From assembly GCF_003667825.1 (NCBI RefSeq), contig NZ_CP033043.1:1981501-2045500 (forward strand): 64,000 nt of DNA, written 5' to 3'. A program made the translations under genes and the position numbers. This document shows positions 1 through 64,000 of the stretch, one piece after another (the first letter of the stretch is position 1; the number at the start of each line of letters is the position of its first letter). Source of the stretch: Metabacillus litoralis (GTDB lineage: Bacteria; Bacillota; Bacilli; Bacillales; Bacillaceae). The notes under the pieces are model-generated. The model saw only the letters and a list, made by a program, of their open reading frames with translations. It made no database searches and was not told the origin of the DNA.

Positions 1-158
1 AGAGATAAATCTGTTAACACACTTGGTAAGGCCACATTAAACATCGTTGTATTCATGACAACAAGCCAAACAATAAAACTCCAAATCAAGACAATTTTGT
101 TTTCCTGAATGGATTCTACCCCTGTACTTTTAGGAGCAGCAATGGAAACCGAAGACAT
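1..158 (-). CDS. MFS transporter, N-terminal fragment (cut by window start)
   Basis: Only the first 52 residues are inside the window. They read as a short polar N-terminus (MSSVSIAAPKSTGVESIQ) followed by the first membrane helix and the stretch NTTMFNVALPSVLTDLS, typical of helix 1 and the first loop of 14-helix drug-efflux-type major facilitator proteins (DHA2-like). The start has an AGGTGG ribosome site 7 bases upstream. The rest of the gene lies beyond position 1, so the substrate cannot be judged. It is separated from the next gene by a terminator and is probably a different transcription unit. Confidence 0.7.
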   Translation of the reverse strand, partial: MSSVSIAAPKSTGVESIQENKIVLIWSFIVWLVVMNTTMFNVALPSVLTDLS

Positions 159-285
159 TTAATACCACCTGTTTCTTTCAATTTATTAAACAATAATACT
201 ATCATAATACGTTTTTTCTTCCTATAAAAGAAAAATGCTTCGAGTATCGAAAAATGAACTTTGTGAAACATTGTCCCAAATAAGC

Positions 286-318
286 AAAAAAGGATGAACA
301 TGGTATAGGTTCACCCTT
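286..318 (-). terminator. Intrinsic terminator of the thiolase-led operon
   Basis: Read on the minus strand, arms AAGGGTGAAC and GTTCATCCTT close a short loop and run into TTTTTTGC. It sits just after the stop of the esterase gene, the last gene of the operon. Confidence 0.75.
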
Positions 319-332
319 ACAAAACAGTTACA

Positions 333-1280
333 TTATGTCACCTGCTGTTTTTGATATTGATTTTTAAAATATTCAGCTGCTTCATATATGGCTTTTCTTC
401 CATCCTCCAACGGAAGGGTCATACACATAAAACCATGGATCATTCCTGGATAACATACATACGTAGTTGGAACTCCAGCTTGTGAAAGCTTCCTGGAATA
501 TTCTTCTCCACCATCACATAACGGATCATATTCAGCCGTCACAATATATGCTGGGGGAAGCTTAGCAGCATCTTCTTCAGGAATGAGCATAGGCGCAGCT
601 AATGGACTTTGGGTATCAGATATGCTTGAAAGATATTGTTGCCTAAACCAGTTCATCGTTGATTTTGTTAAATAATATCCTTCACCATATTTTTCATAAG
701 ATTCTGTTGGTTCAAAACCTGTTGATGGGTAAAATAATAACTGATTACTAATACTAATATCTTTCCTTTGAACAGCTAAATAACAAGTAACTGCAGCTAG
801 ATTTCCACCGGCACTGTCACCTCCAACTGCAATAAACTTTCGATCAACACCTAAATCGTCAGCATGATCATACACCCATTTCGTTGCAAGATACGCATCT
901 TCAACAGGGACCGGAAACTTATGTTCAGGAGCTAAACCATAGTCTACAGATATGACTTTGCACTGAGCATGGTTAGCTAGTATTCGGCATAATGAATCAT
1001 GAGTTTCTATATTGCCTATTACCCAGCCACCTCCGTGAAAATAGACTAAAGCTGGTAATGAACTGTTATCATTAGGACTATATATTCTAATTGATATATC
1101 ATGTTCATATCCTAGAATTTTTCTATCTTCTACTTGATGAATTTCTTCTGTTAAGTTTAAAGAAGAACTAGATTCAACGAAAAGAGCCCTTGCTTCCTTC
1201 AGGTTTTGCTGCTCAACTGGAGGTACATTTCGTTTTTCAAAATGTTGCAAAAGTGCAATAACTTGTGGATGTAGAGTCAT
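333..1280 (-). CDS. Alpha/beta hydrolase, hormone-sensitive-lipase family esterase
   Basis: Predicted cytoplasmic carboxylesterase of 315 aa. It carries the oxyanion motif HGGGW at residues 82-86 and the nucleophile elbow GDSAGG with Ser156. The Asp is in the EYDPLCD segment near residue 250 and the His in IHGF near 283, so the triad is complete. Length fits the family (about 300-320 aa). It is the last gene of the operon: its ATG overlaps the stop of the MaoC gene by one base (TAATG). Its role may be to free an acid from an ester before CoA activation, but that is inference; the family alone does not give the substrate. Confidence 0.88.
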   Translation of the reverse strand: MTLHPQVIALLQHFEKRNVPPVEQQNLKEARALFVESSSSLNLTEEIHQVEDRKILGYEHDISIRIYSPNDNSSLPALVYFHGGGWVIGNIETHDSLCRILANHAQCKVISVDYGLAPEHKFPVPVEDAYLATKWVYDHADDLGVDRKFIAVGGDSAGGNLAAVTCYLAVQRKDISISNQLLFYPSTGFEPTESYEKYGEGYYLTKSTMNWFRQQYLSSISDTQSPLAAPMLIPEEDAAKLPPAYIVTAEYDPLCDGGEEYSRKLSQAGVPTTYVCYPGMIHGFMCMTLPLEDGRKAIYEAAEYFKNQYQKQQVT

Positions 1281-1699
1281 TATGATTCCTCCTTATTCTT
1301 ATATTTTGTAAAGGTTATCATTCCTTTAATAACATCCACTCCATTTTGATTAACTGCGTTTACTTGGAAAATAGAATGTGTTTCATTCTCATCTGTTAAT
1401 CTTGCTTTTAATGTAATGATGTCTCCAAGAAAAACCATCCCCCTAAAGCGGATCTGATAATCCTGTATAAAACCTTCTTCATGATATGGAGTAAATAACT
1501 TTGCCAAATTCCCCATCGTCCACATACCGTGAGCGATGATCGCTGGTAAACCGGCTTTTTTGGCTTCATCATCAATTGTGTGAATCGGGTTGTAATCTCC
1601 TGAAGCACCAGCATACTTTATAAGGTCCAATCTTGACACAGGTGGTAATGTAACGATGGGAAGCTCATCGCCTAGCTGACACCTTAATAACCTGCTCAT
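1280..1699 (-). CDS. MaoC-like hydratase, catalytic hotdog subunit
   Basis: A 139-aa single hotdog-fold protein. The segment YAGASGDYNPIHTIDDEAKKAG holds the Asp and His of the MaoC/R-hydratase catalytic motif (D-x4-H), and AHGMWTMG follows as in the family. Expected reaction: hydration of a trans-2-enoyl-CoA or a related unsaturated acyl-CoA. Its start overlaps the stop of the preceding gene (ATGA). That gene encodes the other hotdog half, so the two products very probably form one heteromeric enzyme, as known for split MaoC pairs in steroid and fatty acid pathways. The substrate is unknown. Confidence 0.85.
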   Translation of the reverse strand: MSRLLRCQLGDELPIVTLPPVSRLDLIKYAGASGDYNPIHTIDDEAKKAGLPAIIAHGMWTMGNLAKLFTPYHEEGFIQDYQIRFRGMVFLGDIITLKARLTDENETHSIFQVNAVNQNGVDVIKGMITFTKYKNKEES

Positions 1700-2145
1700 A
1701 TACTCATCACCTTCCTAACAGTTTCATTAATAATGACAACCTGCTCAGCAGTGAAAATGAGCTCTTCGTTAAGAGTTTCACCATACTGTTTTAACACCAA
1801 AAACCCCATATTCCCAAGCTTTCCTTGCTTTTCATAGTAATCTTCCACTTCTTGATAGCAGATGATCTCTTCACCAACAAGCAACGGACGTTTGTAATGA
1901 TATTTTTGTTCACCATGAATTAACCCCTTAGCTGGTAAATCAAGCTCATCTATCACACCATAATCAAAAACCCTTGGAAATGTAGGTGGAGCAATGTTTT
2001 TCTTATATCTTGTTGTTTTTGCAAACTCTTCATCTATAAAAATAGGGTGAAGATCACCAATCGATTCGGCGAACTTTTTTACCGCACCTCTTTCAACAAC
2101 ATTCTTTACACCTGGAGATCGTTTTCCAATAGCATCTTTAAACAT
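1696..2145 (-). CDS. MaoC N-terminal-like (FAS1-type dehydratase) subunit
   Basis: A 149-aa protein of the MaoC dehydratase N-terminal type: FAESIGDLHPIFIDEEFAK followed by APPTFPRVF. It has no clear D-x4-H pair; Asp and His occur in GDLHPIF. This is the usual partner of the catalytic MaoC protein encoded immediately downstream with a 4-base stop/start overlap. The chosen start has AAGGAGG 6 bases upstream; the reading frame continues upstream into the SDR gene without a stop but with no ribosome site there. Probable job: structural and substrate-binding half of an enoyl-CoA hydratase. Confidence 0.8.
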   Translation of the reverse strand: MFKDAIGKRSPGVKNVVERGAVKKFAESIGDLHPIFIDEEFAKTTRYKKNIAPPTFPRVFDYGVIDELDLPAKGLIHGEQKYHYKRPLLVGEEIICYQEVEDYYEKQGKLGNMGFLVLKQYGETLNEELIFTAEQVVIINETVRKVMSI

Positions 2146-2200
2146 ATTGATGCCTCCTTTTTTTGCAAAATTTCCTGCTTTATTCATCACAAACAGAAAG

Positions 2201-2965
2201 TTAATTTTTCGGACCACCTGCAACATATATAATCTGTCCGTTGATAAAGGAAGATTTTTCATCAGCAAAAAAAGCGACTGCATTTGCGATATCACTTGGT
2301 TTCCCACTGCGACCAACTGGTATTTTTGAGACACTCGCCTGAATTAAATCTTCAAAAGAAATACCAAGACGTCTTGCTGTTTCTTTTGTCATATCTGTTT
2401 CAATAAAACCTGGTGCTACTGAATTAGCAGTAATCCCGTATTTTCCTAACTCAATCGCTAAGGTTTTTGTAAAGCCTTGTAAACCTGCTTTAGCCGTTGC
2501 ATAATTGGCTTGCCCTCTGTTACCTAAAGCGGATGTTGAAGAAATATTGATGATTCTTCCATATCGGTTTTCAACCATATATTTTTGTGCAGCTCGAGCC
2601 GCATTGAACGAGCCTTTTAAATGAACGTCCATAACGAGCTGCCAATCATCGTCCGTCATTTTAAAAAGCAGATTGTCACGAATCACACCAGCATTGTTTA
2701 CAAGGATATCAAGTGATCCAAAATTGTTATACGTTTCCTCCATTGCGTCTACCATTTGATCTGCTTCTACCACACTAGCAACCTTCGAAAACACGTTATA
2801 CCCTTTTTCACGTAATTCATTTGTAGTTTCGTGGACTGCCTCTTCATTCACATCAATAAAAGCAACTTTAGCCCCTTCACTAGCAAAAAGTTCAACAATT
2901 CCTTTCCCAATCCCACGACTTCCTCCCGTTACAAAAGCGACTCTTCCATTAAATCTTCCAGACAT
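2201..2965 (-). CDS. SDR family oxidoreductase, FabG-like 3-hydroxyacyl-CoA dehydrogenase
   Basis: A classical short-chain dehydrogenase of 254 aa. It has the nucleotide-binding glycine motif TGGSRGIG (residues 13-20), NNAG (90-93), the catalytic Ser at 142-143 and YATAK (Tyr155, Lys159). D39 after the second strand (VAFIDVN) favours NAD over NADP. It lies between an acyl-CoA dehydrogenase and the hydratase genes, so oxidation of a 3-hydroxyacyl-CoA to the 3-oxo compound ahead of a thiolase is the natural reading. FabG-type reduction in fatty acid synthesis is the alternative but does not fit the neighbourhood. Confidence 0.88.
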   Translation of the reverse strand: MSGRFNGRVAFVTGGSRGIGKGIVELFASEGAKVAFIDVNEEAVHETTNELREKGYNVFSKVASVVEADQMVDAMEETYNNFGSLDILVNNAGVIRDNLLFKMTDDDWQLVMDVHLKGSFNAARAAQKYMVENRYGRIINISSTSALGNRGQANYATAKAGLQGFTKTLAIELGKYGITANSVAPGFIETDMTKETARRLGISFEDLIQASVSKIPVGRSGKPSDIANAVAFFADEKSSFINGQIIYVAGGPKN

Positions 2966-3016
2966 AAATATCCTCCTTATTAATTCGTCATTATTTCAAT
3001 CTTACTGTGTTATATT

Positions 3017-4192
3017 TTAAATAAATTGCCCTACCTTTACATGGCCTTTTAAAAGATTACGAGAAATGATTAAGCGTTGAATTTCATCTGTTCCATCGTA
3101 AATTCTCCACAATCTTGCTTCACGATACCAACGTTCAATAGGGAGTTCTCTTGTATATCCCATTCCTCCATGAATTTGAAGTACCCGATCTACTACCCGA
3201 TTTCCCATGTTTGCTCCATAAAGCTTTGCCATTGATGCTAAATGACGGTTATCCTCACCATGATCAAGTGTGAAAGCAGCGTTTAATACGAGCCATTTCG
3301 CTGCATCAATTTCTACAGCAGAGTCAGCAATTTGCCATTGAATTGCTTGTCGTTCAGAAATCGGTTTTCCAAATGTTTCACGCTCTTTTGAATAATCAAT
3401 TGCCATTTGTAGGAGTCTTTCTGCGGCACCTACAGCTCTGGCTCCTACAATCCATCTTGCAAAACCAATCCATTCAAGGCCTAGGTTATATCCCCCATCT
3501 ACTTCTCCAAGGATATTTTCTTCTGGAACTCGGACATTTTCAAAAACAAGTCCTGCTGGTCCCCACTCACCCATCGTGTGAATGTATTCTGATTTCCAGC
3601 CCATATCTCGGTCAACGATAAAGCATGTTACACCATCACGACCTGTTGTATGATGCTTTTCTTTATCTGTAATCGCAATAACCATCACGAAGTCAGCTTC
3701 ATTGCCACCAGTAATGAATGTTTTTTCTCCATTTAATACCCATTCATTTCCGTTCTTTACAGCTGTCATTTTAATATTTCTTGTATCAGAACCAGCTCCA
3801 GGCTCTGTCATCGCGAAACAAGATTTTTTCTCACCATTAATCGTTGGCAATAAATACTTCTTTTTTTGCTCTTCATTAGCATAATAAAGAATATTGTCAG
3901 CTGAACCACCAAACTGGAACGGGACAAATGTCTTCGAAACCTCCATCATCACAATCGCTAACATCATTTGACCTAGGTCAGCTCCACCGTATTCTTCAGG
4001 CGTGTTAATACCCCAGAAACCAGCTTCTTTTGCTTTTAGTTGTAATTCCTTTAATTTCCCCGGCGGCAAACTTGGTTTCCCTTCACGTTCGTTCCGTAAT
4101 ACTTCATTTTCCAGAGGCATTAATTCTTTTTCCACAAATTTTCTAATTGTTTTTTGAACCATTTTTTGTTCTTCTGTTAAACGTAAGTGCAT
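3017..4192 (-). CDS. Acyl-CoA dehydrogenase (Asp at the usual catalytic Glu position)
   Basis: FAD-dependent acyl-CoA dehydrogenase, 391 aa from the ATG that follows GAGGTGA. A GTG three codons upstream lies in the ribosome site. Family signatures are visible: CFAMTEPGAGSD near residues 135-146, HGGMGYTRELPIERWYREARL near 340 and the C-terminal DGTDEIQRL. In canonical short- and medium-chain enzymes this last segment is YEGT, with Glu as the base that removes the alpha proton; here it is YDGT (Asp near residue 366). The enzyme may use another base, act on an unusual substrate, or pair with the second dehydrogenase of the operon. Confidence 0.88.
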   Translation of the reverse strand: MHLRLTEEQKMVQKTIRKFVEKELMPLENEVLRNEREGKPSLPPGKLKELQLKAKEAGFWGINTPEEYGGADLGQMMLAIVMMEVSKTFVPFQFGGSADNILYYANEEQKKKYLLPTINGEKKSCFAMTEPGAGSDTRNIKMTAVKNGNEWVLNGEKTFITGGNEADFVMVIAITDKEKHHTTGRDGVTCFIVDRDMGWKSEYIHTMGEWGPAGLVFENVRVPEENILGEVDGGYNLGLEWIGFARWIVGARAVGAAERLLQMAIDYSKERETFGKPISERQAIQWQIADSAVEIDAAKWLVLNAAFTLDHGEDNRHLASMAKLYGANMGNRVVDRVLQIHGGMGYTRELPIERWYREARLWRIYDGTDEIQRLIISRNLLKGHVKVGQFI

Positions 4193-4219
4193 CCCTTTCA
4201 CCTCATTAACAAGTATTTT

Positions 4220-5404
4220 TTATAATAATTGAAGCATAACGGCCATTCCTTGGCCTCCACCGACACATAAAGTTGCCATCCCATACTGCACTTGCCTTCT
4301 TCTCATCTCATATAAAAGCGTGATCATGATCTTACAGCCAGTCGCCCCAAGGGGGTGGCCAAGGGCAATAGCTCCACCATTTACATTAACTTTCTGCTGA
4401 TCTAGTCCAGCCTCTCGGATAACCGCTAATGCTTGTGCAGCAAATGCTTCATTTAATTCGATTAGATCGATTTCAGGAAGTGTCATATTTGTTCGTGCAA
4501 GTAGCTTTTCTATTGCCGGTACAGGACCAATTCCCATTACTTTAGGAGAAACACCAGCGGTTGCCCAATCTACGATTCTAGCTAATGGTTTTAAACCTAA
4601 TTCTTTTGCTTTACTTGCTTTCATCATAACCATCGTAGCAGCGCCATCATTTCTACCACAGGAGTTACCGGCCGTAACTGTGCCAAGATCCTTGAAAACT
4701 GGCTTTAACTTAGCTAACACTTCTAGACTAGTATCTGGTCGTGGATGTTCATCCTCCACAACTTGGAAAACCTTTTTTCTTTCCTTTATTTCCACTGGTG
4801 TTATTTCCTCTTTAAACCTTCCTCTTTCAATTGCTTTTGCTGCTTTTTGTTGACTGTTATAAGCAAACTCATCTTGATCTTCTCGTGAAACAGTGTATCT
4901 CTCTGCAACATTTTCAGCTGTCATTCCCATCCCTAGGTTTTTCCCATATAATTCAATTGGTTGCTGACCGTTTTCAAGATTAGAATCTACCAAGGTAGGA
5001 GCACCTTCTCCAAATCTGGAATGTCTCAAATAAATTGGTGCTCGGCTTAAGCATTCTGTTCCACCGGCAACAACGATTTCAGCATGCCCAAACGAAATTT
5101 GTTGAACAGCTGAAGCAACAGCTTGCATACCAGAAGCACAAAGTCGATTAACTGTAAAAGCTGGTGTTGTTTCAGGTATTCCTGCTCTTAATGCCGCTAC
5201 TCTAGCAACATTCGAGGATTCTGTAGTTTGCCTGACTTCTCCCAAAATCACTTCATCTATTAATTCTGGAGAAAGATTAGCCCGTTTTATGGCTTCCTCA
5301 ATTACAATTGCTCCTAAAGATCCTGAGTTTAGATTTTTTAATGATCCGCCGAATCGACCAACAGGTGTTCGGACAGCGCTTACAATTACAATATCATCAA
5401 TCAT
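4220..5404 (-). CDS. Acetyl-CoA C-acyltransferase (thiolase)
   Basis: A 394-aa thiolase. The acyl-accepting Cys is C89 in [24 protein letters not shown] and the C-terminal CVGGGQG supply the other catalytic His and Cys. It should cleave a 3-oxoacyl-CoA with CoA, or run in reverse. It lies between the two acyl-CoA dehydrogenase genes, with gaps of about 30 bases and a good GGGAGG ribosome site. It is a second thiolase beside the one heading the operon; their sequences differ clearly, so the two probably act on different intermediates rather than being recent duplicates. Confidence 0.9.
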
Positions 5405-5437
5405 TCTTTTCCTCCCTTCTTATCTTATTTCAGGAAT

Positions 5438-6586
5438 CTAGCAATATTCTTTTCTTAATTGTCCAGCAATAATATTTTTCTGAATCTCGGATGTTCCTTC
5501 ATAGATTCTTGTAATTCTTGCATCTCGATAATATCTTTCAACTGGAAAATCTCTTATATAACCTAGACCACCGTGAATTTGGACAGCTTTATCTGCAACC
5601 CGATTATAAACTTCAGAGCCATAAAGCTTTAGCATGGCTGCTTCTTTAATCACCTTTTCATTTTGATCAACCATCCATGCAACTCTGTACGTAAATGATC
5701 TAAGTGCTTCAATCTCCATTGCCATCTCAGCTAGCATATGGGCAACTGCTTGGTGCTCAATGATTGGTACAGAAAATTGCTCTCTTTCCTCGGCATGGAT
5801 CATGCACATATCCAAAAGCTTTTGGGAAGATCCTAAGTTTCTAGCTGCTAGACCCGCTCTGCCATTTGCTAGAATTTTAAGAGCATTCACATAGCCTTGA
5901 CCAACTTCGCCCAATACGTTTTCTTCGGGAACCTCGCAATCTTCAAAAATCAGTTCTGCTGATTGTGAACCATGAAGTCCCATTTTTCGTTCAATTGCTC
6001 CAATCTTAAAGCCTGGAGAATTTCTTTCAACAAGAAAAGACGTGATCCCCTTAGCACCTTTTTCCGGATCAGTTACAGCCATAACCGTAAAAACTTCGGC
6101 TACTGTTGCATTTGTTATATAATGTTTCGTCCCATTTAAAATATATTTATTTCCCTTCTTAATTGCTGTTGTTTTCAAGTTTGTAGCATGTGAACCAGCT
6201 TGAGGTTCTGTTAAAGCAAAAGCTCCAATTTTGTCTCCTCTTGCCATATCAGGTAAAAATCTTTTCTTTTGTTGTTCATTGCCCATTTCAACTATACCAA
6301 CAGTTCCGATACCTGTATGAGCCCCGATTAATGTTGTATAGCCATTATGTGTTTTCCCAATTTCTTCATAAAGCGCACATTTTCCAACCATTCCGATCCC
6401 AAGTCCACCGTATTGCTCTGGAATACTAAGGCTAAACAATCCGAGTTCCTTCGACTTTTCGATGATTTCTTTAGGAATTTCATCATCATCTTCAATTTGC
6501 ATGGCATGTGGCTCAACTTCATTTTTAATAAAATCTCTTATATTATTTCTTAAATAAAGAATTTCTTCATCAAACTGAAAATCCAT
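5438..6586 (-). CDS. Acyl-CoA dehydrogenase
   Basis: A 382-aa acyl-CoA dehydrogenase of canonical layout: all-alpha N-domain, [12 protein letters not shown] in the middle domain, [21 protein letters not shown] and [10 protein letters not shown], with the catalytic Glu present. It introduces a 2,3 double bond into an acyl-CoA and passes electrons through FAD to an electron transfer flavoprotein, which is not encoded in this window. The start has AAGGAGTG upstream. It sits between the two thiolase genes. Compare the partner dehydrogenase in the same operon, which has Asp in place of this Glu. Confidence 0.9.
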
Positions 6587-6614
6587 TTTTTCACTCCTTT
6601 CACACTTAGATTCC

Positions 6615-7778
6615 TTATATTCTCTCTAATGACAGGGCAATACCTTGCCCTCCGCCAATACACGCAGTTACTAAGCCCTTTTTTACATCTCGGCGTTTCA
6701 TCTCATAAACGAGTTTCGTGATTAACATTCCTCCTGTTGCGGCAATTGGATGTCCATGTGCAATCGCCCCACCATTTACGTTTACTTTATCCATGTTAAA
6801 GGAGAGTTCACGGTCACATGCTAACACCTGTGCAGCAAAGGCTTCATTGATTTCAATTAAATCATATTCTTCTAAATCTTCCTCTCTTTGAGATAAGAGC
6901 TTTTTAACAGCTGGGACCGGACCAATTCCCATGATGTTCGGATCCACTCCTGCGATTGACCAGCCTGTGATTTTAGCTAAGGGTTGTAATCCCCTTTTCT
7001 TTGCTTCATCTTCAGACATCACGACAAGCGCTGAAGCCCCATCATTCACACCAGAAGAGTTACCAGCTGTAACACTTCCTCCTTGCATAAAGGCCGGTGG
7101 TAGCTTGGCGAGCTGCTCCATTGTTACATTTGGTCTTGGGTGTTCATCGGCTGAAAAAAGAAGCTCACCTTTTCTCGTTTGTATTGGAATTGAAACAATT
7201 TGCTCATCAAAATAATGATTTTCCATCGCAGTAGCCATGCGTTGTTGACTTCGTAGGGAAAATTCATCTTGTTCTTCTCTTGAGATGCTGTATTTCTCTA
7301 CTAAATTTTCAGCTGTTATCCCCATTGGTGGGTCACCAATATGATCTGGTGAAAGGTTTCGAGAAACAAACTTGGGTGGCATGCGATCAAATGGTTTATC
7401 TTGTGGTGCTAATAAATATGGTGTTCGTGACATGCTTTCAGTTCCGCCTGAAATGACAAGTTTTGCTTGACCTGCTATGATTGCTTCTGCTGCTAAGGCA
7501 ACACTATTAATACCTGAGCCACATTGTCTATCAATCGTTAATCCAGGTACCGAAAAAGGTAATCCTGCTTCAAGTAACGTAAGTCTGGCGATATTACCTC
7601 CACCGGATAAACAGTTTCCTAAAATGACATCATCAACTTCTTCTCCCTTTACATTGATCCGTTTTAATGCTTCTTTTATAGTAATCGCCCCATAAATGTA
7701 AGGATCTAATCCTGAAAGGGCCCCACCTTTTTTGGCAATTGGTGTTCTAACTGCTGAAACAATAACTGCTTGCGGCAT
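6615..7778 (-). CDS. Acetyl-CoA C-acyltransferase (thiolase), first gene of operon
   Basis: A 387-aa thiolase with acyl Cys C86 in [18 protein letters not shown], the motif [15 protein letters not shown] and C-terminal CIGGGQG. It is the promoter-proximal gene of an eight-gene minus-strand run that ends with the esterase. A perfect GG-N10-GC sigma-54 element lies about 45 bases before its ATG, so its expression should need sigma-54 and an activator. Thiolytic cleavage of a 3-oxoacyl-CoA is the expected reaction; chain length and branching cannot be read from sequence. Confidence 0.9.
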
Positions 7779-7819
7779 TTAAACCATCTCCTCTTTATTT
7801 GTTTCATTTATTCTTTATG

Positions 7820-7837
7820 AAGCAATTTTCATGCCAA
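7820..7837 (-). promoter_or_regulatory. Sigma-54 (-24/-12) promoter for the thiolase-led operon
   Basis: On the minus strand: TTGGCATGAAAATTGCTT, with GG and GC exactly 10 bases apart, against the known consensus TGGCAC-N5-TTGC. The same 18 bases occur again before the acyl-CoA ligase gene. It points at the thiolase ATG 42 bases downstream. Confidence 0.82.
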
Positions 7838-7926
7838 TAATCTTCGTAATATCTATTAGACTTAAAGAAAAAAGCAACTCATTTTTGAATTATTTTAAAG
7901 GAATGTTAATTCAAATTTGCAAGCTA

Positions 7927-8358
7927 TCATTCATTTTTGCATGAAGAATCCTCTTGCTTAGTGTGGAGAATTTTAAACGTTCCTGTACCTTTTGCAATCA
8001 TTTTGCCATTTTGATCAGTAATGACACCTTCACCTGTCACAATTTTGTAGCCTAAGTGAAGGATTTTCGCTTTTGCTGTTAAAACACCGCTTGAAAGTGG
8101 TGAAAGATAGGAAATATTTAAATTGATTGTAGTAGATGGACGTTGAACAAGTGAGGTAATCGTGGCACCAATAATATTATCAATAAGTGTTGCAGTAACT
8201 CCTCCATGTACTGTCTTTATTCCATTTAGATGGTGCTCCTGAATCTTTAGTTCAAGAACAACCTCCCCTTTTTCATACGTAACGGTTTTTACACCAAGCA
8301 GCTTTGAAAATGAACTTTTGTCAACAAGTCTTAGTTCCGGCTCTAGTATCACAATCAT
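7927..8358 (-). CDS. PaaI-type hotdog thioesterase
   Basis: A 143-aa single-domain hotdog protein. The segment HHLNGIKTVHGGVTATLID carries the HGG and the downstream acidic residue of the PaaI/YbgC-like thioesterases, and VQRPSTTINLNISYLSP is the second conserved strand pair. Expected role: releasing CoA from dead-end or slow acyl-CoA esters, protecting the CoA pool during catabolism. The start chosen has GAAAGGAG upstream; reading further would run through a palindrome (8394-8414), which is unlikely to be coding. It sits between the substrate-binding protein gene and the sigma-54 promoter of the thiolase operon. Confidence 0.82.
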   Translation of the reverse strand: MIVILEPELRLVDKSSFSKLLGVKTVTYEKGEVVLELKIQEHHLNGIKTVHGGVTATLIDNIIGATITSLVQRPSTTINLNISYLSPLSSGVLTAKAKILHLGYKIVTGEGVITDQNGKMIAKGTGTFKILHTKQEDSSCKNE

Positions 8359-8393
8359 TCTCCTTTCCTCTTTTTTTAGAAACAAGAAAAATC

Positions 8394-8414
8394 GGGTGGT
8401 GCCAGGCACCACCC
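8394..8414. repeat. 21-bp perfect palindrome in the livJ-like/thioesterase gap
   Basis: Two 10-bp arms, GGGTGGTGCC and GGCACCACCC, around a single A. It lies 10 bases after the stop of the substrate-binding protein gene and ahead of the thioesterase ribosome site. A diverged relative is at 23588-23606. It may act as a processing or termination hairpin or be a dispersed repeat. Confidence 0.7.
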
Positions 8415-8424
8415 TCTAACACCT

Positions 8425-9642
8425 TTACTGAACTGATTTATCAACGATTTTCCCATCTTCCACAACAGCCATTCGAAGCTCTGTTGTTAAACCACCATTT
8501 TCTTCTATTTCAGTAATTTCGTAGATTCGTTTGTCAGCAGGGAGGTTATTTAATCCAGCTTCTACTTGTGCCATAATTGCTTCTGGATCATCAACGGATC
8601 CTGCAGCTTTCATAGCCTCTACAAACAGATACATGGCCAAGTAATGATACCCAGCCTCTGAGCCAGGGTTTTTACCTTGTGCTGCTGCATAGTCTTCAAT
8701 GAATTTCGCATTGCCATCATTTTTAGAGTGAATAAGTGGTAAAACCCCAACAGATCCTTCTATCAAATCTGGACCACCCAACACTGCTTCAATTTCATCC
8801 AGTTTTGCTTGGTCCATTATGAGGAATCCTCCTTTAAAACCAAGTTCTCTAGCTTGTTTAATAACAAGGGCAGTCGGCTCTGATGGACCACCAACGAATA
8901 AAACATCAGGCTTTTCTTTCAATGCATTCGTAACGATTGTGAAAAAGTCTGTATCTTTACTAAAGTCAATGGATCCTTTATAAACCACTTCTCCACCCAA
9001 ATCCTTCCAACCTGGTTCAAGTAATGCAGCCCAGTCTTTTCCATATTGACTAGCAGTTGGAAGCATCGCAATCTTTTTGCCGAAACGTTCCATTTGATAT
9101 TTAGAAAACGGCTCAATATATGAGCTATACTTTGGTGGAATACGTAATGTTAACGGATTTCCTTGTTCCGTTATCTTCGGCTCACTAGAATAAGCTCCGA
9201 TTATAAATTTTTCCTGAAGATTAAAAACTTGTGTAGCAAAAATACCACCACTATGTGGAACAAAAATGATTGGTGTTTTGTCTTCTTGAACTAACCGTTT
9301 TGCATTTGCTCCTGTTTCATTCGGTAAGTATTTATCATCTAAAGAAACTAGGTTTAAAGAATAATTTTTACCATCCACTTCAAATCCACCATTGTTGTTA
9401 ATTTCATCTACAGCCATAGATAAACCACTTAATGTGTTCTCTCCGTAATAGGCAGCAGGTCCACTCAAAGGACCGCTATACCCAATATTAACAACTTCAC
9501 CGGCCGGCTTTTCTTCTGTATTTGATGTTGTTTCTCCTGTGTCCCCTTCGCTTTGGTTTGCTGGTTCTGTTGATGTGTTCCCGCTACAAGCTGCAAGCAT
9601 AAAAATGAGTACAAAAGCAAAGAAATAAACAAGCTTTTTCAT
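8425..9642 (-). CDS. Liv-type ABC transporter substrate-binding lipoprotein
   Basis: A 405-aa periplasmic-binding-type lipoprotein. The signal peptide ends in LAAC with lipidated Cys19, followed by a Thr/Glu-rich linker to about residue 48 and then the Leu/Ile/Val-binding fold (NIGYSGPLSGPAAYYGEN at the start of the first lobe). It should be anchored outside the membrane and deliver ligand to the two permeases encoded upstream. Liv-family systems next to CoA ligases and beta-oxidation genes are known to take up aromatic or aliphatic acids rather than amino acids. That is the favoured reading here. Confidence 0.87.
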   Translation of the reverse strand: MKKLVYFFAFVLIFMLAACSGNTSTEPANQSEGDTGETTSNTEEKPAGEVVNIGYSGPLSGPAAYYGENTLSGLSMAVDEINNNGGFEVDGKNYSLNLVSLDDKYLPNETGANAKRLVQEDKTPIIFVPHSGGIFATQVFNLQEKFIIGAYSSEPKITEQGNPLTLRIPPKYSSYIEPFSKYQMERFGKKIAMLPTASQYGKDWAALLEPGWKDLGGEVVYKGSIDFSKDTDFFTIVTNALKEKPDVLFVGGPSEPTALVIKQARELGFKGGFLIMDQAKLDEIEAVLGGPDLIEGSVGVLPLIHSKNDGNAKFIEDYAAAQGKNPGSEAGYHYLAMYLFVEAMKAAGSVDDPEAIMAQVEAGLNNLPADKRIYEITEIEENGGLTTELRMAVVEDGKIVDKSVQ

Positions 9643-9724
9643 CCTTATTCCCCCTTAAATCTTTTTTAAAAGAAATAAACCTGTAAAATGGAGTAGACAC
9701 CTCCTTTCAATGAAGCTTAGAACC

Positions 9725-10432
9725 TTAAGCACCTATATACGCTTTCCTCACTTCGTCATTTTCAAATAAATCCTTGCTTTTCCCTTCTAAAACAATTTTC
9801 CCTGTTTCAATTACATAGCCTCGATCAGCGATTTTTAATGCAGCATTTGCGTTTTGTTCAGCTAAAAGGACTGTTGTTCCATTTTTGTTGATTTGTTGGA
9901 TAACACTAAACACTTGTTCTACAATTAAAGGAGCGAGACCAATAGATGGCTCATCAAGTAAAATAACCTTTGGAGATGCCATAAGGGCTCTCCCTATAGC
10001 TAGCATTTGTTGCTGACCACCACTTAACGATCCAGCTGGATCATCTTTTTTGTCGTTTAAAATAGGAAAAAGCTCAAACACTTCGTGAAGTGATTTTTTT
10101 CGTTTTTCTTTATCTCTTCGATGAACAAAGCCACCCAAGACGAGATTTTCGTAAACAGACATTTGTGGAAATAACTTTCTTCCTTCTGCACATTGAACAA
10201 TTCCAAGTGACACAAGTCGATCTGCTGACAGTCCACTTATACTTTGATCGTTAAATTCAATGCTTCCTGAAGAAGGTTTACTTAAACCGCTTATCGTTCG
10301 AAAGATTGTACTTTTCCCAGCACCATTGGCACCTAATAAAACAACAAATTCTCCTTGTTTCACACTAAGATTGATATTTTCTAATGCCTGATATCCACCA
10401 TAAGAAACAGAAACATCAGTAAGCTTGAGCAA
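9725..10432 (-). CDS. Liv-type ABC transporter ATP-binding protein (LivF-like)
   Basis: ATPase subunit with Walker A GANGAGKS, signature LSGGQQQM, Walker B VILLDEPS and the H-loop-type residue region LLAEQNAN characteristic of LivF. About 235 aa. The start taken is a TTG lying 8 bases after GGAGG; the GTG three codons further upstream overlaps the ribosome site. Its first codons overlap the 3' end of the LivG-like gene, so the pair should be translationally coupled. It energises uptake of the ligand bound by the nearby lipoprotein. Confidence 0.87.
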   Translation of the reverse strand: MLKLTDVSVSYGGYQALENINLSVKQGEFVVLLGANGAGKSTIFRTISGLSKPSSGSIEFNDQSISGLSADRLVSLGIVQCAEGRKLFPQMSVYENLVLGGFVHRRDKEKRKKSLHEVFELFPILNDKKDDPAGSLSGGQQQMLAIGRALMASPKVILLDEPSIGLAPLIVEQVFSVIQQINKNGTTVLLAEQNANAALKIADRGYVIETGKIVLEGKSKDLFENDEVRKAYIGA

Positions 10433-11189
10433 CAGCTTCACCTCCTAAGTAAGCTTCAATTACAGCTGGATTTCTTTTGATCTCTTTTGGTGTTCCTTCT
10501 GCGATTTTTTGTCCATAATTTAAAACCATAATCTTATCTGCTAGATTCATAATCATTTGCATTTTGTGTTCAATGAGACAAACTGTTATTCCTTTTGAAA
10601 CCATCTTCTTAATTAACTCTGCTAAACCGTCTGTTTCCTCAGGATTTACACCTGCAGCTGGTTCGTCTAAAAACACAATTGTTGGGTCAGTTGCCAGTGC
10701 TAAAGCAAATGCTGTACGCTTCATTGCTTCTTGCGAGATCTCTGACACAGGCTTATTGGCAAGGTCTGTTAACCCAACAAACTCTAATACCTCATATGCC
10801 TTTTCTAATGATTCCTTTTCCTCTCTTTTCATCCGAGATGTTCGAAAAATCGCATCAAATAATCCGGACGAGGTTCGTAATCTATGCCCAATTAGTACAT
10901 TATCCAATACCGTAGTTTGCTCGAATAAATTTGTAGTTTGAAATGTTCTAGCTATACCAAGCTTTGCAATTTGATGAGCCTTTAACGGTGTAATATCTTT
11001 GCCTTCAAACATAACCGAGCCTGACGAGGGTTGATGAAATCCACTGATTAAGTTAAAAAAAGTTGATTTTCCTGCACCATTAGGACCTATAATTGCCGTT
11101 ACCTTTCCTTTTTCAATCTCAAAGTCTACGCAATTAACTGCGGTCAACCCACCAAATGTTTTCGTCAGTCCCCTTACTTGAACAAGCAT
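10416..11189 (-). CDS. Liv-type ABC transporter ATP-binding protein (LivG-like), altered signature motif
   Basis: A 257-aa ATPase with Walker A GPNGAGKS, Q-loop region and Walker B IVFLDEPAAG, plus the long LivG-type insertion after Walker A. The ABC signature, normally LSGGQ or LPYGQ in this family, reads EISQEAMKR and lacks the Gly-Gly core. One of the two nucleotide sites in the LivG/LivF dimer may therefore be degenerate. The start overlaps the permease stop by one base (TAATG) and the 3' end overlaps the LivF-like gene, so the transporter genes are tightly coupled. Confidence 0.87.
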   Translation of the reverse strand: MLVQVRGLTKTFGGLTAVNCVDFEIEKGKVTAIIGPNGAGKSTFFNLISGFHQPSSGSVMFEGKDITPLKAHQIAKLGIARTFQTTNLFEQTTVLDNVLIGHRLRTSSGLFDAIFRTSRMKREEKESLEKAYEVLEFVGLTDLANKPVSEISQEAMKRTAFALALATDPTIVFLDEPAAGVNPEETDGLAELIKKMVSKGITVCLIEHKMQMIMNLADKIMVLNYGQKIAEGTPKEIKRNPAVIEAYLGGEAVAQAY

Positions 11190-12193
11190 TATTTCTCCTC
11201 CTTTACAACAACAGATTGCAGATTTTGAGAAATTTCTTTCTGTGACTTTTTAGCTCTCTGCTTGATTAGCCATGTTTGCACCCCTCCAACAATCCCCCTT
11301 GGATAAAAAATAATCAGGAGAACAAGTATCGGACCAAAAATAAGCATCCGATAGTCTTGTAAAAATTGTAGATATTGAGAAATCCAGACAACAAGAAGTG
11401 TCCCAACAAGTGGTCCAGAGAGTGTGCCGATCCCTCCAACTAGCAAATACATCAACATATCAAAAGTAACGTTAATATACGAGATATCAGGTCCTATAAA
11501 TCGAACAAATGAGGCATATAATCCACCTGCTAACCCAGCAAAGAAGGTAGATAAAACAAAGGAAACTAGTTTTTGTTTCATTGTTTCAATTCCAATCGTT
11601 TGAGCTAACTCTTCACTATTTCTAATGGCCATATATGTTCTTCCGATAAGAGAGTTAATGATTCTAGTAAAAATAAATATAGTGAACACGAGAAAGAATA
11701 ATAAAAGATAGTATTGTGACTTAGGTGTTTGAAATGTTATCGGTCCGATCGGTGCTGGCGGAGGAATCCCAATTAAACCACGAACCCCTTCGGTTAGTCC
11801 CTCCCATTTGTAAATAACAAGATATATGATGTACCCAACACAAAGTGTATAAATGGCGAAGAAATGCTCTTTTGTTCGTAGGGCGATTATGCCTATTAAA
11901 AATCCCATAATGGTAGTAATCATTATTCCAAGCAGTAGTGCCAACCAAAAATTAAGCCCCACTTTTACTGTTAATATTCCAACCGAATAGGCACCGATGG
12001 CGAAAAATCCGGCATGTGCTAATGAAAGCTGACCAGTAAACCCACCAATCAAATTTAATCCATAAACTCCAATAGTCCATATAAAAGCAGTAGAAAAAAT
12101 GTGTAATAAATATGGATTATCTGTTAACAAAGGCACCAAAATCGCCACTACAACTAACAATATGGTGGTATTTCTTTTATTTAAGAAACTCAT
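11189..12193 (-). CDS. Liv-type ABC transporter permease (LivM-like)
   Basis: Inner-membrane permease of about 334 aa with roughly 8-10 hydrophobic helices. Family marks are GFTGQLSLAHAGFFAIGAY near the N-terminus and LVGGIGTLSGPLVGTLL in the C-terminal half. The tail is Lys/Glu-rich and cytoplasmic. The ATG chosen shares its A with the stop codon of the other permease gene (TGATG); a TTG one codon earlier is the alternative. It should form the heteromeric channel with the LivH-like protein encoded directly upstream. Confidence 0.88.
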   Translation of the reverse strand: MSFLNKRNTTILLVVVAILVPLLTDNPYLLHIFSTAFIWTIGVYGLNLIGGFTGQLSLAHAGFFAIGAYSVGILTVKVGLNFWLALLLGIMITTIMGFLIGIIALRTKEHFFAIYTLCVGYIIYLVIYKWEGLTEGVRGLIGIPPPAPIGPITFQTPKSQYYLLLFFLVFTIFIFTRIINSLIGRTYMAIRNSEELAQTIGIETMKQKLVSFVLSTFFAGLAGGLYASFVRFIGPDISYINVTFDMLMYLLVGGIGTLSGPLVGTLLVVWISQYLQFLQDYRMLIFGPILVLLIIFYPRGIVGGVQTWLIKQRAKKSQKEISQNLQSVVVKEEK

Positions 12194-13059
12194 CAAGATT
12201 GAGCCCCCTTTACAAACAAGCCTTTCGGTTTAATAGTCAATATCGCCACTAATAATATAAAAGCAATTAAATCTTTATAATCATTTGAAATAAATGTTGC
12301 ACTTAAGCTTTCGGAAAATCCTAAAATATAGCCACCAATGATTGCGCCTGGGATACTTCCCATTCCACCAATTATGATGATGACAAAAGCTTTTAAAATA
12401 ACAAGATGACCCATACCTGGAAAAACAAGATTAATAGGTGAAGCTATCGAAGAGGCAAATGCTGCTAGAGCTCCTGAAATAAAAAACGTAATCATGGCCA
12501 CTTTGTTTGCATTGATTCCTACTAAAAATGCACCTTCACGGTTTTGGGACATCGCAATAATGGCTGATCCTGTTATCGTTTTTTTCAAGAATAGATGTAA
12601 AAGTATCATCGCAATAATAGCTGTACCGATAATAAGGAGTCTTTGTGCAGTAACAGTTAGCCCTAGAAAATCTACAACAATATCATAAGGTGATAACATT
12701 CTGCGATATTCAGCACCCCATACTAACTGAACTAAAGCTTCCAAAAATAAGAGAACTCCAATTGCTGCGATTTTGTCATGTATTGGCGGTGCGTTCCGTA
12801 GTGGATGAAAAACTAGCCGTTCCATAACAACGCCTAATAAGCCAACGATAATAATCGAAATAAAAATCGCCAGCCAATAGTGGATACCCATGCTCTCCAT
12901 AAATAAGAGTGTGATATAGCCACCAACCATATATAGAGCTCCATGTGCAAAATTTGGAATATGCAAAATTCCATATACTAATGTCAATCCAAGTGCAACC
13001 AAACTGTAAACGCTTCCAATTGTAAGTGCATTGAATATTTGCTGAAATAAAATATCCAT
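12193..13059 (-). CDS. Liv-type ABC transporter permease (LivH-like)
   Basis: A 288-aa membrane permease. NALTIGSVYSLVALGLTLVYG at the N-terminus and IIIIGGMGSIPGAIIGGYILG near the C-terminus are the standard LivH signatures. It is the first of the four membrane and ATPase genes in a coupled series (LivH, LivM, LivG, LivF) and begins 13 bases after the acyl-CoA ligase gene. Because the ligase has a sigma-54 promoter, the transporter is probably co-transcribed with it. Confidence 0.88.
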   Translation of the reverse strand: MDILFQQIFNALTIGSVYSLVALGLTLVYGILHIPNFAHGALYMVGGYITLLFMESMGIHYWLAIFISIIIVGLLGVVMERLVFHPLRNAPPIHDKIAAIGVLLFLEALVQLVWGAEYRRMLSPYDIVVDFLGLTVTAQRLLIIGTAIIAMILLHLFLKKTITGSAIIAMSQNREGAFLVGINANKVAMITFFISGALAAFASSIASPINLVFPGMGHLVILKAFVIIIIGGMGSIPGAIIGGYILGFSESLSATFISNDYKDLIAFILLVAILTIKPKGLFVKGAQS

Positions 13060-13072
13060 GTGTTCCCTCCTC

Positions 13073-14662
13073 TTATTTGGATACAGAATACATTTCTTTT
13101 AACGTACGTTTCAAAATCTTTCCAACCGCTGTTTTTGGAAGTTCCTCTACAAAAGCAATTTCTTTTGGCACTTTATAAGCTGCTAATCGATCTCGACAGA
13201 ATTGAATTAATTCCTCTTCCGTTATTATTTCATTTTCTTTGGCAACAACAATTGCTTTAACTGTTTCACCGCGGTATTCATCTGGAACTCCGATAACAGC
13301 TGCCTCAAGCACTTTTGAATGACTGTAAATCACATCCTCCACTTCAATCGGATACACATTAAATCCACTTGCTAATATCATTTCTTTTTTACGTCCAACA
13401 ATATAGAAAAATCCATCAGCATCCATCATGGCCAGATCTCCAGTATATAACCAGCCATCACGTATCGTATTAGCTGTTTCTTCAGGCATATTCCAATACC
13501 CTTTCATAATTTGAGGTCCTTTTATAATTAACTCTCCTACCTCTCCAATTGACAAATCTTGCTCACCGGTAGCTATATCAACAATCTTAGCATCTGTGTT
13601 AGGTATAGGTATTCCGATACTTCCACGCTTTTGAAGTCCAGAAATCGGATTACGGTGTGTGACAGGCGATGCCTCAGATAACCCATATCCCTCAGCAACA
13701 TTTGTACCGCTCACTTCATTAAAACGGTTTATCACTTCAACAGGAAGTGGGGCAGAACCACTTGTACAGGTTTGAAGGCAGCTTAAATCAAACTTATAGG
13801 TTTTATAGTAATTAAGTAGTGCAATATACATTGTTGGAACACCTGGAAATGAGGTTGGCTTTGTTTTTTCTATTATTTTCACGACCTCTTCCACATCAAA
13901 TCGAGGTACGAGAATCAAGTTACCTCCATTATAAAAAGTAAGGTTCATCGCACTTGTCATCCCATATACATGAAATAAAGGAGAAATGGTTAGAACCCTC
14001 TCTTCCCCAGTATTTGTTTTAACATGTGCAGTAGCAGCACTTTGGAGTGTATTTGCTACTAAATTATAATGTGTTAACATTGCCCCTTTTGAACGTCCTG
14101 TTGTTCCCCCTGTATATTGAAGAACAGCAATATCTTCTATAGGATCAATCTTTTCATTAGGGATTCTATCACCAGGATCTTTTAATAATTGATGAAACAA
14201 GCTTTCTTTTTCGAAAGAAACAGGAATGATTGTAGTAACTGATGTTTCATTTAAGATTTTTTCTACTACGGGTAGGAGTTGATCTAAAACAATGATGACC
14301 TTTGCCTGTGAATCGTTGAGGACGTATAGAAGTTCAGATGATTGATACATTGGATTAATTTGTACAATTGTTGCCCCACATAATAAGCTGGCATAATAGC
14401 TAATAGGATATTGAGGACAATTCGGAAGCATGATTGCGACTCGATCACCTTTTTTTACTTGACGTTTAGTAAGTGAACTCGCCATTCTATTTACACAATC
14501 ATTTAAAAGTGAGTAAGAATATGATTTATCATAGAATGTGACCGCAATCTTATTTTCATATTTTTCAACAGAACGTTGAAACAAATCAGGTAACGATATT
14601 TCTGGTATTTCAATTTCAACCGGATTTCCTTCAACAACATGCTTTAACCATGGTCTATTCAA
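13073..14662 (-). CDS. Long- or medium-chain acyl-CoA ligase (AMP-forming)
   Basis: A 529-aa ANL-superfamily ligase. The ATP motif is YTGGTTGRSKGAML (near residue 175), then YGLSEASP, TGDLAMMDADGFFYIVGRKKEMI with the hinge Asp/Arg, and the C-terminal lysine motif VGKILKR. It activates a carboxylic acid to its CoA thioester via an adenylate. It heads the transporter operon and has its own sigma-54 promoter 56 bases upstream. With the downstream ABC genes this implies uptake followed by immediate CoA activation. The acyl specificity cannot be told from sequence; fatty, branched or arylalkanoic acids are all possible. Confidence 0.88.
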   Translation of the reverse strand: MNRPWLKHVVEGNPVEIEIPEISLPDLFQRSVEKYENKIAVTFYDKSYSYSLLNDCVNRMASSLTKRQVKKGDRVAIMLPNCPQYPISYYASLLCGATIVQINPMYQSSELLYVLNDSQAKVIIVLDQLLPVVEKILNETSVTTIIPVSFEKESLFHQLLKDPGDRIPNEKIDPIEDIAVLQYTGGTTGRSKGAMLTHYNLVANTLQSAATAHVKTNTGEERVLTISPLFHVYGMTSAMNLTFYNGGNLILVPRFDVEEVVKIIEKTKPTSFPGVPTMYIALLNYYKTYKFDLSCLQTCTSGSAPLPVEVINRFNEVSGTNVAEGYGLSEASPVTHRNPISGLQKRGSIGIPIPNTDAKIVDIATGEQDLSIGEVGELIIKGPQIMKGYWNMPEETANTIRDGWLYTGDLAMMDADGFFYIVGRKKEMILASGFNVYPIEVEDVIYSHSKVLEAAVIGVPDEYRGETVKAIVVAKENEIITEEELIQFCRDRLAAYKVPKEIAFVEELPKTAVGKILKRTLKEMYSVSK

Positions 14663-14717
14663 ATTCCATTCCCCCTATTTCCTTCTTATCAAGGTCATAA
14701 CCTTACTGCTTTACTTT

Positions 14718-14735
14718 AAGCAATTTTCATGCCAA
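14718..14735 (-). promoter_or_regulatory. Sigma-54 (-24/-12) promoter for the acyl-CoA ligase/transporter operon
   Basis: The minus strand reads TTGGCATGAAAATTGCTT, identical over 18 bases to the element before the thiolase operon. GG and GC are spaced by 10. It lies 56 bases before the ligase ATG and just downstream of the activator gene's terminator. Confidence 0.82.
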
Positions 14736-14745
14736 AACAAAAAAT

Positions 14746-14784
14746 AAGTGACAACTAGGTGAATTGTTCACCAAGTTGTCACTT
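14746..14784 (-). terminator. Intrinsic terminator of the sigma-54 activator gene
   Basis: 18-bp arms (AAGTGACAACTTGGTGAA and its near-perfect complement, one mismatch) around a 3-base loop, followed on the minus strand by TATTTTTTGTTTT. It insulates the ligase promoter from read-through. An operator role was considered but the T-tract favours a terminator. Confidence 0.8.
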
Positions 14785-14843
14785 AATTCAGGAATGATTT
14801 ACCCGAGTATGTTACCTTCTTGTTTTACTAGGAGCTATGGTAA

Positions 14844-14874
14844 TTTAAAAATGAATTGATCATTCACTTTTGAA
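14844..14874. promoter_or_regulatory. Candidate upstream activating sequence (inverted repeat)
   Basis: 13-bp arms TTTAAAAATGAAT and ATTCACTTTTGAA (two mismatches) around 5 bases. The centre is about 126 bases upstream of the -24 GG of the ligase promoter, a usual distance for a sigma-54 enhancer. A related half-site ATTCAAAAATGA lies at 7879-7890, 45-55 bases upstream of the other sigma-54 promoter. Assignment is inferred from position. Confidence 0.4.
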
Positions 14875-14875
14875 T

Positions 14876-16549
14876 TTATGATAAATTGTATTTTTGTAGC
14901 TTTCGAAAAACTGTTGCTTGACTTGTTTGAAGCTTTTCAGCAATTTGATAAGTTGTTTTATATCTTAACAGAGCTTTTTTTAGTGCTGTTTTCTCTGCTT
15001 GCTCTACGATCTCTCTTAATGACATTTCTTCAAGAACAATTTCTTCATCTGATGTTGTTTGTTGGTATTCATCTGGCAGATCATTGATGGATACGTATTC
15101 GTTTGGTACGGTCAAAATAAGTCTTTCTAATAAATTAGATAGTTCCCTTACATTGCCTGGCCAATCAAAATGATAAAAAAAGTTACTAATCTTTTTATCT
15201 AACACTTTTTCAACTGAATATTTATTCTTGTACAGCTCTAAAAAATAATGAACAAGTGGAAGGATATCAGCACGCCTTTCTCTAAGAGGAGGCACGAAAA
15301 TTGGGACAACATTTAATCGGTAATAAAGATCTTCTCGAAATTTTCCATTTTTGACCATTTCCTTTAAGTCTCTGTTTGTCGCAGCCACTAACCGAACATC
15401 CACTTTTTTCGATTTTGTGCCACCTACTCTCATAATTTCTTTTTCCTGTATTGCCCGAAGCAGCTTTACTTGAAGATCCATTGGCATTTCGCCAACTTCA
15501 TCTAAAAAAAGCATGCCATTATGTGCTAATTCAAACATCCCCACTTTTCCTGTCCTATTAGCCCCCGAAAACGCGCCACCTTCATAACCAAACAATTCTG
15601 ATTCAAGAAGCTCATTTGGGATTGCCCCACAATTGACTTTTATAAGTTGCCCCTCATTAAATCTGTCACTTGAGCGATATAAATATCGAACCAACACGTC
15701 CTTTCCGACTCCTGTTTCACCAAGAACAAGAATCGTTGTATCAAAGTTAGCAAGCCTGCCGATCATTTGATAAATCTCAATCATTTTATCACTTTTGAGG
15801 ATAATATCAGGGTCTTGGATGGCAAATGATTTTAATCTATCAAGCTCTTCTTTATATTTCTCATTAAGCTGTTGCACTTTTTTTAGCTCTTTATTTAATT
15901 GATTTAATTCAGAAAGATCACGAATATTCGTAACAATCTTTTCTATTTCACCTTCTTCATTAAAAATAGGATTCCCCGTCATTAGTGTTTCTTTTTGATT
16001 AAAATTTTGCTGAACAACTGAAACTGAACGCTTTTGCTCCATAACTTTCAATGTTACAGATTCTTCTAATATCCCTCTTTTTATTAAATGATTAATATTT
16101 TTACCAATATAATAATGCTTAGGAATTCCTGTAATCCTTTCAATAGCAGAATTCGTTTTTAGTGTGTTGCCAAATTTATCAGTAATATAAATTCCATCAA
16201 ATGAGCTCTCGATAATTGCATCTAATTCACGGTTTGATTTATCAAGCTCCTTAATTCGCTCCTCAAGGCGAAACCATTGCACACCGTTTGCTAATATGTA
16301 CATTCTTCTATGCTGGTTTTCTATTGTAAAATCTTTAAAAAGAAGTAAGTATTGAAGGGTATTTTTTGAGGCAATGATCATATTTGATTCCTTCTCTTCC
16401 CAAAAATCAAATAAATCTTTCATTTTCTTTTGTAAGCATACGAATTTCTCTAACTCATCTGTTTGACCAAAATGGAAATCTATAATGCTTCCATCTATTG
16501 ATGTTATGATTGTATTAAAAAGCATTAAGCTATTTTCGGTTTTAATCAT
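14876..16549 (-). CDS. Sigma-54-dependent transcriptional activator with PAS domain
   Basis: A 557-aa enhancer-binding protein. Residues 1-100 form an unassigned N-terminal domain. A PAS domain follows at about 105-200 (AIIESSFDGIYITDKFGNTLKTNSAIERITG), then a coiled linker and an AAA+ domain from about 245 to 470 with Walker A GETGVGKD, the sigma-54 contact loop GAFSGA (GAFTGA in most) and Walker B LFLDEVGEMP. A Fis-type helix-turn-helix lies at 515-557. No receiver domain is seen, so it probably senses a ligand directly. It lies directly upstream of two sigma-54 promoters and is their likely activator, as with RocR- or AcoR-like regulators. Confidence 0.9.
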   Translation of the reverse strand: MIKTENSLMLFNTIITSIDGSIIDFHFGQTDELEKFVCLQKKMKDLFDFWEEKESNMIIASKNTLQYLLLFKDFTIENQHRRMYILANGVQWFRLEERIKELDKSNRELDAIIESSFDGIYITDKFGNTLKTNSAIERITGIPKHYYIGKNINHLIKRGILEESVTLKVMEQKRSVSVVQQNFNQKETLMTGNPIFNEEGEIEKIVTNIRDLSELNQLNKELKKVQQLNEKYKEELDRLKSFAIQDPDIILKSDKMIEIYQMIGRLANFDTTILVLGETGVGKDVLVRYLYRSSDRFNEGQLIKVNCGAIPNELLESELFGYEGGAFSGANRTGKVGMFELAHNGMLFLDEVGEMPMDLQVKLLRAIQEKEIMRVGGTKSKKVDVRLVAATNRDLKEMVKNGKFREDLYYRLNVVPIFVPPLRERRADILPLVHYFLELYKNKYSVEKVLDKKISNFFYHFDWPGNVRELSNLLERLILTVPNEYVSINDLPDEYQQTTSDEEIVLEEMSLREIVEQAEKTALKKALLRYKTTYQIAEKLQTSQATVFRKLQKYNLS

Positions 16550-16578
16550 TTCCTCACCCCTTATTTAAATAGTATAAT

Positions 16579-16592
16579 TTAAAACGCTTACA
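16579..16592 (-). promoter_or_regulatory. cre-like CcpA site upstream of the activator gene
   Basis: The minus strand reads TGTAAGCGTTTTAA, which fits the cre consensus TGWAARCGYTTWCA except for one position. It lies 30 bases before the activator start and adjoins a TATACT -10-like hexamer. Carbon catabolite repression of the whole locus through its activator is the inference. Confidence 0.5.
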
Positions 16593-16633
16593 TAATTAAA
16601 TATTAATGGTTTTAAAGGAAAAAAACCATAGAA

Positions 16634-16660
16634 AAAGACAGAACATGTTGCTCTGTCTTT
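16634..16660 (-). terminator. Intrinsic terminator of the oxidoreductase gene
   Basis: Arms AAAGACAGA and TCTGTCTTT with a 9-base loop, then TTC on the minus strand after a T-run. It is 12 bases past the stop of the molybdo-oxidoreductase gene. Confidence 0.75.
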
Positions 16661-16671
16661 ATATGAAAATA

Positions 16672-19032
16672 TTAAATTGGTGCATCTACTTCTAAATCTT
16701 CCACTCGTTTTTCTAAATATTGAACATCTTTACGAGCGTTGTAGCGATCTGCTTTTTCAACCGTAACTGTAATATTGTAATCTGGAATTCCGGCGAATTT
16801 TTCGTATCTTCCTCGTGGTAATAAGAAGTTACCTTCAGGGAAGTGCACTTCTAGGTTTCCTGTTGCAATGTCAACGAACTTTGCTTTTCCTTGGAAAACA
16901 CCAAAGCCATTATAAACGACAATTCCTTCTCCCTCAGCAATACTTAGACGTTTGGCATCTTCTGCATTCATAAGAACATCGTAACGGTCTGCCCCATTAA
17001 ATGGATCCTTTTCTTTATAAACCATTGAGTTAAACTGCTTACCACGACGCGACGTGACAACAAATTGCCCTTCTTTTTTACCAAGATCCGGTATTTCAAC
17101 TGAAATCAAGTTTCCTTTTCCATCTGGCGTAGGACAAACTCCACCTTCACATAACCAAGCCCCACCCCATTGGAAAACATCACCTACGTTTTTCAAGTGC
17201 TGAATGCCATTATAGTCGCGGTTGGCAATCGCGATTTCATCACGAATTTCCTGACCTGTTTTAAAATCAACAAGATGAGCAGTTTCAGGCTTCACACGTT
17301 TTGCAAGATCAACGTAAATTTTCCATTCTGCACGGGCCTCTTTAATTTCATTTTTATTTCCTTCAATTTCTGGTGAAAAATAGACCATTCTTTCTGTTGA
17401 AGTTGATGTTCCGCCGCCTTCTTGTTCATAGCGTGTTTTAGCAGGTAAAACGATTACTGCTTCTTTGGCATCAACAAGTGTTGATGTGTTGAAAATGATA
17501 TCTTGGTGAACTCGAATGTCTAGTTCTGATAATGCTTTTTCTACAAAATCAGGATCTGGCATCGTTTCTAGGAAGTTACCACCTGATAAATAATAAAGCT
17601 TAATTTTTCTTTCATGATCTTCAGGTAGGACGATGTTTTCAAGTGTAACACCTACAATATCACCTTGCCATTTTGGTAGCTCAAAGCCCCAAATTTTCTC
17701 TATACGTTTGGCGTTTTCTTCTTCAAATCCACCACCAGGTAAAACAAATGGATCAGCTCCCATCTCACCTGAACCTTGTACTGAGGAATGACCGCGGAAA
17801 GGCATTAATCCACTGTTCTTACGTCCCAAGAAGCCGCGCAGGAGTGCAAGGTTTGCAACTTGTGAAATATTATCTGTTGCAAATGAATGCATCGTTAATC
17901 CTAGAGCCCAAGCAAAAATCGCATTTTTACTTTTTGCTAAAAGATCAGATAATTCAATGATTCTTTCTTTTGAAATGCCCGATGATTTAACAATTTCATC
18001 CCATGATTGTTGTTCAACATGTGATTTTAATTCTTCATAATCGTTTACATGTTTTTCTACAAACTCATGATTAATCGCTGAACCATATTGTTTTTCTTCC
18101 ATCTCGAACCAGTGCTTCATAATTCCATGCATGAAGGCAATATCTCCACCAATGTTTACTTGATAGAAATCATCAGCAATTTTTGTTCCAAATAAAGCTG
18201 ATTCCATATTAGATGGTATCCAATATTTATCCATCGCAGGCTCACTGTATGGATTAACAACAATTATTTTTGTACCTCTCTTTTTGGCTTCCAACATATA
18301 TTTTGTTGAAACTGGTGATGCGTTTGATGCAACACTACCCCAGAATAATAATACATCTGTTCCAAACCAATCTTGATAATTAACCGTTGAGGCTCCAACA
18401 CCAATAGAACGCTTTAATGCTGTTTTACTTGGTGAATGACAAATACGTGATGCATTATCAATATTGTTTGTTCCTAGAAAACGAGATACTTTTGCGGCTA
18501 CATAGTAAGATTCATTCGTTATTCCTCTTGAGGTTAAGTAAAAAGCATACTGTTTCGGATCCAATTGCTTCATTTTATTTGCAATCATATCCATCGCTTC
18601 ATCCCAAGATATACGTGAGAACTTTCTCTCTCCTTTACGTCGAATGAGCGGATAAGGAATTCGACCTAATTTTCTTAACTCAGTACTACTATATTTTCTT
18701 AATTCATCAATATCTGCATGTACAATTTCTTCTTTTAATGCCGGCATCGTGTTTAAACGAAGAACATTTAACCTAGTTGTACACATGTGAGGCCCTTTTA
18801 AAGTTTGATCATGTAGGCCAGACACACCTAAGGCACAGCCATCACAAACCCCTTTTGTTAAAATGCGTGATGCATAACCTAGATTATCTTTATTATCCCA
18901 TGCTATTTTCATCGTATCGCGAAAATGATGTGGTTTAACCTTTCCTAGACCAAACGGAATTGGACTTACCCAGTGCTTTGGTTGCGGTGCTTTTGTTGCC
19001 TTTATAGGTCCTTGATGTTTTGTCTCTCCCAT
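16672..19032 (-). CDS. Molybdopterin oxidoreductase, FdhF/YdeP-type formate dehydrogenase alpha subunit
   Basis: A 786-aa bis-MGD enzyme of the FdhF/YdeP family. The N-terminal Cys set is KGVCDGCALG and HMCTTRL. The probable molybdenum ligand is the Cys in NASRICHSPS, where formate dehydrogenases have Cys or selenocysteine. The C-terminal molybdopterin-dinucleotide domain begins around residue 650. No ferredoxin-like N-terminal extension is present, unlike NAD-linked Bacillus FdhA proteins, so its electron partner is not visible here. Neighbouring fdhD, moaA and an OxlT-like carrier support a formate-related role. The YdeP branch is functionally less certain, so formate is inferred from context. 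Confidence 0.85.
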   Translation of the reverse strand: MGETKHQGPIKATKAPQPKHWVSPIPFGLGKVKPHHFRDTMKIAWDNKDNLGYASRILTKGVCDGCALGVSGLHDQTLKGPHMCTTRLNVLRLNTMPALKEEIVHADIDELRKYSSTELRKLGRIPYPLIRRKGERKFSRISWDEAMDMIANKMKQLDPKQYAFYLTSRGITNESYYVAAKVSRFLGTNNIDNASRICHSPSKTALKRSIGVGASTVNYQDWFGTDVLLFWGSVASNASPVSTKYMLEAKKRGTKIIVVNPYSEPAMDKYWIPSNMESALFGTKIADDFYQVNIGGDIAFMHGIMKHWFEMEEKQYGSAINHEFVEKHVNDYEELKSHVEQQSWDEIVKSSGISKERIIELSDLLAKSKNAIFAWALGLTMHSFATDNISQVANLALLRGFLGRKNSGLMPFRGHSSVQGSGEMGADPFVLPGGGFEEENAKRIEKIWGFELPKWQGDIVGVTLENIVLPEDHERKIKLYYLSGGNFLETMPDPDFVEKALSELDIRVHQDIIFNTSTLVDAKEAVIVLPAKTRYEQEGGGTSTSTERMVYFSPEIEGNKNEIKEARAEWKIYVDLAKRVKPETAHLVDFKTGQEIRDEIAIANRDYNGIQHLKNVGDVFQWGGAWLCEGGVCPTPDGKGNLISVEIPDLGKKEGQFVVTSRRGKQFNSMVYKEKDPFNGADRYDVLMNAEDAKRLSIAEGEGIVVYNGFGVFQGKAKFVDIATGNLEVHFPEGNFLLPRGRYEKFAGIPDYNITVTVEKADRYNARKDVQYLEKRVEDLEVDAPI

Positions 19033-19340
19033 TTGAATTTCACTCCTCGTTCTGCCTGTAATTTTTATCTTCTTATCTATAGAGTTATTAGTTAGAAAAA
19101 CTAGCCTATCATTAATTCAATTGATTTATTGATAGGCTAATTTTTCTTTAACTCGTTTCAACAAACTAACTTGGATGATCGGTGTCGCTGCATGCCCTAT
19201 GAAACAAAAAACCACCGTAAACTCATAGTACAAAGAATGTGCGAGTCAAACGGTGGTTAGTCTTTTGCAGGATCGCTACTAAGTGCCATACCAATTTATT
19301 TAATTGAATGAATAAATATGTTTATTATTACTCTTTATTT
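19033..19340. other. Intergenic region between DUF2294 and oxidoreductase genes
   Basis: 308 bases without a gene. It contains leader A (19203-19284) and, nearer the oxidoreductase, an AT-rich imperfect inverted repeat (AGCCTATCA / TGATAGGCT, 19101-19139). No further reading frame with a ribosome site was seen. Confidence 0.6.
19203..19284 (-). ncRNA. Candidate attenuator leader A (shared hairpin core plus terminator)
   Basis: On the minus strand a hairpin closed by TTAGT/ACTAA presents AGCGATCCTGCAAAAG (19257-19282). It is followed directly by an intrinsic terminator (arms AACCACCGT and ACGGTGGTT, 19210-19258, then TTTTG). It lies 170 bases upstream of the oxidoreductase start and is also downstream of the DUF2294 gene, so the terminator could simply end that gene. 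The shared core with leader B argues for a regulatory RNA. No known riboswitch consensus was recognised. Confidence 0.5.
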
Positions 19341-19700
19341 TTATTTAGAGAATTTTTGTTGTAAGTCTTCATCGAAAACAAAGATCGACATACCAAAATC
19401 TCTGTCAATATCAATATCTACAAACAAATCAACGAATTTACAGTTTAAAAACTCTTCCATTTCAATAGGAGGGTTTTTCTTGTAAATTTGTTTAACCATT
19501 TCAGTTCTTGCAGATCGTAACGCTTGCTTTCCTTCATCAGCACTGGCAATGAATTTTTCAACAGGTGATAAATTCCCCTCCATCTCACAAATAGCCCAGT
19601 TTTTACAAAAGGTTGTTGTGATTTTACTCGGACCTTTTCCCATATGCTTTTTTCGGAAAGAACGAACGATATTACTAAACTCTGCTTCATACTTATTCAT
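19341..19700 (-). CDS. DUF2294 (MpsC-like) family protein
   Basis: A 119-aa soluble protein resembling the DUF2294/MpsC family (YbcI of Bacillus subtilis): KGPSKITTTFCKNWAICEMEG followed by LSPVEKFIASADEGKQALRSARTEM are the conserved segments. The biochemical function is not established. The start has TAGGAGG 5 bases upstream. It lies between the OxlT-like carrier and the oxidoreductase on the same strand, so it may belong to the formate module. Co-transcription with the oxidoreductase would have to pass the leader A terminator. Confidence 0.75.
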   Translation of the reverse strand: MNKYEAEFSNIVRSFRKKHMGKGPSKITTTFCKNWAICEMEGNLSPVEKFIASADEGKQALRSARTEMVKQIYKKNPPIEMEEFLNCKFVDLFVDIDIDRDFGMSIFVFDEDLQQKFSK

Positions 19701-19774
19701 AATATCCTCCTACCTGTAGACAGGTTTTAGCATGAGGTATTTTACCACACCTCAGTGCATTGTGGAAGTATTAT

Positions 19775-21037
19775 TTATCCAGCTATTTTTGATCCTGACA
19801 CTTGTTGTTGACGTAACTTATTAATATCACGACGAATAACAATAGAAACGATTAATGCAACTACAAACATTCCCGAGAAGAAAGTTAAGCTAGTTGCATA
19901 GCTTCCAGTTGTATCTTTCATCCACGCTGCAAACATTGGACCAGCTAATCCAGCAGCAGCCCATGCAGTAAGAATGTATCCATGAATTGCACCCAATTGT
20001 TTTGTACCGAATAAATCGCCAATATAAGCAGGAATTGCTGCAAATCCTCCACCATAACAAGTGTATACCACTGCTAACATAACTTGGAATAAAAATGCTT
20101 CTGTAGTATGTGGTAAAACGGCAAATAATACAATTTGTAAGACGAAGAAAGTTGTATACGTATTTGGTCGACCAATAAAATCTGAAATTGACGCCCAACC
20201 GATACGTCCTAATCCATTAAATATTCCCAGGATACCAACTAATGCTGCAGCTTGTGCTGTTGTTAGACCAATACTTTCTTCAGCTAATGGTTTTGCAGCA
20301 GAAAGAATGGCAATACCACATGTTACGTTGATGAATAACATAATCCATAGATAATAAAATCTTGATGTTTTAACTGCTTCATTTGCCGTTAATTGTGATA
20401 AATCTTCTTTGATTCTAGATTTTCCAGATTGTCCTTTTTCATTAAACCCTTTAGGAGCCCAACCAACTGGTGGTTTCTCTAAATATAATGAAGATAATGT
20501 CATAATAACTAAATAAGAAATACCTAAAATAAAGAATGTGTTTGCTGTACCAACCGAATTAATTAGTGACTCCATAACTGGACTTGCAATGGCAGCAGCA
20601 AATCCGAATCCCATAATAGCCAGTCCAGTTGCAAGGCCACGACGGTCCGGGAACCATTTTACTAACGTTGAAACAGGTGCAATATATCCAACTCCAAGTC
20701 CAATTCCTCCAAGAACACCATATGTAACATAGAGGAAAGGTAATGATCCTAGATTAACCGCTAAACCGGAACCGATTATCCCAGCACCAAAGAATCCAGC
20801 TGCAAGTAAACCAGCAGCTCTTGGACCGTATTTTTCAACAAAGTGTCCTAAAAACGCTGCGGACAATCCAAGAAATAAAATAGCAATACTAAAAGTTAAT
20901 TGTACTTGTTGAGCTGTCCATCCAAACTCTTCCATTAATGGATTGGTGAAATTACTCCATGCATACACTGATCCAATTGAGATATGGATCCCTACTGCAG
21001 ATGCAGCAATCAGCCAACGATTTTTTGTCTTTTTCAT
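19775..21037 (-). CDS. OxlT-like MFS antiporter (oxalate/formate type)
   Basis: A 420-aa, 12-helix major facilitator. GSVYAWSNFTNPLMEEFGWT near the N-terminus, YGVLGGIGLGVGYIAPVSTLVKWFPDRRGLATG around helix 4 and FGTKQLGAIHGYILTAWAAAGLAGP in the C-half are typical of the OxlT/YhjX family. Likely role: carboxylate exchange, plausibly formate or oxalate given the neighbouring genes; pyruvate is an alternative seen for YhjX-type proteins. It is divergent from fdhD. Its 5' region carries leader B, so expression may be controlled by transcription attenuation. Confidence 0.85.
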   Translation of the reverse strand: MKKTKNRWLIAASAVGIHISIGSVYAWSNFTNPLMEEFGWTAQQVQLTFSIAILFLGLSAAFLGHFVEKYGPRAAGLLAAGFFGAGIIGSGLAVNLGSLPFLYVTYGVLGGIGLGVGYIAPVSTLVKWFPDRRGLATGLAIMGFGFAAAIASPVMESLINSVGTANTFFILGISYLVIMTLSSLYLEKPPVGWAPKGFNEKGQSGKSRIKEDLSQLTANEAVKTSRFYYLWIMLFINVTCGIAILSAAKPLAEESIGLTTAQAAALVGILGIFNGLGRIGWASISDFIGRPNTYTTFFVLQIVLFAVLPHTTEAFLFQVMLAVVYTCYGGGFAAIPAYIGDLFGTKQLGAIHGYILTAWAAAGLAGPMFAAWMKDTTGSYATSLTFFSGMFVVALIVSIVIRRDINKLRQQQVSGSKIAG

Positions 21038-21464
21038 GTGGTCATCCCCTTAGGTAAGCATTAAAAATTTTCTACGATGTAAAATCAAATCTTAACAAAA
21101 TAAATAGAATAATATCTTGTTAAACAAAGAAAACCGCCAATCCCATTAAAATATGACAAATAAATGCCTATCTTAAAGGTGATTGACGGTTAGTTTCAAG
21201 CAGGAATCGCTACTATCGGACCAACAGTTAATCGCTTTCAAATTCGCAACAAGTTGAGTCGATGACAGGATCGCTATCTCGGAAGCAATTTGTTACAAAA
21301 TCATGAACTTTGTAACGAAATATTACCATGTTCTATTTTAATGCGCAAGAATAATTTTTTACTTTTAGCTATCCTAACTTTTCACTAGGAAATCTTTAAT
21401 ACTTGTTTAAAAAATCAAACTATGTTTATATTTTAGTAATCTTAGAATTCGGGTGTGAGATGAT
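21038..21464. other. Divergent intergenic region between the MFS and fdhD genes
   Basis: 427 bases. The half next to the MFS gene is occupied by leader B. The half next to fdhD (21300-21464) is AT-rich and must hold the fdhD promoter, which I could not place with confidence. No open frame with a ribosome site was seen. Confidence 0.6.
21126..21292 (-). ncRNA. Candidate attenuator leader B (two core hairpins plus terminator)
   Basis: On the minus strand, upstream of the MFS gene: hairpin 1 (21256-21280) presents TAGCGATCCTGTCATC inside a longer stem CAAATTGC/GCGAATTTG. Hairpin 2 (21191-21215, TAGT/ACTA stem) presents AGCGATTCCTGC. Then comes a terminator with arms AACCGTCAATC and GATTGGCGGTT (21132-21191) and a T-rich tail. 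GTTGGT can pair with ACTAAC, competing with the terminator arm, which suggests a switch. The core matches leader A. No known Rfam class was recognised. Confidence 0.6.
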
Positions 21465-22259
21465 ATGGATATGAAAATGAGTATAAATCAACAAATAATA
21501 AAATATACAAACGGAAAATTAGTAGAAACAACCGATGATATTGTAACTGAATTTCCCCTAACAATTTTTGTGAATAATGAAGAATTTGCTACAATGGTAT
21601 GTACACCCACTCATTTTGAAGAAATGGTCATTGGCTTTTTAGCGTCAGAAGGTGTCATTCGTTTCTATAATGAAGTCGAGTCAATTTCAATTGATGAAAA
21701 TGCAGGATATGCCTACGTGAGCTTACATTCAGAAGTCACTACGAGTCATCAACACTATTCGAAACGTTTTATTGGGTCTTGCTGTGGTAAAAGCAGACAA
21801 TTTTATTTTCAAAATGATGTAAAAACATCAAAAACCTCTACAAGCAAACAAACACTTACACCTGACCAATGTATTTCACTTATGAAAGCTATGCAGGAAA
21901 GCAGTGTTGTTTTTCAAGAAACTGGTGGTGTTCACAATGCTGCACTGTGTACACCAGAGGAAATGCTTGTAAGCCGAACAGATATTGGGCGTCATAACGC
22001 TTTAGATAAATTATACGGATATAGTATTTTGAATCAGATTTCTGTGCGAGATAAAATTATTGTTTTTAGCGGAAGAATTTCATCCGAGGTTTTAGTAAAG
22101 GCATCAAAAATTGGTGTTGGTATTGTTCTATCAAAATCTGCTCCAACTGATCTCGCTATTAAATTAGCAAATGATCTAAATATAACGGCTGTTGGTTTTA
22201 TTAGAGGAAATTCCTTTAATGTTTATTCCCATCCGGAACGAATTATTAACGAAAAATAG
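21465..22259 (+). CDS. fdhD: Formate dehydrogenase accessory sulfurtransferase FdhD
   Basis: A 264-aa FdhD. It shows [30 protein letters not shown], the persulfide-relay Cys pair in GSCCGKS (Cys106, Cys107), and the C-terminal [24 protein letters not shown] and [13 protein letters not shown] segments. FdhD moves sulfur from a cysteine desulfurase onto the bis-MGD cofactor of formate dehydrogenases, giving the terminal sulfido ligand needed for activity. It is first in a plus-strand operon with moaA 14 bases downstream. This supports the adjacent oxidoreductase being an FdhD client. The exact start is uncertain because several Met codons follow. Confidence 0.93.
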
Positions 22260-22273
22260 AGGGAGGAATCGTA

Positions 22274-23293
22274 TTGAAGAATAACAAATCTGTTTATGAT
22301 TATTTTGATCGTCCTCTTCGAGATTTGCGAATTTCTGTAACAGATAAATGTAATTTTCGTTGTACGTATTGTATGCCCGCGGAAATATTTGGTCCAGACT
22401 ATCCTTTTTTAAAAAGAAATGAACTTTTATCTTATGAAGAAATTGAGCGATTAACTAAAGTTTTTGTTCAATCACTAGGTGTTAAAAAAATTCGAATTAC
22501 GGGTGGAGAGCCGTTAATGAGAAAAGATTTGGCTTTTCTTATTGATCGCATTCATTCTATTAACGGTGTGGAAGATATAGCGATGACCACGAACGGATAC
22601 TTTTTACCTAAATACGCCAAAGAGCTTAAATCAGCAGGCTTACAACGTGTATCCATTAGTCTTGACTCCCTAAATGATGATGTGTTCGGTAAAATCAATG
22701 GACGAGGTGTACCTGTAAAAGCTGTTTTAGACGGCATAGATGCTGCTTCCGAAGCAGGGTTAAAAGTTAAAATCAACATGGTTGTCAAACGTGGAATGAA
22801 TGAACATGAAATTATTCCTATGGCAAAGTATTTTCGTGAAAAAGGTCATATTTTACGTTTTATTGAATTTATGGATGTTGGTAATACAAATAAGTGGAAC
22901 TTACAAGATGTTTATCCAAAAAAACAAATTGTAGAGGATATTCATAAGGAAATGCCTTTAGAACCAGTGGATCCAAACTATAAAGGTGAAGTAGCAAGCC
23001 GTTACCGTTACGTAGGTTCACAAGATGAAATCGGGGTTATATCATCAGTTTCGGATGCATTCTGCTCAACATGTAATCGTGCTCGTCTGTCAGCAAGTGG
23101 TTCTCTTTATACATGTTTGTTTGCTTCAAAAGGTCATGATTTACGCGATGTAATTAGATCAGAGAAAACGGATGAAGAGCTTGCCAATCATGTAGCATCT
23201 CTTTGGAGTGGACGAAAAGATCAATACTCTGTTGAACGAAGTGAACGATCGACTAAGCGTGAAAAAATTGAGATGTCTCATATTGGAGGATAA
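22274..23293 (+). CDS. moaA: GTP 3',8-cyclase MoaA
   Basis: A 339-aa radical SAM enzyme catalysing the first step of molybdenum cofactor synthesis, the rearrangement of GTP. The N-terminal [4Fe-4S] cluster Cys are in CNFRCTYC (26, 30, 33). The C-terminal cluster Cys are in [20 protein letters not shown], and the conserved C-terminal Gly-Gly is present in SHIGG. The start is a TTG 7 bases after GGGAGG. It is co-transcribed with fdhD, tying cofactor supply to the formate dehydrogenase. The remaining moa/moe genes are not in this window. Confidence 0.93.
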
Positions 23294-23298
23294 ACTAG

Positions 23299-23526
23299 AT
23301 GAGTTCATGTAAAATTGATCATACAATTGATGATGTTACTAAAAAGCTAAACGAACAAACTCCTTATATGGATACTAGTATAGTTGAAAAGTGTTCCAAT
23401 TTCTTGTCTACTTCAGTTTCTCAAGCTGATCTAAACGAACTGTTTCACTTATTAAAAAAATATGACTTAGCATCTGAAGAGGAAAAGAAAACTCGGATGA
23501 ATAAAATCGAAAAATTAGTGCAGTGA
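23299..23526 (+). CDS. Small protein of unknown function in the fdhD-moaA operon
   Basis: A 75-aa soluble, charged, probably helical protein. It starts 6 bases after the moaA stop with GGAGGATAAACTAG as ribosome site (inside the moaA end) and ends before a strong terminator, so it is the third gene of the operon. It has two Cys (residues 4 and 32) and an LNELFHLLKKYDLASEEEKK segment suggestive of a helical bundle. I do not recognise the family. Position suggests a helper of formate dehydrogenase or molybdenum cofactor assembly, but nothing in the sequence proves that. Confidence 0.75.
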   Translation: MSSCKIDHTIDDVTKKLNEQTPYMDTSIVEKCSNFLSTSVSQADLNELFHLLKKYDLASEEEKKTRMNKIEKLVQ

Positions 23527-23544
23527 TTGTTATATAGATATAAT

Positions 23545-23573
23545 AAAAAGGATGGTGTGAACCATCCTTTTTG
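23545..23573. terminator. Bidirectional intrinsic terminator
   Basis: AAAAAGGATGGT and ACCATCCTTTTT around a 4-base loop, between the convergent fdhD operon and the acyl-CoA dehydrogenase gene. Confidence 0.85.
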
Positions 23574-23587
23574 TGTTCGACAAAATT

Positions 23588-23606
23588 CGGGAAGTGACAG
23601 GCACCC
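23588..23606. repeat. Diverged copy of the GTGCCWGKCACC-type palindrome
   Basis: The plus strand reads TCGGGAAGTGACAGGCACCCCTC around here, sharing TCGGG..GTG.CAGGCACC with the palindrome at 8394-8414. As there, it lies only a few bases past the stop of a minus-strand gene. Confidence 0.45.
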
Positions 23607-23607
23607 C

Positions 23608-24816
23608 TCAATGCAGCAACTGCTCAATATCTTCCCAAGCAGGGAGTGATTTATTCAGTGGTTTATCATTGCGGTAGCCAAGTACATATTCAGCTTGCAT
23701 AATAGTATGGATTTCTCTTGTTCCTTCGTATATAACTGGTGCTTTTGAATTTCGTAGGTGTCTTTCAACTGGGTATTCATCTGAGTAACCGTAGGCTCCA
23801 TGAATTTGGACAGCATCGTTTGCTGCTTCGTTAGCAAAATCACAAGCCTGCCACTTGGCCAGCGATGTTTCACGGGTGTTTCGTTTTCCTTCATTCTTTA
23901 GACAGCCTGCACGATAAACGAGCAAACGAGACATTTGTAAACCTGCTTCCATTTTAGCAAGCATTTGTTGAACAAGCTGGTGTTTACCGATTTCTTTTCC
24001 AAACGTGCTCCGCTCATGACAATACTTAACACTTGCTTCAAGACAGGCTGAAATAATTCCACATGCCCCTGCTGCAACAGTAAACCTTCCATTATCTAAT
24101 GCAGACATGGCAATTTTAAAGCCCTCCCCTTCTTCTCCTAGCAAGTTCTCTTTTGGAACTTTTACATTGTCAAAAAATAGTTCACCTGTATTTCCAGCCC
24201 GGATGCCCAGCTTACCTTTAATGGCTTTTGATGAAAAACCAGGCATTGTTCGCTCAACAATAAAAGCAGAAATTCCGTGATGTTTTTTACTTGTATCTGT
24301 ATAGGCAAACACGAGGAAATAGTCAGCCACATCACATAATGAAATCCATGTCTTCTGACCGTTCAGTATGTAGTAATCACCTTGTTTGACAGCTGACGTT
24401 TTCATTGAAGCTACATCAGATCCAGCATTAGGCTCCGTTAAACCAAACGCCCCAATTTTCTCACCTTTTGCTTGAGGAGTAAGATATTTTTGCTTTTGCC
24501 ATTCATTTCCCCATTGCAAAAGCGTCATGCTATTAAGACCCGTATGAACCGAAACTGCTGTACGAAATGCTGTGTCACCTCTTTCTAGCTCTTCACAAAC
24601 AATTGCCAATGCATTATAATCCATACCACTTCCACCATATTCCTCAGGGATACAAACGCCCATTAAATTCAAATCAGCAAGTCGATTCAAAATACTTGTT
24701 TCAAAATGACCTTTCCGATCCCATTCAGTCATATTTGGTGATATTTCCTTATCAACAAATGATCTTACAAGTTTTTTCACCATTTCTTGTTCCTGAGATA
24801 GATTAAAGTTCAACAT
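23608..24816 (-). CDS. Acyl-CoA dehydrogenase (stand-alone)
   Basis: A 402-aa acyl-CoA dehydrogenase with GLTEPNAGSDVASMKT, IHGAYGYSDEYPVERHLRNSK and VIYEGTREIHTI, so the catalytic Glu is present. AAFRTAVSVHTGLN-like wording and AFGLTEPNAG place it nearer to glutaryl-/short-chain types than to the two enzymes in the 3-7 kb operon, but the substrate is not clear. It is a single-gene unit flanked by terminators, with TAGGAGGATAAAAC before the ATG. A cre-like element lies 26 bases upstream of the start, consistent with carbon catabolite repression. Confidence 0.87.
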   Translation of the reverse strand: MLNFNLSQEQEMVKKLVRSFVDKEISPNMTEWDRKGHFETSILNRLADLNLMGVCIPEEYGGSGMDYNALAIVCEELERGDTAFRTAVSVHTGLNSMTLLQWGNEWQKQKYLTPQAKGEKIGAFGLTEPNAGSDVASMKTSAVKQGDYYILNGQKTWISLCDVADYFLVFAYTDTSKKHHGISAFIVERTMPGFSSKAIKGKLGIRAGNTGELFFDNVKVPKENLLGEEGEGFKIAMSALDNGRFTVAAGACGIISACLEASVKYCHERSTFGKEIGKHQLVQQMLAKMEAGLQMSRLLVYRAGCLKNEGKRNTRETSLAKWQACDFANEAANDAVQIHGAYGYSDEYPVERHLRNSKAPVIYEGTREIHTIMQAEYVLGYRNDKPLNKSLPAWEDIEQLLH

Positions 24817-24841
24817 GTTTTATCCTCCTAAAACGTTAGAT

Positions 24842-24855
24842 TTAAAGCGTTTTCA
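24842..24855 (-). promoter_or_regulatory. cre-like CcpA site upstream of acyl-CoA dehydrogenase
   Basis: The minus strand reads TGAAAACGCTTTAA, one mismatch to TGWAARCGYTTWCA. It sits 26 bases before the start codon. Confidence 0.45.
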
Positions 24856-24908
24856 TATATTTATCCTATTCTATTAAATTCGTGTAAAGTCCTTTTTAAA
24901 TAAAAAAA

Positions 24909-24940
24909 AAGATTCAGCTAATAAAGTTTGCTGAATCTTT
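24909..24940 (-). terminator. Intrinsic terminator of the DoxX gene
   Basis: Arms AAAGATTCAGC and GCTGAATCTTT with a loop of about 10 bases; the minus strand continues into TTTTTTTT. Confidence 0.8.
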
Positions 24941-24951
24941 TAATTCTATTT

Positions 24952-25470
24952 TTAATGAGCTGGAAGGTGGTTTTGCTCGTGATGATTTTTTTTAGTATGG
25001 CGATTGTTGTTGATCATTTTTCTAATATAAGGGATTAAGAACCTATCTGCTCCGTAGAAATATCCTGCTGTGCCAGCGACCATTAATAGAATGGCTGCTG
25101 TGTAGAGTACCGGGTTTGTGCTAACTGTTCCTGCTAGTAAAAAATTTAGGTTCATGAATGCTCCAGCAAGTAAGGCTGGAATTGTCGCAGCTCCTAAAAT
25201 TAATCCGATACCGACCAATACTTCTCCCCAAGGTATTAAGATGTTAAACACGTTCACATTCGGTAGAGCAAATGTTTCAAGGAATGTTGCGTACCAGCCT
25301 TGGACTGCTGGATGATCTCCTGTTGCTTTCGCAATCGCTCCTTGTATAAAACCAGTTGCATCAAATCCATCTGCTACTTTATGAATTCCAGCTTCAAGCC
25401 ATTGTATGCCTAACCAAATTCGTAACACTGTCCATATAATTGCCATTTTAGGTCCTCTTAACATATTCAT
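24952..25470 (-). CDS. DoxX family membrane protein
   Basis: A 172-aa protein with four hydrophobic helices and the DoxX layout: LRIWLGIQWLEAGIHKV in helix 1, NILIPWGEVLVGIGLILG in the middle, and AGTVSTNPVLYTAAILLMVAGTAGYFYGADRFLIP near the end. The C-tail is His/Asn-rich and cytoplasmic. DoxX proteins are linked to quinone or thiol stress in Bacillus (MhqP, CatD), but this one is not adjacent to those genes. It is divergent from yceI. A TTGAAG-N17-TATAGT promoter lies at 25584-25612, and two TTGTGAA-type palindromes lie downstream of it, positions suited to a repressor. Confidence 0.85.
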   Translation of the reverse strand: MNMLRGPKMAIIWTVLRIWLGIQWLEAGIHKVADGFDATGFIQGAIAKATGDHPAVQGWYATFLETFALPNVNVFNILIPWGEVLVGIGLILGAATIPALLAGAFMNLNFLLAGTVSTNPVLYTAAILLMVAGTAGYFYGADRFLIPYIRKMINNNRHTKKNHHEQNHLPAH

Positions 25471-25488
25471 GGTTTAGCATCTCCTTAT

Positions 25489-25508
25489 TTGTGAAGTTTT
25501 TCACATAA
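25489..25508. promoter_or_regulatory. TTGTGAA-N4-TTCACA operator-like palindrome 1
   Basis: TTGTGAAGTTTTTCACATAA. Fits both the Rex box (TTGTGAA-N4-TTCACAA) and the CRP/Fnr box (TGTGA-N6-TCACA). It lies about 20 bases before the DoxX start. Confidence 0.55.
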
Positions 25509-25550
25509 TTTATTAAAAAATTTAAGGCAGCTAGCTTCCTAGTAGAAAGT

Positions 25551-25568
25551 TTGTGAAGTTCTTCACTT
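25551..25568. promoter_or_regulatory. TTGTGAA-N4-TTCAC operator-like palindrome 2
   Basis: TTGTGAAGTTCTTCACTT, about 60 bases from palindrome 1 and just downstream of the predicted DoxX -10 at 25584-25589. Confidence 0.5.
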
Positions 25569-25656
25569 TCTTTCTACACCTTTACTATACTCCCATTTCC
25601 TCTTACCTTCAATACACTTCACATAGTGTTCGAAAAGTATCTGAAATTTCTTATAA

Positions 25657-25672
25657 TGTGATTTTCATCACA
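25657..25672. promoter_or_regulatory. TGTGA-N6-TCACA palindrome between doxX and yceI
   Basis: TGTGATTTTCATCACA, a perfect CRP/Fnr-type palindrome about 37 bases upstream of the yceI -35 element. Confidence 0.5.
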
Positions 25673-25701
25673 GAAATCTCGATTTCCTTCTATTTTTTTA
25701 A

Positions 25702-25730
25702 TTGACATTTACTTTTTTAAATACTATAAT
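25702..25730 (+). promoter_or_regulatory. Sigma-A promoter of yceI
   Basis: Perfect TTGACA and TATAAT hexamers with a 17-base spacer. The yceI ATG is 73 bases downstream of the -10. Confidence 0.85.
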
Positions 25731-25802
25731 TTATCTCGAAGTTATAAATCTTTAAACTGAGATATTTTAATTTAAAATATATAATTATTGGAGGAGAAAA
25801 AA

Positions 25803-26333
25803 ATGACAAAATCAAAATGGAATCTTGACCCAACACACAGTGGAGTGGACTTCTCTGTTAAACACATGATGTTTGCAACAGTTAAAGGTGGTTTCCAAAG
25901 CTTTAATGCAGAAATCGAGGCTGATCCAACAGACTTAACAACTGCTGATATTGCTTTTTCAGTAGATTTAGCAAGTGTTGACACTCGTAACGAAGACCGA
26001 GATAACCACTTACGCTCTGCAGACTTTTTTGATGTTGAAAATCACCCAACTTTGACTTTTAAAGCTACAAACATTGAAAAAACTGATGAAAACGAGTATA
26101 ACGTGACTGGAGACTTAGCTTTACACGGTGTAACAAAATCCGAAACATTCGTCGTTTCTTTTGAAGGAACTGGTGTTGATCCATGGGGTAATGAAAAAGC
26201 TGGCTTTGCTGTAGAGGGAAAATTAAAGCGTAGTGATTATGGTCTAACTTGGAATGCACCATTAGAAGCTGGTGGAGTTTTAGTAGGAGATCAAATTAAA
26301 GTTTCTCTTCAACTTCAAGCTGCAAAAGCTTAA
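25803..26333 (+). CDS. YceI family protein
   Basis: A 176-aa lipocalin-like protein: WNLDPTHSGVDFSVKHMMFATVKGGF at the N-terminus, NHLRSADFFDVENHPTLTFKAT in the middle and WNAPLEAGGVLVGDQIKVSL at the end. YceI barrels bind isoprenoid or fatty amide ligands. No signal peptide is present, so it is cytoplasmic here, unlike the E. coli protein. The start is the ATG after TTGGAGGAG; a TTG within the ribosome site was rejected. It has its own consensus promoter and is followed by a GC-rich terminator. The biological role in Bacillus is not settled; the shared regulatory region suggests co-control with DoxX. Confidence 0.88.
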   Translation: MTKSKWNLDPTHSGVDFSVKHMMFATVKGGFQSFNAEIEADPTDLTTADIAFSVDLASVDTRNEDRDNHLRSADFFDVENHPTLTFKATNIEKTDENEYNVTGDLALHGVTKSETFVVSFEGTGVDPWGNEKAGFAVEGKLKRSDYGLTWNAPLEAGGVLVGDQIKVSLQLQAAKA

Positions 26334-26339
26334 TTATAA

Positions 26340-26366
26340 AAAGGGGCGAGTCGGACTCGCCCCCTA
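26340..26366. terminator. Intrinsic terminator between yceI and speD
   Basis: GGGGCGAGTC and GACTCGCCCC arms followed by TATTTT on the plus strand, with AAAAA on the other side, so it may serve both convergent genes. Confidence 0.85.
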
Positions 26367-27170
26367 TTTTATATTCTTTCCGTAGAAAATTTCATCCATT
26401 TCCTTCGTCAATTTATCTGTAATTTGTTCTTGTTCTTCTATGCTTAATTTATCTTTAGTGTATCCAAATAAATAGTTGTTCAAATCAAATTTCTTCAGCT
26501 TACATTTTGTATGAAATATATTTTCTTGATAAATATTTACATCAATCATGTCAAAATCTTCTTGTACTTCATCAGGAATATAATTTTGAATGGAACTGAT
26601 ATCATGATCAATAAATAATTTATCTCCATTGATGTCTCTTGTAAATCCTCTAACTCGATAATCCATTGTCATAATATCTGTATCAAAAGAATGAATGAGG
26701 TAATTTAATGCTTTAAGAGGTGAAATTTCTCCACAAGTTGAAACATCAATATCTGCACGAAATGTGCTTATTCCCTCATTTGGATGATATTCAGGATATG
26801 TATGCACCGTAATATGACTTTTATCCAGTCCCATAGTAACTGCTTCGGGGAGTGGACCTGGAGATTCATCATAGGATTCTGTCGGAACCTCAACAACAGG
26901 ACCTTCCGAAACAAGAATGGTTACACTTGATCCTTGTGGCACATAGTCTTGCTTAGCAATATTTAATACGTGAGCACCGATTATATCCGTGACATTTTTC
27001 AAAATTTTTGTTAAGCGATCTGCATTGTATTGTTCATCAATATACTCAATATATGCCTCTCTCTCTTCCCTCGTCTTTGTATAACACACATCATACATAT
27101 TAAAGCTTAGTGATTTTGTTAAATTATTAAAACCATGTAATTGGATTCTTTGTTCTGGAGTAAGGACCAT
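26364..27170 (-). CDS. speD: S-adenosylmethionine decarboxylase proenzyme (SpeD, long form)
   Basis: A 268-aa pyruvoyl enzyme of the E. coli-like class. The self-cleavage motif is [13 protein letters not shown] with Lys117-Ser118; cleavage makes the pyruvoyl group on the alpha chain. [19 protein letters not shown] holds the conserved Cys. It makes decarboxylated AdoMet for spermidine synthesis. The start has AGGGGGAAGAAGT upstream; an in-frame earlier Met lacks a ribosome site. It is a single-gene unit: no spermidine synthase gene is adjacent. Most Bacillus carry the short (about 125-aa) SpeD, so this long class is worth noting. Confidence 0.92.
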
Positions 27171-27282
27171 TACTTCTTCCCCCTTATATTTATGATAGTT
27201 CCGATACAAGCTTACATAGTTATATTACCCATTTTTTGAGAAGGCAATCATAATTCTCGAGCTTAAGAAAAATCACTACGCG

Positions 27283-27318
27283 AAAAAGACAGCAACCCAT
27301 GGGGACTGCTGTCTTTTT
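27283..27318. terminator. Intrinsic terminator after the SDR-like gene
   Basis: Arms AAAAAGACAGCA and TGCTGTCTTTTT, with T-runs on both strands. It ends the NAD(P)-binding protein gene on the minus strand. Confidence 0.85.
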
Positions 27319-27329
27319 ATAAATATGGA

Positions 27330-27974
27330 TCATAGATTATTTAAGGCGTCAGATATGGTGTCTTCGCCTGACACAATATCAAAAGATTTGTGATAGGTAT
27401 TTGGATTTTCAAGTGCTTCAATTACTGTTGCTGCTACATCTTCTCGTGGAATTGTTGCTCTTGGCACTTTATCACCTGCTGTGATTTTTCCAGTTCCCTT
27501 TTCATTAAGTAAACCGCCCGGGCGAATAATTGTATAATTTAAGTTTGATTGAACTAGCATTTTATCAGCATAGTGTTTAGCTACATAATATGGTTTAAGA
27601 TTTTCGTTCCAATTTTCCCGATTGTTTGCTTGAAGAGCACTAACCATAATAAATCGCTCAATACCTGCTTTTTCAGCAGCCTCCATCGTTTTTACTGCTC
27701 CATCAAGATCAATTAGGAGTGTTTTATCAGATCCTGTGCTTCCTCCGGATCCAGCAGTAAATACGATTGCATCACAGCCACTTAATGCTTTTTGAAGTTC
27801 TTCAACTGTTCCTTCTAAATTAGCATAAACTGTTTCTATTCCTTTATTTTCAAACTCCTTCTGTTGCTCTTCCTTCCTTACCATTGCAAGTACAGTGTGG
27901 TTTTCATTTTCATTTAAACGTTCTGTGAGTTGTTTCCCTATTTGTCCATTTGCTCCAACGACAAATACTTTCAT
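27330..27974 (-). CDS. NAD(P)-binding atypical SDR oxidoreductase
   Basis: A 214-aa NAD(P)H-binding protein of the atypical SDR type (YhfK/YwnB-like). The glycine motif is VVGANGQIGKQL at residues 5-16, with FTAGSGGSTGSDKTLLID and YVAKHYADKMLVQSNLNYTIIRPGGL typical of the group. The catalytic Tyr-x3-Lys occurs as YYVAKHYADK, so activity is possible but the substrate is unknown. It is a single-gene unit with GAGGGG before the ATG and a terminator right after the stop. Confidence 0.85.
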   Translation of the reverse strand: MKVFVVGANGQIGKQLTERLNENENHTVLAMVRKEEQQKEFENKGIETVYANLEGTVEELQKALSGCDAIVFTAGSGGSTGSDKTLLIDLDGAVKTMEAAEKAGIERFIMVSALQANNRENWNENLKPYYVAKHYADKMLVQSNLNYTIIRPGGLLNEKGTGKITAGDKVPRATIPREDVAATVIEALENPNTYHKSFDIVSGEDTISDALNNL

Positions 27975-28045
27975 TGTTTTATCCCCTCCTCTTATTGTTC
28001 CTATTCATTATTTCAGAGAAAAAACAAAAGTTCAAAAGGTTTGCT

Positions 28046-29512
28046 CTACAATGTAGATTGAGCAATTACGGATAAAATTTTTTCTTCAAGTAATTTTCCT
28101 TGCTCTTCATCTTTTAAGTGATTCATCAGAATGGAAAAAATAAGTTTATTTCCGTCAGACAATGTTAAATAACCCGATATAGAACTTACATTAGTAAGGG
28201 TACCGGTTTTCGCAATGACATTTTCTTTGAGAGGCTTTTCGGTCATTCGATTACGCAGTGTACCACCTATATTCTTTTCTTTTATTCCTGCAACTGGTAA
28301 AGAGTGATAGAAAAAAGGAAACCATTCCTGTGATTGAGATTTATATAAAAGATCTGTAACTGAGTTTGCCTGAATAGCGTTAACATGAGAAATACCCGAA
28401 CCGTCTCTTAAAATCATTTTTTCACCATCTATACCTAGTGATGTTAATGTTTGTTCTACAACTTCTAAACCTGCTTCCCAGCTTCCATCTTGCTTATACA
28501 CCTTCCCCATTTCTTTGACAAGCATTTCCGCATGTGTATTGTTACTATTTTTCATAAAAGGAACAAGTATTTCTTTTAAAGGAATTGATTGATGTGAAAG
28601 AAGCATTTTCGAATGTTCTGGTTTTACCCCTTTACGTTCCTTACCTTTCACCTTAATTCCGTGTTGTTTTAATGTTTTTTTTAGGACTGAAAGTGAATAG
28701 CTTGTTGGATCCCATATTGCCACCCACTCTTTTACTGGGGATGCTTTAAGTGAAATGGTTCCTTTAATAATGACCTCATTTTTACCATGAGTACGAGAGA
28801 TTGACAGTTCACCTTCTTCATCTGTGGAAACCGTTTTGGTTTTGTTTATAAGCGTAACAAAATCAGTGCTAGGAAAAACTGAAATCTCTGCCTTTTGATT
28901 TTTTTGACCTGGAGATACCTCAATGATAACCGTTCCGGCATCAAAATCATGATCAGGAGAAACCGTTAACGCTGAAATTTGCGCACCATAATAAGCTGTT
29001 TCATCACTCCAAGGAAGATCCACTGAATACCGCACATCATCATACCAACTATCATCAGCAATTATATCTCCTGTAATAGATTGTATTCCCTGCTTTTTAA
29101 GAGTCTTAGCCATGCTTTCAATATCTTTTACACGGAGTGTGGGATCACCATGTCCAACAAAATAAACATTTCCCTTTATTTCATTACGTCTAACCTTTCC
29201 ATCTGTAAATAACCCCGTTTGATAAGAATAATCCGGCCCTAAGGAAGCTAAGGCTGCTGCTGCAGGGAATAATTTTAAATTGGACGCTGGAGTTAACGAT
29301 ACATCGCCATTATACGAATACAATACCTGACCATTAGAGGCTGAACGAATACTAACACCTGCAATAGCACCTTCTAAGATAGGATCTTTAGTTATTAAGG
29401 TATGTAAGGAAGAAAATACATCCACTTGTTTTGCTTGTGTAAGCGATGGGGCTTGAAAAGTGCTTATCATTGTAAAGGACAAGATCATCATACAGAGAGT
29501 TAATTTTGCCAT
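28046..29512 (-). CDS. D-alanyl-D-alanine carboxypeptidase/endopeptidase (PBP4, class C)
   Basis: A 488-aa secreted penicillin-binding protein of the DacB (PBP4, peptidase S13) family. A signal peptide covers residues 1-28. The catalytic SxxK is S77-N-L-K80 in TPASNLKL, the SxN motif is SNN near residue 326 and the KTG triad is in AKTGTL. The long insertion between SxxK and SxN is the usual extra domain of class C PBPs. It trims or opens peptidoglycan cross-links outside the membrane, like PBP4a of Bacillus subtilis. The start chosen is the ATG after AAAGGAG. Confidence 0.9.
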   Translation of the reverse strand: MAKLTLCMMILSFTMISTFQAPSLTQAKQVDVFSSLHTLITKDPILEGAIAGVSIRSASNGQVLYSYNGDVSLTPASNLKLFPAAAALASLGPDYSYQTGLFTDGKVRRNEIKGNVYFVGHGDPTLRVKDIESMAKTLKKQGIQSITGDIIADDSWYDDVRYSVDLPWSDETAYYGAQISALTVSPDHDFDAGTVIIEVSPGQKNQKAEISVFPSTDFVTLINKTKTVSTDEEGELSISRTHGKNEVIIKGTISLKASPVKEWVAIWDPTSYSLSVLKKTLKQHGIKVKGKERKGVKPEHSKMLLSHQSIPLKEILVPFMKNSNNTHAEMLVKEMGKVYKQDGSWEAGLEVVEQTLTSLGIDGEKMILRDGSGISHVNAIQANSVTDLLYKSQSQEWFPFFYHSLPVAGIKEKNIGGTLRNRMTEKPLKENVIAKTGTLTNVSSISGYLTLSDGNKLIFSILMNHLKDEEQGKLLEEKILSVIAQSTL

Positions 29513-29575
29513 AAAAGATACTCCTTTCAACCTTCTATCTTTAAGGTCTTCAAGTATCTTCTATTTATCCATATA

Positions 29576-29611
29576 AAAACAGCTGATCAATACTGACCAG
29601 CTGTTTTTGTT
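29576..29611 (-). terminator. Intrinsic terminator of the aldo/keto reductase gene
   Basis: Arms AAAAACAGCTG and CAGCTGTTTTTA enclosing GGTCAGTATTGAT, 10 bases past the stop. Confidence 0.82.
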
Positions 29612-29620
29612 TAGTATTTC

Positions 29621-30457
29621 TTACACTAAATTAAATTCATCAGGATCAGGACCAACACGTTTGTCTTGGTTCAATGAACTAATTTTTTTCATATCATCTT
29701 CACTTAATGTGAAATCAAAAATATTTGCATTTTCTTCGATACGATGAGGCTTAATTGATTTAGGGATTGTAACAACCTCATTTTGCAAATCCCATCGTAA
29801 GATAATTTGTGCTGTAGACTTATTATATTTTTGAGCAATTTCTACTAGCGTTGGCTCATCTAGTAACTGACCTTGCATTAATGGTGACCATGCTTCTAGC
29901 TGAATTTGATGCTCTTTACAAAATTTGTGTAGACTCTCTTGTGTTAATCGTGGATGATATTCAACCTGATTGACCATTGGTTTAACTTCAGCTTGATCGA
30001 TAAGATCTTGTAAGTGATGTTCCTTAAAGTTACTTACGCCAATTGCACGGATTTTCCCGTCTTTATATAGCTTTTCTAATGCTTTCCAAGTATCAATGTA
30101 TTTCCCTTGTGCAGGTACAGGCCAATGAATAAGATATAAATCTAGGTAGTCTAGCTGTAACTTTCTTAAGCTTTCTTCAAATGCAGAGATCGTTTCATCA
30201 TATCCTTGATCTGCATTCCACACCTTTGAAGTGATGAACAATTCTTCACGTGACACGCCACATTCTGCAATTGCCTTACCAACACCTTCTTCATTCCCAT
30301 AAACAGCAGCTGTATCAATACTTCTATAACCGGTTTTAATTGCCGCTAAAACAGAATTCACTACCTCTGATCCTTCTTCCACCTTAAAGACGCCTAAGCC
30401 AAACCAAGGCATTTTAACACCATTATGTAATGTTGTAGTACTTTGTAGACTTTCCAT
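29621..30457 (-). CDS. yvgN: Aldo/keto reductase, glyoxal/methylglyoxal reductase type
   Basis: A 278-aa AKR5-type TIM barrel closely resembling YvgN/YtbE of Bacillus subtilis: TLHNGVKMPWFGLGVFKVEEG, DTAAVYGNEEGVG (catalytic Asp and Tyr), the Lys in FITSKVWN, LYLIHWPVP (His), and IPKSIKPHRIEENANIFDF for NADPH binding. It reduces glyoxal, methylglyoxal and other aldehydes. Two starts are possible; the second Met is used because the homologues begin there. It has its own terminator and no obvious operon partner. Confidence 0.9.
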   Translation of the reverse strand: MESLQSTTTLHNGVKMPWFGLGVFKVEEGSEVVNSVLAAIKTGYRSIDTAAVYGNEEGVGKAIAECGVSREELFITSKVWNADQGYDETISAFEESLRKLQLDYLDLYLIHWPVPAQGKYIDTWKALEKLYKDGKIRAIGVSNFKEHHLQDLIDQAEVKPMVNQVEYHPRLTQESLHKFCKEHQIQLEAWSPLMQGQLLDEPTLVEIAQKYNKSTAQIILRWDLQNEVVTIPKSIKPHRIEENANIFDFTLSEDDMKKISSLNQDKRVGPDPDEFNLV

Positions 30458-30544
30458 TATTTCAGCGCCTTCCATTTCACCTTATTATTTTCCTATAGCA
30501 TCTTAAAAATGAAAAGAAATTTGCTTACGTTTACAAAACTTTAG

Positions 30545-30615
30545 CATAAGGAGGTATTAGAAAAACTTGGCTTATCGCCAAGTCCTATTGCCGAAAGCCT
30601 TAGTTCTCCTTATAC
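30545..30615. repeat. Hairpin element with terminator-like core
   Basis: ACTTGGC/GCCAAGT stem (30565-30583) followed on the minus strand by TTTTTC. It is flanked by an outer inverted pair CATAAGGAG ... CTCCTTATA, with CCGAAAGCCTTAG between. It resembles a dispersed Bacillus intergenic element, and no gene is inside it. Confidence 0.5.
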
Positions 30616-30650
30616 TATCATCTACAAAAATTTATACTTTCTGATCGGAT

Positions 30651-30694
30651 AAAAAAGCCCATTATCTTTTTTGTAAGATAAATGGGCTCTTTTT
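30651..30694 (-). terminator. Intrinsic terminator of the YjcZ-like peptide gene
   Basis: AAAGAGCCCATTTATCTTAC and its complement (GTAAGATAA / TTATCTTTTTT region) followed by T-runs on the minus strand, 10 bases past the stop. Confidence 0.75.
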
Positions 30695-30703
30695 CTTAAT
30701 TAA

Positions 30704-30811
30704 TTAGTATCCGTAACCTACGTAAGAAGCTCCAATGATAATTAAAAGAATAAACAATACAACGATTAGAGCAAAGCCAGCTCCATAACCGTATCCACCT
30801 GTAGCGCCCAT
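30704..30811 (-). CDS. YjcZ/SscA-type sporulation peptide (35 aa)
   Basis: A 35-aa peptide: a Gly/Tyr-rich head [12 protein letters not shown], one hydrophobic helix [18 protein letters not shown] and the tail VGYGY. This is the pattern of the YjcZ family of small spore-associated proteins (SscA in Bacillus subtilis aids spore coat assembly). A strong GGAGGTGA ribosome site lies 5 bases before the ATG, and a terminator follows. A membrane- or coat-associated location is expected. Expression in the mother cell is inferred from the family; no sigma-E/K promoter was assigned. Confidence 0.85.
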
Positions 30812-30972
30812 GATGTCACCTCCAAATCCATTTGTTTTACTATATGTAAAGGACACTAACTTCGTTATAGGTAAAAGACCAGTTCTAAAAATCTATTTTT
30901 TGTCACAATGTATTAGGATTATAAATGAAAAATTGTTACGATAGTAGAAAGTAATAGTTTGAGGTGATTTTG

Positions 30973-31641
30973 ATGTGTGGACGGTTTTCACTTGCAACAG
31001 ATCAAACTGCAATCGAAGATCAGTTTCAACTAATTATTAATGAAGAACTTACATACAGATATAACATTGCCCCATCTCAGGACGTTTTTGTTATAGGATC
31101 AAATGGTCATGATCGTGTAGCTACTAGCATGCGATGGGGATTAATTCCACCTTGGTCAAAAGATGTAAAAATCGGACATAAAATGATCAATGCACGTTCT
31201 GAATCAATTGAACAAAAAGTTAGCTTTAAATACCCGTTCAGACAGAAAAGATGCTTAATTGTAAGTGATGGTTTTTATGAATGGAAAAAAACAGAGAGTG
31301 GTAAACAACCCTATCGATTTGTGATGAAGGATAGACGCCCTTTTGCTTTTGCAGGTTTATGGGAATGTTGGGATAAAGGCACCGAACCATTGTTTACCTG
31401 TACAATTTTAACAACTTCGGCAAATGAGGTAACAAAAGATGTTCACGACCGAATGCCTGTAATTTTACCACCACATACATATGATACATGGTTAGACCGG
31501 AAAGAAGATAACATTGAACACCTAAAATCATTGTTAGTACCCTATGATGCTCAACTTATGGATTTATACCCAGTTTCAACTCTTGTAAATTCTCCTAAAA
31601 ATGATCAAAAAGAATGTTTAGAGCCCCTTAATAGTCAATAA
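30973..31641 (+). CDS. SRAP domain protein (YedK/HMCES family)
   Basis: A 222-aa SRAP protein starting MCGRFSL: after Met removal, Cys2 is the residue that forms a thiazolidine crosslink with abasic sites in single-stranded DNA. NIAPSQ, MRWGLIPPWSKD, INARSE (catalytic-site Asn/Arg/Glu) and RCLIVSDGFYEWKK are all present, with the conserved His in DVHDRMPVIL. It protects or repairs abasic sites at stalled replication. The ATG of MCGRF is chosen because Cys2 must follow Met, and it has GAGGTGATTTTG upstream. It converges on mhqD across a terminator. Confidence 0.93.
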   Translation: MCGRFSLATDQTAIEDQFQLIINEELTYRYNIAPSQDVFVIGSNGHDRVATSMRWGLIPPWSKDVKIGHKMINARSESIEQKVSFKYPFRQKRCLIVSDGFYEWKKTESGKQPYRFVMKDRRPFAFAGLWECWDKGTEPLFTCTILTTSANEVTKDVHDRMPVILPPHTYDTWLDRKEDNIEHLKSLLVPYDAQLMDLYPVSTLVNSPKNDQKECLEPLNSQ

Positions 31642-31676
31642 AAAGATCAAACCTTCTTCAAAAGGTTTGATCTTTT
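31641..31676. terminator. Bidirectional terminator between SRAP and mhqD genes
   Basis: AAAAGATCAAACCTT and AAGGTTTGATCTTTT arms with a short loop; U-tracts result on both strands. Confidence 0.88.
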
Positions 31677-31680
31677 ATTT

Positions 31681-32298
31681 TTACTTATAATTTTGTTCAT
31701 ACCACGTTTTAGCTTCCATTATCTCTTCTCTTGTTAGCTGGTGTCCTGCTTGTCCCCAGTGTTCTGTTACATGTGCGTTAGCGTTTCTTAATACTTCCGC
31801 AAGTTCTTTTGTTTCTGCTTGAGGAATTAATGGATCATTAACTCCTGCACCTATGAAAACAGGTGTATTAGTTAAATCAGGTACTTCTACCCCTCTTCTC
31901 GGTACCATAGCATGAAGTAAAACAGCACCATTTAATGCATGTTTATAATGATACATTAAGCTGGCTGCGATATTCGCTCCATTTGAGTAGCCTATCGCTA
32001 AAACACGATTGCGGTCAAATTTGTATTTATCAGCCGCATCTTCAATAAATTGATTCAGTTCCTCTGTGCGGAAAACCAAGTCCTCCTCATCAAAAACACC
32101 CTCTGATATACGACGGAAAAAGCGAGGCATTCCATTTTCCAAAACATTTCCTCTTACACCAAGTATGGAAGCAGTAGGAGCGATCATTTCCGCAATCGGA
32201 AGTAAATCACGTTCATTGCCTCCAGTGCCATGGAGTAGTAGTAAAGTTGGCTCGTTTTGATCTTTTCCTTCTATAAATATATGTTGCAATTTATCCAT
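31681..32298 (-). CDS. mhqD: MhqD-like hydrolase (carboxylesterase/phospholipase family)
   Basis: A 205-aa alpha/beta hydrolase. LLHGTGGNERDLLP gives the oxyanion region, AIGYSNGANIA the Ser nucleophile, and VFIGAGVNDPLIP and AGHQLT the Asp and His. It lies 12 bases downstream of a VOC dioxygenase gene; the same pair (mhqE-mhqD) forms a quinone-stress operon in Bacillus subtilis, controlled by MhqR. Expected role: hydrolysis of ring-cleavage or quinone-adduct products. A matching operator lies upstream of the first gene. Confidence 0.85.
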   Translation of the reverse strand: MDKLQHIFIEGKDQNEPTLLLLHGTGGNERDLLPIAEMIAPTASILGVRGNVLENGMPRFFRRISEGVFDEEDLVFRTEELNQFIEDAADKYKFDRNRVLAIGYSNGANIAASLMYHYKHALNGAVLLHAMVPRRGVEVPDLTNTPVFIGAGVNDPLIPQAETKELAEVLRNANAHVTEHWGQAGHQLTREEIMEAKTWYEQNYK

Positions 32299-32310
32299 CT
32301 CCTAAACCCT

Positions 32311-33291
32311 TTAAGATTCGTTTGTAATTAATGGTTTTAATTTTGCTTCTATTTCATTTCTTTGTGGCTCAAAATACGGTGGTAGTGCAAGGTTTTCTCC
32401 AAGATGTTCAAAGTCCTCATCACCTTCAAAGCCTGGTCCGTCGGTTGCAAGCTCAAACAATATCCCATTTGGTTCTCTAAAGTATAAAGAACGGAAATAA
32501 TATCGTTCTACGAAACCAGAATTTGGTAAATGACTTTCCTTCAACAATTGTACCCACTTGTTTAGCTCTTCTTCATCTTCAACTCGGAAGGCAACATGGT
32601 GGACGCTTCCTCGCCCAGGTCTTTCACGACTGCTCTCGTTGTCCTCAATAAGATGAATTTCCGCACCAGTACCGCCTTCACCCGTTTCAAATACACGAAC
32701 CTTTTTCTGATCAGTTTGTCTAACGTATCCTGCTAATTCTCGAAAGCCCATTAAATCTGTTAAGATATTAGCTGTTCGTTCTGGACGTGAAACAGTAAGC
32801 TCTACTGGTCCAAGACCAATAATTCCATTTTCTACAGGAACCGGGCTCTTTTCCCAAGGCTTCCCTCCAGAGACACCACTATTGTTTTCATCCGAAACTA
32901 GGACTAAACGTTGACCTTCCTTATCTCTAAATGAAAGACTGGAGCGGCCATTAACAACTTGAATATCATCATGATCTACATGTAAATGCTCAAAACGGTC
33001 CTTCCAGTATTGAAGTGCATGATCGTCACTCACTCGTAAGGAAGTGGCAGTGATACTATTTGTACCAGGATAAGTTCGACCAGCACGCGGAATTTCAAAA
33101 AAGGTCAAATCTGTCCCTGGATTTCCTCGTTCATCTGCGTAAAATAAATGGTATACAGAGGTATCATCTTGGTTAACTGTTTTTTTAACCAGTCTTAATC
33201 CTAATACTTTTGTATAAAAAGTATAATTGTCCAATGCATTAGCTGTAATAGCAGAAACATGATGAATTCCTTTTAAAGGTTTAATCGTCAT
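32311..33291 (-). CDS. mhqE: Ring-cleaving dioxygenase, MhqE/MhqO-type VOC protein
   Basis: A 326-aa protein of two glyoxalase/VOC repeats. The first starts IHHVSAITANALDNYTFYTKVLGLRLVKKTVNQDD and the second is around residues 150-280, with VHHVAFRV and YFRSLYFREPNGILFELATD. His11, His in VHHVAF and Glu in LFELATD are the likely metal ligands. The family is annotated as ring-cleaving dioxygenases and protects against hydroquinones and catechols. It is first of the mhqED operon, with a consensus promoter and a palindromic operator overlapping the transcription start. Confidence 0.88.
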   Translation of the reverse strand: MTIKPLKGIHHVSAITANALDNYTFYTKVLGLRLVKKTVNQDDTSVYHLFYADERGNPGTDLTFFEIPRAGRTYPGTNSITATSLRVSDDHALQYWKDRFEHLHVDHDDIQVVNGRSSLSFRDKEGQRLVLVSDENNSGVSGGKPWEKSPVPVENGIIGLGPVELTVSRPERTANILTDLMGFRELAGYVRQTDQKKVRVFETGEGGTGAEIHLIEDNESSRERPGRGSVHHVAFRVEDEEELNKWVQLLKESHLPNSGFVERYYFRSLYFREPNGILFELATDGPGFEGDEDFEHLGENLALPPYFEPQRNEIEAKLKPLITNES

Positions 33292-33321
33292 GGTAGTACT
33301 TCCTTTCTAAGTCTAACATAA

Positions 33322-33339
33322 TATCTCGAATTCAAGATA
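33322..33339. promoter_or_regulatory. MhqR-type operator
   Basis: TATCTCGAATTCAAGATA, a near-perfect palindrome matching the MhqR box as I remember it (tATCTcgaAtTCgAGATa). It starts right after the -10 element of the mhqE promoter, a repressor position. Confidence 0.75.
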
Positions 33340-33368
33340 ATTATAATAAAAATAACTAAGAACGTCAA
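33340..33368 (-). promoter_or_regulatory. Sigma-A promoter of mhqED
   Basis: On the minus strand TTGACG, 17-base spacer, TATAAT. The operator follows immediately downstream. Confidence 0.82.
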
Positions 33369-33387
33369 ATAATCAAGATATATGTAA

Positions 33388-33417
33388 AAGAGGTTAACGA
33401 ACAAACGCTAACCTCTT
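33388..33417 (-). terminator. Intrinsic terminator of the coat-like gene pair
   Basis: AAGAGGTTA and TAACCTCTT arms with a 12-base interior; the minus strand runs into TTTTAC. Confidence 0.7.
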
Positions 33418-33422
33418 GTTTC

Positions 33423-33839
33423 TTATTGCTGGATGTATTGTCTATTTTGTTGTTGTTGCTGCTGATAACTTCTGTAACTAGGAATATGACGTTGTTCTGA
33501 TTGATTGTAAGAATGAATCGTTTGATTTGGACTTTGTTGATAAGAAGTTGTTTGGTTATAACCAACACCACTTGATAGTTCTTGTTGCATTTGGTTGCAA
33601 ACATTTAAAATTTGTTGACATTGTTGTAATGCTTGGTTATGTCCTTGTAAGCTTTGTTGAATCATTTGAGTTGCTTGTTGTTCTCTTTGTAATAACTGTT
33701 GCAACATTTGTACATTTTGTTGTTCTTGTTGAAGCATTTGCTTATATTGTTGGCTACCTTGTTGTGTTTGTTGAATTAATTGTTGAACTACTTGACGACA
33801 TTCATTGATTTGTTGCATTGCATGTTGTTGTGTATGCAT
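33423..33839 (-). CDS. Gln-rich putative spore coat protein
   Basis: A 138-aa protein in which roughly a third of the residues are Gln. Residues 1-85 form a long heptad-like coiled coil (MHTQQHAMQQINECRQVVQQ, then LLQREQQATQMIQQSLQGHN), and the C-terminal part is Tyr/Ser/Gln-rich and disordered. It follows the CotF-like gene by 18 bases, so the two are co-transcribed. The composition is like Bacillus coat and spore-surface proteins, but no family is recognised with certainty. Start at MHTQQ with GGAGGG 8 bases upstream. Confidence 0.75.
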   Translation of the reverse strand: MHTQQHAMQQINECRQVVQQLIQQTQQGSQQYKQMLQQEQQNVQMLQQLLQREQQATQMIQQSLQGHNQALQQCQQILNVCNQMQQELSSGVGYNQTTSYQQSPNQTIHSYNQSEQRHIPSYRSYQQQQQQNRQYIQQ

Positions 33840-33857
33840 AAATAATCCCTCCATTTT

Positions 33858-34448
33858 TTAATATGTTTGTTGTTGATTACTATATAGTGCATTTGGTTGA
33901 TAGCTGTTAATCATTGTTTTTGTTGTTGTTTGGTCAAATGTTGGTACTTGGTAATAACCTCTTTGGTTCATGTAATTCCATGTTTCATATGCTTGATCTG
34001 CACAATTTTTTGACCCTTGAATCATCAATTCTCTTAGTTGAGAATCTGTAAATTCTAATGCAGCATGCATTTTCGTTACTGCAGAAGCTTTGTGAGTTCC
34101 AAGCATAGCAGACGATATATCTTTATCGTTTAATTGATTGATCGATGCGTTAGGTGATTCAGGTACACTATTTCTGTTCATACCGTAAGTTGGAGTTGCA
34201 CTAATGTTTGATTTTACAGTCGGAAGTGATCCAACATTTGCTTTTTGTTGAAGCGCATTTACAACAGCATTGTATTCATTCGTCATGAAAGAAAGCTGAT
34301 TTTGTAAAATGTTCTGTAAGTTTTGATCTTGACAATGTGGTTGTAAAAGCTGAAATTGATTAATTCCATTAACCATACAGCTTAATACTTCATGACATTC
34401 CATTAACTCATGAGCACCAATATTTACTGAATTCATTTGGCTTTGCAA
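33858..34448 (-). CDS. CotF-family spore coat-like protein
   Basis: A 196-aa protein with the ferritin-like CotF pattern: MNSVNIGAHELMECHEVLSCMVNGINQFQLLQPHCQDQNLQNIL in the first helix pair, and a second half (ISSAMLGTHKASAVTKMHAALEFTDSQLRELMIQGSKNCADQAYETWNYMNQRGYYQVP) ending in the YYQVP motif typical of CotF C-termini. A Gly/Asn/Ser linker separates the halves. The TTG start is chosen because AAGGAGG lies 8 bases upstream; an ATG follows four codons later. It probably forms a coat complex with the Gln-rich protein encoded next. Confidence 0.8.
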   Translation of the reverse strand: MQSQMNSVNIGAHELMECHEVLSCMVNGINQFQLLQPHCQDQNLQNILQNQLSFMTNEYNAVVNALQQKANVGSLPTVKSNISATPTYGMNRNSVPESPNASINQLNDKDISSAMLGTHKASAVTKMHAALEFTDSQLRELMIQGSKNCADQAYETWNYMNQRGYYQVPTFDQTTTKTMINSYQPNALYSNQQQTY

Positions 34449-34553
34449 GGTGTAATCCTCCTTAAATACATTTTTTGAAGCCAAATTTAAACTACCACTA
34501 TTGAGCGTAAATTATTCAACTAATTAGTAAAGGAATAATAGTTTGAACATAAA

Positions 34554-34579
34554 AAAATCCAGATTTTCATCTGGATTTT
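34554..34579. terminator. Intrinsic terminator after the 94-aa gene
   Basis: AAAATCCAGAT and ATCTGGATTTT arms around a 4-base loop, overlapping the stop codon of the 94-aa gene and preceded on the minus side by TTTTTTT. Confidence 0.8.
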
Positions 34580-34863
34580 CAAGAAAACTTGTATATAAAA
34601 TGTCCGTTCGGTTTTAGTTGAATGATTATTTTACCTTGGTTTTCAATTCTGCTCGTTAAATAAAAGTACAGCCCGTTCCACTCTAAAGACCAACCTTTAG
34701 GAGCACTTGCACGCAAATGCATTAATTGCATTTTGTAGATATCATATTTAAACGAAAAAGAAAATTGACCTTCAACGACTGCATACCATAACTCTTTTAA
34801 ATAATTTATCGCTTCAGCTGATTGCTGTGAACTAATGATTTCGTTTACTGTTCTATACTGCAC
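34579..34863 (-). CDS. Hypothetical protein, 94 aa
   Basis: Soluble protein with no signal peptide or membrane helix. The N-terminal half looks helical (VNEIISSQQSAEAINYLKELWYAVV); the second half is beta-rich and ends with WSLEWNGLYFYLTSRIENQGKIIIQLKPNGHFIYKFS. The start is a GTG with GAGGGG 7 bases upstream, and a terminator overlaps the stop, so it is a real single-gene unit. I do not recognise the family. It lies between coat-like and YitT genes. Confidence 0.7.
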   Translation of the reverse strand: MQYRTVNEIISSQQSAEAINYLKELWYAVVEGQFSFSFKYDIYKMQLMHLRASAPKGWSLEWNGLYFYLTSRIENQGKIIIQLKPNGHFIYKFS

Positions 34864-34951
34864 TATATTCCCCTCACTCTCTATCTACAAGATTAGATGA
34901 ATAAGAGAGAAAAAACTATGCTAAAATGTTTCCATTGTTTTATTTAATTCA

Positions 34952-35575
34952 TTAAGAAACATGACTATTTTCAATAGATTCTTCTTGGTCACGATCCATT
35001 TCCTTAATAGGTGATTTTTTATAACGTCCGATTATCGTACTCGCGATAAAAATACAAAAGATTGAGAGAATAGCTCTTTCCCAACCAACTAAAGCTAGTG
35101 CAAATAAGATAATAACAGAGTCACATACAAAAAGAACTAAACCTCTATTTAACCCGAATTTTTTATCAATATATAAGCCAAGTATATGAATTCCACCTAG
35201 TGAAGATCCGTTATTCAATACAAATGTCACACCAATGCCAATTAAAAGACCAGCAATAATAGCAGCAATAATCGTATTTATCTCAAAGACAGGAATAATG
35301 ATGTCAAACCATTCGCGAATTAGAGAAATCCCAGTAATTGATAATAAGCTTGAAATGGTAAACCACTTACCAAGTTCTTGAATAGAGATGATGAAGAAGG
35401 GCAGATTCACAATAAAAAACAGTGAACCCCAAGAGAAGGTTGTAAGATATGATAAAATAGTTGCAATTCCGGCAGTTCCGCCAAAGGTTAAATTATTATC
35501 TGATAATAATTTAATTCCTAACGAGGTTAAAACTAGACCAACTAAAACAAGAATCAGCTTTTTCGTTATATTCAT
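34952..35575 (-). CDS. YitT family membrane protein
   Basis: A 207-aa integral membrane protein with five to six helices: GLVLTSLGIKLLSDNNLTFGGTAGIATILSY, LFFIVNLPFFIISI and the helix-5 signature FVLNNGSSLGGIHILG. The length is shorter than YitT proteins with the C-terminal DUF2179 domain, which is missing here: the chain ends in a charged tail after residue 185. The family function is not established; members are thought to be transporters. The start is after GGGGGA; an earlier in-frame Met has no ribosome site. Confidence 0.83.
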   Translation of the reverse strand: MNITKKLILVLVGLVLTSLGIKLLSDNNLTFGGTAGIATILSYLTTFSWGSLFFIVNLPFFIISIQELGKWFTISSLLSITGISLIREWFDIIIPVFEINTIIAAIIAGLLIGIGVTFVLNNGSSLGGIHILGLYIDKKFGLNRGLVLFVCDSVIILFALALVGWERAILSIFCIFIASTIIGRYKKSPIKEMDRDQEESIENSHVS

Positions 35576-35681
35576 AAATATCCCCCGATCATTGTTATCC
35601 AATAATAACTTATCGCAAAGGATTGACAAGGTCAATGGCTTGAAAAGTATTCCGAATCTTACGTTTTTTCCGAACAAAAAA

Positions 35682-35730
35682 AGATCTTTTTTCTCGGGTA
35701 TAAAAATGCACCTCCCAAGAAAAAAGATCT
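35682..35730 (-). terminator. Intrinsic terminator of the 106-aa secreted protein gene
   Basis: AGATCTTTTTTCTTGGG and CCCGAGAAAAAAGATCT arms (one mismatch), loop of about 15 bases, then TTTTTTT on the minus strand. Confidence 0.85.
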
Positions 35731-35739
35731 ATTAAATGA

Positions 35740-36060
35740 TTAAAACATTGGGACAGGAGGGTCTATTGCTAGAACAGGTTGTCCATTTATTGTTAGCCAA
35801 ATATAATAATGATCAATTTCCATATCTAAGCGATTTTCTATTTTTTGAATGATATCTTCTTGTACTTGAAAGCTTATCGAAGCTGTTTTATCACCTAAAG
35901 GTATATTTTTCATACCAAATAGATCAGCAATATATCTGGCATCCTCATATGAAACTTCAACATACTGATCATATTCTGATAAGTATGCAGCTTGAACAGG
36001 AGAAAAGGTAAAAATGATGGCTAGAGAGATTGCTGTAAATAAAGTTAACACATATTTCAT
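35740..36060 (-). CDS. Small secreted protein of unknown function, 106 aa
   Basis: A signal peptide (MKYVLTLFTAISLAIIFTFSPVQAA, cleavage probably after AQA-like VQAA near residue 25) precedes an 80-residue mature part rich in acidic and aromatic residues (EVSYEDARYIADLFGMKNIPL, ENRLDMEIDHYYIWLTINGQPVLAI). It is likely exported; no lipobox or membrane anchor. The ATG after GGAGGTGATAAAG is used. It lies 31 bases downstream of the cupin-HD-GYP gene and may be co-transcribed. I do not recognise the family. Confidence 0.72.
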   Translation of the reverse strand: MKYVLTLFTAISLAIIFTFSPVQAAYLSEYDQYVEVSYEDARYIADLFGMKNIPLGDKTASISFQVQEDIIQKIENRLDMEIDHYYIWLTINGQPVLAIDPPVPMF

Positions 36061-36091
36061 CTTTATCACCTCCTTTTATAGCTGTAAATGA

Positions 36092-36988
36092 TTATAGCTG
36101 TAAATGAGCAAACACATCTACAATTTCAGGATGATAAAGAGTACCTTTGTTTTTCTTTATTTCACGAACTGCTTCTTCCTTTGAACGAGCTTTTTGATAT
36201 GATCGATCACTAGTAATGGCATCATATGCATCAACCACTGATATAATTGAAGCTTTAATATCAATCTCTTCCTTAGATAATCCATATGGATACCCTTTTC
36301 CATCGAAACGCTCATGATGCTGCTCAACAATTTTACCGGCATTTACTAATATCGGCAATTTTGTTTCTTCCAATATCATTCTTCCATAAATTGTGTGCTT
36401 CATCATAATTTCCCACTCATCGGCAGTTAGTTTCCCTGGTTTTTGAAGAATGTTCAGTGGTATTCTTACTTTTCCAACATCATGAAAAAAAGAAGCCATG
36501 TTCAGTTGTAATAAGTCGTTTGAATTTAAACCTATTTTTTCTCCAACCTTCATAGCCAGGTTTGCAATTCTTGCACAATGATCCCCTGTATATCCATCTT
36601 TTTCCTCTATAGAAACGGCAAGATTAGCCAATTGTCTTGATACCTGACTATAGCGATGAAAAATAGGCTGCGACGTAACATAGATAAATTCAGTAGGACC
36701 AATAGATTGGAATACATAATGCTTAGTAATTGGCGAACGGTAAAAAGAATCACCGGCTTTATAGGTTTTAAAGCTACCATCATCCATTTGTAGCCTTAAT
36801 TGACCTACAATTACAAACAAATACTCGAGTGCATGCCAGCCAGCTTCAGGTTCAAGCGCCCATCTTGTATTAGGTTCTAGCTGATGGTGAATAATTTCCG
36901 TTTGATCTCCTGATGCAAGCAGTGAAATGGTTAAGCCCTTCATCTGAACCGACTCGATGAAGTCATTTTTATTTGCGAATTCAGTCAT
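36092..36988 (-). CDS. Cupin-HD-GYP domain protein (putative cyclic-di-GMP phosphodiesterase)
   Basis: A 298-aa protein with two domains. Residues 20-100 are a cupin-like beta barrel (EPEAGWHALEYLFVIVGQLRL, YKAGDSFYRSPITKHYVFQ). Residues 120-298 are an HD-GYP domain with HCARIA, HDVGKVRIP, HHERFDGKGYPYGL (the GYP motif) and DAYDAITSDRSY. All metal-binding His and Asp of the HD site are present, so cyclic-di-GMP hydrolysis is plausible. A cupin as N-terminal sensor is unusual; it could bind a small ligand and set the activity. It is a single promoter-proximal gene with AAGGTGAGG before the ATG. Confidence 0.85.
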   Translation of the reverse strand: MTEFANKNDFIESVQMKGLTISLLASGDQTEIIHHQLEPNTRWALEPEAGWHALEYLFVIVGQLRLQMDDGSFKTYKAGDSFYRSPITKHYVFQSIGPTEFIYVTSQPIFHRYSQVSRQLANLAVSIEEKDGYTGDHCARIANLAMKVGEKIGLNSNDLLQLNMASFFHDVGKVRIPLNILQKPGKLTADEWEIMMKHTIYGRMILEETKLPILVNAGKIVEQHHERFDGKGYPYGLSKEEIDIKASIISVVDAYDAITSDRSYQKARSKEEAVREIKKNKGTLYHPEIVDVFAHLQL

Positions 36989-37185
36989 AGAAACCTCACC
37001 TTAGAATTAATTTAACTAACCTATTATAATGAATATCTTTCAAATAAAATAGATAGTTTTCCTAAGATGAAGATAGTACCAATTTAGGGATTATCTCCTA
37101 ACAATAGTTTAATTCATGAACGAAAATTTTCAACGTTCATACTTGTTCTACGACTAAAATCGACAAAGGTTCAAAAAACCCAAAT

Positions 37186-37216
37186 GAAGCAGGGAACTCT
37201 ATATGTCCCCTGCTTC
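37186..37216 (-). terminator. Intrinsic terminator of the cyclophilin gene
   Basis: GAAGCAGGG and CCCTGCTTC arms, followed on the minus strand by ATTTGGGTTTTTT. Confidence 0.75.
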
Positions 37217-37222
37217 TTCTGG

Positions 37223-37864
37223 CTACTCTATTTTTTCCGGTTCTGGAAATTCAACCCCAAATGTTTCAACTGTAACTTGCTTAATTTTTTGATCTTCAAG
37301 AGGCTTGTCCTGATTATCCTTTTCCACATTTACGATCTTATCGACTGCGTCCATTCCTTCTGTTACTTTACCGAATGCAGCATACTCACCATCCAAATGT
37401 GTAGCTTCAGCAACCATAATAAAGAATTGAGAACCTGCTGAATCGGGGTCTTGAGATCTCGCCATTGAAAGAACACCTCTTTCATGGTTTAACTCATTGT
37501 CAACTCCATTAGATTCAAACTCACCTTTAATTGCATAACCAGGTCCACCAGTACCTCGACCTTCAGGGTCTCCTCCTTGAATCATAAAACCTGGTATCAC
37601 CCGATGAAAGATAAGTCCATCATAAAAGCCTGATTCAGCAAGGGAAATAAAATTATTTACCGTATTTGGAGCAATATTTGGATATAACTCCACCTTAATC
37701 GTATCATTATTCTCCATTGTAATAGTAGCAATTGGATTGTCTTCAATTTCTTGTGCTGGTTGTTTTACATCATCCTTATCAGGTTGACTTTGTTCATTTG
37801 TACCACAGCCACCAACAATGAGCATGACTAAAAAGATAATACTTAATACACTTTTAATTTTCAT
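37223..37864 (-). CDS. Cyclophilin-type peptidyl-prolyl isomerase lipoprotein
   Basis: A 213-aa extracellular lipoprotein. The signal peptide ends in the lipobox VGGC (Cys20), followed by an acidic linker to about residue 45, then a compact prokaryotic cyclophilin domain: NNFISLAESGFYDGLIFHRVIPGFMIQGGDPEGRGTGGPGYAI, RGVLSMARSQDPDSAGSQFFIM and AAFGKVTEGMDAVDKI. The catalytic Arg (FHRVIPGFMIQGG) and other active-site residues are intact. It should assist folding of secreted proteins at the outer membrane face. Single-gene unit with AAAGGAGAAG before the start. Confidence 0.92.
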   Translation of the reverse strand: MKIKSVLSIIFLVMLIVGGCGTNEQSQPDKDDVKQPAQEIEDNPIATITMENNDTIKVELYPNIAPNTVNNFISLAESGFYDGLIFHRVIPGFMIQGGDPEGRGTGGPGYAIKGEFESNGVDNELNHERGVLSMARSQDPDSAGSQFFIMVAEATHLDGEYAAFGKVTEGMDAVDKIVNVEKDNQDKPLEDQKIKQVTVETFGVEFPEPEKIE

Positions 37865-37974
37865 GACCTTCTCCTTTCAACATATATGTACTTTTCTAAC
37901 CCACATCACTTTATATATAGACTTCATCTATGTTACGGTAAAAGTATACAGTAAAGGAACAGGTGGTGTCTAAC

Positions 37975-39888
37975 TTGGTATATACAGAATTAAAGCATCT
38001 TTTGAAAGATTACTACCCATTTACATTGTTAACAGATTTTCAGTTACAAGAAATGACCGATAAAGCTACACAAGCGACCTTTGCTCAAAATGAATTTATT
38101 TTTCACGAAGATGAAGATGCTGATCATATTGATATCTATTTTTTAGTATCTGGGCTAGCGAAAAATATTTTACATCAATCAAATGGAAAGCAGTTATCAC
38201 TACGTTACTATTATCCTGGAGACATTATTGGATTAATGGTTATGTTCACAAGTGGTGAGTTAGAGTTTTCTGTTCAAGCATTAGAAGATTGTACGGTTTT
38301 CAAGCTGAACAAGCGTCATTTTTTTGAAATTATGACCCGAAACAACGATTTTTCAAAGGTCATTTGGGAAAGTATTGGAGAAAGAACAAAGTCCTTATAT
38401 GATGAGATGAAAAACAAAGCAACCCATGATGACGAGGAAAATGTACACTTATTAAAAACACGTGTGAAAACACTAATGAATCAACCTATTCTTATTCAAC
38501 CTCACCTTACAATGGATAAAGCAGCACAGCTTTTAGATGAGAAGAATGTTTCAGGATTAATTGTGAATGATGAACAATTAAAAATGAAAGGAATTATCAC
38601 CAATAAGGAAATATTAAAATATGCATCCCAGCCATCTTCCTCTAATTTAGTTTCAGACTGGATGAACAAGCAGCCATATTATGTTGAGGCTGATGCGTTT
38701 GCATTTGAAGCTCTTTCTTATATTAAAAATAAAGCAAATGAGTTTATTCCTGTTATTCATAATGGGAGTGCGATCGGAGTATTAACCAGTCGTTCATTCC
38801 TTAATCTTGAAAATTCCAGCTACTTAGATTTAACCTATAATGTAAAAAATTCAAGATCAATTAATACTCTCTTACAGCAAAGTTCTTTAGTGAATACTAC
38901 GTTACAATCGTTTGTTCAAGAGCTTGTTGAAAAGGAAAGTTACGCTTATGAAGTATCTGAAGTAATCACAAATCATAATGATAATATTCATAGACAAATT
39001 ATTAAACTAGCAGAAAATGAGATGAAAGCAGAGGGCTATGGAACTCCGCCAATTAACTACTGTTTTATCATAATGGGAAGTCAAGCACGACACGAACAAG
39101 GATTTCACACAGACCAAGATAATGGTGTTATTTTAACAAATTATTATCACCTACCTAATCGTTCTAACATTGATGAATATTTTAAAAAATTCACTCAAAA
39201 AATTAATCATTATTTAAGTTTAGCTGGTTTCCCTGAATGTACAGGTGGAATTATGGCGAAAGAGTCTAAATGGAGAAAGTCTTTATCAGAATGGAAAAGA
39301 GAAATTCAAACATGGAAAGATGAACTTGATGCTCAAGAAATTCAAAATTTCACGATGTTTTATGATTTTAGACCAATTTTTGGTGATTTTTCCCTTGCTG
39401 AAGAAATAAGAGACTTTCTTACAAACAAAGCTAAAAAGTCAAAAACCTTACAACAATTATTAATGAAGGATGCTCTTCGATTTAAGATTCCTGCACATCC
39501 TCTAGGTATTATAAATTTAAAGCAAAAAAACAAAAAAATTAATGTTAAAAAGACAGGATTAACACAAATTATTTACTCAACAAGAATTAATGCCATTAAA
39601 TATGGAGTCAATGAGGTAAGCACGGTGAAACGTCTTAATGAATTAAGAAAAGTTCAAGCCATGCATCCACGTGATGTTGAAAATGCTAAAACAGCACTTC
39701 ACTATTTACATTATTTTCGATTGCAGCAAAACCTTAATCAGCTTGAAAACAATCAAGATGTTTCAAATGAAATTAATGTGTATGAGCTTTCAAAAGAGGA
39801 TCGAATAAAGCTAAAGGAAGCACTGCAGGTTGCTCATCGTATGCAGCAAGTAACCAAGATTAGCTTTAATCGAAATCGGGTGGTGTAG
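37975..39888 (+). CDS. cNMP-binding / CBS / DUF294 nucleotidyltransferase-like protein
   Basis: A 637-aa cytoplasmic protein with four parts: a cyclic-nucleotide-binding fold (residues 20-130), two CBS motifs (about 155-275), a DUF294 nucleotidyltransferase-like domain with the motif GSQARHEQGFHTDQDNGVI (about 365-385) and a C-terminal helical DUF294 domain. This composition is typical of predicted signal-responsive transferases of the GlnD-like group; no activity is proven. The TTG 8 bases after AGGTGG is taken as start; a GTG four codons earlier overlaps that site. The downstream exonuclease starts 7 bases after its stop, a pairing seen in other bacteria. Confidence 0.82.
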   Translation: MVYTELKHLLKDYYPFTLLTDFQLQEMTDKATQATFAQNEFIFHEDEDADHIDIYFLVSGLAKNILHQSNGKQLSLRYYYPGDIIGLMVMFTSGELEFSVQALEDCTVFKLNKRHFFEIMTRNNDFSKVIWESIGERTKSLYDEMKNKATHDDEENVHLLKTRVKTLMNQPILIQPHLTMDKAAQLLDEKNVSGLIVNDEQLKMKGIITNKEILKYASQPSSSNLVSDWMNKQPYYVEADAFAFEALSYIKNKANEFIPVIHNGSAIGVLTSRSFLNLENSSYLDLTYNVKNSRSINTLLQQSSLVNTTLQSFVQELVEKESYAYEVSEVITNHNDNIHRQIIKLAENEMKAEGYGTPPINYCFIIMGSQARHEQGFHTDQDNGVILTNYYHLPNRSNIDEYFKKFTQKINHYLSLAGFPECTGGIMAKESKWRKSLSEWKREIQTWKDELDAQEIQNFTMFYDFRPIFGDFSLAEEIRDFLTNKAKKSKTLQQLLMKDALRFKIPAHPLGIINLKQKNKKINVKKTGLTQIIYSTRINAIKYGVNEVSTVKRLNELRKVQAMHPRDVENAKTALHYLHYFRLQQNLNQLENNQDVSNEINVYELSKEDRIKLKEALQVAHRMQQVTKISFNRNRVV

Positions 39889-39894
39889 AACAGT

Positions 39895-40644
39895 TTGCCA
39901 GATGATATAAAGATATTAAAATATTTATTTTGGGATCAATTATTCTTTAAACACCGTATGAACAAAATGGTTCAGCTTCCAGAATATGATCATGCCCTTA
40001 CTTCAACTGAACAATTTTTAGAAAGTCAGAAAGGATTAATGAATAAAGATTTAAGCTCCTGTACGTTTACAATTTTTGATCTTGAAACAACTGGATTTTT
40101 TCCAAACATGGGGGATGAAATTATTTCAATCGGGGCAATTAAAGTAAAAAACTTTGAAATATTATATGATGAGGCATTTTATACGATTATGAAACCAATT
40201 AATAAAATTCCGAAAACAGTTGAAGAACTAACAGGATTATCGGGAGAGATCTTAACAAAAGCCGAATCATTTCCTGTTGGCATAAGTAAATTTCTTGACT
40301 ATTGCAAAGGAAGTATTTTGGTTGCCCACCCTGCTACATTCGATATAGAGTTTATGAAAACAGTTCTTAATCAATGGAATTTTCCGGATTTCTCAGTGGA
40401 TTTTCTTGACTCCCATTTGATCGCAAATGACTTATTTACAGAAGAAAGAAATTATTTAGATAATCTCATAGAGCGTTTTAATATATCAGAGCGCGAACGA
40501 CATCATGCTTTAAATGACGCTGTTATGACCGCTAATGTTTTTATCAAACTTCTACAGCATTATGATCATTCCGTTATAAGAAACCCAAAACAATTATTAG
40601 ATAAAATCGAAGAAAACGATACAGTTAATGAGGGTTACTCTTAA
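39895..40644 (+). CDS. DEDDh 3'-5' exonuclease (DnaQ-like)
   Basis: A 249-aa exonuclease domain protein with all DEDDh motifs: Exo I FDLETTG (Asp-x-Glu), Exo II VAHPATFDIEFM and Exo III HHALNDAVMTA (His and Asp). About 60 residues precede the domain. It may trim nucleic-acid 3' ends in repair or RNA turnover. The start is a TTG reached 7 bases after the stop of the cNMP/CBS/DUF294 gene, with GGTGG in that gene's last codons as ribosome site, so translation is coupled. A strong terminator follows. Confidence 0.87.
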   Translation: MPDDIKILKYLFWDQLFFKHRMNKMVQLPEYDHALTSTEQFLESQKGLMNKDLSSCTFTIFDLETTGFFPNMGDEIISIGAIKVKNFEILYDEAFYTIMKPINKIPKTVEELTGLSGEILTKAESFPVGISKFLDYCKGSILVAHPATFDIEFMKTVLNQWNFPDFSVDFLDSHLIANDLFTEERNYLDNLIERFNISERERHHALNDAVMTANVFIKLLQHYDHSVIRNPKQLLDKIEENDTVNEGYS

Positions 40645-40655
40645 AAAGAGCATTG

Positions 40656-40686
40656 AAAAAGGTGTGGCAAATTGCCACACCTTTTT
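40656..40686. terminator. Bidirectional terminator after the exonuclease gene
   Basis: AAAAAGGTGTGGCAA and TTGCCACACCTTTTT form a nearly loopless stem between convergent genes. Confidence 0.88.
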
Positions 40687-40691
40687 GTTGT

Positions 40692-40946
40692 TTATATTTT
40701 TTTGAAAATAGCAGCTTGTGACGTTATTTCTCCTGCTTGATAATTAGTAATATGTGAGAATTTGTAGACACATCCGTATCCATCAATATCAAATAATGTC
40801 ATTTCCATAAAATCTTGTGGTAGTTCGTGTAAATGCTTCAAAAGAATTTCATTTTCAGAGTAAAATTGTAAATCCCCCTCCTGTAAGTAGTGGACGAAAG
40901 GATTTGTTTCTAGACGTTTTTCTAAAGGAATGTTGTAAAAATTCAT
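40692..40946 (-). CDS. Hypothetical protein, 84 aa
   Basis: Small soluble protein with no signal peptide. It reads MNFYNIPLEKRLETNPFVH and ends in YQAGEITSQAAIFKKI; the middle (LPQDFMEMTLFDIDGYGCVYKF) is beta-like. Start with AGGTGCTTTAA ahead of the ATG and a bidirectional terminator at the end support a real gene. I do not recognise a family or see a partner gene. Confidence 0.7.
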   Translation of the reverse strand: MNFYNIPLEKRLETNPFVHYLQEGDLQFYSENEILLKHLHELPQDFMEMTLFDIDGYGCVYKFSHITNYQAGEITSQAAIFKKI

Positions 40947-41200
40947 TTAAAGCACCTCACCTTTTTATTTTCTTTGTTTTCTGTATTTTCTGATTATTTA
41001 TATAATACACCAAAACTTCTCGTTTGAAAACTATTTTTTAAAAATTATTATTATTTTTTCTTGTCATATTATGACTATAGTAAAATCTCAAAATCTTTTC
41101 CATTTATTATCATACCACCACTCCCCTTTTCTCAAGGATATAAGCAAATGATACCAATTACCAAAGAGAATATTCATGTTAAAATGTGATGGAGGATGTG
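40947..41200. other. AT-rich intergenic region
   Basis: 254 bases between divergent genes. It is very AT-rich with poly-A/T runs at 41030-41060 and must carry both promoters, but none stands out. No small gene with a ribosome site was seen. Confidence 0.4.
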
Positions 41201-42199
41201 ATGATTTTGAAAAAATTTATAGTTTTTTTTATTATATTACTATTATCATTGCCTATTCTTGTTAGTTTTACTTCAGGCAGTACGGTTGGGGCCTATTCAT
41301 CCTTTCTGTCTCCAGAAGGTATTCAATTTGTTAGTTATTCCCATGAATGGGACGAGCATAAATTAATAGATTTATATAAGGAACTTAAACAAAACAAGTA
41401 TGGAGAAGAAATAAATATGCTTCAAGAAATTAGGGTTGTGGCAGGAAATCATTCCTCAGGAGATACAAAGGGCAGCTACCATCCAACATCAAAGACAATT
41501 GTACTTTATCAAGGTGACAAGTATCGTGAACCTGATGATTATCGAGAAACATTGTCACACGAATATGGCCATCATTTTGCTTATTATTATTTTCCATCCC
41601 ACCACCTCCCTTTTTCTAAGTGGCAAAAGTTAAGAGGCATAAACATTGCCCAGCTGCGATGGGATGCGTTTTGGAACTATGAAGAGAAAAATCATTCTTT
41701 CTATCCGCAAGAAATTATTGCAGATGATTACGTACTTTTATATGGTGCAACAAATTATGTTAATTCAAAAGATGTTTATAGTAATGAAGCCTTTTACCTC
41801 CGAACACAACATGAAAATCAGCAACTTCCAAATGTGTTAGAAAATAAAGAACTTCTAGCTTATTTAGAAGAAGAAAGCGGAGTTGCTATTGATAAAGAGC
41901 GCCTTATCCAAACACCATTTTTCACAAATATTGAAGATGACAAAATAAGCTTTTCTGTCTCCGAAAAGACGAACATTGCTTATAGATTAAATATAGAACT
42001 TTTTAGTCCATCTAGCGACCAACAAACGGTAGAGCTCTATAAGATTACAGATAATAAAGACAATGAGATCGAATTTTCTTTAGATGATGTTGGCCTCGGG
42101 CGCTTTTCAGATTTTGAATCTGCCATTATATCAATTGATGTTGTGGATTTAACAACTTCGATTGGATTTGAGACAAAGGAGACAACATTGAACTTTTAA
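41201..42199 (+). CDS. Secreted HExxH metalloprotease-like protein
   Basis: A 332-aa protein with an N-terminal membrane/signal segment (ILKKFIVFFIILLLSLPILVSF). It carries the zinc motif SHEYGHHFAYY near residue 110 and a downstream Glu in QEIIADDYVLLYG that could be the third ligand, i.e. gluzincin-like. The C-terminal 80 residues look like a beta domain (EDDKISFSVSEKTNIAYRLNIELFSP). It is probably extracellular or membrane-attached. The family is not recognised with certainty and no substrate is apparent. Start chosen after GGAGGATGTG. Terminator at 42279-42314. Confidence 0.75.
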   Translation: MILKKFIVFFIILLLSLPILVSFTSGSTVGAYSSFLSPEGIQFVSYSHEWDEHKLIDLYKELKQNKYGEEINMLQEIRVVAGNHSSGDTKGSYHPTSKTIVLYQGDKYREPDDYRETLSHEYGHHFAYYYFPSHHLPFSKWQKLRGINIAQLRWDAFWNYEEKNHSFYPQEIIADDYVLLYGATNYVNSKDVYSNEAFYLRTQHENQQLPNVLENKELLAYLEEESGVAIDKERLIQTPFFTNIEDDKISFSVSEKTNIAYRLNIELFSPSSDQQTVELYKITDNKDNEIEFSLDDVGLGRFSDFESAIISIDVVDLTTSIGFETKETTLNF

Positions 42200-42278
42200 A
42201 AGATAAAAGAGGAATGGGATACTGTTATCCTAACACACTATATGTATGGCTAATTACATTGTTTTCTAATCCAATTAT

Positions 42279-42314
42279 AATAATGGTCCAGTATTGACGA
42301 ACTGGACCATTATT
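42279..42314. terminator. Intrinsic terminator after the metalloprotease-like gene
   Basis: AATAATGGTCCAGT and ACTGGACCATTATT arms with an 8-base loop, then TTTG on the plus strand. Confidence 0.8.
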
Positions 42315-42355
42315 TGTATGTGAAAACCATATGTGTATCGTTTTATAATGAAAGT

Positions 42356-42816
42356 GTACAAATTGCATTCGAAAACGGCATATGTGTATGCTTTTGCTTA
42401 GATTGAAAGTTTAAAACCATTCGTTTAATCCAACAACTGGTAAAAATGACATCGAAAGTGGTGTTAATTGTGATTTTTATCCATTTGCGTATGGTTTTAT
42501 AGTTAGAATGGTACAAATTGCATTCGAAAACGACAAATGTGTATGCTTTTGCTTAGATTGAAAGTTTAAAACCATTCGTTTAATCCAATAAATGTAAAAA
42601 ATAACATTAAAAATGTTCTTAATTGTGCTTTTTATCCATTTGCGTATCATTTTACAGTGAGAATGTACAAATTGCATTCGAAAACGACAAATGTGTATGC
42701 TTTTGCTTAGATTGAAAGTTTAAAACCATTCGTTTAATCCAATAAATGTAAAAAACAACATTAAAAATGTTCTAAATTGTAATTTTTATCCATTTGCATA
42801 TCATTTTACAGTGATA
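42356..42816. repeat. Three tandem copies of a ~155-bp noncoding repeat
   Basis: Copies begin with GTACAAATTGCATTCGAAAAC at 42356, 42511 and 42665 (periods 155 and 154), and end after ATTTTACAGTGA near 42816. A partial end-copy lies just before (42318-42352). Copies 2 and 3 are nearly identical; copy 1 is more diverged. The period is not a multiple of three, and the reading frame on the minus strand is broken in copy 3 (stop in ACAATTTAG), so it is not a coding repeat. It fills the gap between the metalloprotease-like gene and the metal ATPase. Confidence 0.9.
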
Positions 42817-42825
42817 AAACAAAAA

Positions 42826-42857
42826 TGACCATCAAAACAGTGCTAATTTGATGGTCA
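42826..42857 (-). terminator. Intrinsic terminator of the metal ATPase gene
   Basis: TGACCATCAAA and TTTGATGGTCA arms, loop of 10, followed by TTTTTGTTTT on the minus strand. Confidence 0.85.
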
Positions 42858-42925
42858 CCTCAGATAATTCTTTTAATTTCATACTAGCTAACGAAACCCT
42901 CTACATACATTCACAATCCCGTTCC

Positions 42926-44989
42926 CTATTTTCTTTCATACAAAACAGTTAAACTAATTAAAGTGACAAGTATCGTTGCTCCCATATCTGAAAGGATTGC
43001 AATCCATAATGTTAGCAAGCCTGGGATCGTCAACAATAAGGCAATTAGCTTCAATCCAAGTGCAAGTGTAATATTAAGCTTAATAATGGAATTCACTTTC
43101 TTTGCTGACTTTATTGCGGATGGTAATTTCCCAAGGTGATCCTGCATTAATACAATATCAGCTGTTTCAATTGCACTATCAGTCCCTTTCCCCATGGCAA
43201 TTCCTAAGTCTGCTGTTGCAAGTGCTGGTGCATCGTTTATTCCATCACCAATCATTGCAACCTTAGTCCCTTTAGAGAGCTCTTTTACTTTTTCAACTTT
43301 CTCATCTGGTAGCAAGCCAGCAAAATATGAAGTTAAACCTACCTTTGATGCTACTTTCTCTGCTGTGCTTTCATGGTCACCAGTTAACATGACTGTCTTT
43401 TGGATTCCTGCTGCATGTAAAGCCCTAATAACATCCGCACTCTCTTCTCTTATTTCATCTGCGATCCCCATGATGCCAAGTACTTTTTCAGTACTAGCTA
43501 ATATTACTAATGTCATGCCTGATTGTTTATATTGTTTAATTTGTGCTTTTACACCTTCCTCTATATGCACATTTTTCATATGTGCTTCGTTACCAAGGAA
43601 GTAAGTCTCTCCATCTATTTTTGCAACAATTCCACTTCCCGAAACTGTTGTTATTTCCTCTGGTTCAATCAAAGATAGTCCTTCAGCCTTTCTCATCACT
43701 GCTTTTGCAATCGGATGTGATGAGCTATTTTCAATGGAAGCTGCAATTTGTAAAAACTTCGGATCATATTCTACAAAATCCTCTACAAATGGCTGCCCCT
43801 TTGTTAGGGTGCCTGTTTTATCAAAGGCAATCGTATGAATTTTACCTAACTGCTCTAAAAATACTCCTCCTTTTACAAGTATTCCATTGCGAGCATTTTT
43901 GGTAATACCAGACACAATGGCGATCGGTGAAGATAAAACTAAGGCACATGGACAACCTACAATTAATACCGCTAATCCCTGATAAAACCAATCTCCCCAG
44001 CTACCGTTGAATAACAATGGTGGAATTAGCATCACAACTGCAGAAATAATCATGATCAAGGGCGTATAATATTTTGCGAACTTATTTATAAACAATTCTG
44101 TTGGTGTCTTTGTTTCTTGCGCTTCCTCTACTAAATGGAGAATTTTTGCTAATGACGATTCTTCATATGCTTTAGTAATTTTTATTTTTAGTACACCTTC
44201 ATTGTTAATGCTTCCTCCATAAACCGGCTCATCTTTATCTTTTTCAACTGGCATGCTCTCTCCTGTGATAGCTGCTTCGTTTACAGAGCTTTTTCCTTCT
44301 AACACTAAACCATCCGAAGGAATTTTTTCACCAGAACGAACTAAAACAATTTGATTTGCCTTTAAAGATGAAATTTCGACTATTTTTTCTTGACCATTTT
44401 CAAGTACAGTTGCTTCCTTTGGAGCTATCGCTAGCAGTTTTTCCATTGAATTTCTAGCTTTTTGCATCCCCAAGCCTTCTAGGTATTCATTTAAACCAAA
44501 AAGAATTGCAACTAAAGCTCCTTCTTTCCATTCTCCAATACCTAATGCACCAATTAAGGCAATTGTCATTAACGTTTCGATATTAAATTTTAATTTAAAT
44601 AGATTTTTCAATCCCTTTATAAAGGTTTGGTATCCACTTAAAACGGTTGCTGCTAGAAAAAGTCCGATTGCAATATATTCATTAAAAAAGAAATCTGTTA
44701 GAAAACCTGCAAGATAGAAACCAGCTGATAGGGATAAAAGTAAAATCCAATTAACCCCTGTAGGGTGATGATGCTCATGATCATGCTCGTGTTCGTCAGC
44801 TTCTATATATGCCCCATCTGAAGATAAAATCTTTTTTACTTTTTCAATATCAACATTACTTTCTAGTTTAAGCTTACCTGTGTTATAGCTTAAAGATGCT
44901 GTATGTCCTGATGGTAATTTATTTATTTCTTCCTGTAATTCTCTTGTACAGTTTGCACATGTTAATCCTTTAACTTTATATTCTTCCAT
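42926..44989 (-). CDS. Heavy-metal translocating P-type ATPase (P1B, Zn/Cd type)
   Basis: A 687-aa membrane pump. The N-terminal HMA domain carries TCANC (Cys11, Cys14) and is followed by a His/Asp-rich stretch (DEHEHDHEHHHP). Then come the membrane helices, CPC in VGCPCALVLSSP, the phosphorylation site DKTGT, SSSHPIAKAV and GDGIND. Sequence and the ArsR-type regulator point to Zn(II)/Cd(II)/Pb export. The start is the ATG after GGAGTTGAG. It begins 24 bases downstream of the regulator gene, so the two form one operon like cadCA/czrA-type units. Confidence 0.9.
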   Translation of the reverse strand: MEEYKVKGLTCANCTRELQEEINKLPSGHTASLSYNTGKLKLESNVDIEKVKKILSSDGAYIEADEHEHDHEHHHPTGVNWILLLSLSAGFYLAGFLTDFFFNEYIAIGLFLAATVLSGYQTFIKGLKNLFKLKFNIETLMTIALIGALGIGEWKEGALVAILFGLNEYLEGLGMQKARNSMEKLLAIAPKEATVLENGQEKIVEISSLKANQIVLVRSGEKIPSDGLVLEGKSSVNEAAITGESMPVEKDKDEPVYGGSINNEGVLKIKITKAYEESSLAKILHLVEEAQETKTPTELFINKFAKYYTPLIMIISAVVMLIPPLLFNGSWGDWFYQGLAVLIVGCPCALVLSSPIAIVSGITKNARNGILVKGGVFLEQLGKIHTIAFDKTGTLTKGQPFVEDFVEYDPKFLQIAASIENSSSHPIAKAVMRKAEGLSLIEPEEITTVSGSGIVAKIDGETYFLGNEAHMKNVHIEEGVKAQIKQYKQSGMTLVILASTEKVLGIMGIADEIREESADVIRALHAAGIQKTVMLTGDHESTAEKVASKVGLTSYFAGLLPDEKVEKVKELSKGTKVAMIGDGINDAPALATADLGIAMGKGTDSAIETADIVLMQDHLGKLPSAIKSAKKVNSIIKLNITLALGLKLIALLLTIPGLLTLWIAILSDMGATILVTLISLTVLYERK

Positions 44990-45013
44990 TGTGCTCAACT
45001 CCAAAATAAATGC

Positions 45014-45334
45014 TTAATGATGCTGTGCATGGTTAATTGTTTGTTGCAGAACATTCATTACGTGATTATCATCGGGCGAATAATATAATGTTGTCCCTTC
45101 CCTTCTATACTTAACCAAGCGTAAATTTTTCAAAAATCTTAATTGATGTGAAACGGTTGATTGAAGTAACGATAATTTTTCAGCAATTTCATTCACTGAA
45201 TGTTCACTTTGCGAGAGTAAGTGTAATATTTTAATTCTGGTTGGATCACCTAATGCCTTAAACGTCTGTGAAACAATAAATAATGTTTCTTCGTCTAATT
45301 GATCTTGTGGTTCCTTTTTACCTGATTCATCCAT
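45014..45334 (-). CDS. ArsR/SmtB family metal-responsive repressor (CzrA/CadC-like)
   Basis: A 106-aa winged-helix repressor. Helix-turn-helix: [42 protein letters not shown]. The C-terminal helix [19 protein letters not shown] holds Asp, His and a His-x2-His set, the alpha5 site used by CzrA/SmtB proteins to bind Zn(II) or Co(II). There is no N-terminal CxC, so the cadmium-type alpha3N site is absent. It should repress the operon with the ATPase until zinc is high. Its start follows AGAGGTGCTG; a palindromic site lies upstream. Confidence 0.88.
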
Positions 45335-45368
45335 GATCAGCACCTCTTACTTTTTAGTATATATCAAA

Positions 45369-45388
45369 ATATGCATATATGTTCATAT
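45369..45388. promoter_or_regulatory. ArsR/SmtB-type operator
   Basis: ATATGCATATATGTTCATAT resembles the family operator ATATGAACA-like / TGTTCATAT with one arm diverged. It is 35 bases before the repressor start. Confidence 0.55.
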
Positions 45389-45410
45389 TATCTAATTAAA
45401 TAATAAAAAA

Positions 45411-45433
45411 AAGATTGACTCTTGTCAATCCTA
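45411..45433 (-). terminator. Intrinsic terminator of the ZIP transporter gene
   Basis: GATTGAC and GTCAATC arms, 4-base loop, followed by TTTTTTTT on the minus strand; the stem begins at the stop codon. Confidence 0.82.
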
Positions 45434-46120
45434 ACCAATTAATAAAAATACCTCCAATATGAAAATACCGGTTAATAAACTAAGCAAATGATAAAAACGA
45501 TTTGCCTTCTTACTTGATGTTAGAAATAATTCAACAATCGAAATGTATAGCATTGTACTAATTGCAACACCTAATAAGGCCCCTAAAATCATGTCATTTT
45601 TTATCGTCACAATATTTCCTAGTAAGACAAATCCATAAAGACTAAATGTAAGATAAAGAAAAGCAGTGACTATAAGATGAGGCTTAAGCTTTAATGCAAT
45701 AGCTAGCATCATTAATGCCATCCCCTCCGGTAAGTGATGTAAAATAATGAGATGATAAAGATGTCCTTCGTGGTCCGCATGGTTCCCCATAGCAAACCCT
45801 GAAGGTGCATTATGTAATGTAATGGCAATAAGCAGAAGAAAAAACGTTGATTTTGATTCATCTTTTGATGAATGATGTACATACTGATCCATTACTATCA
45901 TACATAGAAGACCAACACCTATTCCCAAAATAATAGATAAAGGCTGATAATGTGAAAAACTATGTGGAATAAACTCAAGACATAGTATTCCCACAATCAT
46001 ACCGGCACTAAGAGAGAACAAGTAGTCGATCTTCCAATTTCCTATTTTACTAATGATAAGTGATAGAACCCCACCTGCTATCAATGATAAAAACACATAA
46101 AGGCAAAACAAAAAATCCAC
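45431..46120 (-). CDS. ZIP family metal transporter
   Basis: A 229-aa protein with about seven to eight hydrophobic helices and the ZIP signatures HNAPSGFAMGNHADHEGHLYH and HHLPEGMALMML in the metal-binding helices 4-5. It takes up divalent metal, most likely zinc. The start is a GTG 9 bases after GGAGGG. It lies upstream of the ArsR operon on the same strand but with its own terminator, so it need not be co-regulated. It opposes the exporter, giving import and export of metal side by side. Confidence 0.85.
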   Translation of the reverse strand: MDFLFCLYVFLSLIAGGVLSLIISKIGNWKIDYLFSLSAGMIVGILCLEFIPHSFSHYQPLSIILGIGVGLLCMIVMDQYVHHSSKDESKSTFFLLLIAITLHNAPSGFAMGNHADHEGHLYHLIILHHLPEGMALMMLAIALKLKPHLIVTAFLYLTFSLYGFVLLGNIVTIKNDMILGALLGVAISTMLYISIVELFLTSSKKANRFYHLLSLLTGIFILEVFLLIG

Positions 46121-46198
46121 TCTATTCCCTCCATTACATTACAGATAAAGCAATTACTTTAAGTTATGAACAGCTTTACCTGTTTAGTACAAGGGCAA

Positions 46199-48427
46199 TT
46201 AAGAGATGATTTGTGAAAGAAAGTAATCAATAACACTTTCAGAATGTAAACGTACTCCAACATATGGAGGCCTTATATGGTTGTTCATCTCATATGGCAT
46301 ACCTAACCACAGATATTTTTTATCTATAATTATGAATGGAAATGAAACTGATTGGGCTTTAATGCTTTTCATGTTATCAGGGGATATTGTAGTTAAACGG
46401 ACATTGCTGCTTCGGCTATTGATTATGTCTTTCCACTCCTCGGATAACCCTTTGGTAGTAGGTAGTCCAACAATTATTGAAGAATAGGCCTTTTTCACAT
46501 CTTTCATGATAAGTTCCAGCTTTTTTGCATGAACCCATGTTAAATTTGCATGTTGGTTCTTAATCCATGTCCCTATTTGCTGTTGTCCGACTTTTTGATT
46601 TTTACTTACCTGATGATCAACAAGCTGACGTATTGTTTTTCCCCGGAACACCTTAGATTGAAGAAATTGTTGATCAGCCAGATGAACAAACTTTCCTCTA
46701 GTTCTTGTCATGGCAACATTAATAAGTCGCTCACTATCCTTGCCAATTAAAAGCATTCCAGGTCGTTCTTGCGGATAACTATCGACCGTATCAAATACCA
46801 TAACATCCCTTTCACTTCCTTGAAATCTATGAACTGTTGCAGAAATAATGTCCGAATCCAATCGTTCTATTGAATATACATCATTTAGTAGCATGTCCAT
46901 TAAAGCTGCCTGAGCACGATAAGGTGTAACATATCCAATTGACCTTGCTCCTGCTAAGAATGACTCGTGTATTATTTGAAAGGATAAAAGTAAATGCCAA
47001 AGGTTATATCGTGAATTTGATGTTTTTTCACGCATACTGTACATTCCGCTATAACTGCTGTCTAACAATATGGACGAACAATTTGAAAATGGTTCTCTTT
47101 CTACAATTGAATTTCTAGCAGATTTCACACTTTCGTGATCTCCAACAAGATCATGATAAATGTACTTATTTGTGAATGAAGAAATATCCGGGTGCATTCT
47201 TCTTTGTTCTTTTAAAAGAAAAAGATGAGGATGTAGAGTACTACTTGAATGATCATCAAGCCAATCAACTACACCTGCTTTATGAAAAATGTCGTTTCTT
47301 AACCATTCATCAACAAGAGCATGTTTTGCAGCCGCAATTGGAGGAAGCTGCTTAAAATCTCCGCAAATGATCACTCTTCGGCCGAGAGTTGCAGCAAAAG
47401 CAATTTGCGGAATATAGGCCATACTTGCTTCATCAATTATGACAAGATCATAGTCTTTTTCATAAATACTCGGATCGTTCGCAGCCTTTGATAATGTTGT
47501 TCCTACAATATTGGCATCCTTAACAAGCTCAATTTCCTTTTGTCTTATTTTTTCTAAAACTGTCGCTAATTTACGTTCAATTTCAAGCAATTGTTCAGAA
47601 TCCCTTTGACTATAGGATTGTGAAAGAGTTTGTTTCATCCCTCTTCTATGTTCATGCAAATCATTTCTTTGTTTTGCTAATTCCGGGTGCCTTTTATGAA
47701 TCAGCTCCAATGTTGTTAGGTTATCGTTTGATGTAATCGATGTTTGCGATCCATAACGAAGCAAATCACCTTCTCGAAAATGGCCCTTTTTATGAATAAA
47801 ACGAGAAATTTCCATCATAAGCACATCAACTGCTTGATTACTTTGTGACAGAACTAATACTCGATCGCCTTTTACATATTTATTTCCTGCTACCCTGCTC
47901 AAGGTATAGGTTTTACCTGTACCAGGGGGACCCCAAACAAATGTAACAGGATTATATTTGCTTCGTAAAACAAGTTCATGAACAGCTGATTTTATTTTTT
48001 CGGTAGGGTGCTTAGGAGCATTAGATGGATTCATCAATCTTTTCATTCGTACTTTCTTCCGCTTACTTTCTTTTATTTCATCGAATCTTTCATGTAGTTG
48101 ATCTAACAACTCCCATGGATCATGAAGTAAAAAGAGCTCGGAAGGTTCATGTCCAAGGGATTCCTCCAAGGATAAGATTACACTTTTCCCCTCTGATGAA
48201 AGAACTTTACCGTTCACTGTTCTTTTTCCAAATTCGACTTTAATTGAAGAGCCTATTGGCACTCGAATGGGTACAGTGGTTTCAAAATAATAAGTAAATG
48301 ACCCATCGTTTGACATCAGTTGACCATCTTTTAATGCGTATCTCGTACTTCCATATTTCTTTAGATGCATGATTTCCACACGGATTGCCTTTTGCCATGT
48401 TTTTATATAATAATTGGTAGATTTCAT
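46199..48427 (-). CDS. SF1 helicase (UPF1/DNA2-like AAA domain protein)
   Basis: A 742-aa superfamily 1 helicase. Q motif and Walker A FVWGPPGTGKTYTLSRVAGN near residue 170; motif II VIIDEASMAYIPQI; motif III GDFKQLPP; motif V/VI TVHRFQGSERDVMVFDTVDSY and NVAMTRTRGKFVHL. The N-terminal 120 residues form a beta-rich domain like the 1B insertion region. The C-terminal 130 residues (after 610) look like a phospholipase-D-type fold, with FIIIDKKYLWLGMPYEM resembling the second half of such a site. A role in DNA or RNA end processing is the family expectation; the partner is unknown. Confidence 0.85.
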   Translation of the reverse strand: MKSTNYYIKTWQKAIRVEIMHLKKYGSTRYALKDGQLMSNDGSFTYYFETTVPIRVPIGSSIKVEFGKRTVNGKVLSSEGKSVILSLEESLGHEPSELFLLHDPWELLDQLHERFDEIKESKRKKVRMKRLMNPSNAPKHPTEKIKSAVHELVLRSKYNPVTFVWGPPGTGKTYTLSRVAGNKYVKGDRVLVLSQSNQAVDVLMMEISRFIHKKGHFREGDLLRYGSQTSITSNDNLTTLELIHKRHPELAKQRNDLHEHRRGMKQTLSQSYSQRDSEQLLEIERKLATVLEKIRQKEIELVKDANIVGTTLSKAANDPSIYEKDYDLVIIDEASMAYIPQIAFAATLGRRVIICGDFKQLPPIAAAKHALVDEWLRNDIFHKAGVVDWLDDHSSSTLHPHLFLLKEQRRMHPDISSFTNKYIYHDLVGDHESVKSARNSIVEREPFSNCSSILLDSSYSGMYSMREKTSNSRYNLWHLLLSFQIIHESFLAGARSIGYVTPYRAQAALMDMLLNDVYSIERLDSDIISATVHRFQGSERDVMVFDTVDSYPQERPGMLLIGKDSERLINVAMTRTRGKFVHLADQQFLQSKVFRGKTIRQLVDHQVSKNQKVGQQQIGTWIKNQHANLTWVHAKKLELIMKDVKKAYSSIIVGLPTTKGLSEEWKDIINSRSSNVRLTTISPDNMKSIKAQSVSFPFIIIDKKYLWLGMPYEMNNHIRPPYVGVRLHSESVIDYFLSQIIS

Positions 48428-48518
48428 GTTTATAACGTCCTTATCGTTTTTCTGACAGTTTTCACCGAAACAAACTATACCATGATCGAGTTTGAAAAGC
48501 GAATATCTTTAAAATAAA

Positions 48519-48541
48519 AAAAGGACCAAAATTGGTCCCTT
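48519..48541 (-). terminator. Intrinsic terminator of the rhodanese-like gene
   Basis: AAGGGACCAAT and its complement form a nearly loopless stem, followed by TTTTTTTATTTT on the minus strand. Confidence 0.82.
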
Positions 48542-48557
48542 AAACACGAGTCTTATC

Positions 48558-48923
48558 TTATACCAACATATCCTTTGAATGGTTGGTACATGTGCATTCA
48601 GTTAAGCTGTAGCCTGTAACTTGAAATCCATTTTTTTGTAAGAAGCGAACGCCCATGTTTTTTTCAAGTTGACTTCCAGCAATAAGATGTACTCTTTTAT
48701 TAGGAATTTCATGAAAGTATCTTCTTAAATATGCAATAGGTATAACAATTGAATCGAAATTTTTCATCGTTGACAAATTATTATAATCTCTTACATCCAC
48801 AACTTGACTAGATTGATCATGATGATCTATATCTACACAAGGTACATTCTTAATAGAAATTGACCTTTTTAAAAAACTTCCGATTAACACGATAAGAATA
48901 ATACCAGCTATGAGATAAAGCAT
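48558..48923 (-). CDS. Membrane-anchored rhodanese-like protein without catalytic Cys
   Basis: A 121-aa protein: one N-terminal helix (MLYLIAGIILIVLIGSFL) then a rhodanese-like domain (VVDVRDYNNLSTMKNFDSIVIPIAYLRRYFHEIPNKRVHLIAGSQLEKN). The active-site loop normally has a Cys about 5 residues after the strand VHLIxC; here the strand ends in VHLIAGSQLEK and no Cys is present. It therefore looks like a non-catalytic relative, perhaps a binding protein. Cys near the C-terminus (ECTCTNHS) is not in the rhodanese position. Confidence 0.78.
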   Translation of the reverse strand: MLYLIAGIILIVLIGSFLKRSISIKNVPCVDIDHHDQSSQVVDVRDYNNLSTMKNFDSIVIPIAYLRRYFHEIPNKRVHLIAGSQLEKNMGVRFLQKNGFQVTGYSLTECTCTNHSKDMLV

Positions 48924-49100
48924 CTCCCTTCCCCCTCTAAGAAGTAAATGACAATGTTATTAACTTATATAAATATAGATGCTTTTAGATGGTTTTATCA
49001 AGTAATTGGATTTGAATCTGATCATTTTTTTATAGCTAGCTAGTTAGCATGCTGCAGCTTACAGTTTCAGGCATTTACCTTACTTATATGAAAGATACCC

Positions 49101-49889
49101 CTACTTGTTAAGTTGATCTAAAATTGGGTACAGCTCTTCAAGATGAGTGATTTCAAAGTCTGGTTGTACTTCGTTACGTTCTTTGTTATGGCGATTAATC
49201 CAAACAGATTTCATTCCAACTCTTGATGCACCTAAAATATCTGTCATAAGATTATCTCCTACCATTATTGCCTCATCTTTTGAAAGATTCATTTTTTCTA
49301 ATGCATGCTCAAAAATAGTTGGATCAGGTTTTCCTCTTCCAAAAGCACCGGAAATAATTATTTGCTCAAAGTAAGGAACAAGCTCTGGAGTAATTTCTAA
49401 TTTAGTATTTTGTAAGTCTGGAGAACCGTTTGTTAACAAAAGAAGACGGTAAGATTCCTTTAACTTGTCCAACACTTGAAAAGATTCATCATAAACAAAA
49501 GGTTTTTTTCTTCTTTGTGCTGGAAATTCTTCAGCTAGTGTTGCTCCATAGTCAGGATCATCAATTCCACATGCTTTTAAGCCTCTTGTCCATGCTTCTT
49601 TCCGATATGTGGGAACGATTTCTTTCATCTTGCGAAAATTCTCTTCATCGTCTAAAAAGTTACCCCAAAGACCTTCAAACGGGTTGATTCCGATCATTTG
49701 CGTAAAATCATATGTTTCGTATGAGGAATAAAGCTCCCTCGCTTCTCTTCGAACAGCTTCTTCAAGCATTTCAGAATGTATTCCATATTTTTGTTCGGCT
49801 AATTGACATGTCGCAACAAATGCTTCCTTTACACTTTTTTGATCCCATAATAACGTATCATCTAAATCAAAGAAAATAGCTTTAATCAT
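49101..49889 (-). CDS. HAD-superfamily hydrolase (phosphatase)
   Basis: A 262-aa type I HAD enzyme with a helical C1 cap. Motif [10 protein letters not shown] with the nucleophile Asp8; motif [10 protein letters not shown]; motif III Lys in GRGKPDP; motif [10 protein letters not shown]. The cap region (residues 20-110) is long and helical. Substrate is not readable from sequence. Start after AGGGGGACAAAC. It stands alone between the rhodanese-like gene and the purine genes. Confidence 0.87.
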
Positions 49890-50022
49890 GTTTGTCCCCC
49901 TAGAATCTATGTATTTTCATATTTAAAAACTCTTACTATTCAAACAATAGCTTACAGAGATTTGATTAATATGTAAATAGTACCTGAGAAAATCCTTTTA
50001 TGAAATATTCAAAACAGCAAAA

Positions 50023-50047
50023 AAACCGCTCTTCTATGAGCAGTTTT
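50023..50047 (-). terminator. Intrinsic terminator of the purine catabolism operon
   Basis: Arms CTGCTC and GAGCGG (one wobble) with a short loop, then TTTTTTTG on the minus strand, immediately after the OHCU decarboxylase stop. Confidence 0.75.
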
Positions 50048-50062
50048 TGGTTACAATTAAAT

Positions 50063-50587
50063 TTATACGGATTGTTTCTTTATTTCATCTCGATCTTCAT
50101 TAGAAATAATTTCCCTTAAAATATAAAAATAAATGCGGAACATTTCTTCAATTGCTGCTTCTATTTCTTCATTTTCACTGTTTTTTAATCTCTTTTTTAA
50201 TGCATCATAAACAGATTGTTTATTGTGTCCACGCATTGCGATGATAAAGGGAAAACCGAATTTCTTTATATATTTATTATGATAAGCGATGAATTTTTTA
50301 TATTCTCTAGGTGTTAAAGATCTAAATCCCGATTGCTTGCCTACATAATTGTAAGGGTTTTGACCTCGAATTGTTTCAATAAAATCCGGAAGAGTTTGAA
50401 GTAGGGCAACTCTTTCTTCGATTGTATATTTTTTCACACGTTTTTTCATTGCATGATGAAGAAATTGATAAGAGGGAAAAGGTCTTAATTCGGATACCTG
50501 TTCGGCAATTGAATGCTCAAAAATCCAACGAAAAGTTGAAACAAATTCCTCACGTGTAAGCACATTCGCATCATGAATTGTCATCAC
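50063..50587 (-). CDS. uraD: 2-oxo-4-hydroxy-4-carboxy-5-ureidoimidazoline decarboxylase (free-standing)
   Basis: A 174-aa helical protein of the UraD (OHCU decarboxylase) family: LTREEFVSTFRWIFEHSIAEQV, LRPFPSYQFLHHAMKKRV, GKQSGFRSLTPREYKKFIAYHNKYIKKFGFPFIIAMRGH, the last containing the conserved GFRSL and the FGFPFI signature. It catalyses the last step in oxidation of urate to allantoin. In Bacillus subtilis it is fused to uricase (PucL); here it stands alone and no uricase or transthyretin-like hydrolase lies in the window. It follows pucE by 44 bases. GTG start is favoured by spacing; the ATG one codon later is possible. Confidence 0.87.
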   Translation of the reverse strand: MMTIHDANVLTREEFVSTFRWIFEHSIAEQVSELRPFPSYQFLHHAMKKRVKKYTIEERVALLQTLPDFIETIRGQNPYNYVGKQSGFRSLTPREYKKFIAYHNKYIKKFGFPFIIAMRGHNKQSVYDALKKRLKNSENEEIEAAIEEMFRIYFYILREIISNEDRDEIKKQSV

Positions 50588-50630
50588 TAGATATCACTCT
50601 CCATTAAAGATTTTTATCTTATTGAATTTC

Positions 50631-51122
50631 TTATTTTTTGTTTACCACCTCTCTGTATCGTTGAACAGCTCTAATGATTCCTGTGTAACCAGTACACCGA
50701 CAAAGGTTGCCTGATAAATGTTCGATAACCTCCTCATCTGTTGGCTGCTGATTTTGCTCTAATAAATCCTTTAGCGCTATGATCATTCCTGGAGTACAAT
50801 ATCCACATTGAAGTCCACCTTCTTCAAGAAATGCCTGCTGAATAGGATGAAGTGATTGATGTGATACATGTTCAATTGTTTCTATTGTTGAAAGGTGTAT
50901 CTGATAGGCCATGACTAAGCAAGAATTTACAACTTTTCCATTTAGTAATACCGAGCATGCTCCGCACCTTCCGATTTCACAAGATATTTTAGTGCCTGTT
51001 AATTGTAAATCTGTTCTTATAATATCGACTAACCGATAAGTTGGCGGTACGGTTAAATGATACGGTTGACCATTTAATTCAAAAGAAAGATCTATTTTAT
51101 TTTCCACTTTTGCCTCTTTCAT
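50631..51122 (-). CDS. pucE: Xanthine dehydrogenase iron-sulfur subunit PucE
   Basis: A 163-aa two-cluster [2Fe-2S] protein. The plant-ferredoxin-type cluster Cys are in CEIGRCGACSVLLNGKVVNSC, and the second-cluster Cys in CGYCTPGMI and CRCTGY. It passes electrons from the molybdenum centre to the FAD subunit. It starts 14 bases after pucD and is followed by uraD. Together with PucC and PucD it forms a three-subunit xanthine dehydrogenase. Start after GGAGGTG. Confidence 0.92.
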   Translation of the reverse strand: MKEAKVENKIDLSFELNGQPYHLTVPPTYRLVDIIRTDLQLTGTKISCEIGRCGACSVLLNGKVVNSCLVMAYQIHLSTIETIEHVSHQSLHPIQQAFLEEGGLQCGYCTPGMIIALKDLLEQNQQPTDEEVIEHLSGNLCRCTGYTGIIRAVQRYREVVNKK

Positions 51123-51136
51123 AGAAGCACCTCCTG

Positions 51137-53404
51137 TTACTTATCGACAAAGGTGTTAATTGTTAATGCATCCAAAACTTCTTCGGGAGAAACGGGGAGA
51201 TTCTTCACCCATAAGCCACATGCATCATGAATAGCAGCAGTTACTGCAGGTGCAATTGCAACAGTACCAATTTCACCAACACCTCTTGGACCAAATACAT
51301 CTCCCTCCATTAAAGACTCGTCAACAAACACCTTCATTTCTTTTGGAATATCTTTAATGGTTGGAATGAGATACGAATCAAGATTTTGTGTATGATAGCG
51401 ACTATTTTCCATCACTGAATCTTCATTTATTGTAAAACCAAGCCCCATAACTGCCCCGCCTTCAATCTGCCCTAAATAACCTAGTGGATTCACTACTGGC
51501 CCCGCAGCCACACAATGGTCCATTTTTGTTACCTTTACCCTCCCTGTCAACTGGTCGATTTCCACCTCTGCTACAACTGCGGCAAAGGAGTATAAATAAT
51601 GTCCCCCTATAACTGCATCTGGGGTGGTTGGAAAATGGAATTGTGTATGAAAAACGGGAAGTTTATCATATAAATAGTTTGCTAAATCATAATAACTGAT
51701 AATAAGTTGATCAATTTTTCCTTTCCGCCAAATTCCTTTTCCCCCTAAATAAAGGAGATCACGTGTCGTATCTGTGTAAGAGGCTGCCTCATCTAATATT
51801 TTATTTAAAAATGGATCTCTTAGCTTTTGAATGCCATTCCAAATCATATTTGTTGAACGAGATGCAGTTGAGGAACCTGAAGAAGGAACGAGATCTGTAT
51901 CACCTATTACAATCTTTAAATCTTCTTTTCTACACCCTAAAGCTTCCATCATCATAATTTCGATTGAAGCCAACAATCCTTGGCCAAATTCTTCAAATCC
52001 GAAAGCAATTTCAATTTTCCCATCCTTGGTTAAAGAAAGGCGAGCACCTGAAGGATCAGGTCGACCAAAGCCAAGACCCCCGCCATGCATAGTGATTGCC
52101 ACGCCTCTACCTTTCACATTTAGAGGCTCTGTTTTTAAAGGCTGCGTTAATATGGGAGATTTTTTAATCATATTTAAAACACTTCTAGCTCCATCATTCC
52201 TTACTATTCGTTGTCCTAACGGCCCGGGATCATCTGCATTTCTAAGATTTTGTTCTCTAAATACTAATGGATCAATTTGTAACAACTCAGCTAGTCTATC
52301 CATTTGTGACTCTAATGCAAAGGTAACTTGATTCCCTCCGAATCCACGATATTCACCTGAAACTCCATTATTTGTAAACACAGAGACTCCTTCAATATCA
52401 ACATATGGAATGATATAAGGACCCGTTGAATGCTCAACTGCGAAGTCTAAAACAGCTGGTCCAAGTGTTGCATATGCCCCTGTGTCTGCAACAATTCGAA
52501 CAATATGTCCTACTAATTTTCCTTCTTCGTTCGCCCCTGTTGTCATGGTTATCTTCATAGGATGTCGTTTAATACCCGCTCTTACTGATTCCGTCCTCTT
52601 ATTATGGAGCTTTACTGGTTTTTGTGTTTTAATAGCTAACAAAGCCGCATATGGTTGGATATTTAACTCATCTTTCCCACCGAATGAACCACCGATTGGA
52701 CTTGATATCACTCGGATGGAACTTTCAGGTATAGATAAGATTCTAGCTAGCTGCATCCGGTCTTTAAAACCGTGTTGTGTTGCCGCATAAACCGTTAATT
52801 TACCATCATTCTCTGGAACAACAACTCCTCCCTCTGTTTCCATATATGCATGCATTTGTCTTGGAGTTTCATAGGTTTCCTCAACAATGTAAGGACATTT
52901 TTTAAGTTCATCTAAAACATGTTCACTGTTCTTGTACCCTGCACGATGCAAAACATTTCCAGCAGGATGTAATTTCATTTGTGAACTTAAAGCTTTGTCC
53001 GGGCAATCAATCACCTCCAGTGGTTCATATTCAACAAGAATGAGCGAAAGTGCCTTCATAGCAATTTCCTCATTAATCGCTGCAACTGCAGCAACTGCGT
53101 CACCTACGTAGCGAACAGTGTCTTCGCACAAAACAGGCTGATCAGGAAATATTAATCCAAAACGATTCATCCCTGGAACATCTTTATATGTGATGATCGC
53201 TTCAACTCCCTCAAGTTGTTCTGCTTCAGTTGTGTTAATTGAGTTAATTTTTGCATGAGGAAACGAACTTCTTAACACTTTCCCAATTAATATGTTTGGG
53301 AAGCAATAATCAGTTAAATATTTTAGCGAGCCAGTTACTTTATCATGGCCATCAGGACGGATTCTCCATTTACTTTTGTACTCGTTTTTATTTAACTCCT
53401 TCAT
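51137..53404 (-). CDS. pucD: Xanthine dehydrogenase molybdopterin subunit PucD
   Basis: A 755-aa molybdenum hydroxylase large subunit: RPDGHDKVTGSLKYLTDYCFP at the start (aldehyde oxidase a/b domain), AATQHGFKDRMQLARIL, SPIGGSFGGKDEL, GEYRGFGGNQVTFALE and the C-terminal GPRGVGEIG with the likely catalytic Glu. Hypoxanthine and xanthine are the probable substrates, hydroxylated to urate. Its small subunits lie on both sides (PucC 5 bases upstream, PucE 14 bases downstream), and PucA and PucB encoded upstream would serve cofactor insertion. Confidence 0.91.
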   Translation of the reverse strand: MKELNKNEYKSKWRIRPDGHDKVTGSLKYLTDYCFPNILIGKVLRSSFPHAKINSINTTEAEQLEGVEAIITYKDVPGMNRFGLIFPDQPVLCEDTVRYVGDAVAAVAAINEEIAMKALSLILVEYEPLEVIDCPDKALSSQMKLHPAGNVLHRAGYKNSEHVLDELKKCPYIVEETYETPRQMHAYMETEGGVVVPENDGKLTVYAATQHGFKDRMQLARILSIPESSIRVISSPIGGSFGGKDELNIQPYAALLAIKTQKPVKLHNKRTESVRAGIKRHPMKITMTTGANEEGKLVGHIVRIVADTGAYATLGPAVLDFAVEHSTGPYIIPYVDIEGVSVFTNNGVSGEYRGFGGNQVTFALESQMDRLAELLQIDPLVFREQNLRNADDPGPLGQRIVRNDGARSVLNMIKKSPILTQPLKTEPLNVKGRGVAITMHGGGLGFGRPDPSGARLSLTKDGKIEIAFGFEEFGQGLLASIEIMMMEALGCRKEDLKIVIGDTDLVPSSGSSTASRSTNMIWNGIQKLRDPFLNKILDEAASYTDTTRDLLYLGGKGIWRKGKIDQLIISYYDLANYLYDKLPVFHTQFHFPTTPDAVIGGHYLYSFAAVVAEVEIDQLTGRVKVTKMDHCVAAGPVVNPLGYLGQIEGGAVMGLGFTINEDSVMENSRYHTQNLDSYLIPTIKDIPKEMKVFVDESLMEGDVFGPRGVGEIGTVAIAPAVTAAIHDACGLWVKNLPVSPEEVLDALTINTFVDK

Positions 53405-53409
53405 CCCTC

Positions 53410-54282
53410 TTATCCCTCCCTTAGGATCGTTTCTAATTTTTCTGTAAGAATGTTTGCTGTAACCTTCTTCCGGTACGACTCTGTTACAAAGGCATCCGAA
53501 TATGAATGAAATTCTTCTAAAATTGTATTGTATATAATGTCTCTTGTTATTTGAGATCTACTACCGGTCAATAGCTTTTCTAGTTTTTGTAGTCTAATAG
53601 GAAAATGTGTTCCTCCCCCGACAGCTATGCGAATAAATGAATTTTCATTATGACCGCACTTGCTCCAACAACAACTAACCGTCACTAAAGAAGCTGTAAA
53701 GGCTTCTCTTCTTCCAACCTTTCGATAAAAACTTTTTGTTTTCTTAGCTTGAAGAGGAATTAAAATGTCAAGAAGCAAAAAGGGGTATGATCCTTTTTCT
53801 TTTAACCAGGTTGCTAAATCAATCACGTATATTTGGTCTTTAAGCGCTATTTTCACTTTCGCATCTAACACAAGAAGGGCTGGAATTGCGTCACCAATTC
53901 CACTTGCTACATTTCCTCCTATTGTTGCACGATTCCGAACAGCAGGTGCAGCAATGTTTCTACAAGCTTCAGTTAATAATGGACAGTGTTCTACTATCTC
54001 AGGATGCGTGATACACTCTGCAATCGATGTAAGTGCACCGATTGCTAAAATATTCTCATCATTCTTTTCATATCTAACTTTTTTTAATTGTTCAATACAG
54101 GAAAGATTAATTAGTCTTGAAGGAAGGGGAACACCTGATTCCCATTGGATTTGATGAAGCGTACCTCCTGCTACATATTCGCCTTCAAAAAGCACTTTCA
54201 ATTTTATTGCATTCTCAATTGTTATTGGATGTTCGACGAAGATCTCGGATTTCAGCATAGTTGATTGTTGTTCGGCATTCAT
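53410..54282 (-). CDS. pucC: Xanthine dehydrogenase FAD subunit PucC
   Basis: A 290-aa FAD-binding subunit of the molybdenum hydroxylases: EYVAGGTLHQIQWESGV (phosphate loop area), AIGALTSIAECITHPEI, AAPAVRNRATIGGNVASG and GDAIPALLVLDAKVKI, followed by the CO-dehydrogenase flavoprotein C-domain. It takes electrons from PucE to FAD and then to NAD or oxygen. The start is chosen at MNAEQ, with TTAGGTGATGTA upstream; a Met six codons earlier is possible. Confidence 0.9.
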   Translation of the reverse strand: MNAEQQSTMLKSEIFVEHPITIENAIKLKVLFEGEYVAGGTLHQIQWESGVPLPSRLINLSCIEQLKKVRYEKNDENILAIGALTSIAECITHPEIVEHCPLLTEACRNIAAPAVRNRATIGGNVASGIGDAIPALLVLDAKVKIALKDQIYVIDLATWLKEKGSYPFLLLDILIPLQAKKTKSFYRKVGRREAFTASLVTVSCCWSKCGHNENSFIRIAVGGGTHFPIRLQKLEKLLTGSRSQITRDIIYNTILEEFHSYSDAFVTESYRKKVTANILTEKLETILREG

Positions 54283-54386
54283 TACATCACCTAATTTCAT
54301 TTAGAATTTTTGTGAATAAAACAGATGAGAATAGAAAATGGAGGTTAGTAGTTTGAGGTTAATTTAAAACCTAGTACATTCTTTGA

Positions 54387-55010
54387 TTAGCCAAGTTGGG
54401 GACTTACTATTTGTTTATAAGTCTCATACTGTTCTAGTGTATCAATATCTATTAATTGGTGATAATCTGTATTTATTTTTAAACCATTTAACATTCCCGT
54501 TTTCAAAAGCCTTCTCGCCCCTTGATCACCTTTAATTTTTAATAAAGAATCAAATCCCTTCTTTTGAAATAAGATTGGTGGTTTCATTGAAATTCCATCG
54601 AACGAGGCGATAAAATCATGTTCATTGGATGTTCGACTTATTAATTTATCTATCAATTGTGAAGTAATAAACGGTTGGTCCGCTAAAAAAACTAAAACGG
54701 CATCAGCTCCTACTTGCTTTGCTCTTTGAATACCTGCTTGAAGTGAATAAGATTGACCGAGATGTGCTTGCAAGCTGATAATATGCTCCCAATGAATAGA
54801 ATTTGTAAGAAGCGGCTCAATCGTTCGAAGCCAGTTTGGTTGAAAGTCTTTTGTGACAATGACTAAATGATTAATCTTAGATTTAACAATTTCCTTTAAT
54901 GCCATTGTTCCAAGAGTGTCACCTGCTAAAGGCAATGATAGTTTACAAGTACCCATACGTGAGCTGTGACCTGCTGCCAAGTAAATTCCCACGATGTTTT
55001 CGTTATACAT
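54387..55010 (-). CDS. pucB: Molybdenum cofactor nucleotidyltransferase PucB
   Basis: A 207-aa NTP-transferase of the MocA/MobA-like fold: GIYLAAGHSSRMGTCKLSLPL carries the nucleotide motif, and VFLADQPFITSQLIDKLI the metal site. It probably attaches CMP to molybdopterin to make the cytosine dinucleotide form for xanthine dehydrogenase. Its ATG overlaps the end of pucA by 8 bases, so the two are coupled. A gap of about 100 bases separates it from pucC. Confidence 0.88.
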   Translation of the reverse strand: MYNENIVGIYLAAGHSSRMGTCKLSLPLAGDTLGTMALKEIVKSKINHLVIVTKDFQPNWLRTIEPLLTNSIHWEHIISLQAHLGQSYSLQAGIQRAKQVGADAVLVFLADQPFITSQLIDKLISRTSNEHDFIASFDGISMKPPILFQKKGFDSLLKIKGDQGARRLLKTGMLNGLKINTDYHQLIDIDTLEQYETYKQIVSPQLG

Positions 55011-56007
55011 TTACACACCTCCTTGCTTTCTGTTCGATTAATTCAGCAACAATGCTAACAGCAATTTCATGTGGTCCTTCAGCCCCTATTGATAAACCAA
55101 CAGGTGAATGAACCCAATCTTGAACCTTTTTTCCTTGTAACAACCTTTGCGCTCGATCTTTTGAGCCTAAGATCCCTAAGTATGATAGTTGTTTTTTTAG
55201 TAAGTACTTCACTAACTCGAGATCTTTTTGAAAATGATGTGTCATTAACACAATTGAGTCTGAGGTTGAAAACGTATAGCTAGTTAGAAATTCTTCAGGA
55301 GATCGTACAACGGTTTCGGTTGCTGAAGGAAAATAATCTTTGTGACAATAAGCTGGCCTCCAATCTGCAACAATGACTCCATAGCCTGATTGTTGAGCAA
55401 GTTGTGCAAGAGGTCTAGCATCAGCTCCTGCTCCATAGATAAATAGTCTAGGTCTCGCTTGAATTTCTTGTTTAAAAAGGAGATAGTCATTCTCCATCCT
55501 TATTGCTTCTGATTGCCATTTTTCTTTTTGGGGAAAATCTCCTTTCCATTGTCCAAAATACTCAGCATTTTCTGTATAAAAAAGATAACCGTAAACATCA
55601 CCTTCAAGAGATAGTTGTTTAATGTACGAGACCGATATACCATGATTAGTAAGCTCTCTTACCTTTTTTAAGTGCGACATCAATTCTGGGGTTATTGACT
55701 CAATTAATACCTTTATTGTCCCGTTACATCCAACCCCCTGTCCCCATGACAAGTCATCTTCTGCTGTTAAGTCATACGTTATCAAAGTGGAGCCCTTCTG
55801 ATGAAAATACTCTTTACATCTTTCTTTTAAGTCTTCTTCTAAACATCCTCCACTTAACAGGCCCGTTTGAACTCCATCTTCATGAAAAAGCATAGTGGAT
55901 CCAGCCTTTTTATACGAAGAGCCATCCACATTAACAATCGTTGCTAATACCATTTCCTGTGTGGATTCTGAAATGGTGTCGAGGATTTCATAAATGTCGG
56001 TTCCCAT
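55003..56007 (-). CDS. pucA: XdhC-family cofactor insertion protein PucA
   Basis: A 334-aa XdhC-like chaperone. The N-terminal XdhC/CoxI motif TIVNVDGSSYKKAGSTMLFHEDG and GLLSGGCLEEDL is followed by a Rossmann-like C-domain (LFIYGAGADARPLAQLAQQSGYGVIVADWRPAY and IGAEGPHEIAVSIVAELI). It holds molybdenum cofactor and inserts it, after sulfuration, into xanthine dehydrogenase. Start after GGGAGGAGCAGG, 19 bases after the amidohydrolase gene. Confidence 0.88.
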   Translation of the reverse strand: MGTDIYEILDTISESTQEMVLATIVNVDGSSYKKAGSTMLFHEDGVQTGLLSGGCLEEDLKERCKEYFHQKGSTLITYDLTAEDDLSWGQGVGCNGTIKVLIESITPELMSHLKKVRELTNHGISVSYIKQLSLEGDVYGYLFYTENAEYFGQWKGDFPQKEKWQSEAIRMENDYLLFKQEIQARPRLFIYGAGADARPLAQLAQQSGYGVIVADWRPAYCHKDYFPSATETVVRSPEEFLTSYTFSTSDSIVLMTHHFQKDLELVKYLLKKQLSYLGILGSKDRAQRLLQGKKVQDWVHSPVGLSIGAEGPHEIAVSIVAELIEQKARRCVNV

Positions 56008-56025
56008 CCTGCTCCTCCCTCTCTA

Positions 56026-57369
56026 TTAAATCATCGTATCGACTCTCGATATTCTTCGTAATAATCGCTGAATAGAAGAATTTGCTTCTTTTAGCACAAT
56101 TGATTTATCAATTGTTAGTAAACGTTGGTCTTCCATCACAATTTTTCCATTAATGATCGATGTTTCTACATCTGCTCTCGTTGCTGAATAGACAATTCTT
56201 GAAATAGGGTCAACCTCTGTTGAAGGATACGTATGAAAATCATTTAAGTCTAATATCACAACATCAGCTTTTTTCCCGACTTCTAAGCTACCAATCTCTT
56301 TTTCCATTCCCATTGCAGCTGCTCCACCCATCGTTGCCATTTTGAATACTTTTTTTGCATCCATAGCCGTTGGACCATGGTCTGGCTTTTGAATAAGTGC
56401 TGTTAACCTCATTTCATTGAACATATCAAGATTATTGTTACAAGGTGCACCATCAGCACCAATACTTAGAAATACTCCTTGATCAAGCATCTCAGGAGTA
56501 TTTGCCACTCCAGAAGCAAGCTTTAAATTTGAGCCAGGACAATGACTTACCTTTACTCCTCTATCACGAATAATTCTTTTCTCTTGTTCGTCGAGCCAAA
56601 TGCAATGAGCTAGTAATAATCTGGGATTTGCTAAGCCGATATGATCCAAATAAACAACATTTCTCATTCCTCGCTCACGTTCAACCATTTCTATTTCTGT
56701 TTGATTTTCTGATGCATGGGTGTGTACCATTACTTGATACTGCTGAGATAAATCCCTTACTTGCGTTAACATCTTTTCTGAACATGAAATAACAAACCGT
56801 GGTGAAAATGCATAATGAATACGACCATTGTCAAACAGATGCCATTTTTCTAATAGGTCAACACTTTCTTGTATGGAAGAACTAGTATTTTCTAATAAAA
56901 TTGATGGAACATTTGCTCCTTGATCCATCATAACTTTACCAGCTATAGCCCTAATTCCACTTTCTGCTATAGCTTGAAAAGCATATTCGGTATGCCTAAC
57001 TGTTTCCATATCGATTATGGATGTTGTTCCACTTCTAATTAATTCTCCTAGACCAAGCATAGCTGAATAGTAAATTGATTCCTCGTCATGCGCAGCTTCA
57101 AGGGGCCAGATCTTTTTGGAGAGCCAGTCTAAAAGTTCTAAATCATCACCCTGCCCGCGAAACAGTGTTTGACAAAGATGAATATGACTTTGAATTAAAC
57201 CAGGAATAACCGTCTTCCCTGTTGCATCAATCATTTTATCCGGAGTCACATTCTCAATTTTATCCTCTATTGCAACAATTCGGTCATCCCTTATTAAAAG
57301 ATCTCCGTGCAAAATTTCACTTTTTTCATTCATCGTTATGATTTCAGCATTTTTAATTAAAATTTCCAC
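56026..57369 (-). CDS. Amidohydrolase, probable guanine/8-oxoguanine-type deaminase
   Basis: A 447-aa amidohydrolase of the ATZ/TRZ-like group. Metal ligands: SHIHL (HxH), HTHASENQTE, AHCIWLDE and GADGAPCNN (Asp). Length and the beta-strand start (ILIKNAEIITMNEKSEI) fit cytosine, guanine, methylthioadenosine or atrazine-type hydrolases. As first gene before pucA-pucE, deamination of guanine to xanthine (or a related purine) is the best reading; the sequence alone cannot decide. The GTG start after GGGAGGCGGAACTTA is preferred over a longer reading frame that begins within untranslated sequence. Confidence 0.82.
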   Translation of the reverse strand: MEILIKNAEIITMNEKSEILHGDLLIRDDRIVAIEDKIENVTPDKMIDATGKTVIPGLIQSHIHLCQTLFRGQGDDLELLDWLSKKIWPLEAAHDEESIYYSAMLGLGELIRSGTTSIIDMETVRHTEYAFQAIAESGIRAIAGKVMMDQGANVPSILLENTSSSIQESVDLLEKWHLFDNGRIHYAFSPRFVISCSEKMLTQVRDLSQQYQVMVHTHASENQTEIEMVERERGMRNVVYLDHIGLANPRLLLAHCIWLDEQEKRIIRDRGVKVSHCPGSNLKLASGVANTPEMLDQGVFLSIGADGAPCNNNLDMFNEMRLTALIQKPDHGPTAMDAKKVFKMATMGGAAAMGMEKEIGSLEVGKKADVVILDLNDFHTYPSTEVDPISRIVYSATRADVETSIINGKIVMEDQRLLTIDKSIVLKEANSSIQRLLRRISRVDTMI

Positions 57370-57587
57370 TAAGTTCCGCCTCCCACCTACCTGACAATCC
57401 CAACACCTTGTTACTAAATCTAACAATCATAAATACACGAAGCTTGCTTTCTAGAGAAACATTCATTCTCATCTATTAAATTAGCTAAATTATATCCTCA
57501 ATTGTAAATTATTGTTACATTTATGTTAGAAATTCTCACAGAGAGTTTTAAATGAAAGTATTTTCTATTATTCAGCTGAAATAAAAA

Positions 57588-57618
57588 AGAGTTGCCTACA
57601 TGATTGTAAGCAACCCTT
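57588..57618 (-). terminator. Intrinsic terminator of the Cof-type phosphatase gene
   Basis: GGGTTGC and GCAACTC arms followed by TTTTTTATTTC on the minus strand, just past the stop. Confidence 0.78.
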
Positions 57619-57626
57619 ATCACTAC

Positions 57627-58442
57627 TTAAACAGTAACATTTAGTATAAAATCTTCTACTACCTTTGCGACTCCATCATTCATATTCGTATCTGTAACAA
57701 AATTTGCCAGATCTTTAATTTCTTGAGGAGCATTTCCCATTGCAACTCCAAGACCTGCAAACTCAATCATGGATATGTCATTATAACTATCTCCAATTGC
57801 AATAACTTCTTCCTGTTTAATGCCACATTTTTGAATTAGTTGATGTAAGCTTGTTCCCTTTGTAACACCTTTTTCAGTAAACTCCAGGAAATACGGCTTT
57901 GAACGCATGATTGAAAATTGATTGTCTAATTCTTTCTGCAACTTCTTTTCAACATCCTTAAGTACATCTGGCTCCGCTACCATTAATGTTTTTACTACTG
58001 GCACAGTTACTGACTGTACAAAGTCTGATACCATCTTAATAGGTAATCCGGTTAAAGTAGATTCTTTTTTCGTGAAAGGATTTTCATCCATCGTAATAAT
58101 TTCATCACCTATATATGTATGAATAAATACATTTTCACGACGGCTTATGTCAAACAATTGATGAACAGATTCTGCACTTAATGTACTGCTGAACATTTCT
58201 TCATTTGAAGAGCAATTAATGATTTTACCACCATTAAAAGATAGAATATAGCTTCCATACTGATGTAGTAATAATTCATTTGCATACTCTCTCATTCCAA
58301 AAGTAGGACGACCTGATGCTAAAACCACTTTCACACCTTGTTCTTGCGCTCTCATTAACGCCTCTTTTGTACGAGGTGATATCGAATGATCGTCACATAA
58401 TAACGTATCATCCAAATCTAATACAATCATTTTATATGTCAT
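57627..58442 (-). CDS. Cof-type HAD phosphatase (class IIB)
   Basis: A 271-aa HAD hydrolase with nucleophile motif DLDDTLLCDD at Asp9, ASGRPTFG (motif II), the alpha/beta class IIB cap in the middle, the Lys of motif III in GVTKGTSL and GDSYNDISMIEFAG for motif IV. These enzymes dephosphorylate sugar phosphates, FMN or phosphorylated vitamins. The substrate is open. Start after AGAAAGGACTTAAAAC, own terminator, unlinked to the purine genes. Confidence 0.88.
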   Translation of the reverse strand: MTYKMIVLDLDDTLLCDDHSISPRTKEALMRAQEQGVKVVLASGRPTFGMREYANELLLHQYGSYILSFNGGKIINCSSNEEMFSSTLSAESVHQLFDISRRENVFIHTYIGDEIITMDENPFTKKESTLTGLPIKMVSDFVQSVTVPVVKTLMVAEPDVLKDVEKKLQKELDNQFSIMRSKPYFLEFTEKGVTKGTSLHQLIQKCGIKQEEVIAIGDSYNDISMIEFAGLGVAMGNAPQEIKDLANFVTDTNMNDGVAKVVEDFILNVTV

Positions 58443-59177
58443 GTTTTAAGTCCTTTCTATACATAGATCACTATATTCATATCCTACTATAAAAAGAGGC
58501 TTAAGGGAAAAAAACATTCCGGAATTCAAAATTAATGTTATATTAATCATTAGAACCCCGCTTTAACTCTTATCAACAAATAAAAATACTGGTCTAACAT
58601 CCACTAACGAGTTCTGATTTGAAGAAAATAAAAATTAACATAGAGTAATTCGTACTAGGATTAAAAGGCAATTTGATAAGTAAATCACACGAAAATAAGC
58701 GGAGAAATTCCTCTTATTGAGGAAAAAGCACGAAAAAAAGATAAAATAGACGGAAAGGTTCCTTTTATTTTATCTAAAAAGGTGAAGATGGACCATTTCA
58801 CTTTGCTTAACCGGAATATATCCGCTTATATCATCCAAACCGAGTTCCATTCTTCAGTCTAACCGTAAAAATTCCACTTATTTAAACTATCCGTTACTCA
58901 ATTCAACAAGGCCTTCTTTATTTATCCGCCCTTCAATCACCATCATCCTCCACCCCTGGTAGATAAATATCATTTTCAGGATACCAATTGGAATAACAAA
59001 GAGCTTGATTTATGTCACCATTTTAATTTACCGTCCATTTTGTTAACCTCCAATATATCAACAAAAAATTAGCAGTCTTACTCAGTTGTGATAAGGCTGC
59101 TAATTGGTGGGCTAATTTAGTTTTTGTATACGGAACCGAACCAGTTAGATACTTACAAACCAGTTTGTGTTAAGCTA
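58443..59177. other. Long noncoding intergenic region with palindrome-like repeats
   Basis: 735 bases with no gene having a ribosome site. At 58690-58890 there are four diverged units of the type AATAAGNGGAAWTTNYCCGCTTATTTT (for example AATAAGAGGAATTTCTCCGC and AATAAAAGGAACCTTTCCGT on the minus strand). A terminator is at 59066-59105. The rest is AT-rich and unexplained. Confidence 0.6.
59066..59105 (-). terminator. Intrinsic terminator of the VanW-like gene
   Basis: AATTAGCAG and CTGCTAATT arms with an extended interior (CTTA/TAAG), then TTTTTTG on the minus strand. Confidence 0.8.
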
Positions 59178-60119
59178 TTAAACCCTTGATGCATCATGCT
59201 TTGAAGCAACTACTTGAACCTCTATTGTTCCAGATTGTTTATTCACAAATGTTTTAATCATAACTGGGAAGTCTTTGTTATTCATAAATTTAAAATCTGG
59301 ACCTCCCCAGGATACTGTTGCATCCTTCCCGGTAGGAACATAGCCAACAGATCTTGAATGTGAGTTAACTTCTAAAACTTCCAATCCTGCATTTGCAACT
59401 GCATTATATAAAGTAGAGGAAGTCTGACAAATACCCCCACCAATTCCTTCAACGAATTCTTTATCTACAATTTCTTTTGCTTTTTGATAGCCTCTTGCTG
59501 CAGTACGCTCACCAACAACTAAATTAAAATAAAAGCGATCACCTGGACCCAATACAATTTGATTAATCTCATTTGCTGATAAAAATATATTTTGTGAGCG
59601 ACCAGCTACGTTGGGATTAAAAGATGTTTTATAATGGCCAATAACTACTTCGTCAATATTTTTTACAGTTTCTGCTGATACATTCGGTGACATCACTTCT
59701 ATAGGTAGATCTAATGTTTTATCAAGCGCATGAACATTCAATAACATATCAACTAATTTTTCTTCATCTAAAAGAACACGACTTGTTCCTCCTGTTAAGC
59801 CACCATTGCCCATATACTTCACCGGTATCATCGGTTGATCAAGACTTTCAGCTAAGTCCTTCGCAACTCGCCTGACTTCTTCCTCATAAGCTTCCGACTC
59901 TTGATTTAGTGAAGGAGAAAAGGAATATAATATTTTTTGTGTGTCAGGATGCAGCAATTGAACTTGAAATTCCACTTGTTTCTCTGCTAATTGAAAACTA
60001 TTCATTGCCAAGCTCTTCACTGGTAAAGGTTCATCTTTTTCATTGCCACTAACTACATTCGAACTACAACCCGTCATCATGAACAAGAAAATCAACGTTG
60101 AAACATATTTCTTACGCAT
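59178..60119 (-). CDS. VanW family lipoprotein
   Basis: A 313-aa lipoprotein. The signal peptide ends in lipobox MTGC (Cys18) followed by a short Ser/Asn linker. The N-terminal half is a beta-rich domain (about residues 45-160), and the VanW domain covers 165-300: VVGERTAARGYQKAKEIVDKEFVEGIGGGICQTSSTLYNAV then SHSRSVGYVPTGKDATVSWGGPDFKF. Its role is not known; VanW domains occur in vancomycin-resistance and cell-wall loci. Nothing nearby suggests vancomycin resistance. Start after GTGGGAGAGTT. Confidence 0.88.
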   Translation of the reverse strand: MRKKYVSTLIFLFMMTGCSSNVVSGNEKDEPLPVKSLAMNSFQLAEKQVEFQVQLLHPDTQKILYSFSPSLNQESEAYEEEVRRVAKDLAESLDQPMIPVKYMGNGGLTGGTSRVLLDEEKLVDMLLNVHALDKTLDLPIEVMSPNVSAETVKNIDEVVIGHYKTSFNPNVAGRSQNIFLSANEINQIVLGPGDRFYFNLVVGERTAARGYQKAKEIVDKEFVEGIGGGICQTSSTLYNAVANAGLEVLEVNSHSRSVGYVPTGKDATVSWGGPDFKFMNNKDFPVMIKTFVNKQSGTIEVQVVASKHDASRV

Positions 60120-60428
60120 AACTCTCCCACATTTCCCATTAAATTTTCTTTACCACTTATTATATTCTCATATATATTTTTCACTTAATCAAAATATCCT
60201 AATATTTGTTAAAATCTTCCTGAACAATATATATGAGTTAATATTCTTCTCATTAGTAAGACGTTTAATTAAGGGAAAATGTTTCATATTTTTTCCAAAT
60301 GGGATGTAAATTTATCATTTTTTTGTTTAAAACAAAAAAGGCCAATTCAACAATAGTTCCCGTTTGCAAAGTGAGTGGTTACAAAACTTTAGAACGGCTT
60401 AGTTTGTTGAATTAACCTTTTTAACTAA
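60120..60428. other. Intergenic region with a long hairpin terminator
   Basis: 309 bases. The part next to the aminotransferase gene is a long hairpin (60334-60423): arms AAAAAGGTTAATTCAACAA and TTGTTGAATTGGCCTTTTTT plus an inner CCGTT/AACGG stem. It ends the aminotransferase transcript. The rest is AT-rich; the VanW promoter region shows nothing clear. Confidence 0.6.
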
Positions 60429-61505
60429 TTAGTTTACTTCAGTAACCCAATTAAATGGATCCTGCTTCGTACCTTTTTGTATGCCAGTTAATGTATCATA
60501 AAGTTTTTTAGATAATTCACCAGTTTCTCCGTTATTAATCACAATTTTATTATCGTCATATAAGAATTCACCAATTGGAGAAATAACTGCTGCAGTACCA
60601 GTACCAAAAGCCTCTTCTAATTGTCCATCTTTATATGCTTGGTACACTTCTTCCATTGATATTTTTCGCTCAGAAACAGGTGTTTCCCATGATTTTAGTA
60701 ATTCTAGGATTGATCTTCTTGTTACTCCCTCTAAAATACTACCATTTACTTCAGGTGTGACAACTTCCCCATTAATTTTAAAGAAAATATTCATACTTCC
60801 TACTTCTTCTATATATTTCTTTTCAACTCCATCTAACCATAAAACTTGTGAGTAGCCCTTTTGCGCAGCCTCTTCTTGGGCTCTTAGGCTTGAAGCGTAG
60901 TTACCGCCGGTTTTAGCTTTCCCTGTTCCACCTTCTACAGCACGAACGTAATGGTTCTCAACGTATATTTTTACCGGATGAATTCCTTCTTTATAATACG
61001 AACCTACAGGAGAAAGAATTATCATAAATCGATAAAACTTCGATGGAGCTACCCCTAAGTAATACTCAGTTGGGATAATAAATGGTCTAATATAAAGAGA
61101 TGTTCCTTCCGCAGTAGGAATCCAATCCTTTTCAATCGAAACAAGTTGTTTTAGGGCCTCAATAACAAACTCGCCATCAATTCGAGGGATACAAAGTCGA
61201 TCATTTGATAAGTTAAGTCTTTCCATATTTTTCTCAGGTCTGAACAATAATACTTTATCATCTTCCGTACGATATGCCTTTAACCCTTCAAATACTGTTT
61301 GTCCGTAGTGGAAGACCATTGAAGCTGGACTAAGTGTAATTGGTTCATATGGAACAATTTTTGGATCATGCCATCCTTTTGCCGGACTATAATCCATTAC
61401 AAACATATGATCAGTAAAAACGCGGCCAAACTCTAACTGATCTGATTTGGGCTTTTCTTTTCGTGTTGTACTAAGTGTTACATCAATTTTTGTTTTTGTC
61501 ATCAT
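60429..61505 (-). CDS. ilvE: Branched-chain amino acid aminotransferase
   Basis: A 358-aa class IV PLP transaminase, length fitting the eukaryote-like/Bacillus BCAT type. FEGLKAYR near residue 75, the PLP Lys in TGKAKTGGNYASSLRAQ and the C-terminal EAFGTGTAAVISPIG are all present. It exchanges amino groups between 2-oxoglutarate and Leu, Ile and Val, at the start of degradation or the end of synthesis. No ilv or leu genes are adjacent. The start follows GGGAGAGTTTAAA; the second Met is one codon later. The terminator is a long hairpin. Confidence 0.93.
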   Translation of the reverse strand: MMTKTKIDVTLSTTRKEKPKSDQLEFGRVFTDHMFVMDYSPAKGWHDPKIVPYEPITLSPASMVFHYGQTVFEGLKAYRTEDDKVLLFRPEKNMERLNLSNDRLCIPRIDGEFVIEALKQLVSIEKDWIPTAEGTSLYIRPFIIPTEYYLGVAPSKFYRFMIILSPVGSYYKEGIHPVKIYVENHYVRAVEGGTGKAKTGGNYASSLRAQEEAAQKGYSQVLWLDGVEKKYIEEVGSMNIFFKINGEVVTPEVNGSILEGVTRRSILELLKSWETPVSERKISMEEVYQAYKDGQLEEAFGTGTAAVISPIGEFLYDDNKIVINNGETGELSKKLYDTLTGIQKGTKQDPFNWVTEVN

Positions 61506-61873
61506 TTTAAACTCTCCCAATCAACAAAATTTAAAGAAGTTATCATTTTCTAGAACTAACCTCTGATCATTTTACAAAAGGTATCTAATCAAACTTTCTA
61601 TATTTCACTATTTTATAACTTTCATGGAGCAGTTAACAACTGTTTTTCGACAAAAGATTCAAAATAATCAATAAAAATATTATTTCAGCCCAATATTAAA
61701 GTTATTTTTCTATAGAAAAATTTTTATTCTTGGTATTTAATCCAATCAAAAAGAGTGGGTAGCCTTCCCACTCTTTTATATAAAATATCTTATTCCACTT
61801 GTTCGATTGTTATTAATGTTCTTTTTGTGTTGTTAAAAAGCTCATGGGTCCCTCACTATTAATTGATGAGAAT
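61506..61873. other. Intergenic region between the two aminotransferase genes
   Basis: 368 bases. Terminator AAAAGAGTGGG / CCCACTCTTTT at 61749-61777 ends the upstream aminotransferase transcript. The 61560-61740 part should hold the ilvE promoter. A 10-codon frame at 61813-61845 was seen but is too short to call. No T-box motif (AGGGTGGNACCGCG) is present. Confidence 0.6.
61749..61777 (-). terminator. Intrinsic terminator after the class I aminotransferase gene
   Basis: AAAAGAGTGGG and CCCACTCTTTT arms around an 8-base loop, with T-runs on the minus strand. Confidence 0.85.
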
Positions 61874-63040
61874 CTATAAGATATTCGCATTCTTTATTGA
61901 GGTAATAACCTTCTTTAACTTTTCTACATCCTGAACAAGAGCAATCCTTACATACCCTTCACCAGTTGGACCAAATGCATGTCCAGGCGTTACAACAACA
62001 TGTGCATTGTCAATTAGTTCATAAGTAAACTCTGTCGAACTGAAGCCCGTAGGAACTTCAGCCCAAATAAACATACCTGCATCAGGCTTTGTTATGGTCC
62101 AACCTAATTCATTTAAACCTTCAACTAAAGTATCACGGCGTTCTTGGTACACCTGTCTACTTTCTTCACAAAAGTGAGCACCCTCTTCAAGAGCAAGGAT
62201 TGCAGCCTTTTGAATTGGTAAAAACACACCATAATCCAAATTGCTTTTCAATTGATTCATTGCTTGTACCATTTCTTTATTACCAGCAAGAAAGCCAATT
62301 CGAGTACCTGCCATATTATAGTTTTTTGAAAATGAAGACATCTCAACTCCAATGTCTTTTGCTCCTTCGATCGAAAGAAAACTTACTGGCTTCTTTTCTT
62401 CAAAATAAAGCTCAGAGTATGCAAAATCATGTAGGACGAGTATATTGAATTTTTTAGCAAATGCAACGACTTTTTCAAAAAATTCTATATCAGCTAATGC
62501 GGGAACCGGATTACCAGGAAAATTCAAGATCATCAACTTCGCTTTTTCAGCCACCTCAGAAGGAATAATTGATAAATCAGGCAAAAAATTCATTTCCTTT
62601 TTCAATGGCATAAAATAAGGAGTTGCCCCAGCCATCGCAATTCCAGCAGCGTATGCAGTATAACCTGGATCCGGCACTAAAATCACATCCCCTGGATTTG
62701 CAAAAACCATTGGAAAATGAACAAGTCCGTCCTGAGAACCCATTAATAATAGCACCTCTTCTATTGAGTCCAACTCCACTTTATAGTTTCTATGATAAAA
62801 AGAAGAAACTGCTCTATTAAACTCATTAGTTCCAGTTAAAGAATAGCCATATTGATCTGATTTCAACACTTCTTTAGATAAAGCATTGGTAATAAAAGAT
62901 GGTGGAGCCAAATCCGGGCTACCAATACTTAAATCAATAATCGGTGCACCTTCACTTATTTTTCTCTGTTTATATTGTGCAAGCTCACTAAAAATAGAAG
63001 GCTTAAAAAAGCTCATTTTATTTGATAATGTAATAGTCAT
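61874..63040 (-). CDS. Class I/II PLP aminotransferase, DapL/AlaA-like
   Basis: A 388-aa fold-type I aminotransferase: LSIGSPDLAPPSFITNAL, YGYSLTGTNEFNRAVSSFYHR, NFPGNPVPALAD and the PLP-lysine motif SFSKNYNMAGTRIGFLAG, then AGMFIWAEVPTG and the C-terminal Arg in YVRIALVQ. It resembles LL-diaminopimelate aminotransferase-type enzymes, but these names cover several substrates, so it is left as an aminotransferase. It has NPVP instead of the usual NPTG, an odd change in a loop near the cofactor. Start after AGTGGGGTATAAA. Confidence 0.87.
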   Translation of the reverse strand: MTITLSNKMSFFKPSIFSELAQYKQRKISEGAPIIDLSIGSPDLAPPSFITNALSKEVLKSDQYGYSLTGTNEFNRAVSSFYHRNYKVELDSIEEVLLLMGSQDGLVHFPMVFANPGDVILVPDPGYTAYAAGIAMAGATPYFMPLKKEMNFLPDLSIIPSEVAEKAKLMILNFPGNPVPALADIEFFEKVVAFAKKFNILVLHDFAYSELYFEEKKPVSFLSIEGAKDIGVEMSSFSKNYNMAGTRIGFLAGNKEMVQAMNQLKSNLDYGVFLPIQKAAILALEEGAHFCEESRQVYQERRDTLVEGLNELGWTITKPDAGMFIWAEVPTGFSSTEFTYELIDNAHVVVTPGHAFGPTGEGYVRIALVQDVEKLKKVITSIKNANIL

Positions 63041-63237
63041 TTTATACCCCACTTATATCGCAAGTTCTCATTTTTCTGAAAATAAGTGTATCATAACTAA
63101 ACGTTATACGGGAATAATGAAGTTTAAATCTTTTGAAATAGTTGAATTTTTAATCGTTTTTTTCAATTGTAAAGTTTTGCATAAAATGAAACATTCGAGC
63201 TTTTTTCCACTTGCTTCATACTTGAATATCCAAAATA

Positions 63238-63268
63238 AAAAAGAATGCTGTTTGTTGAGCATCCTAAA
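63238..63268 (-). terminator. Intrinsic terminator of tnrA
   Basis: AGGATGCT and AGCATTCT arms, followed by TTTTTTATTTT on the minus strand, 23 bases past the stop. Confidence 0.78.
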
Positions 63269-63290
63269 TTAGAACATTTTATTTTTCCCC

Positions 63291-63611
63291 TTACTTAAAG
63301 CCACTTCTTTGAAAATGAGAGTTTAATTGACCGCGAATCATTTTTTTCTTAAGATCAGCATCAGTTTCTTTCTTTTTGTAGTCTCTACGGATTTCGTCGG
63401 TTTGAACGCCTTCCTCCACCTTTTCAGCAATGTCCATTAATTTCTCAATATCAGAAAAAGAATACTTACGAAATCCAGTTGACGTACGATCTGGAAAAAT
63501 TAATTTTCTTTCCTCGTAATAGCGGATTCTTCTTTCTGACAACCCGGTCAATTCACACACAGTACCCATTGATATCACTTTTTTATCACGATATGATTTC
63601 GTCTTATCCAA
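63291..63611 (-). CDS. tnrA: Nitrogen regulator TnrA (MerR family)
   Basis: A 106-aa MerR-type regulator that reads very closely like Bacillus Tnr[35 protein letters not shown] in the winged helix, [29 protein letters not shown] in the dimer helix, and the C-terminal QLNSHFQ tail that binds feedback-inhibited glutamine synthetase. It activates or represses nitrogen genes during nitrogen limitation (TGTNA-N7-TNACA sites). Start is a TTG after GGGGGCG. The purine genes are typical of TnrA-controlled genes in Bacillus, but I did not find a clear TnrA site before them here. Confidence 0.92.
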
Positions 63612-63715
63612 AGAAACGCCCCCGGTTTTTGTACGTTATTTTCTGATCTCTTCATTACTTTACCAATAGGAAGCGTTTTCCAACAAGATTAATTTACAGA
63701 ATTTTATAAAAAATC

Positions 63716-63755
63716 TATAGAAAAAGACATCTCCATCTAGATGTCTTTTTCTATA
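63716..63755. terminator. Bidirectional terminator at the end of the small Cys-rich gene
   Basis: TATAGAAAAAGACATCT and AGATGTCTTTTTCTATA arms with a 6-base loop. It overlaps the 3' codons of the 56-aa gene. Confidence 0.82.
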
Positions 63756-63907
63756 GATCCGGAATGAGAATGAACATTTATAGTAATATCTGCTTTTTCA
63801 CAGTAACTTCTGTTACACCAGCATTCCCAATCTTCCATCTTGTCGTTTTCTAAAAACACTTCACACTGAAAGCAATATAAACCGCTTTTCAGTATTTTTT
63901 GAATCAT
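63737..63907 (-). CDS. Small Cys-rich protein, 56 aa
   Basis: A 56-aa frame: five Cys in the spacing C-x2-C ... C-x-C-x4-C (CFQC, ECWC, YC), a zinc-ribbon-like or metal-binding pattern, with acidic residues (ENDKMEDW) and a His/Ser tail. A GGGGAG ribosome site lies 5 bases before the ATG, and the ATG overlaps the stop of the preceding gene (ATGA), so it looks coupled and real. I do not recognise a family. Confidence 0.65.
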   Translation of the reverse strand: MIQKILKSGLYCFQCEVFLENDKMEDWECWCNRSYCEKADITINVHSHSGSIEKDI

Positions 63908-64000
63908 TCAGGCTCCCCAATTTCAAAGCTGCTATTAATAAGGTCCTTTGCCTGTTCAAGAGATATATTAAAATCTTCCGCTACTTTTTTAATAATATTT
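63904..64000 (-). CDS. Hypothetical protein, C-terminal fragment (cut by window end)
   Basis: Only the last 32 residues are in view: IIKKVAEDFNISLEQAKDL and INSSFEIGEPE. They look helical. The TGA overlaps the ATG of the Cys-rich gene, so the two are one operon. Identity is unknown. Confidence 0.6.
   Translation of the reverse strand, partial: NIIKKVAEDFNISLEQAKDLINSSFEIGEPE

What the first reader, a model, noticed from the sequence alone, without database searches (positions are those of the whole stretch)
19203..21292. Candidate new attenuator/riboswitch class shared by two genes of a formate module
Two noncoding leaders, before the oxidoreductase (19203-19284) and the OxlT-like carrier (21126-21292), share a hairpin core: a TAGT/ACTA stem with loop AGCGATCCTGC or AGCGATTCCTGC, then ACTAACC running into an intrinsic terminator. 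Leader B has a second core hairpin (TAGCGATCCTGTC) upstream, so there are three core copies. In B a GTTGGT/ACTAAC stem can compete with the terminator. I recognise no known riboswitch consensus (preQ1, THF, ZTP, Moco, c-di-GMP and others were considered). Seen: the repeats and stems. Inference: a ligand- or protein-sensing switch; formate, molybdate or molybdenum cofactor would fit.
Basis: partly seen in the sequence, partly recalled or inferred. Interest (0 to 1): 0.78.

Follow-up and report, generated by a model that had tools for sequence, protein, structure and literature searches.

The report
RNA attenuator of a formate module
Two stretches of RNA in front of formate-metabolism genes in a Bacillus relative fold into a conserved hairpin switch that overlaps a transcription stop signal; the switch recurs in many related bacteria with nearly always the same genes, and the protein that works it may be one whose function is not known.

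Summary
Leaders A (19204-19293) and B (21126-21281) of the minus-strand operon MFS carrier - MpsC (DUF2294) - FdhF share a conserved RNA element: an apical hairpin [G/A][U/C]AG-CGNN(N)C-CUG[C/U] on a lower helix (GGUnUGG or GUUGG with CUAACC) whose 3' arm also starts an intrinsic terminator (109 of 109 distinct copies by my lax test; 27% of random positions pass it). Leader B has an extra copy, P1, with clear compensatory changes. No Rfam family matches. A model of the element hits 70 of 397 genomes of the order and 20 of 398 of the class (4 of them in the order); in 75 of 81 matches in listed named genomes FdhF follows within 1.3 kb. A formate, molybdate or cofactor ligand is unsupported but not excluded. 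The element follows MpsC: in a 299-genome sample all 52 element-bearing genomes have the MpsC ortholog, and the model finds none in 23 genomes with FdhF but without it. I favour antitermination by a trans-acting protein, most likely MpsC, whose function is unknown. ANTAR systems also use hairpin pairs, but loops and protein differ. No experiment shows regulation.

The parts
19775..21037 (-). MFS carrier, first gene of the operon; L-lactate/monocarboxylate type
   Evidence: Pfam PF07690; NCBIfam NF049980 464.6 bits, cut-off 320
19341..19700 (-). MpsC-family (DUF2294) protein, 119 aa; proposed trans-acting factor (inference)
   Evidence: Pfam PF10057 8.5e-34; co-occurrence
16672..19032 (-). FdhF/YdeP-family molybdopterin oxidoreductase, third gene
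   Evidence: NCBIfam TIGR01701 825.6 bits, cut-off 582.15
21320..21348 (-). Promoter-like site of the operon (TTGCGC, 17 nt, TAATAT), read by eye
   Evidence: sequence; -10-like sites at a similar place in other B leaders, by eye; the consensus scanner did not list it
21260..21281 (-). P1 hairpin of leader B: CGA-GAUAG-CGAUC-CUGUC-A-UCG
   Evidence: 43 distinct sequences including this one, 97.7% of cells paired, 22 cells changed on both sides
21188..21227 (-). Antiterminator core (P2) of leader B: GUUGGU/ACUAAC helix capped by AGUAG-CGAUUC-CUGCU
21126..21191 (-). Intrinsic terminator of leader B with U tract; its 5' arm begins inside ACTAACC
19255..19293 (-). Antiterminator core of leader A, between mpsC and fdhF: GGUAUGG/CUAACC helix, CUU/AAG, capped by GUAG-CGAUC-CUGC
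19204..19258 (-). Intrinsic terminator of leader A with U tract

Best explanation
This is a conserved transcription attenuator. By default the nascent RNA forms a strong terminator before the carrier gene (leader B) and again before fdhF (leader A). When a trans-acting protein binds the hairpin with the CGNN(N)C loop, the weak helix under it (GGUnUGG or GUUGG with CUAACC) is held, the terminator cannot form, and transcription continues. P1 in leader B is a second copy of the binding hairpin that loads or positions the factor early. The most likely factor is MpsC (DUF2294/YbcI family), which would make it a feedback antiterminator encoded in its own operon, responding to a signal of formate or lactate metabolism or redox state. 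Shown by sequence: the element, its conservation, base pairs, overlap with terminators, gene context and co-occurrence with MpsC. Inferred: that the antiterminator is stabilised rather than destabilised, that a protein does it, that MpsC is that protein, and what it senses.
For: A terminator-like fold takes in part of the CUAACC arm in 65 of 65 A and 44 of 44 B distinct elements, against 403 of 1500 random positions by the same lax test; at least four arm bases are shared in 98 of 109. The terminator is computed stronger than the core in all 109 (means -23.9/-27.5 against -7.6/-9.5 kcal/mol), so the default is off. Pairing is kept through changes: P1 covariation score 0.293 against 0.161 shuffled and at most 0.117 slid; A 97.0% of cells paired against at most 53.4% slid; B 97.7% against at most 57.4%. 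Loop bases C, G and the last C are invariant in the aligned P1 and A sets, as for a recognition loop. All 52 element-bearing genomes of the 299-genome sample have an MpsC ortholog (at least 73% identical) and FdhF; in 23 with FdhF but no such MpsC the model finds none, and 7 of those loci scanned with filters off hold none. All 8 MpsC-bearing genomes that the model missed show core hairpins before the carrier or FdhF when read by eye. 30 of 30 further element-bearing genomes have an MpsC homolog, 28 at 72% or more. Where MpsC is not in the operon (G335, G354) an ortholog persists elsewhere. In two second carrier-FdhF operons the hairpin lies just upstream of the ribosome-binding site, with no terminator by eye (L357, L358), as expected of a protein target. 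mpsC deletion in S. [quoted passage not shown]
Confidence: 0.47

Rival explanations
1. A metabolite- or ion-sensing riboswitch. The hairpin(s) bind a ligand of the formate/lactate/molybdenum pathway directly, and MpsC is only a structural gene of the module.
For: Very high sequence conservation of loop and lower helix; context of FdhF, FdhD and MoaA, and in three loci outside the order genes that look like MobA and MoeA (recalled motifs). Tandem small hairpins can be riboswitches (guanidine-II, recalled).
Against: Leader A is a single hairpin of about 39 nt with a 5-nt loop. The model finds no element in 23 of 23 sampled genomes with FdhF but no MpsC ortholog; 7 of these loci scanned with filters off held none. 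No Rfam riboswitch matches the leaders.
Confidence: 0.3
2. Antitermination by an RNA-binding protein other than MpsC, encoded elsewhere (for example a BglG-type or undescribed factor).
For: Same RNA logic as the best explanation; the genomes hold many regulators that I did not screen.
Against: ANTAR, the best-known reader of paired hairpins (recalled), has no match in the window's genome and exceeds its cut-off in only 1 of 21 genomes. The only other candidate tested, a tiny protein, is in 6 of 60 genomes.
Confidence: 0.13
3. No regulated switch: plain terminators or RNA-stability hairpins after promoters, with the real control at the DNA motif GTTCAtgAttTGTAACA near the start site.
For: That DNA motif is found by pattern in 36 of 46 distinct B leaders.
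Against: It cannot explain leader A, which lies between genes, nor loop conservation, nor the base changes that keep P1 and apical pairs.
Confidence: 0.06

Closest known systems
ANTAR-target RNAs (EutV, NasR, AmiR; PMC3369931, passages)
   Same: Two small hairpins with alike loops, the second at the terminator; used at several points of one locus; antitermination logic.
   Different: ANTAR loops are hexanucleotides with A at 1 and G at 4; here CGNNC (5 nt) or CGNNNC. Leader A has one hairpin only. No ANTAR match in the window's genome. About 31-40 nt lie between the P1 stem and the lower helix of P2 against a linker of 5-12 nt in E. faecalis eut.
BglG/SacY/LicT ribonucleic antiterminators (RAT; recalled)
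   Same: Hairpin antiterminator overlapping the 5' arm of a terminator, factor often encoded in or next to the operon.
   Different: Other sequence as recalled, no tandem copies; not searched for by model.
Guanidine-II (mini-ykkC) riboswitch (recalled)
   Same: Tandem hairpins with identical short loops in one leader.
   Different: Other loop and context as recalled; no Rfam match here.
Moco RNA motif (recalled)
   Same: Controls molybdenum-cofactor-linked genes.
   Different: Much larger fold as recalled; no Rfam match in the window or for the element in 17 related loci.
MpsC / DUF2294 / YbcI family (PF10057)
   Same: The operon's second gene is a clear member.
   Different: The passages read report no phenotype of the deletion and no RNA role.

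Membership tests
Intrinsic-terminator attenuator | Mutually exclusive terminator and antiterminator sharing an arm | tested here: met
   109 of 109 distinct elements by a lax test that 27% of random positions pass; the core uses the same arm
Intrinsic-terminator attenuator | Condition-dependent read-through in the cell | not testable with these tools
   needs RNA-seq or reporters
ANTAR-target RNA | Paired hairpins, second one overlapping the terminator | tested here: inconclusive
   met in leader B; leader A has only one hairpin
ANTAR-target RNA | Hexanucleotide loops with A1 and G4 | tested here: not met
   CGNNC or CGNNNC loops; definition from PMC3369931 passages
ANTAR-target RNA | ANTAR protein in the genome | tested here: not met
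   0 matches in G000; 2 of 21 genomes match, 1 above cut-off
Any Rfam release 15 family | Score at or above gathering threshold | tested here: not met
   window; 17 related loci, two unrelated matches only; leaders at E up to 1: only rdlD (28.7 of 50 bits) and MIR1886 (17.1 of 62), over the A terminator
Riboswitch | Direct ligand binding without protein | not testable with these tools
   no wet assay
BglG-type RAT | RAT consensus and a CAT-domain protein | not tested
   no model search done
MpsC family (PF10057) | Score above Pfam cut-off | tested here: met
   116.4 bits, cut-off 23

The most novel reading that the evidence does not exclude
MpsC (DUF2294/YbcI) is a new class of RNA-binding antitermination protein that recognises CGNN(N)C-capped hairpins, autoregulates a formate/lactate module in Bacilli from Metabacillus to Paenibacillus, and gives a first function to a widespread domain of unknown function.
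Probability: 0.42. Interest if true: 0.86.

Novelty: new variant of a known kind. Interest (0 to 1): 0.72.

Why it matters
It adds an RNA attenuator family, broad within the Bacilli and described nowhere that I could search, with one clear regulon. It offers a concrete, testable function for a domain family now labelled after a transporter that, in S. aureus, works without it. If a ligand rather than a protein turns out to be sensed, it would be a candidate formate, lactate or molybdenum switch of very small size.

Tried and rejected
ANTAR was considered because of the twin hairpins and rejected on loops and absence of the protein. Kissing of the P1 and P2 loops through GAUC was considered and dropped: in L019 the P1, P2 and A loops differ without matching each other. 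A tiny ORF of 51-56 aa behind three full leaders (L109, L152, L153) was tested as a universal partner and rejected: 6 of 60 genomes. Sigma-54 sites were considered by eye and dropped for spacing. The outer helix of B beyond GUUGG was tested and not supported generally. Fold searches with the MpsC model gave nothing decisive; a family not listed there is not excluded. MpsC has no relative in the PDB by sequence apart from one row at E 0.25. Leader B has no match in the plasmid collection. The other 11 of the 30 loci (L020-L030) showed no core by pattern. Papers: searches were aimed at this element and listed nothing that describes it by title or abstract; others were on MpsC/DUF2294/YbcI, 87 on ANTAR. 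In PMC8632094, PMC2864571 and PMC6429828 only term look-ups in the main text were done. Subscription journals and supplements were not searched.

Two of my patterns had a wrong spacer and their empty results mean nothing; one search is the correct one. My terminator test proved lax: 403 of 1500 random positions pass, 161 of them at -14 kcal/mol or better.

Full report
What is there. The window is from a Metabacillus-like Bacillaceae genome (closest MpsC match named Metabacillus sp., 97%). On the minus strand lie an MFS carrier (19775-21037), an MpsC-family protein (19341-19700) and an FdhF/YdeP-type molybdopterin oxidoreductase (16672-19032), with fdhD and moaA divergent upstream. NCBIfam places the carrier in an L-lactate MFS family (464.6 bits, cut-off 320) and the oxidoreductase in TIGR01701 (825.6, cut-off 582.15). 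Leader B precedes the carrier; leader A lies between mpsC and fdhF.

The repeat is real. The full pattern TAGCGATN{1,2}CTG-N6-ACTAACC occurs twice in 64 kb and in none of 100 shuffles; the third core copy, P1, lies at 21260-21281. Rfam has no match at gathering score in the window, and in 17 related loci only two unrelated riboswitches. At E up to 1 leader B has no match and leader A only two hits far below their gathering scores, over the terminator.

Conservation. Searching the carrier in 60 relatives gave 30 loci; the core was readable in 19 of them (L001-L019), the carriers there being 71-100% identical. A covariance model R1 of the core (27 sequences) matched 17 of 21 genomes of the genus. 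The four without it also had no match to the carrier. It matched 70 of 397 genomes of the order and 20 of 398 of the class, 16 of them outside the order. Of 54 stretches fetched around hits, 50 hold the carrier, MpsC or FdhF; three are full leaders before a 51-56 aa ORF (L109, L152, L153) and one (L154) is a partial match inside an open frame. Of 81 matches in the 80 listed loci, 75 have FdhF within 1.3 kb downstream, 4 follow MpsC but are cut by the locus end, 1 precedes the carrier and 1 lies between MpsC and FdhD.

Structure. A-type elements (53 sequences): 97.0% of cells in the proposed pairs are standard pairs against 24.8-53.4% when slid; four pairs change on both sides, and no shuffle of 500 reached the covariation score, although the +3 slide has five cells changed on both sides against four. 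B-type P2 (32 sequences): 97.7% against 9.4-57.4% slid; 4 of 500 shuffles reached the covariation score and the -3 slide exceeds it (0.102 against 0.097), so support is weaker there. P1 (43 sequences): 97.7%, five of eight pairs and 22 cells change on both sides, score 0.293 against 0.161 shuffled and at most 0.117 slid. These controls do not fully correct for relatedness.

Switch logic. In all 65 A and 44 B distinct elements a terminator-like fold includes part of the CTAACC arm and the bases after it, four or more arm bases in 98 of 109. The test is lax: 403 of 1500 random positions pass. The terminator is the more stable fold in every one, though it is also the longer piece. Leader B of the window, cut before the terminator's 3' arm, folds into P1 plus the proposed antiterminator with an outer extension (-32.5 kcal/mol); leader A cut likewise does not fold so by energy, which suggests that something must hold it. 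Binding would then switch expression on. In two second carrier-FdhF operons (L357, L358) a lone hairpin lies just upstream of the ribosome-binding site without a terminator by eye.

Partner. In the 299-genome sample (the handles fall within the 397, which I take as a superset), 52 genomes have the element, and all 52 have an MpsC ortholog (at least 73% identity; the next match is 51%) and FdhF (at least 67%). Five more have both proteins and three have MpsC alone without a model hit. In all eight, core hairpins stand before the carrier or FdhF on reading by eye; four have model hits at E below 0.01 with filters off. In 23 genomes with FdhF but no such MpsC the model found none; seven of these loci were fetched and scanned with filters off with no hit at E up to 2, while the lax eye pattern matched in six of the seven away from the leaders. 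One of the seven, L352, has a carrier 79% identical over the part held, FdhF 81% identical and an MpsC paralog 42% identical, yet no element. Element and MpsC are absent together within one genus (g81: G158 against G256, G279, G322) and within a family (f6: g11 against g69). Thirty further element-bearing genomes all have an MpsC homolog, 28 at 72% or more; G444 and G544 have 50% and 46%. Where MpsC is not in the operon (G335, G354) an ortholog 83% identical sits beside fdhD elsewhere. This fits a protein partner but not uniquely: an ancestral operon type carrying both would look alike.

MpsC itself. Despite its Pfam name, deletion of mpsC in S. aureus gave no growth defect, mpsAB works without it, and it is not collocated with mpsAB in other bacteria than staphylococci (PMC6689103, passages). 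The AlphaFold model is confident (pLDDT 92.2) but matches no solved fold convincingly. RNA binding is therefore a hypothesis from co-occurrence, not from structure.

Comparison. The layout resembles ANTAR-target RNAs (paired hairpins near the terminator; PMC3369931 passages), but the loop rule fails and the protein is absent from the window's genome. I file it as a new variant of hairpin-based antitermination, not as ANTAR. Literature searches listed no description of it, within the limits of the library.

Noticed in passing
window 21291-21308 (minus strand GTTCATGATTTTGTAACA): A DNA motif between the -10-like site and P1 is found by pattern in 36 of 46 distinct B leaders; possibly a repressor or activator site at the start of transcription.
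   Followed up: partly
L109, L152, L153 (also L160-L162, decayed): Full or decayed copies of the leader precede an orphan ORF of 51-56 aa (YKGIxCxVIYxYGNGNYEI), without a Pfam or NCBIfam match of note.
   Followed up: partly
L357:4601-4639 and L358 near 4869, minus strand: A single core hairpin sits just upstream of the ribosome-binding site of a second carrier-FdhF operon, with no terminator by eye: possible translational use.
   Followed up: partly
L212:1560-3725 and L222:3-1892, minus strand: An FdhF-like gene appears as two adjacent open frames behind the element; a selenocysteine codon or a broken gene could explain it. Not examined.
   Followed up: no
window 19094-19147: Abutting 27-nt inverted repeat (89% complementary) between terminator A and fdhF; conservation not examined.
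   Followed up: no
window 14876-16549, minus strand: PAS/sigma-54-dependent activator downstream of fdhF; best NCBIfam hit PrdR far below its cut-off (392 of 795 bits).
   Followed up: no
L347:2869-2960 and L136 about 2810-2908: Two A-type intergenic regions carry an additional P1-like hairpin upstream; both fell outside the count.
   Followed up: no
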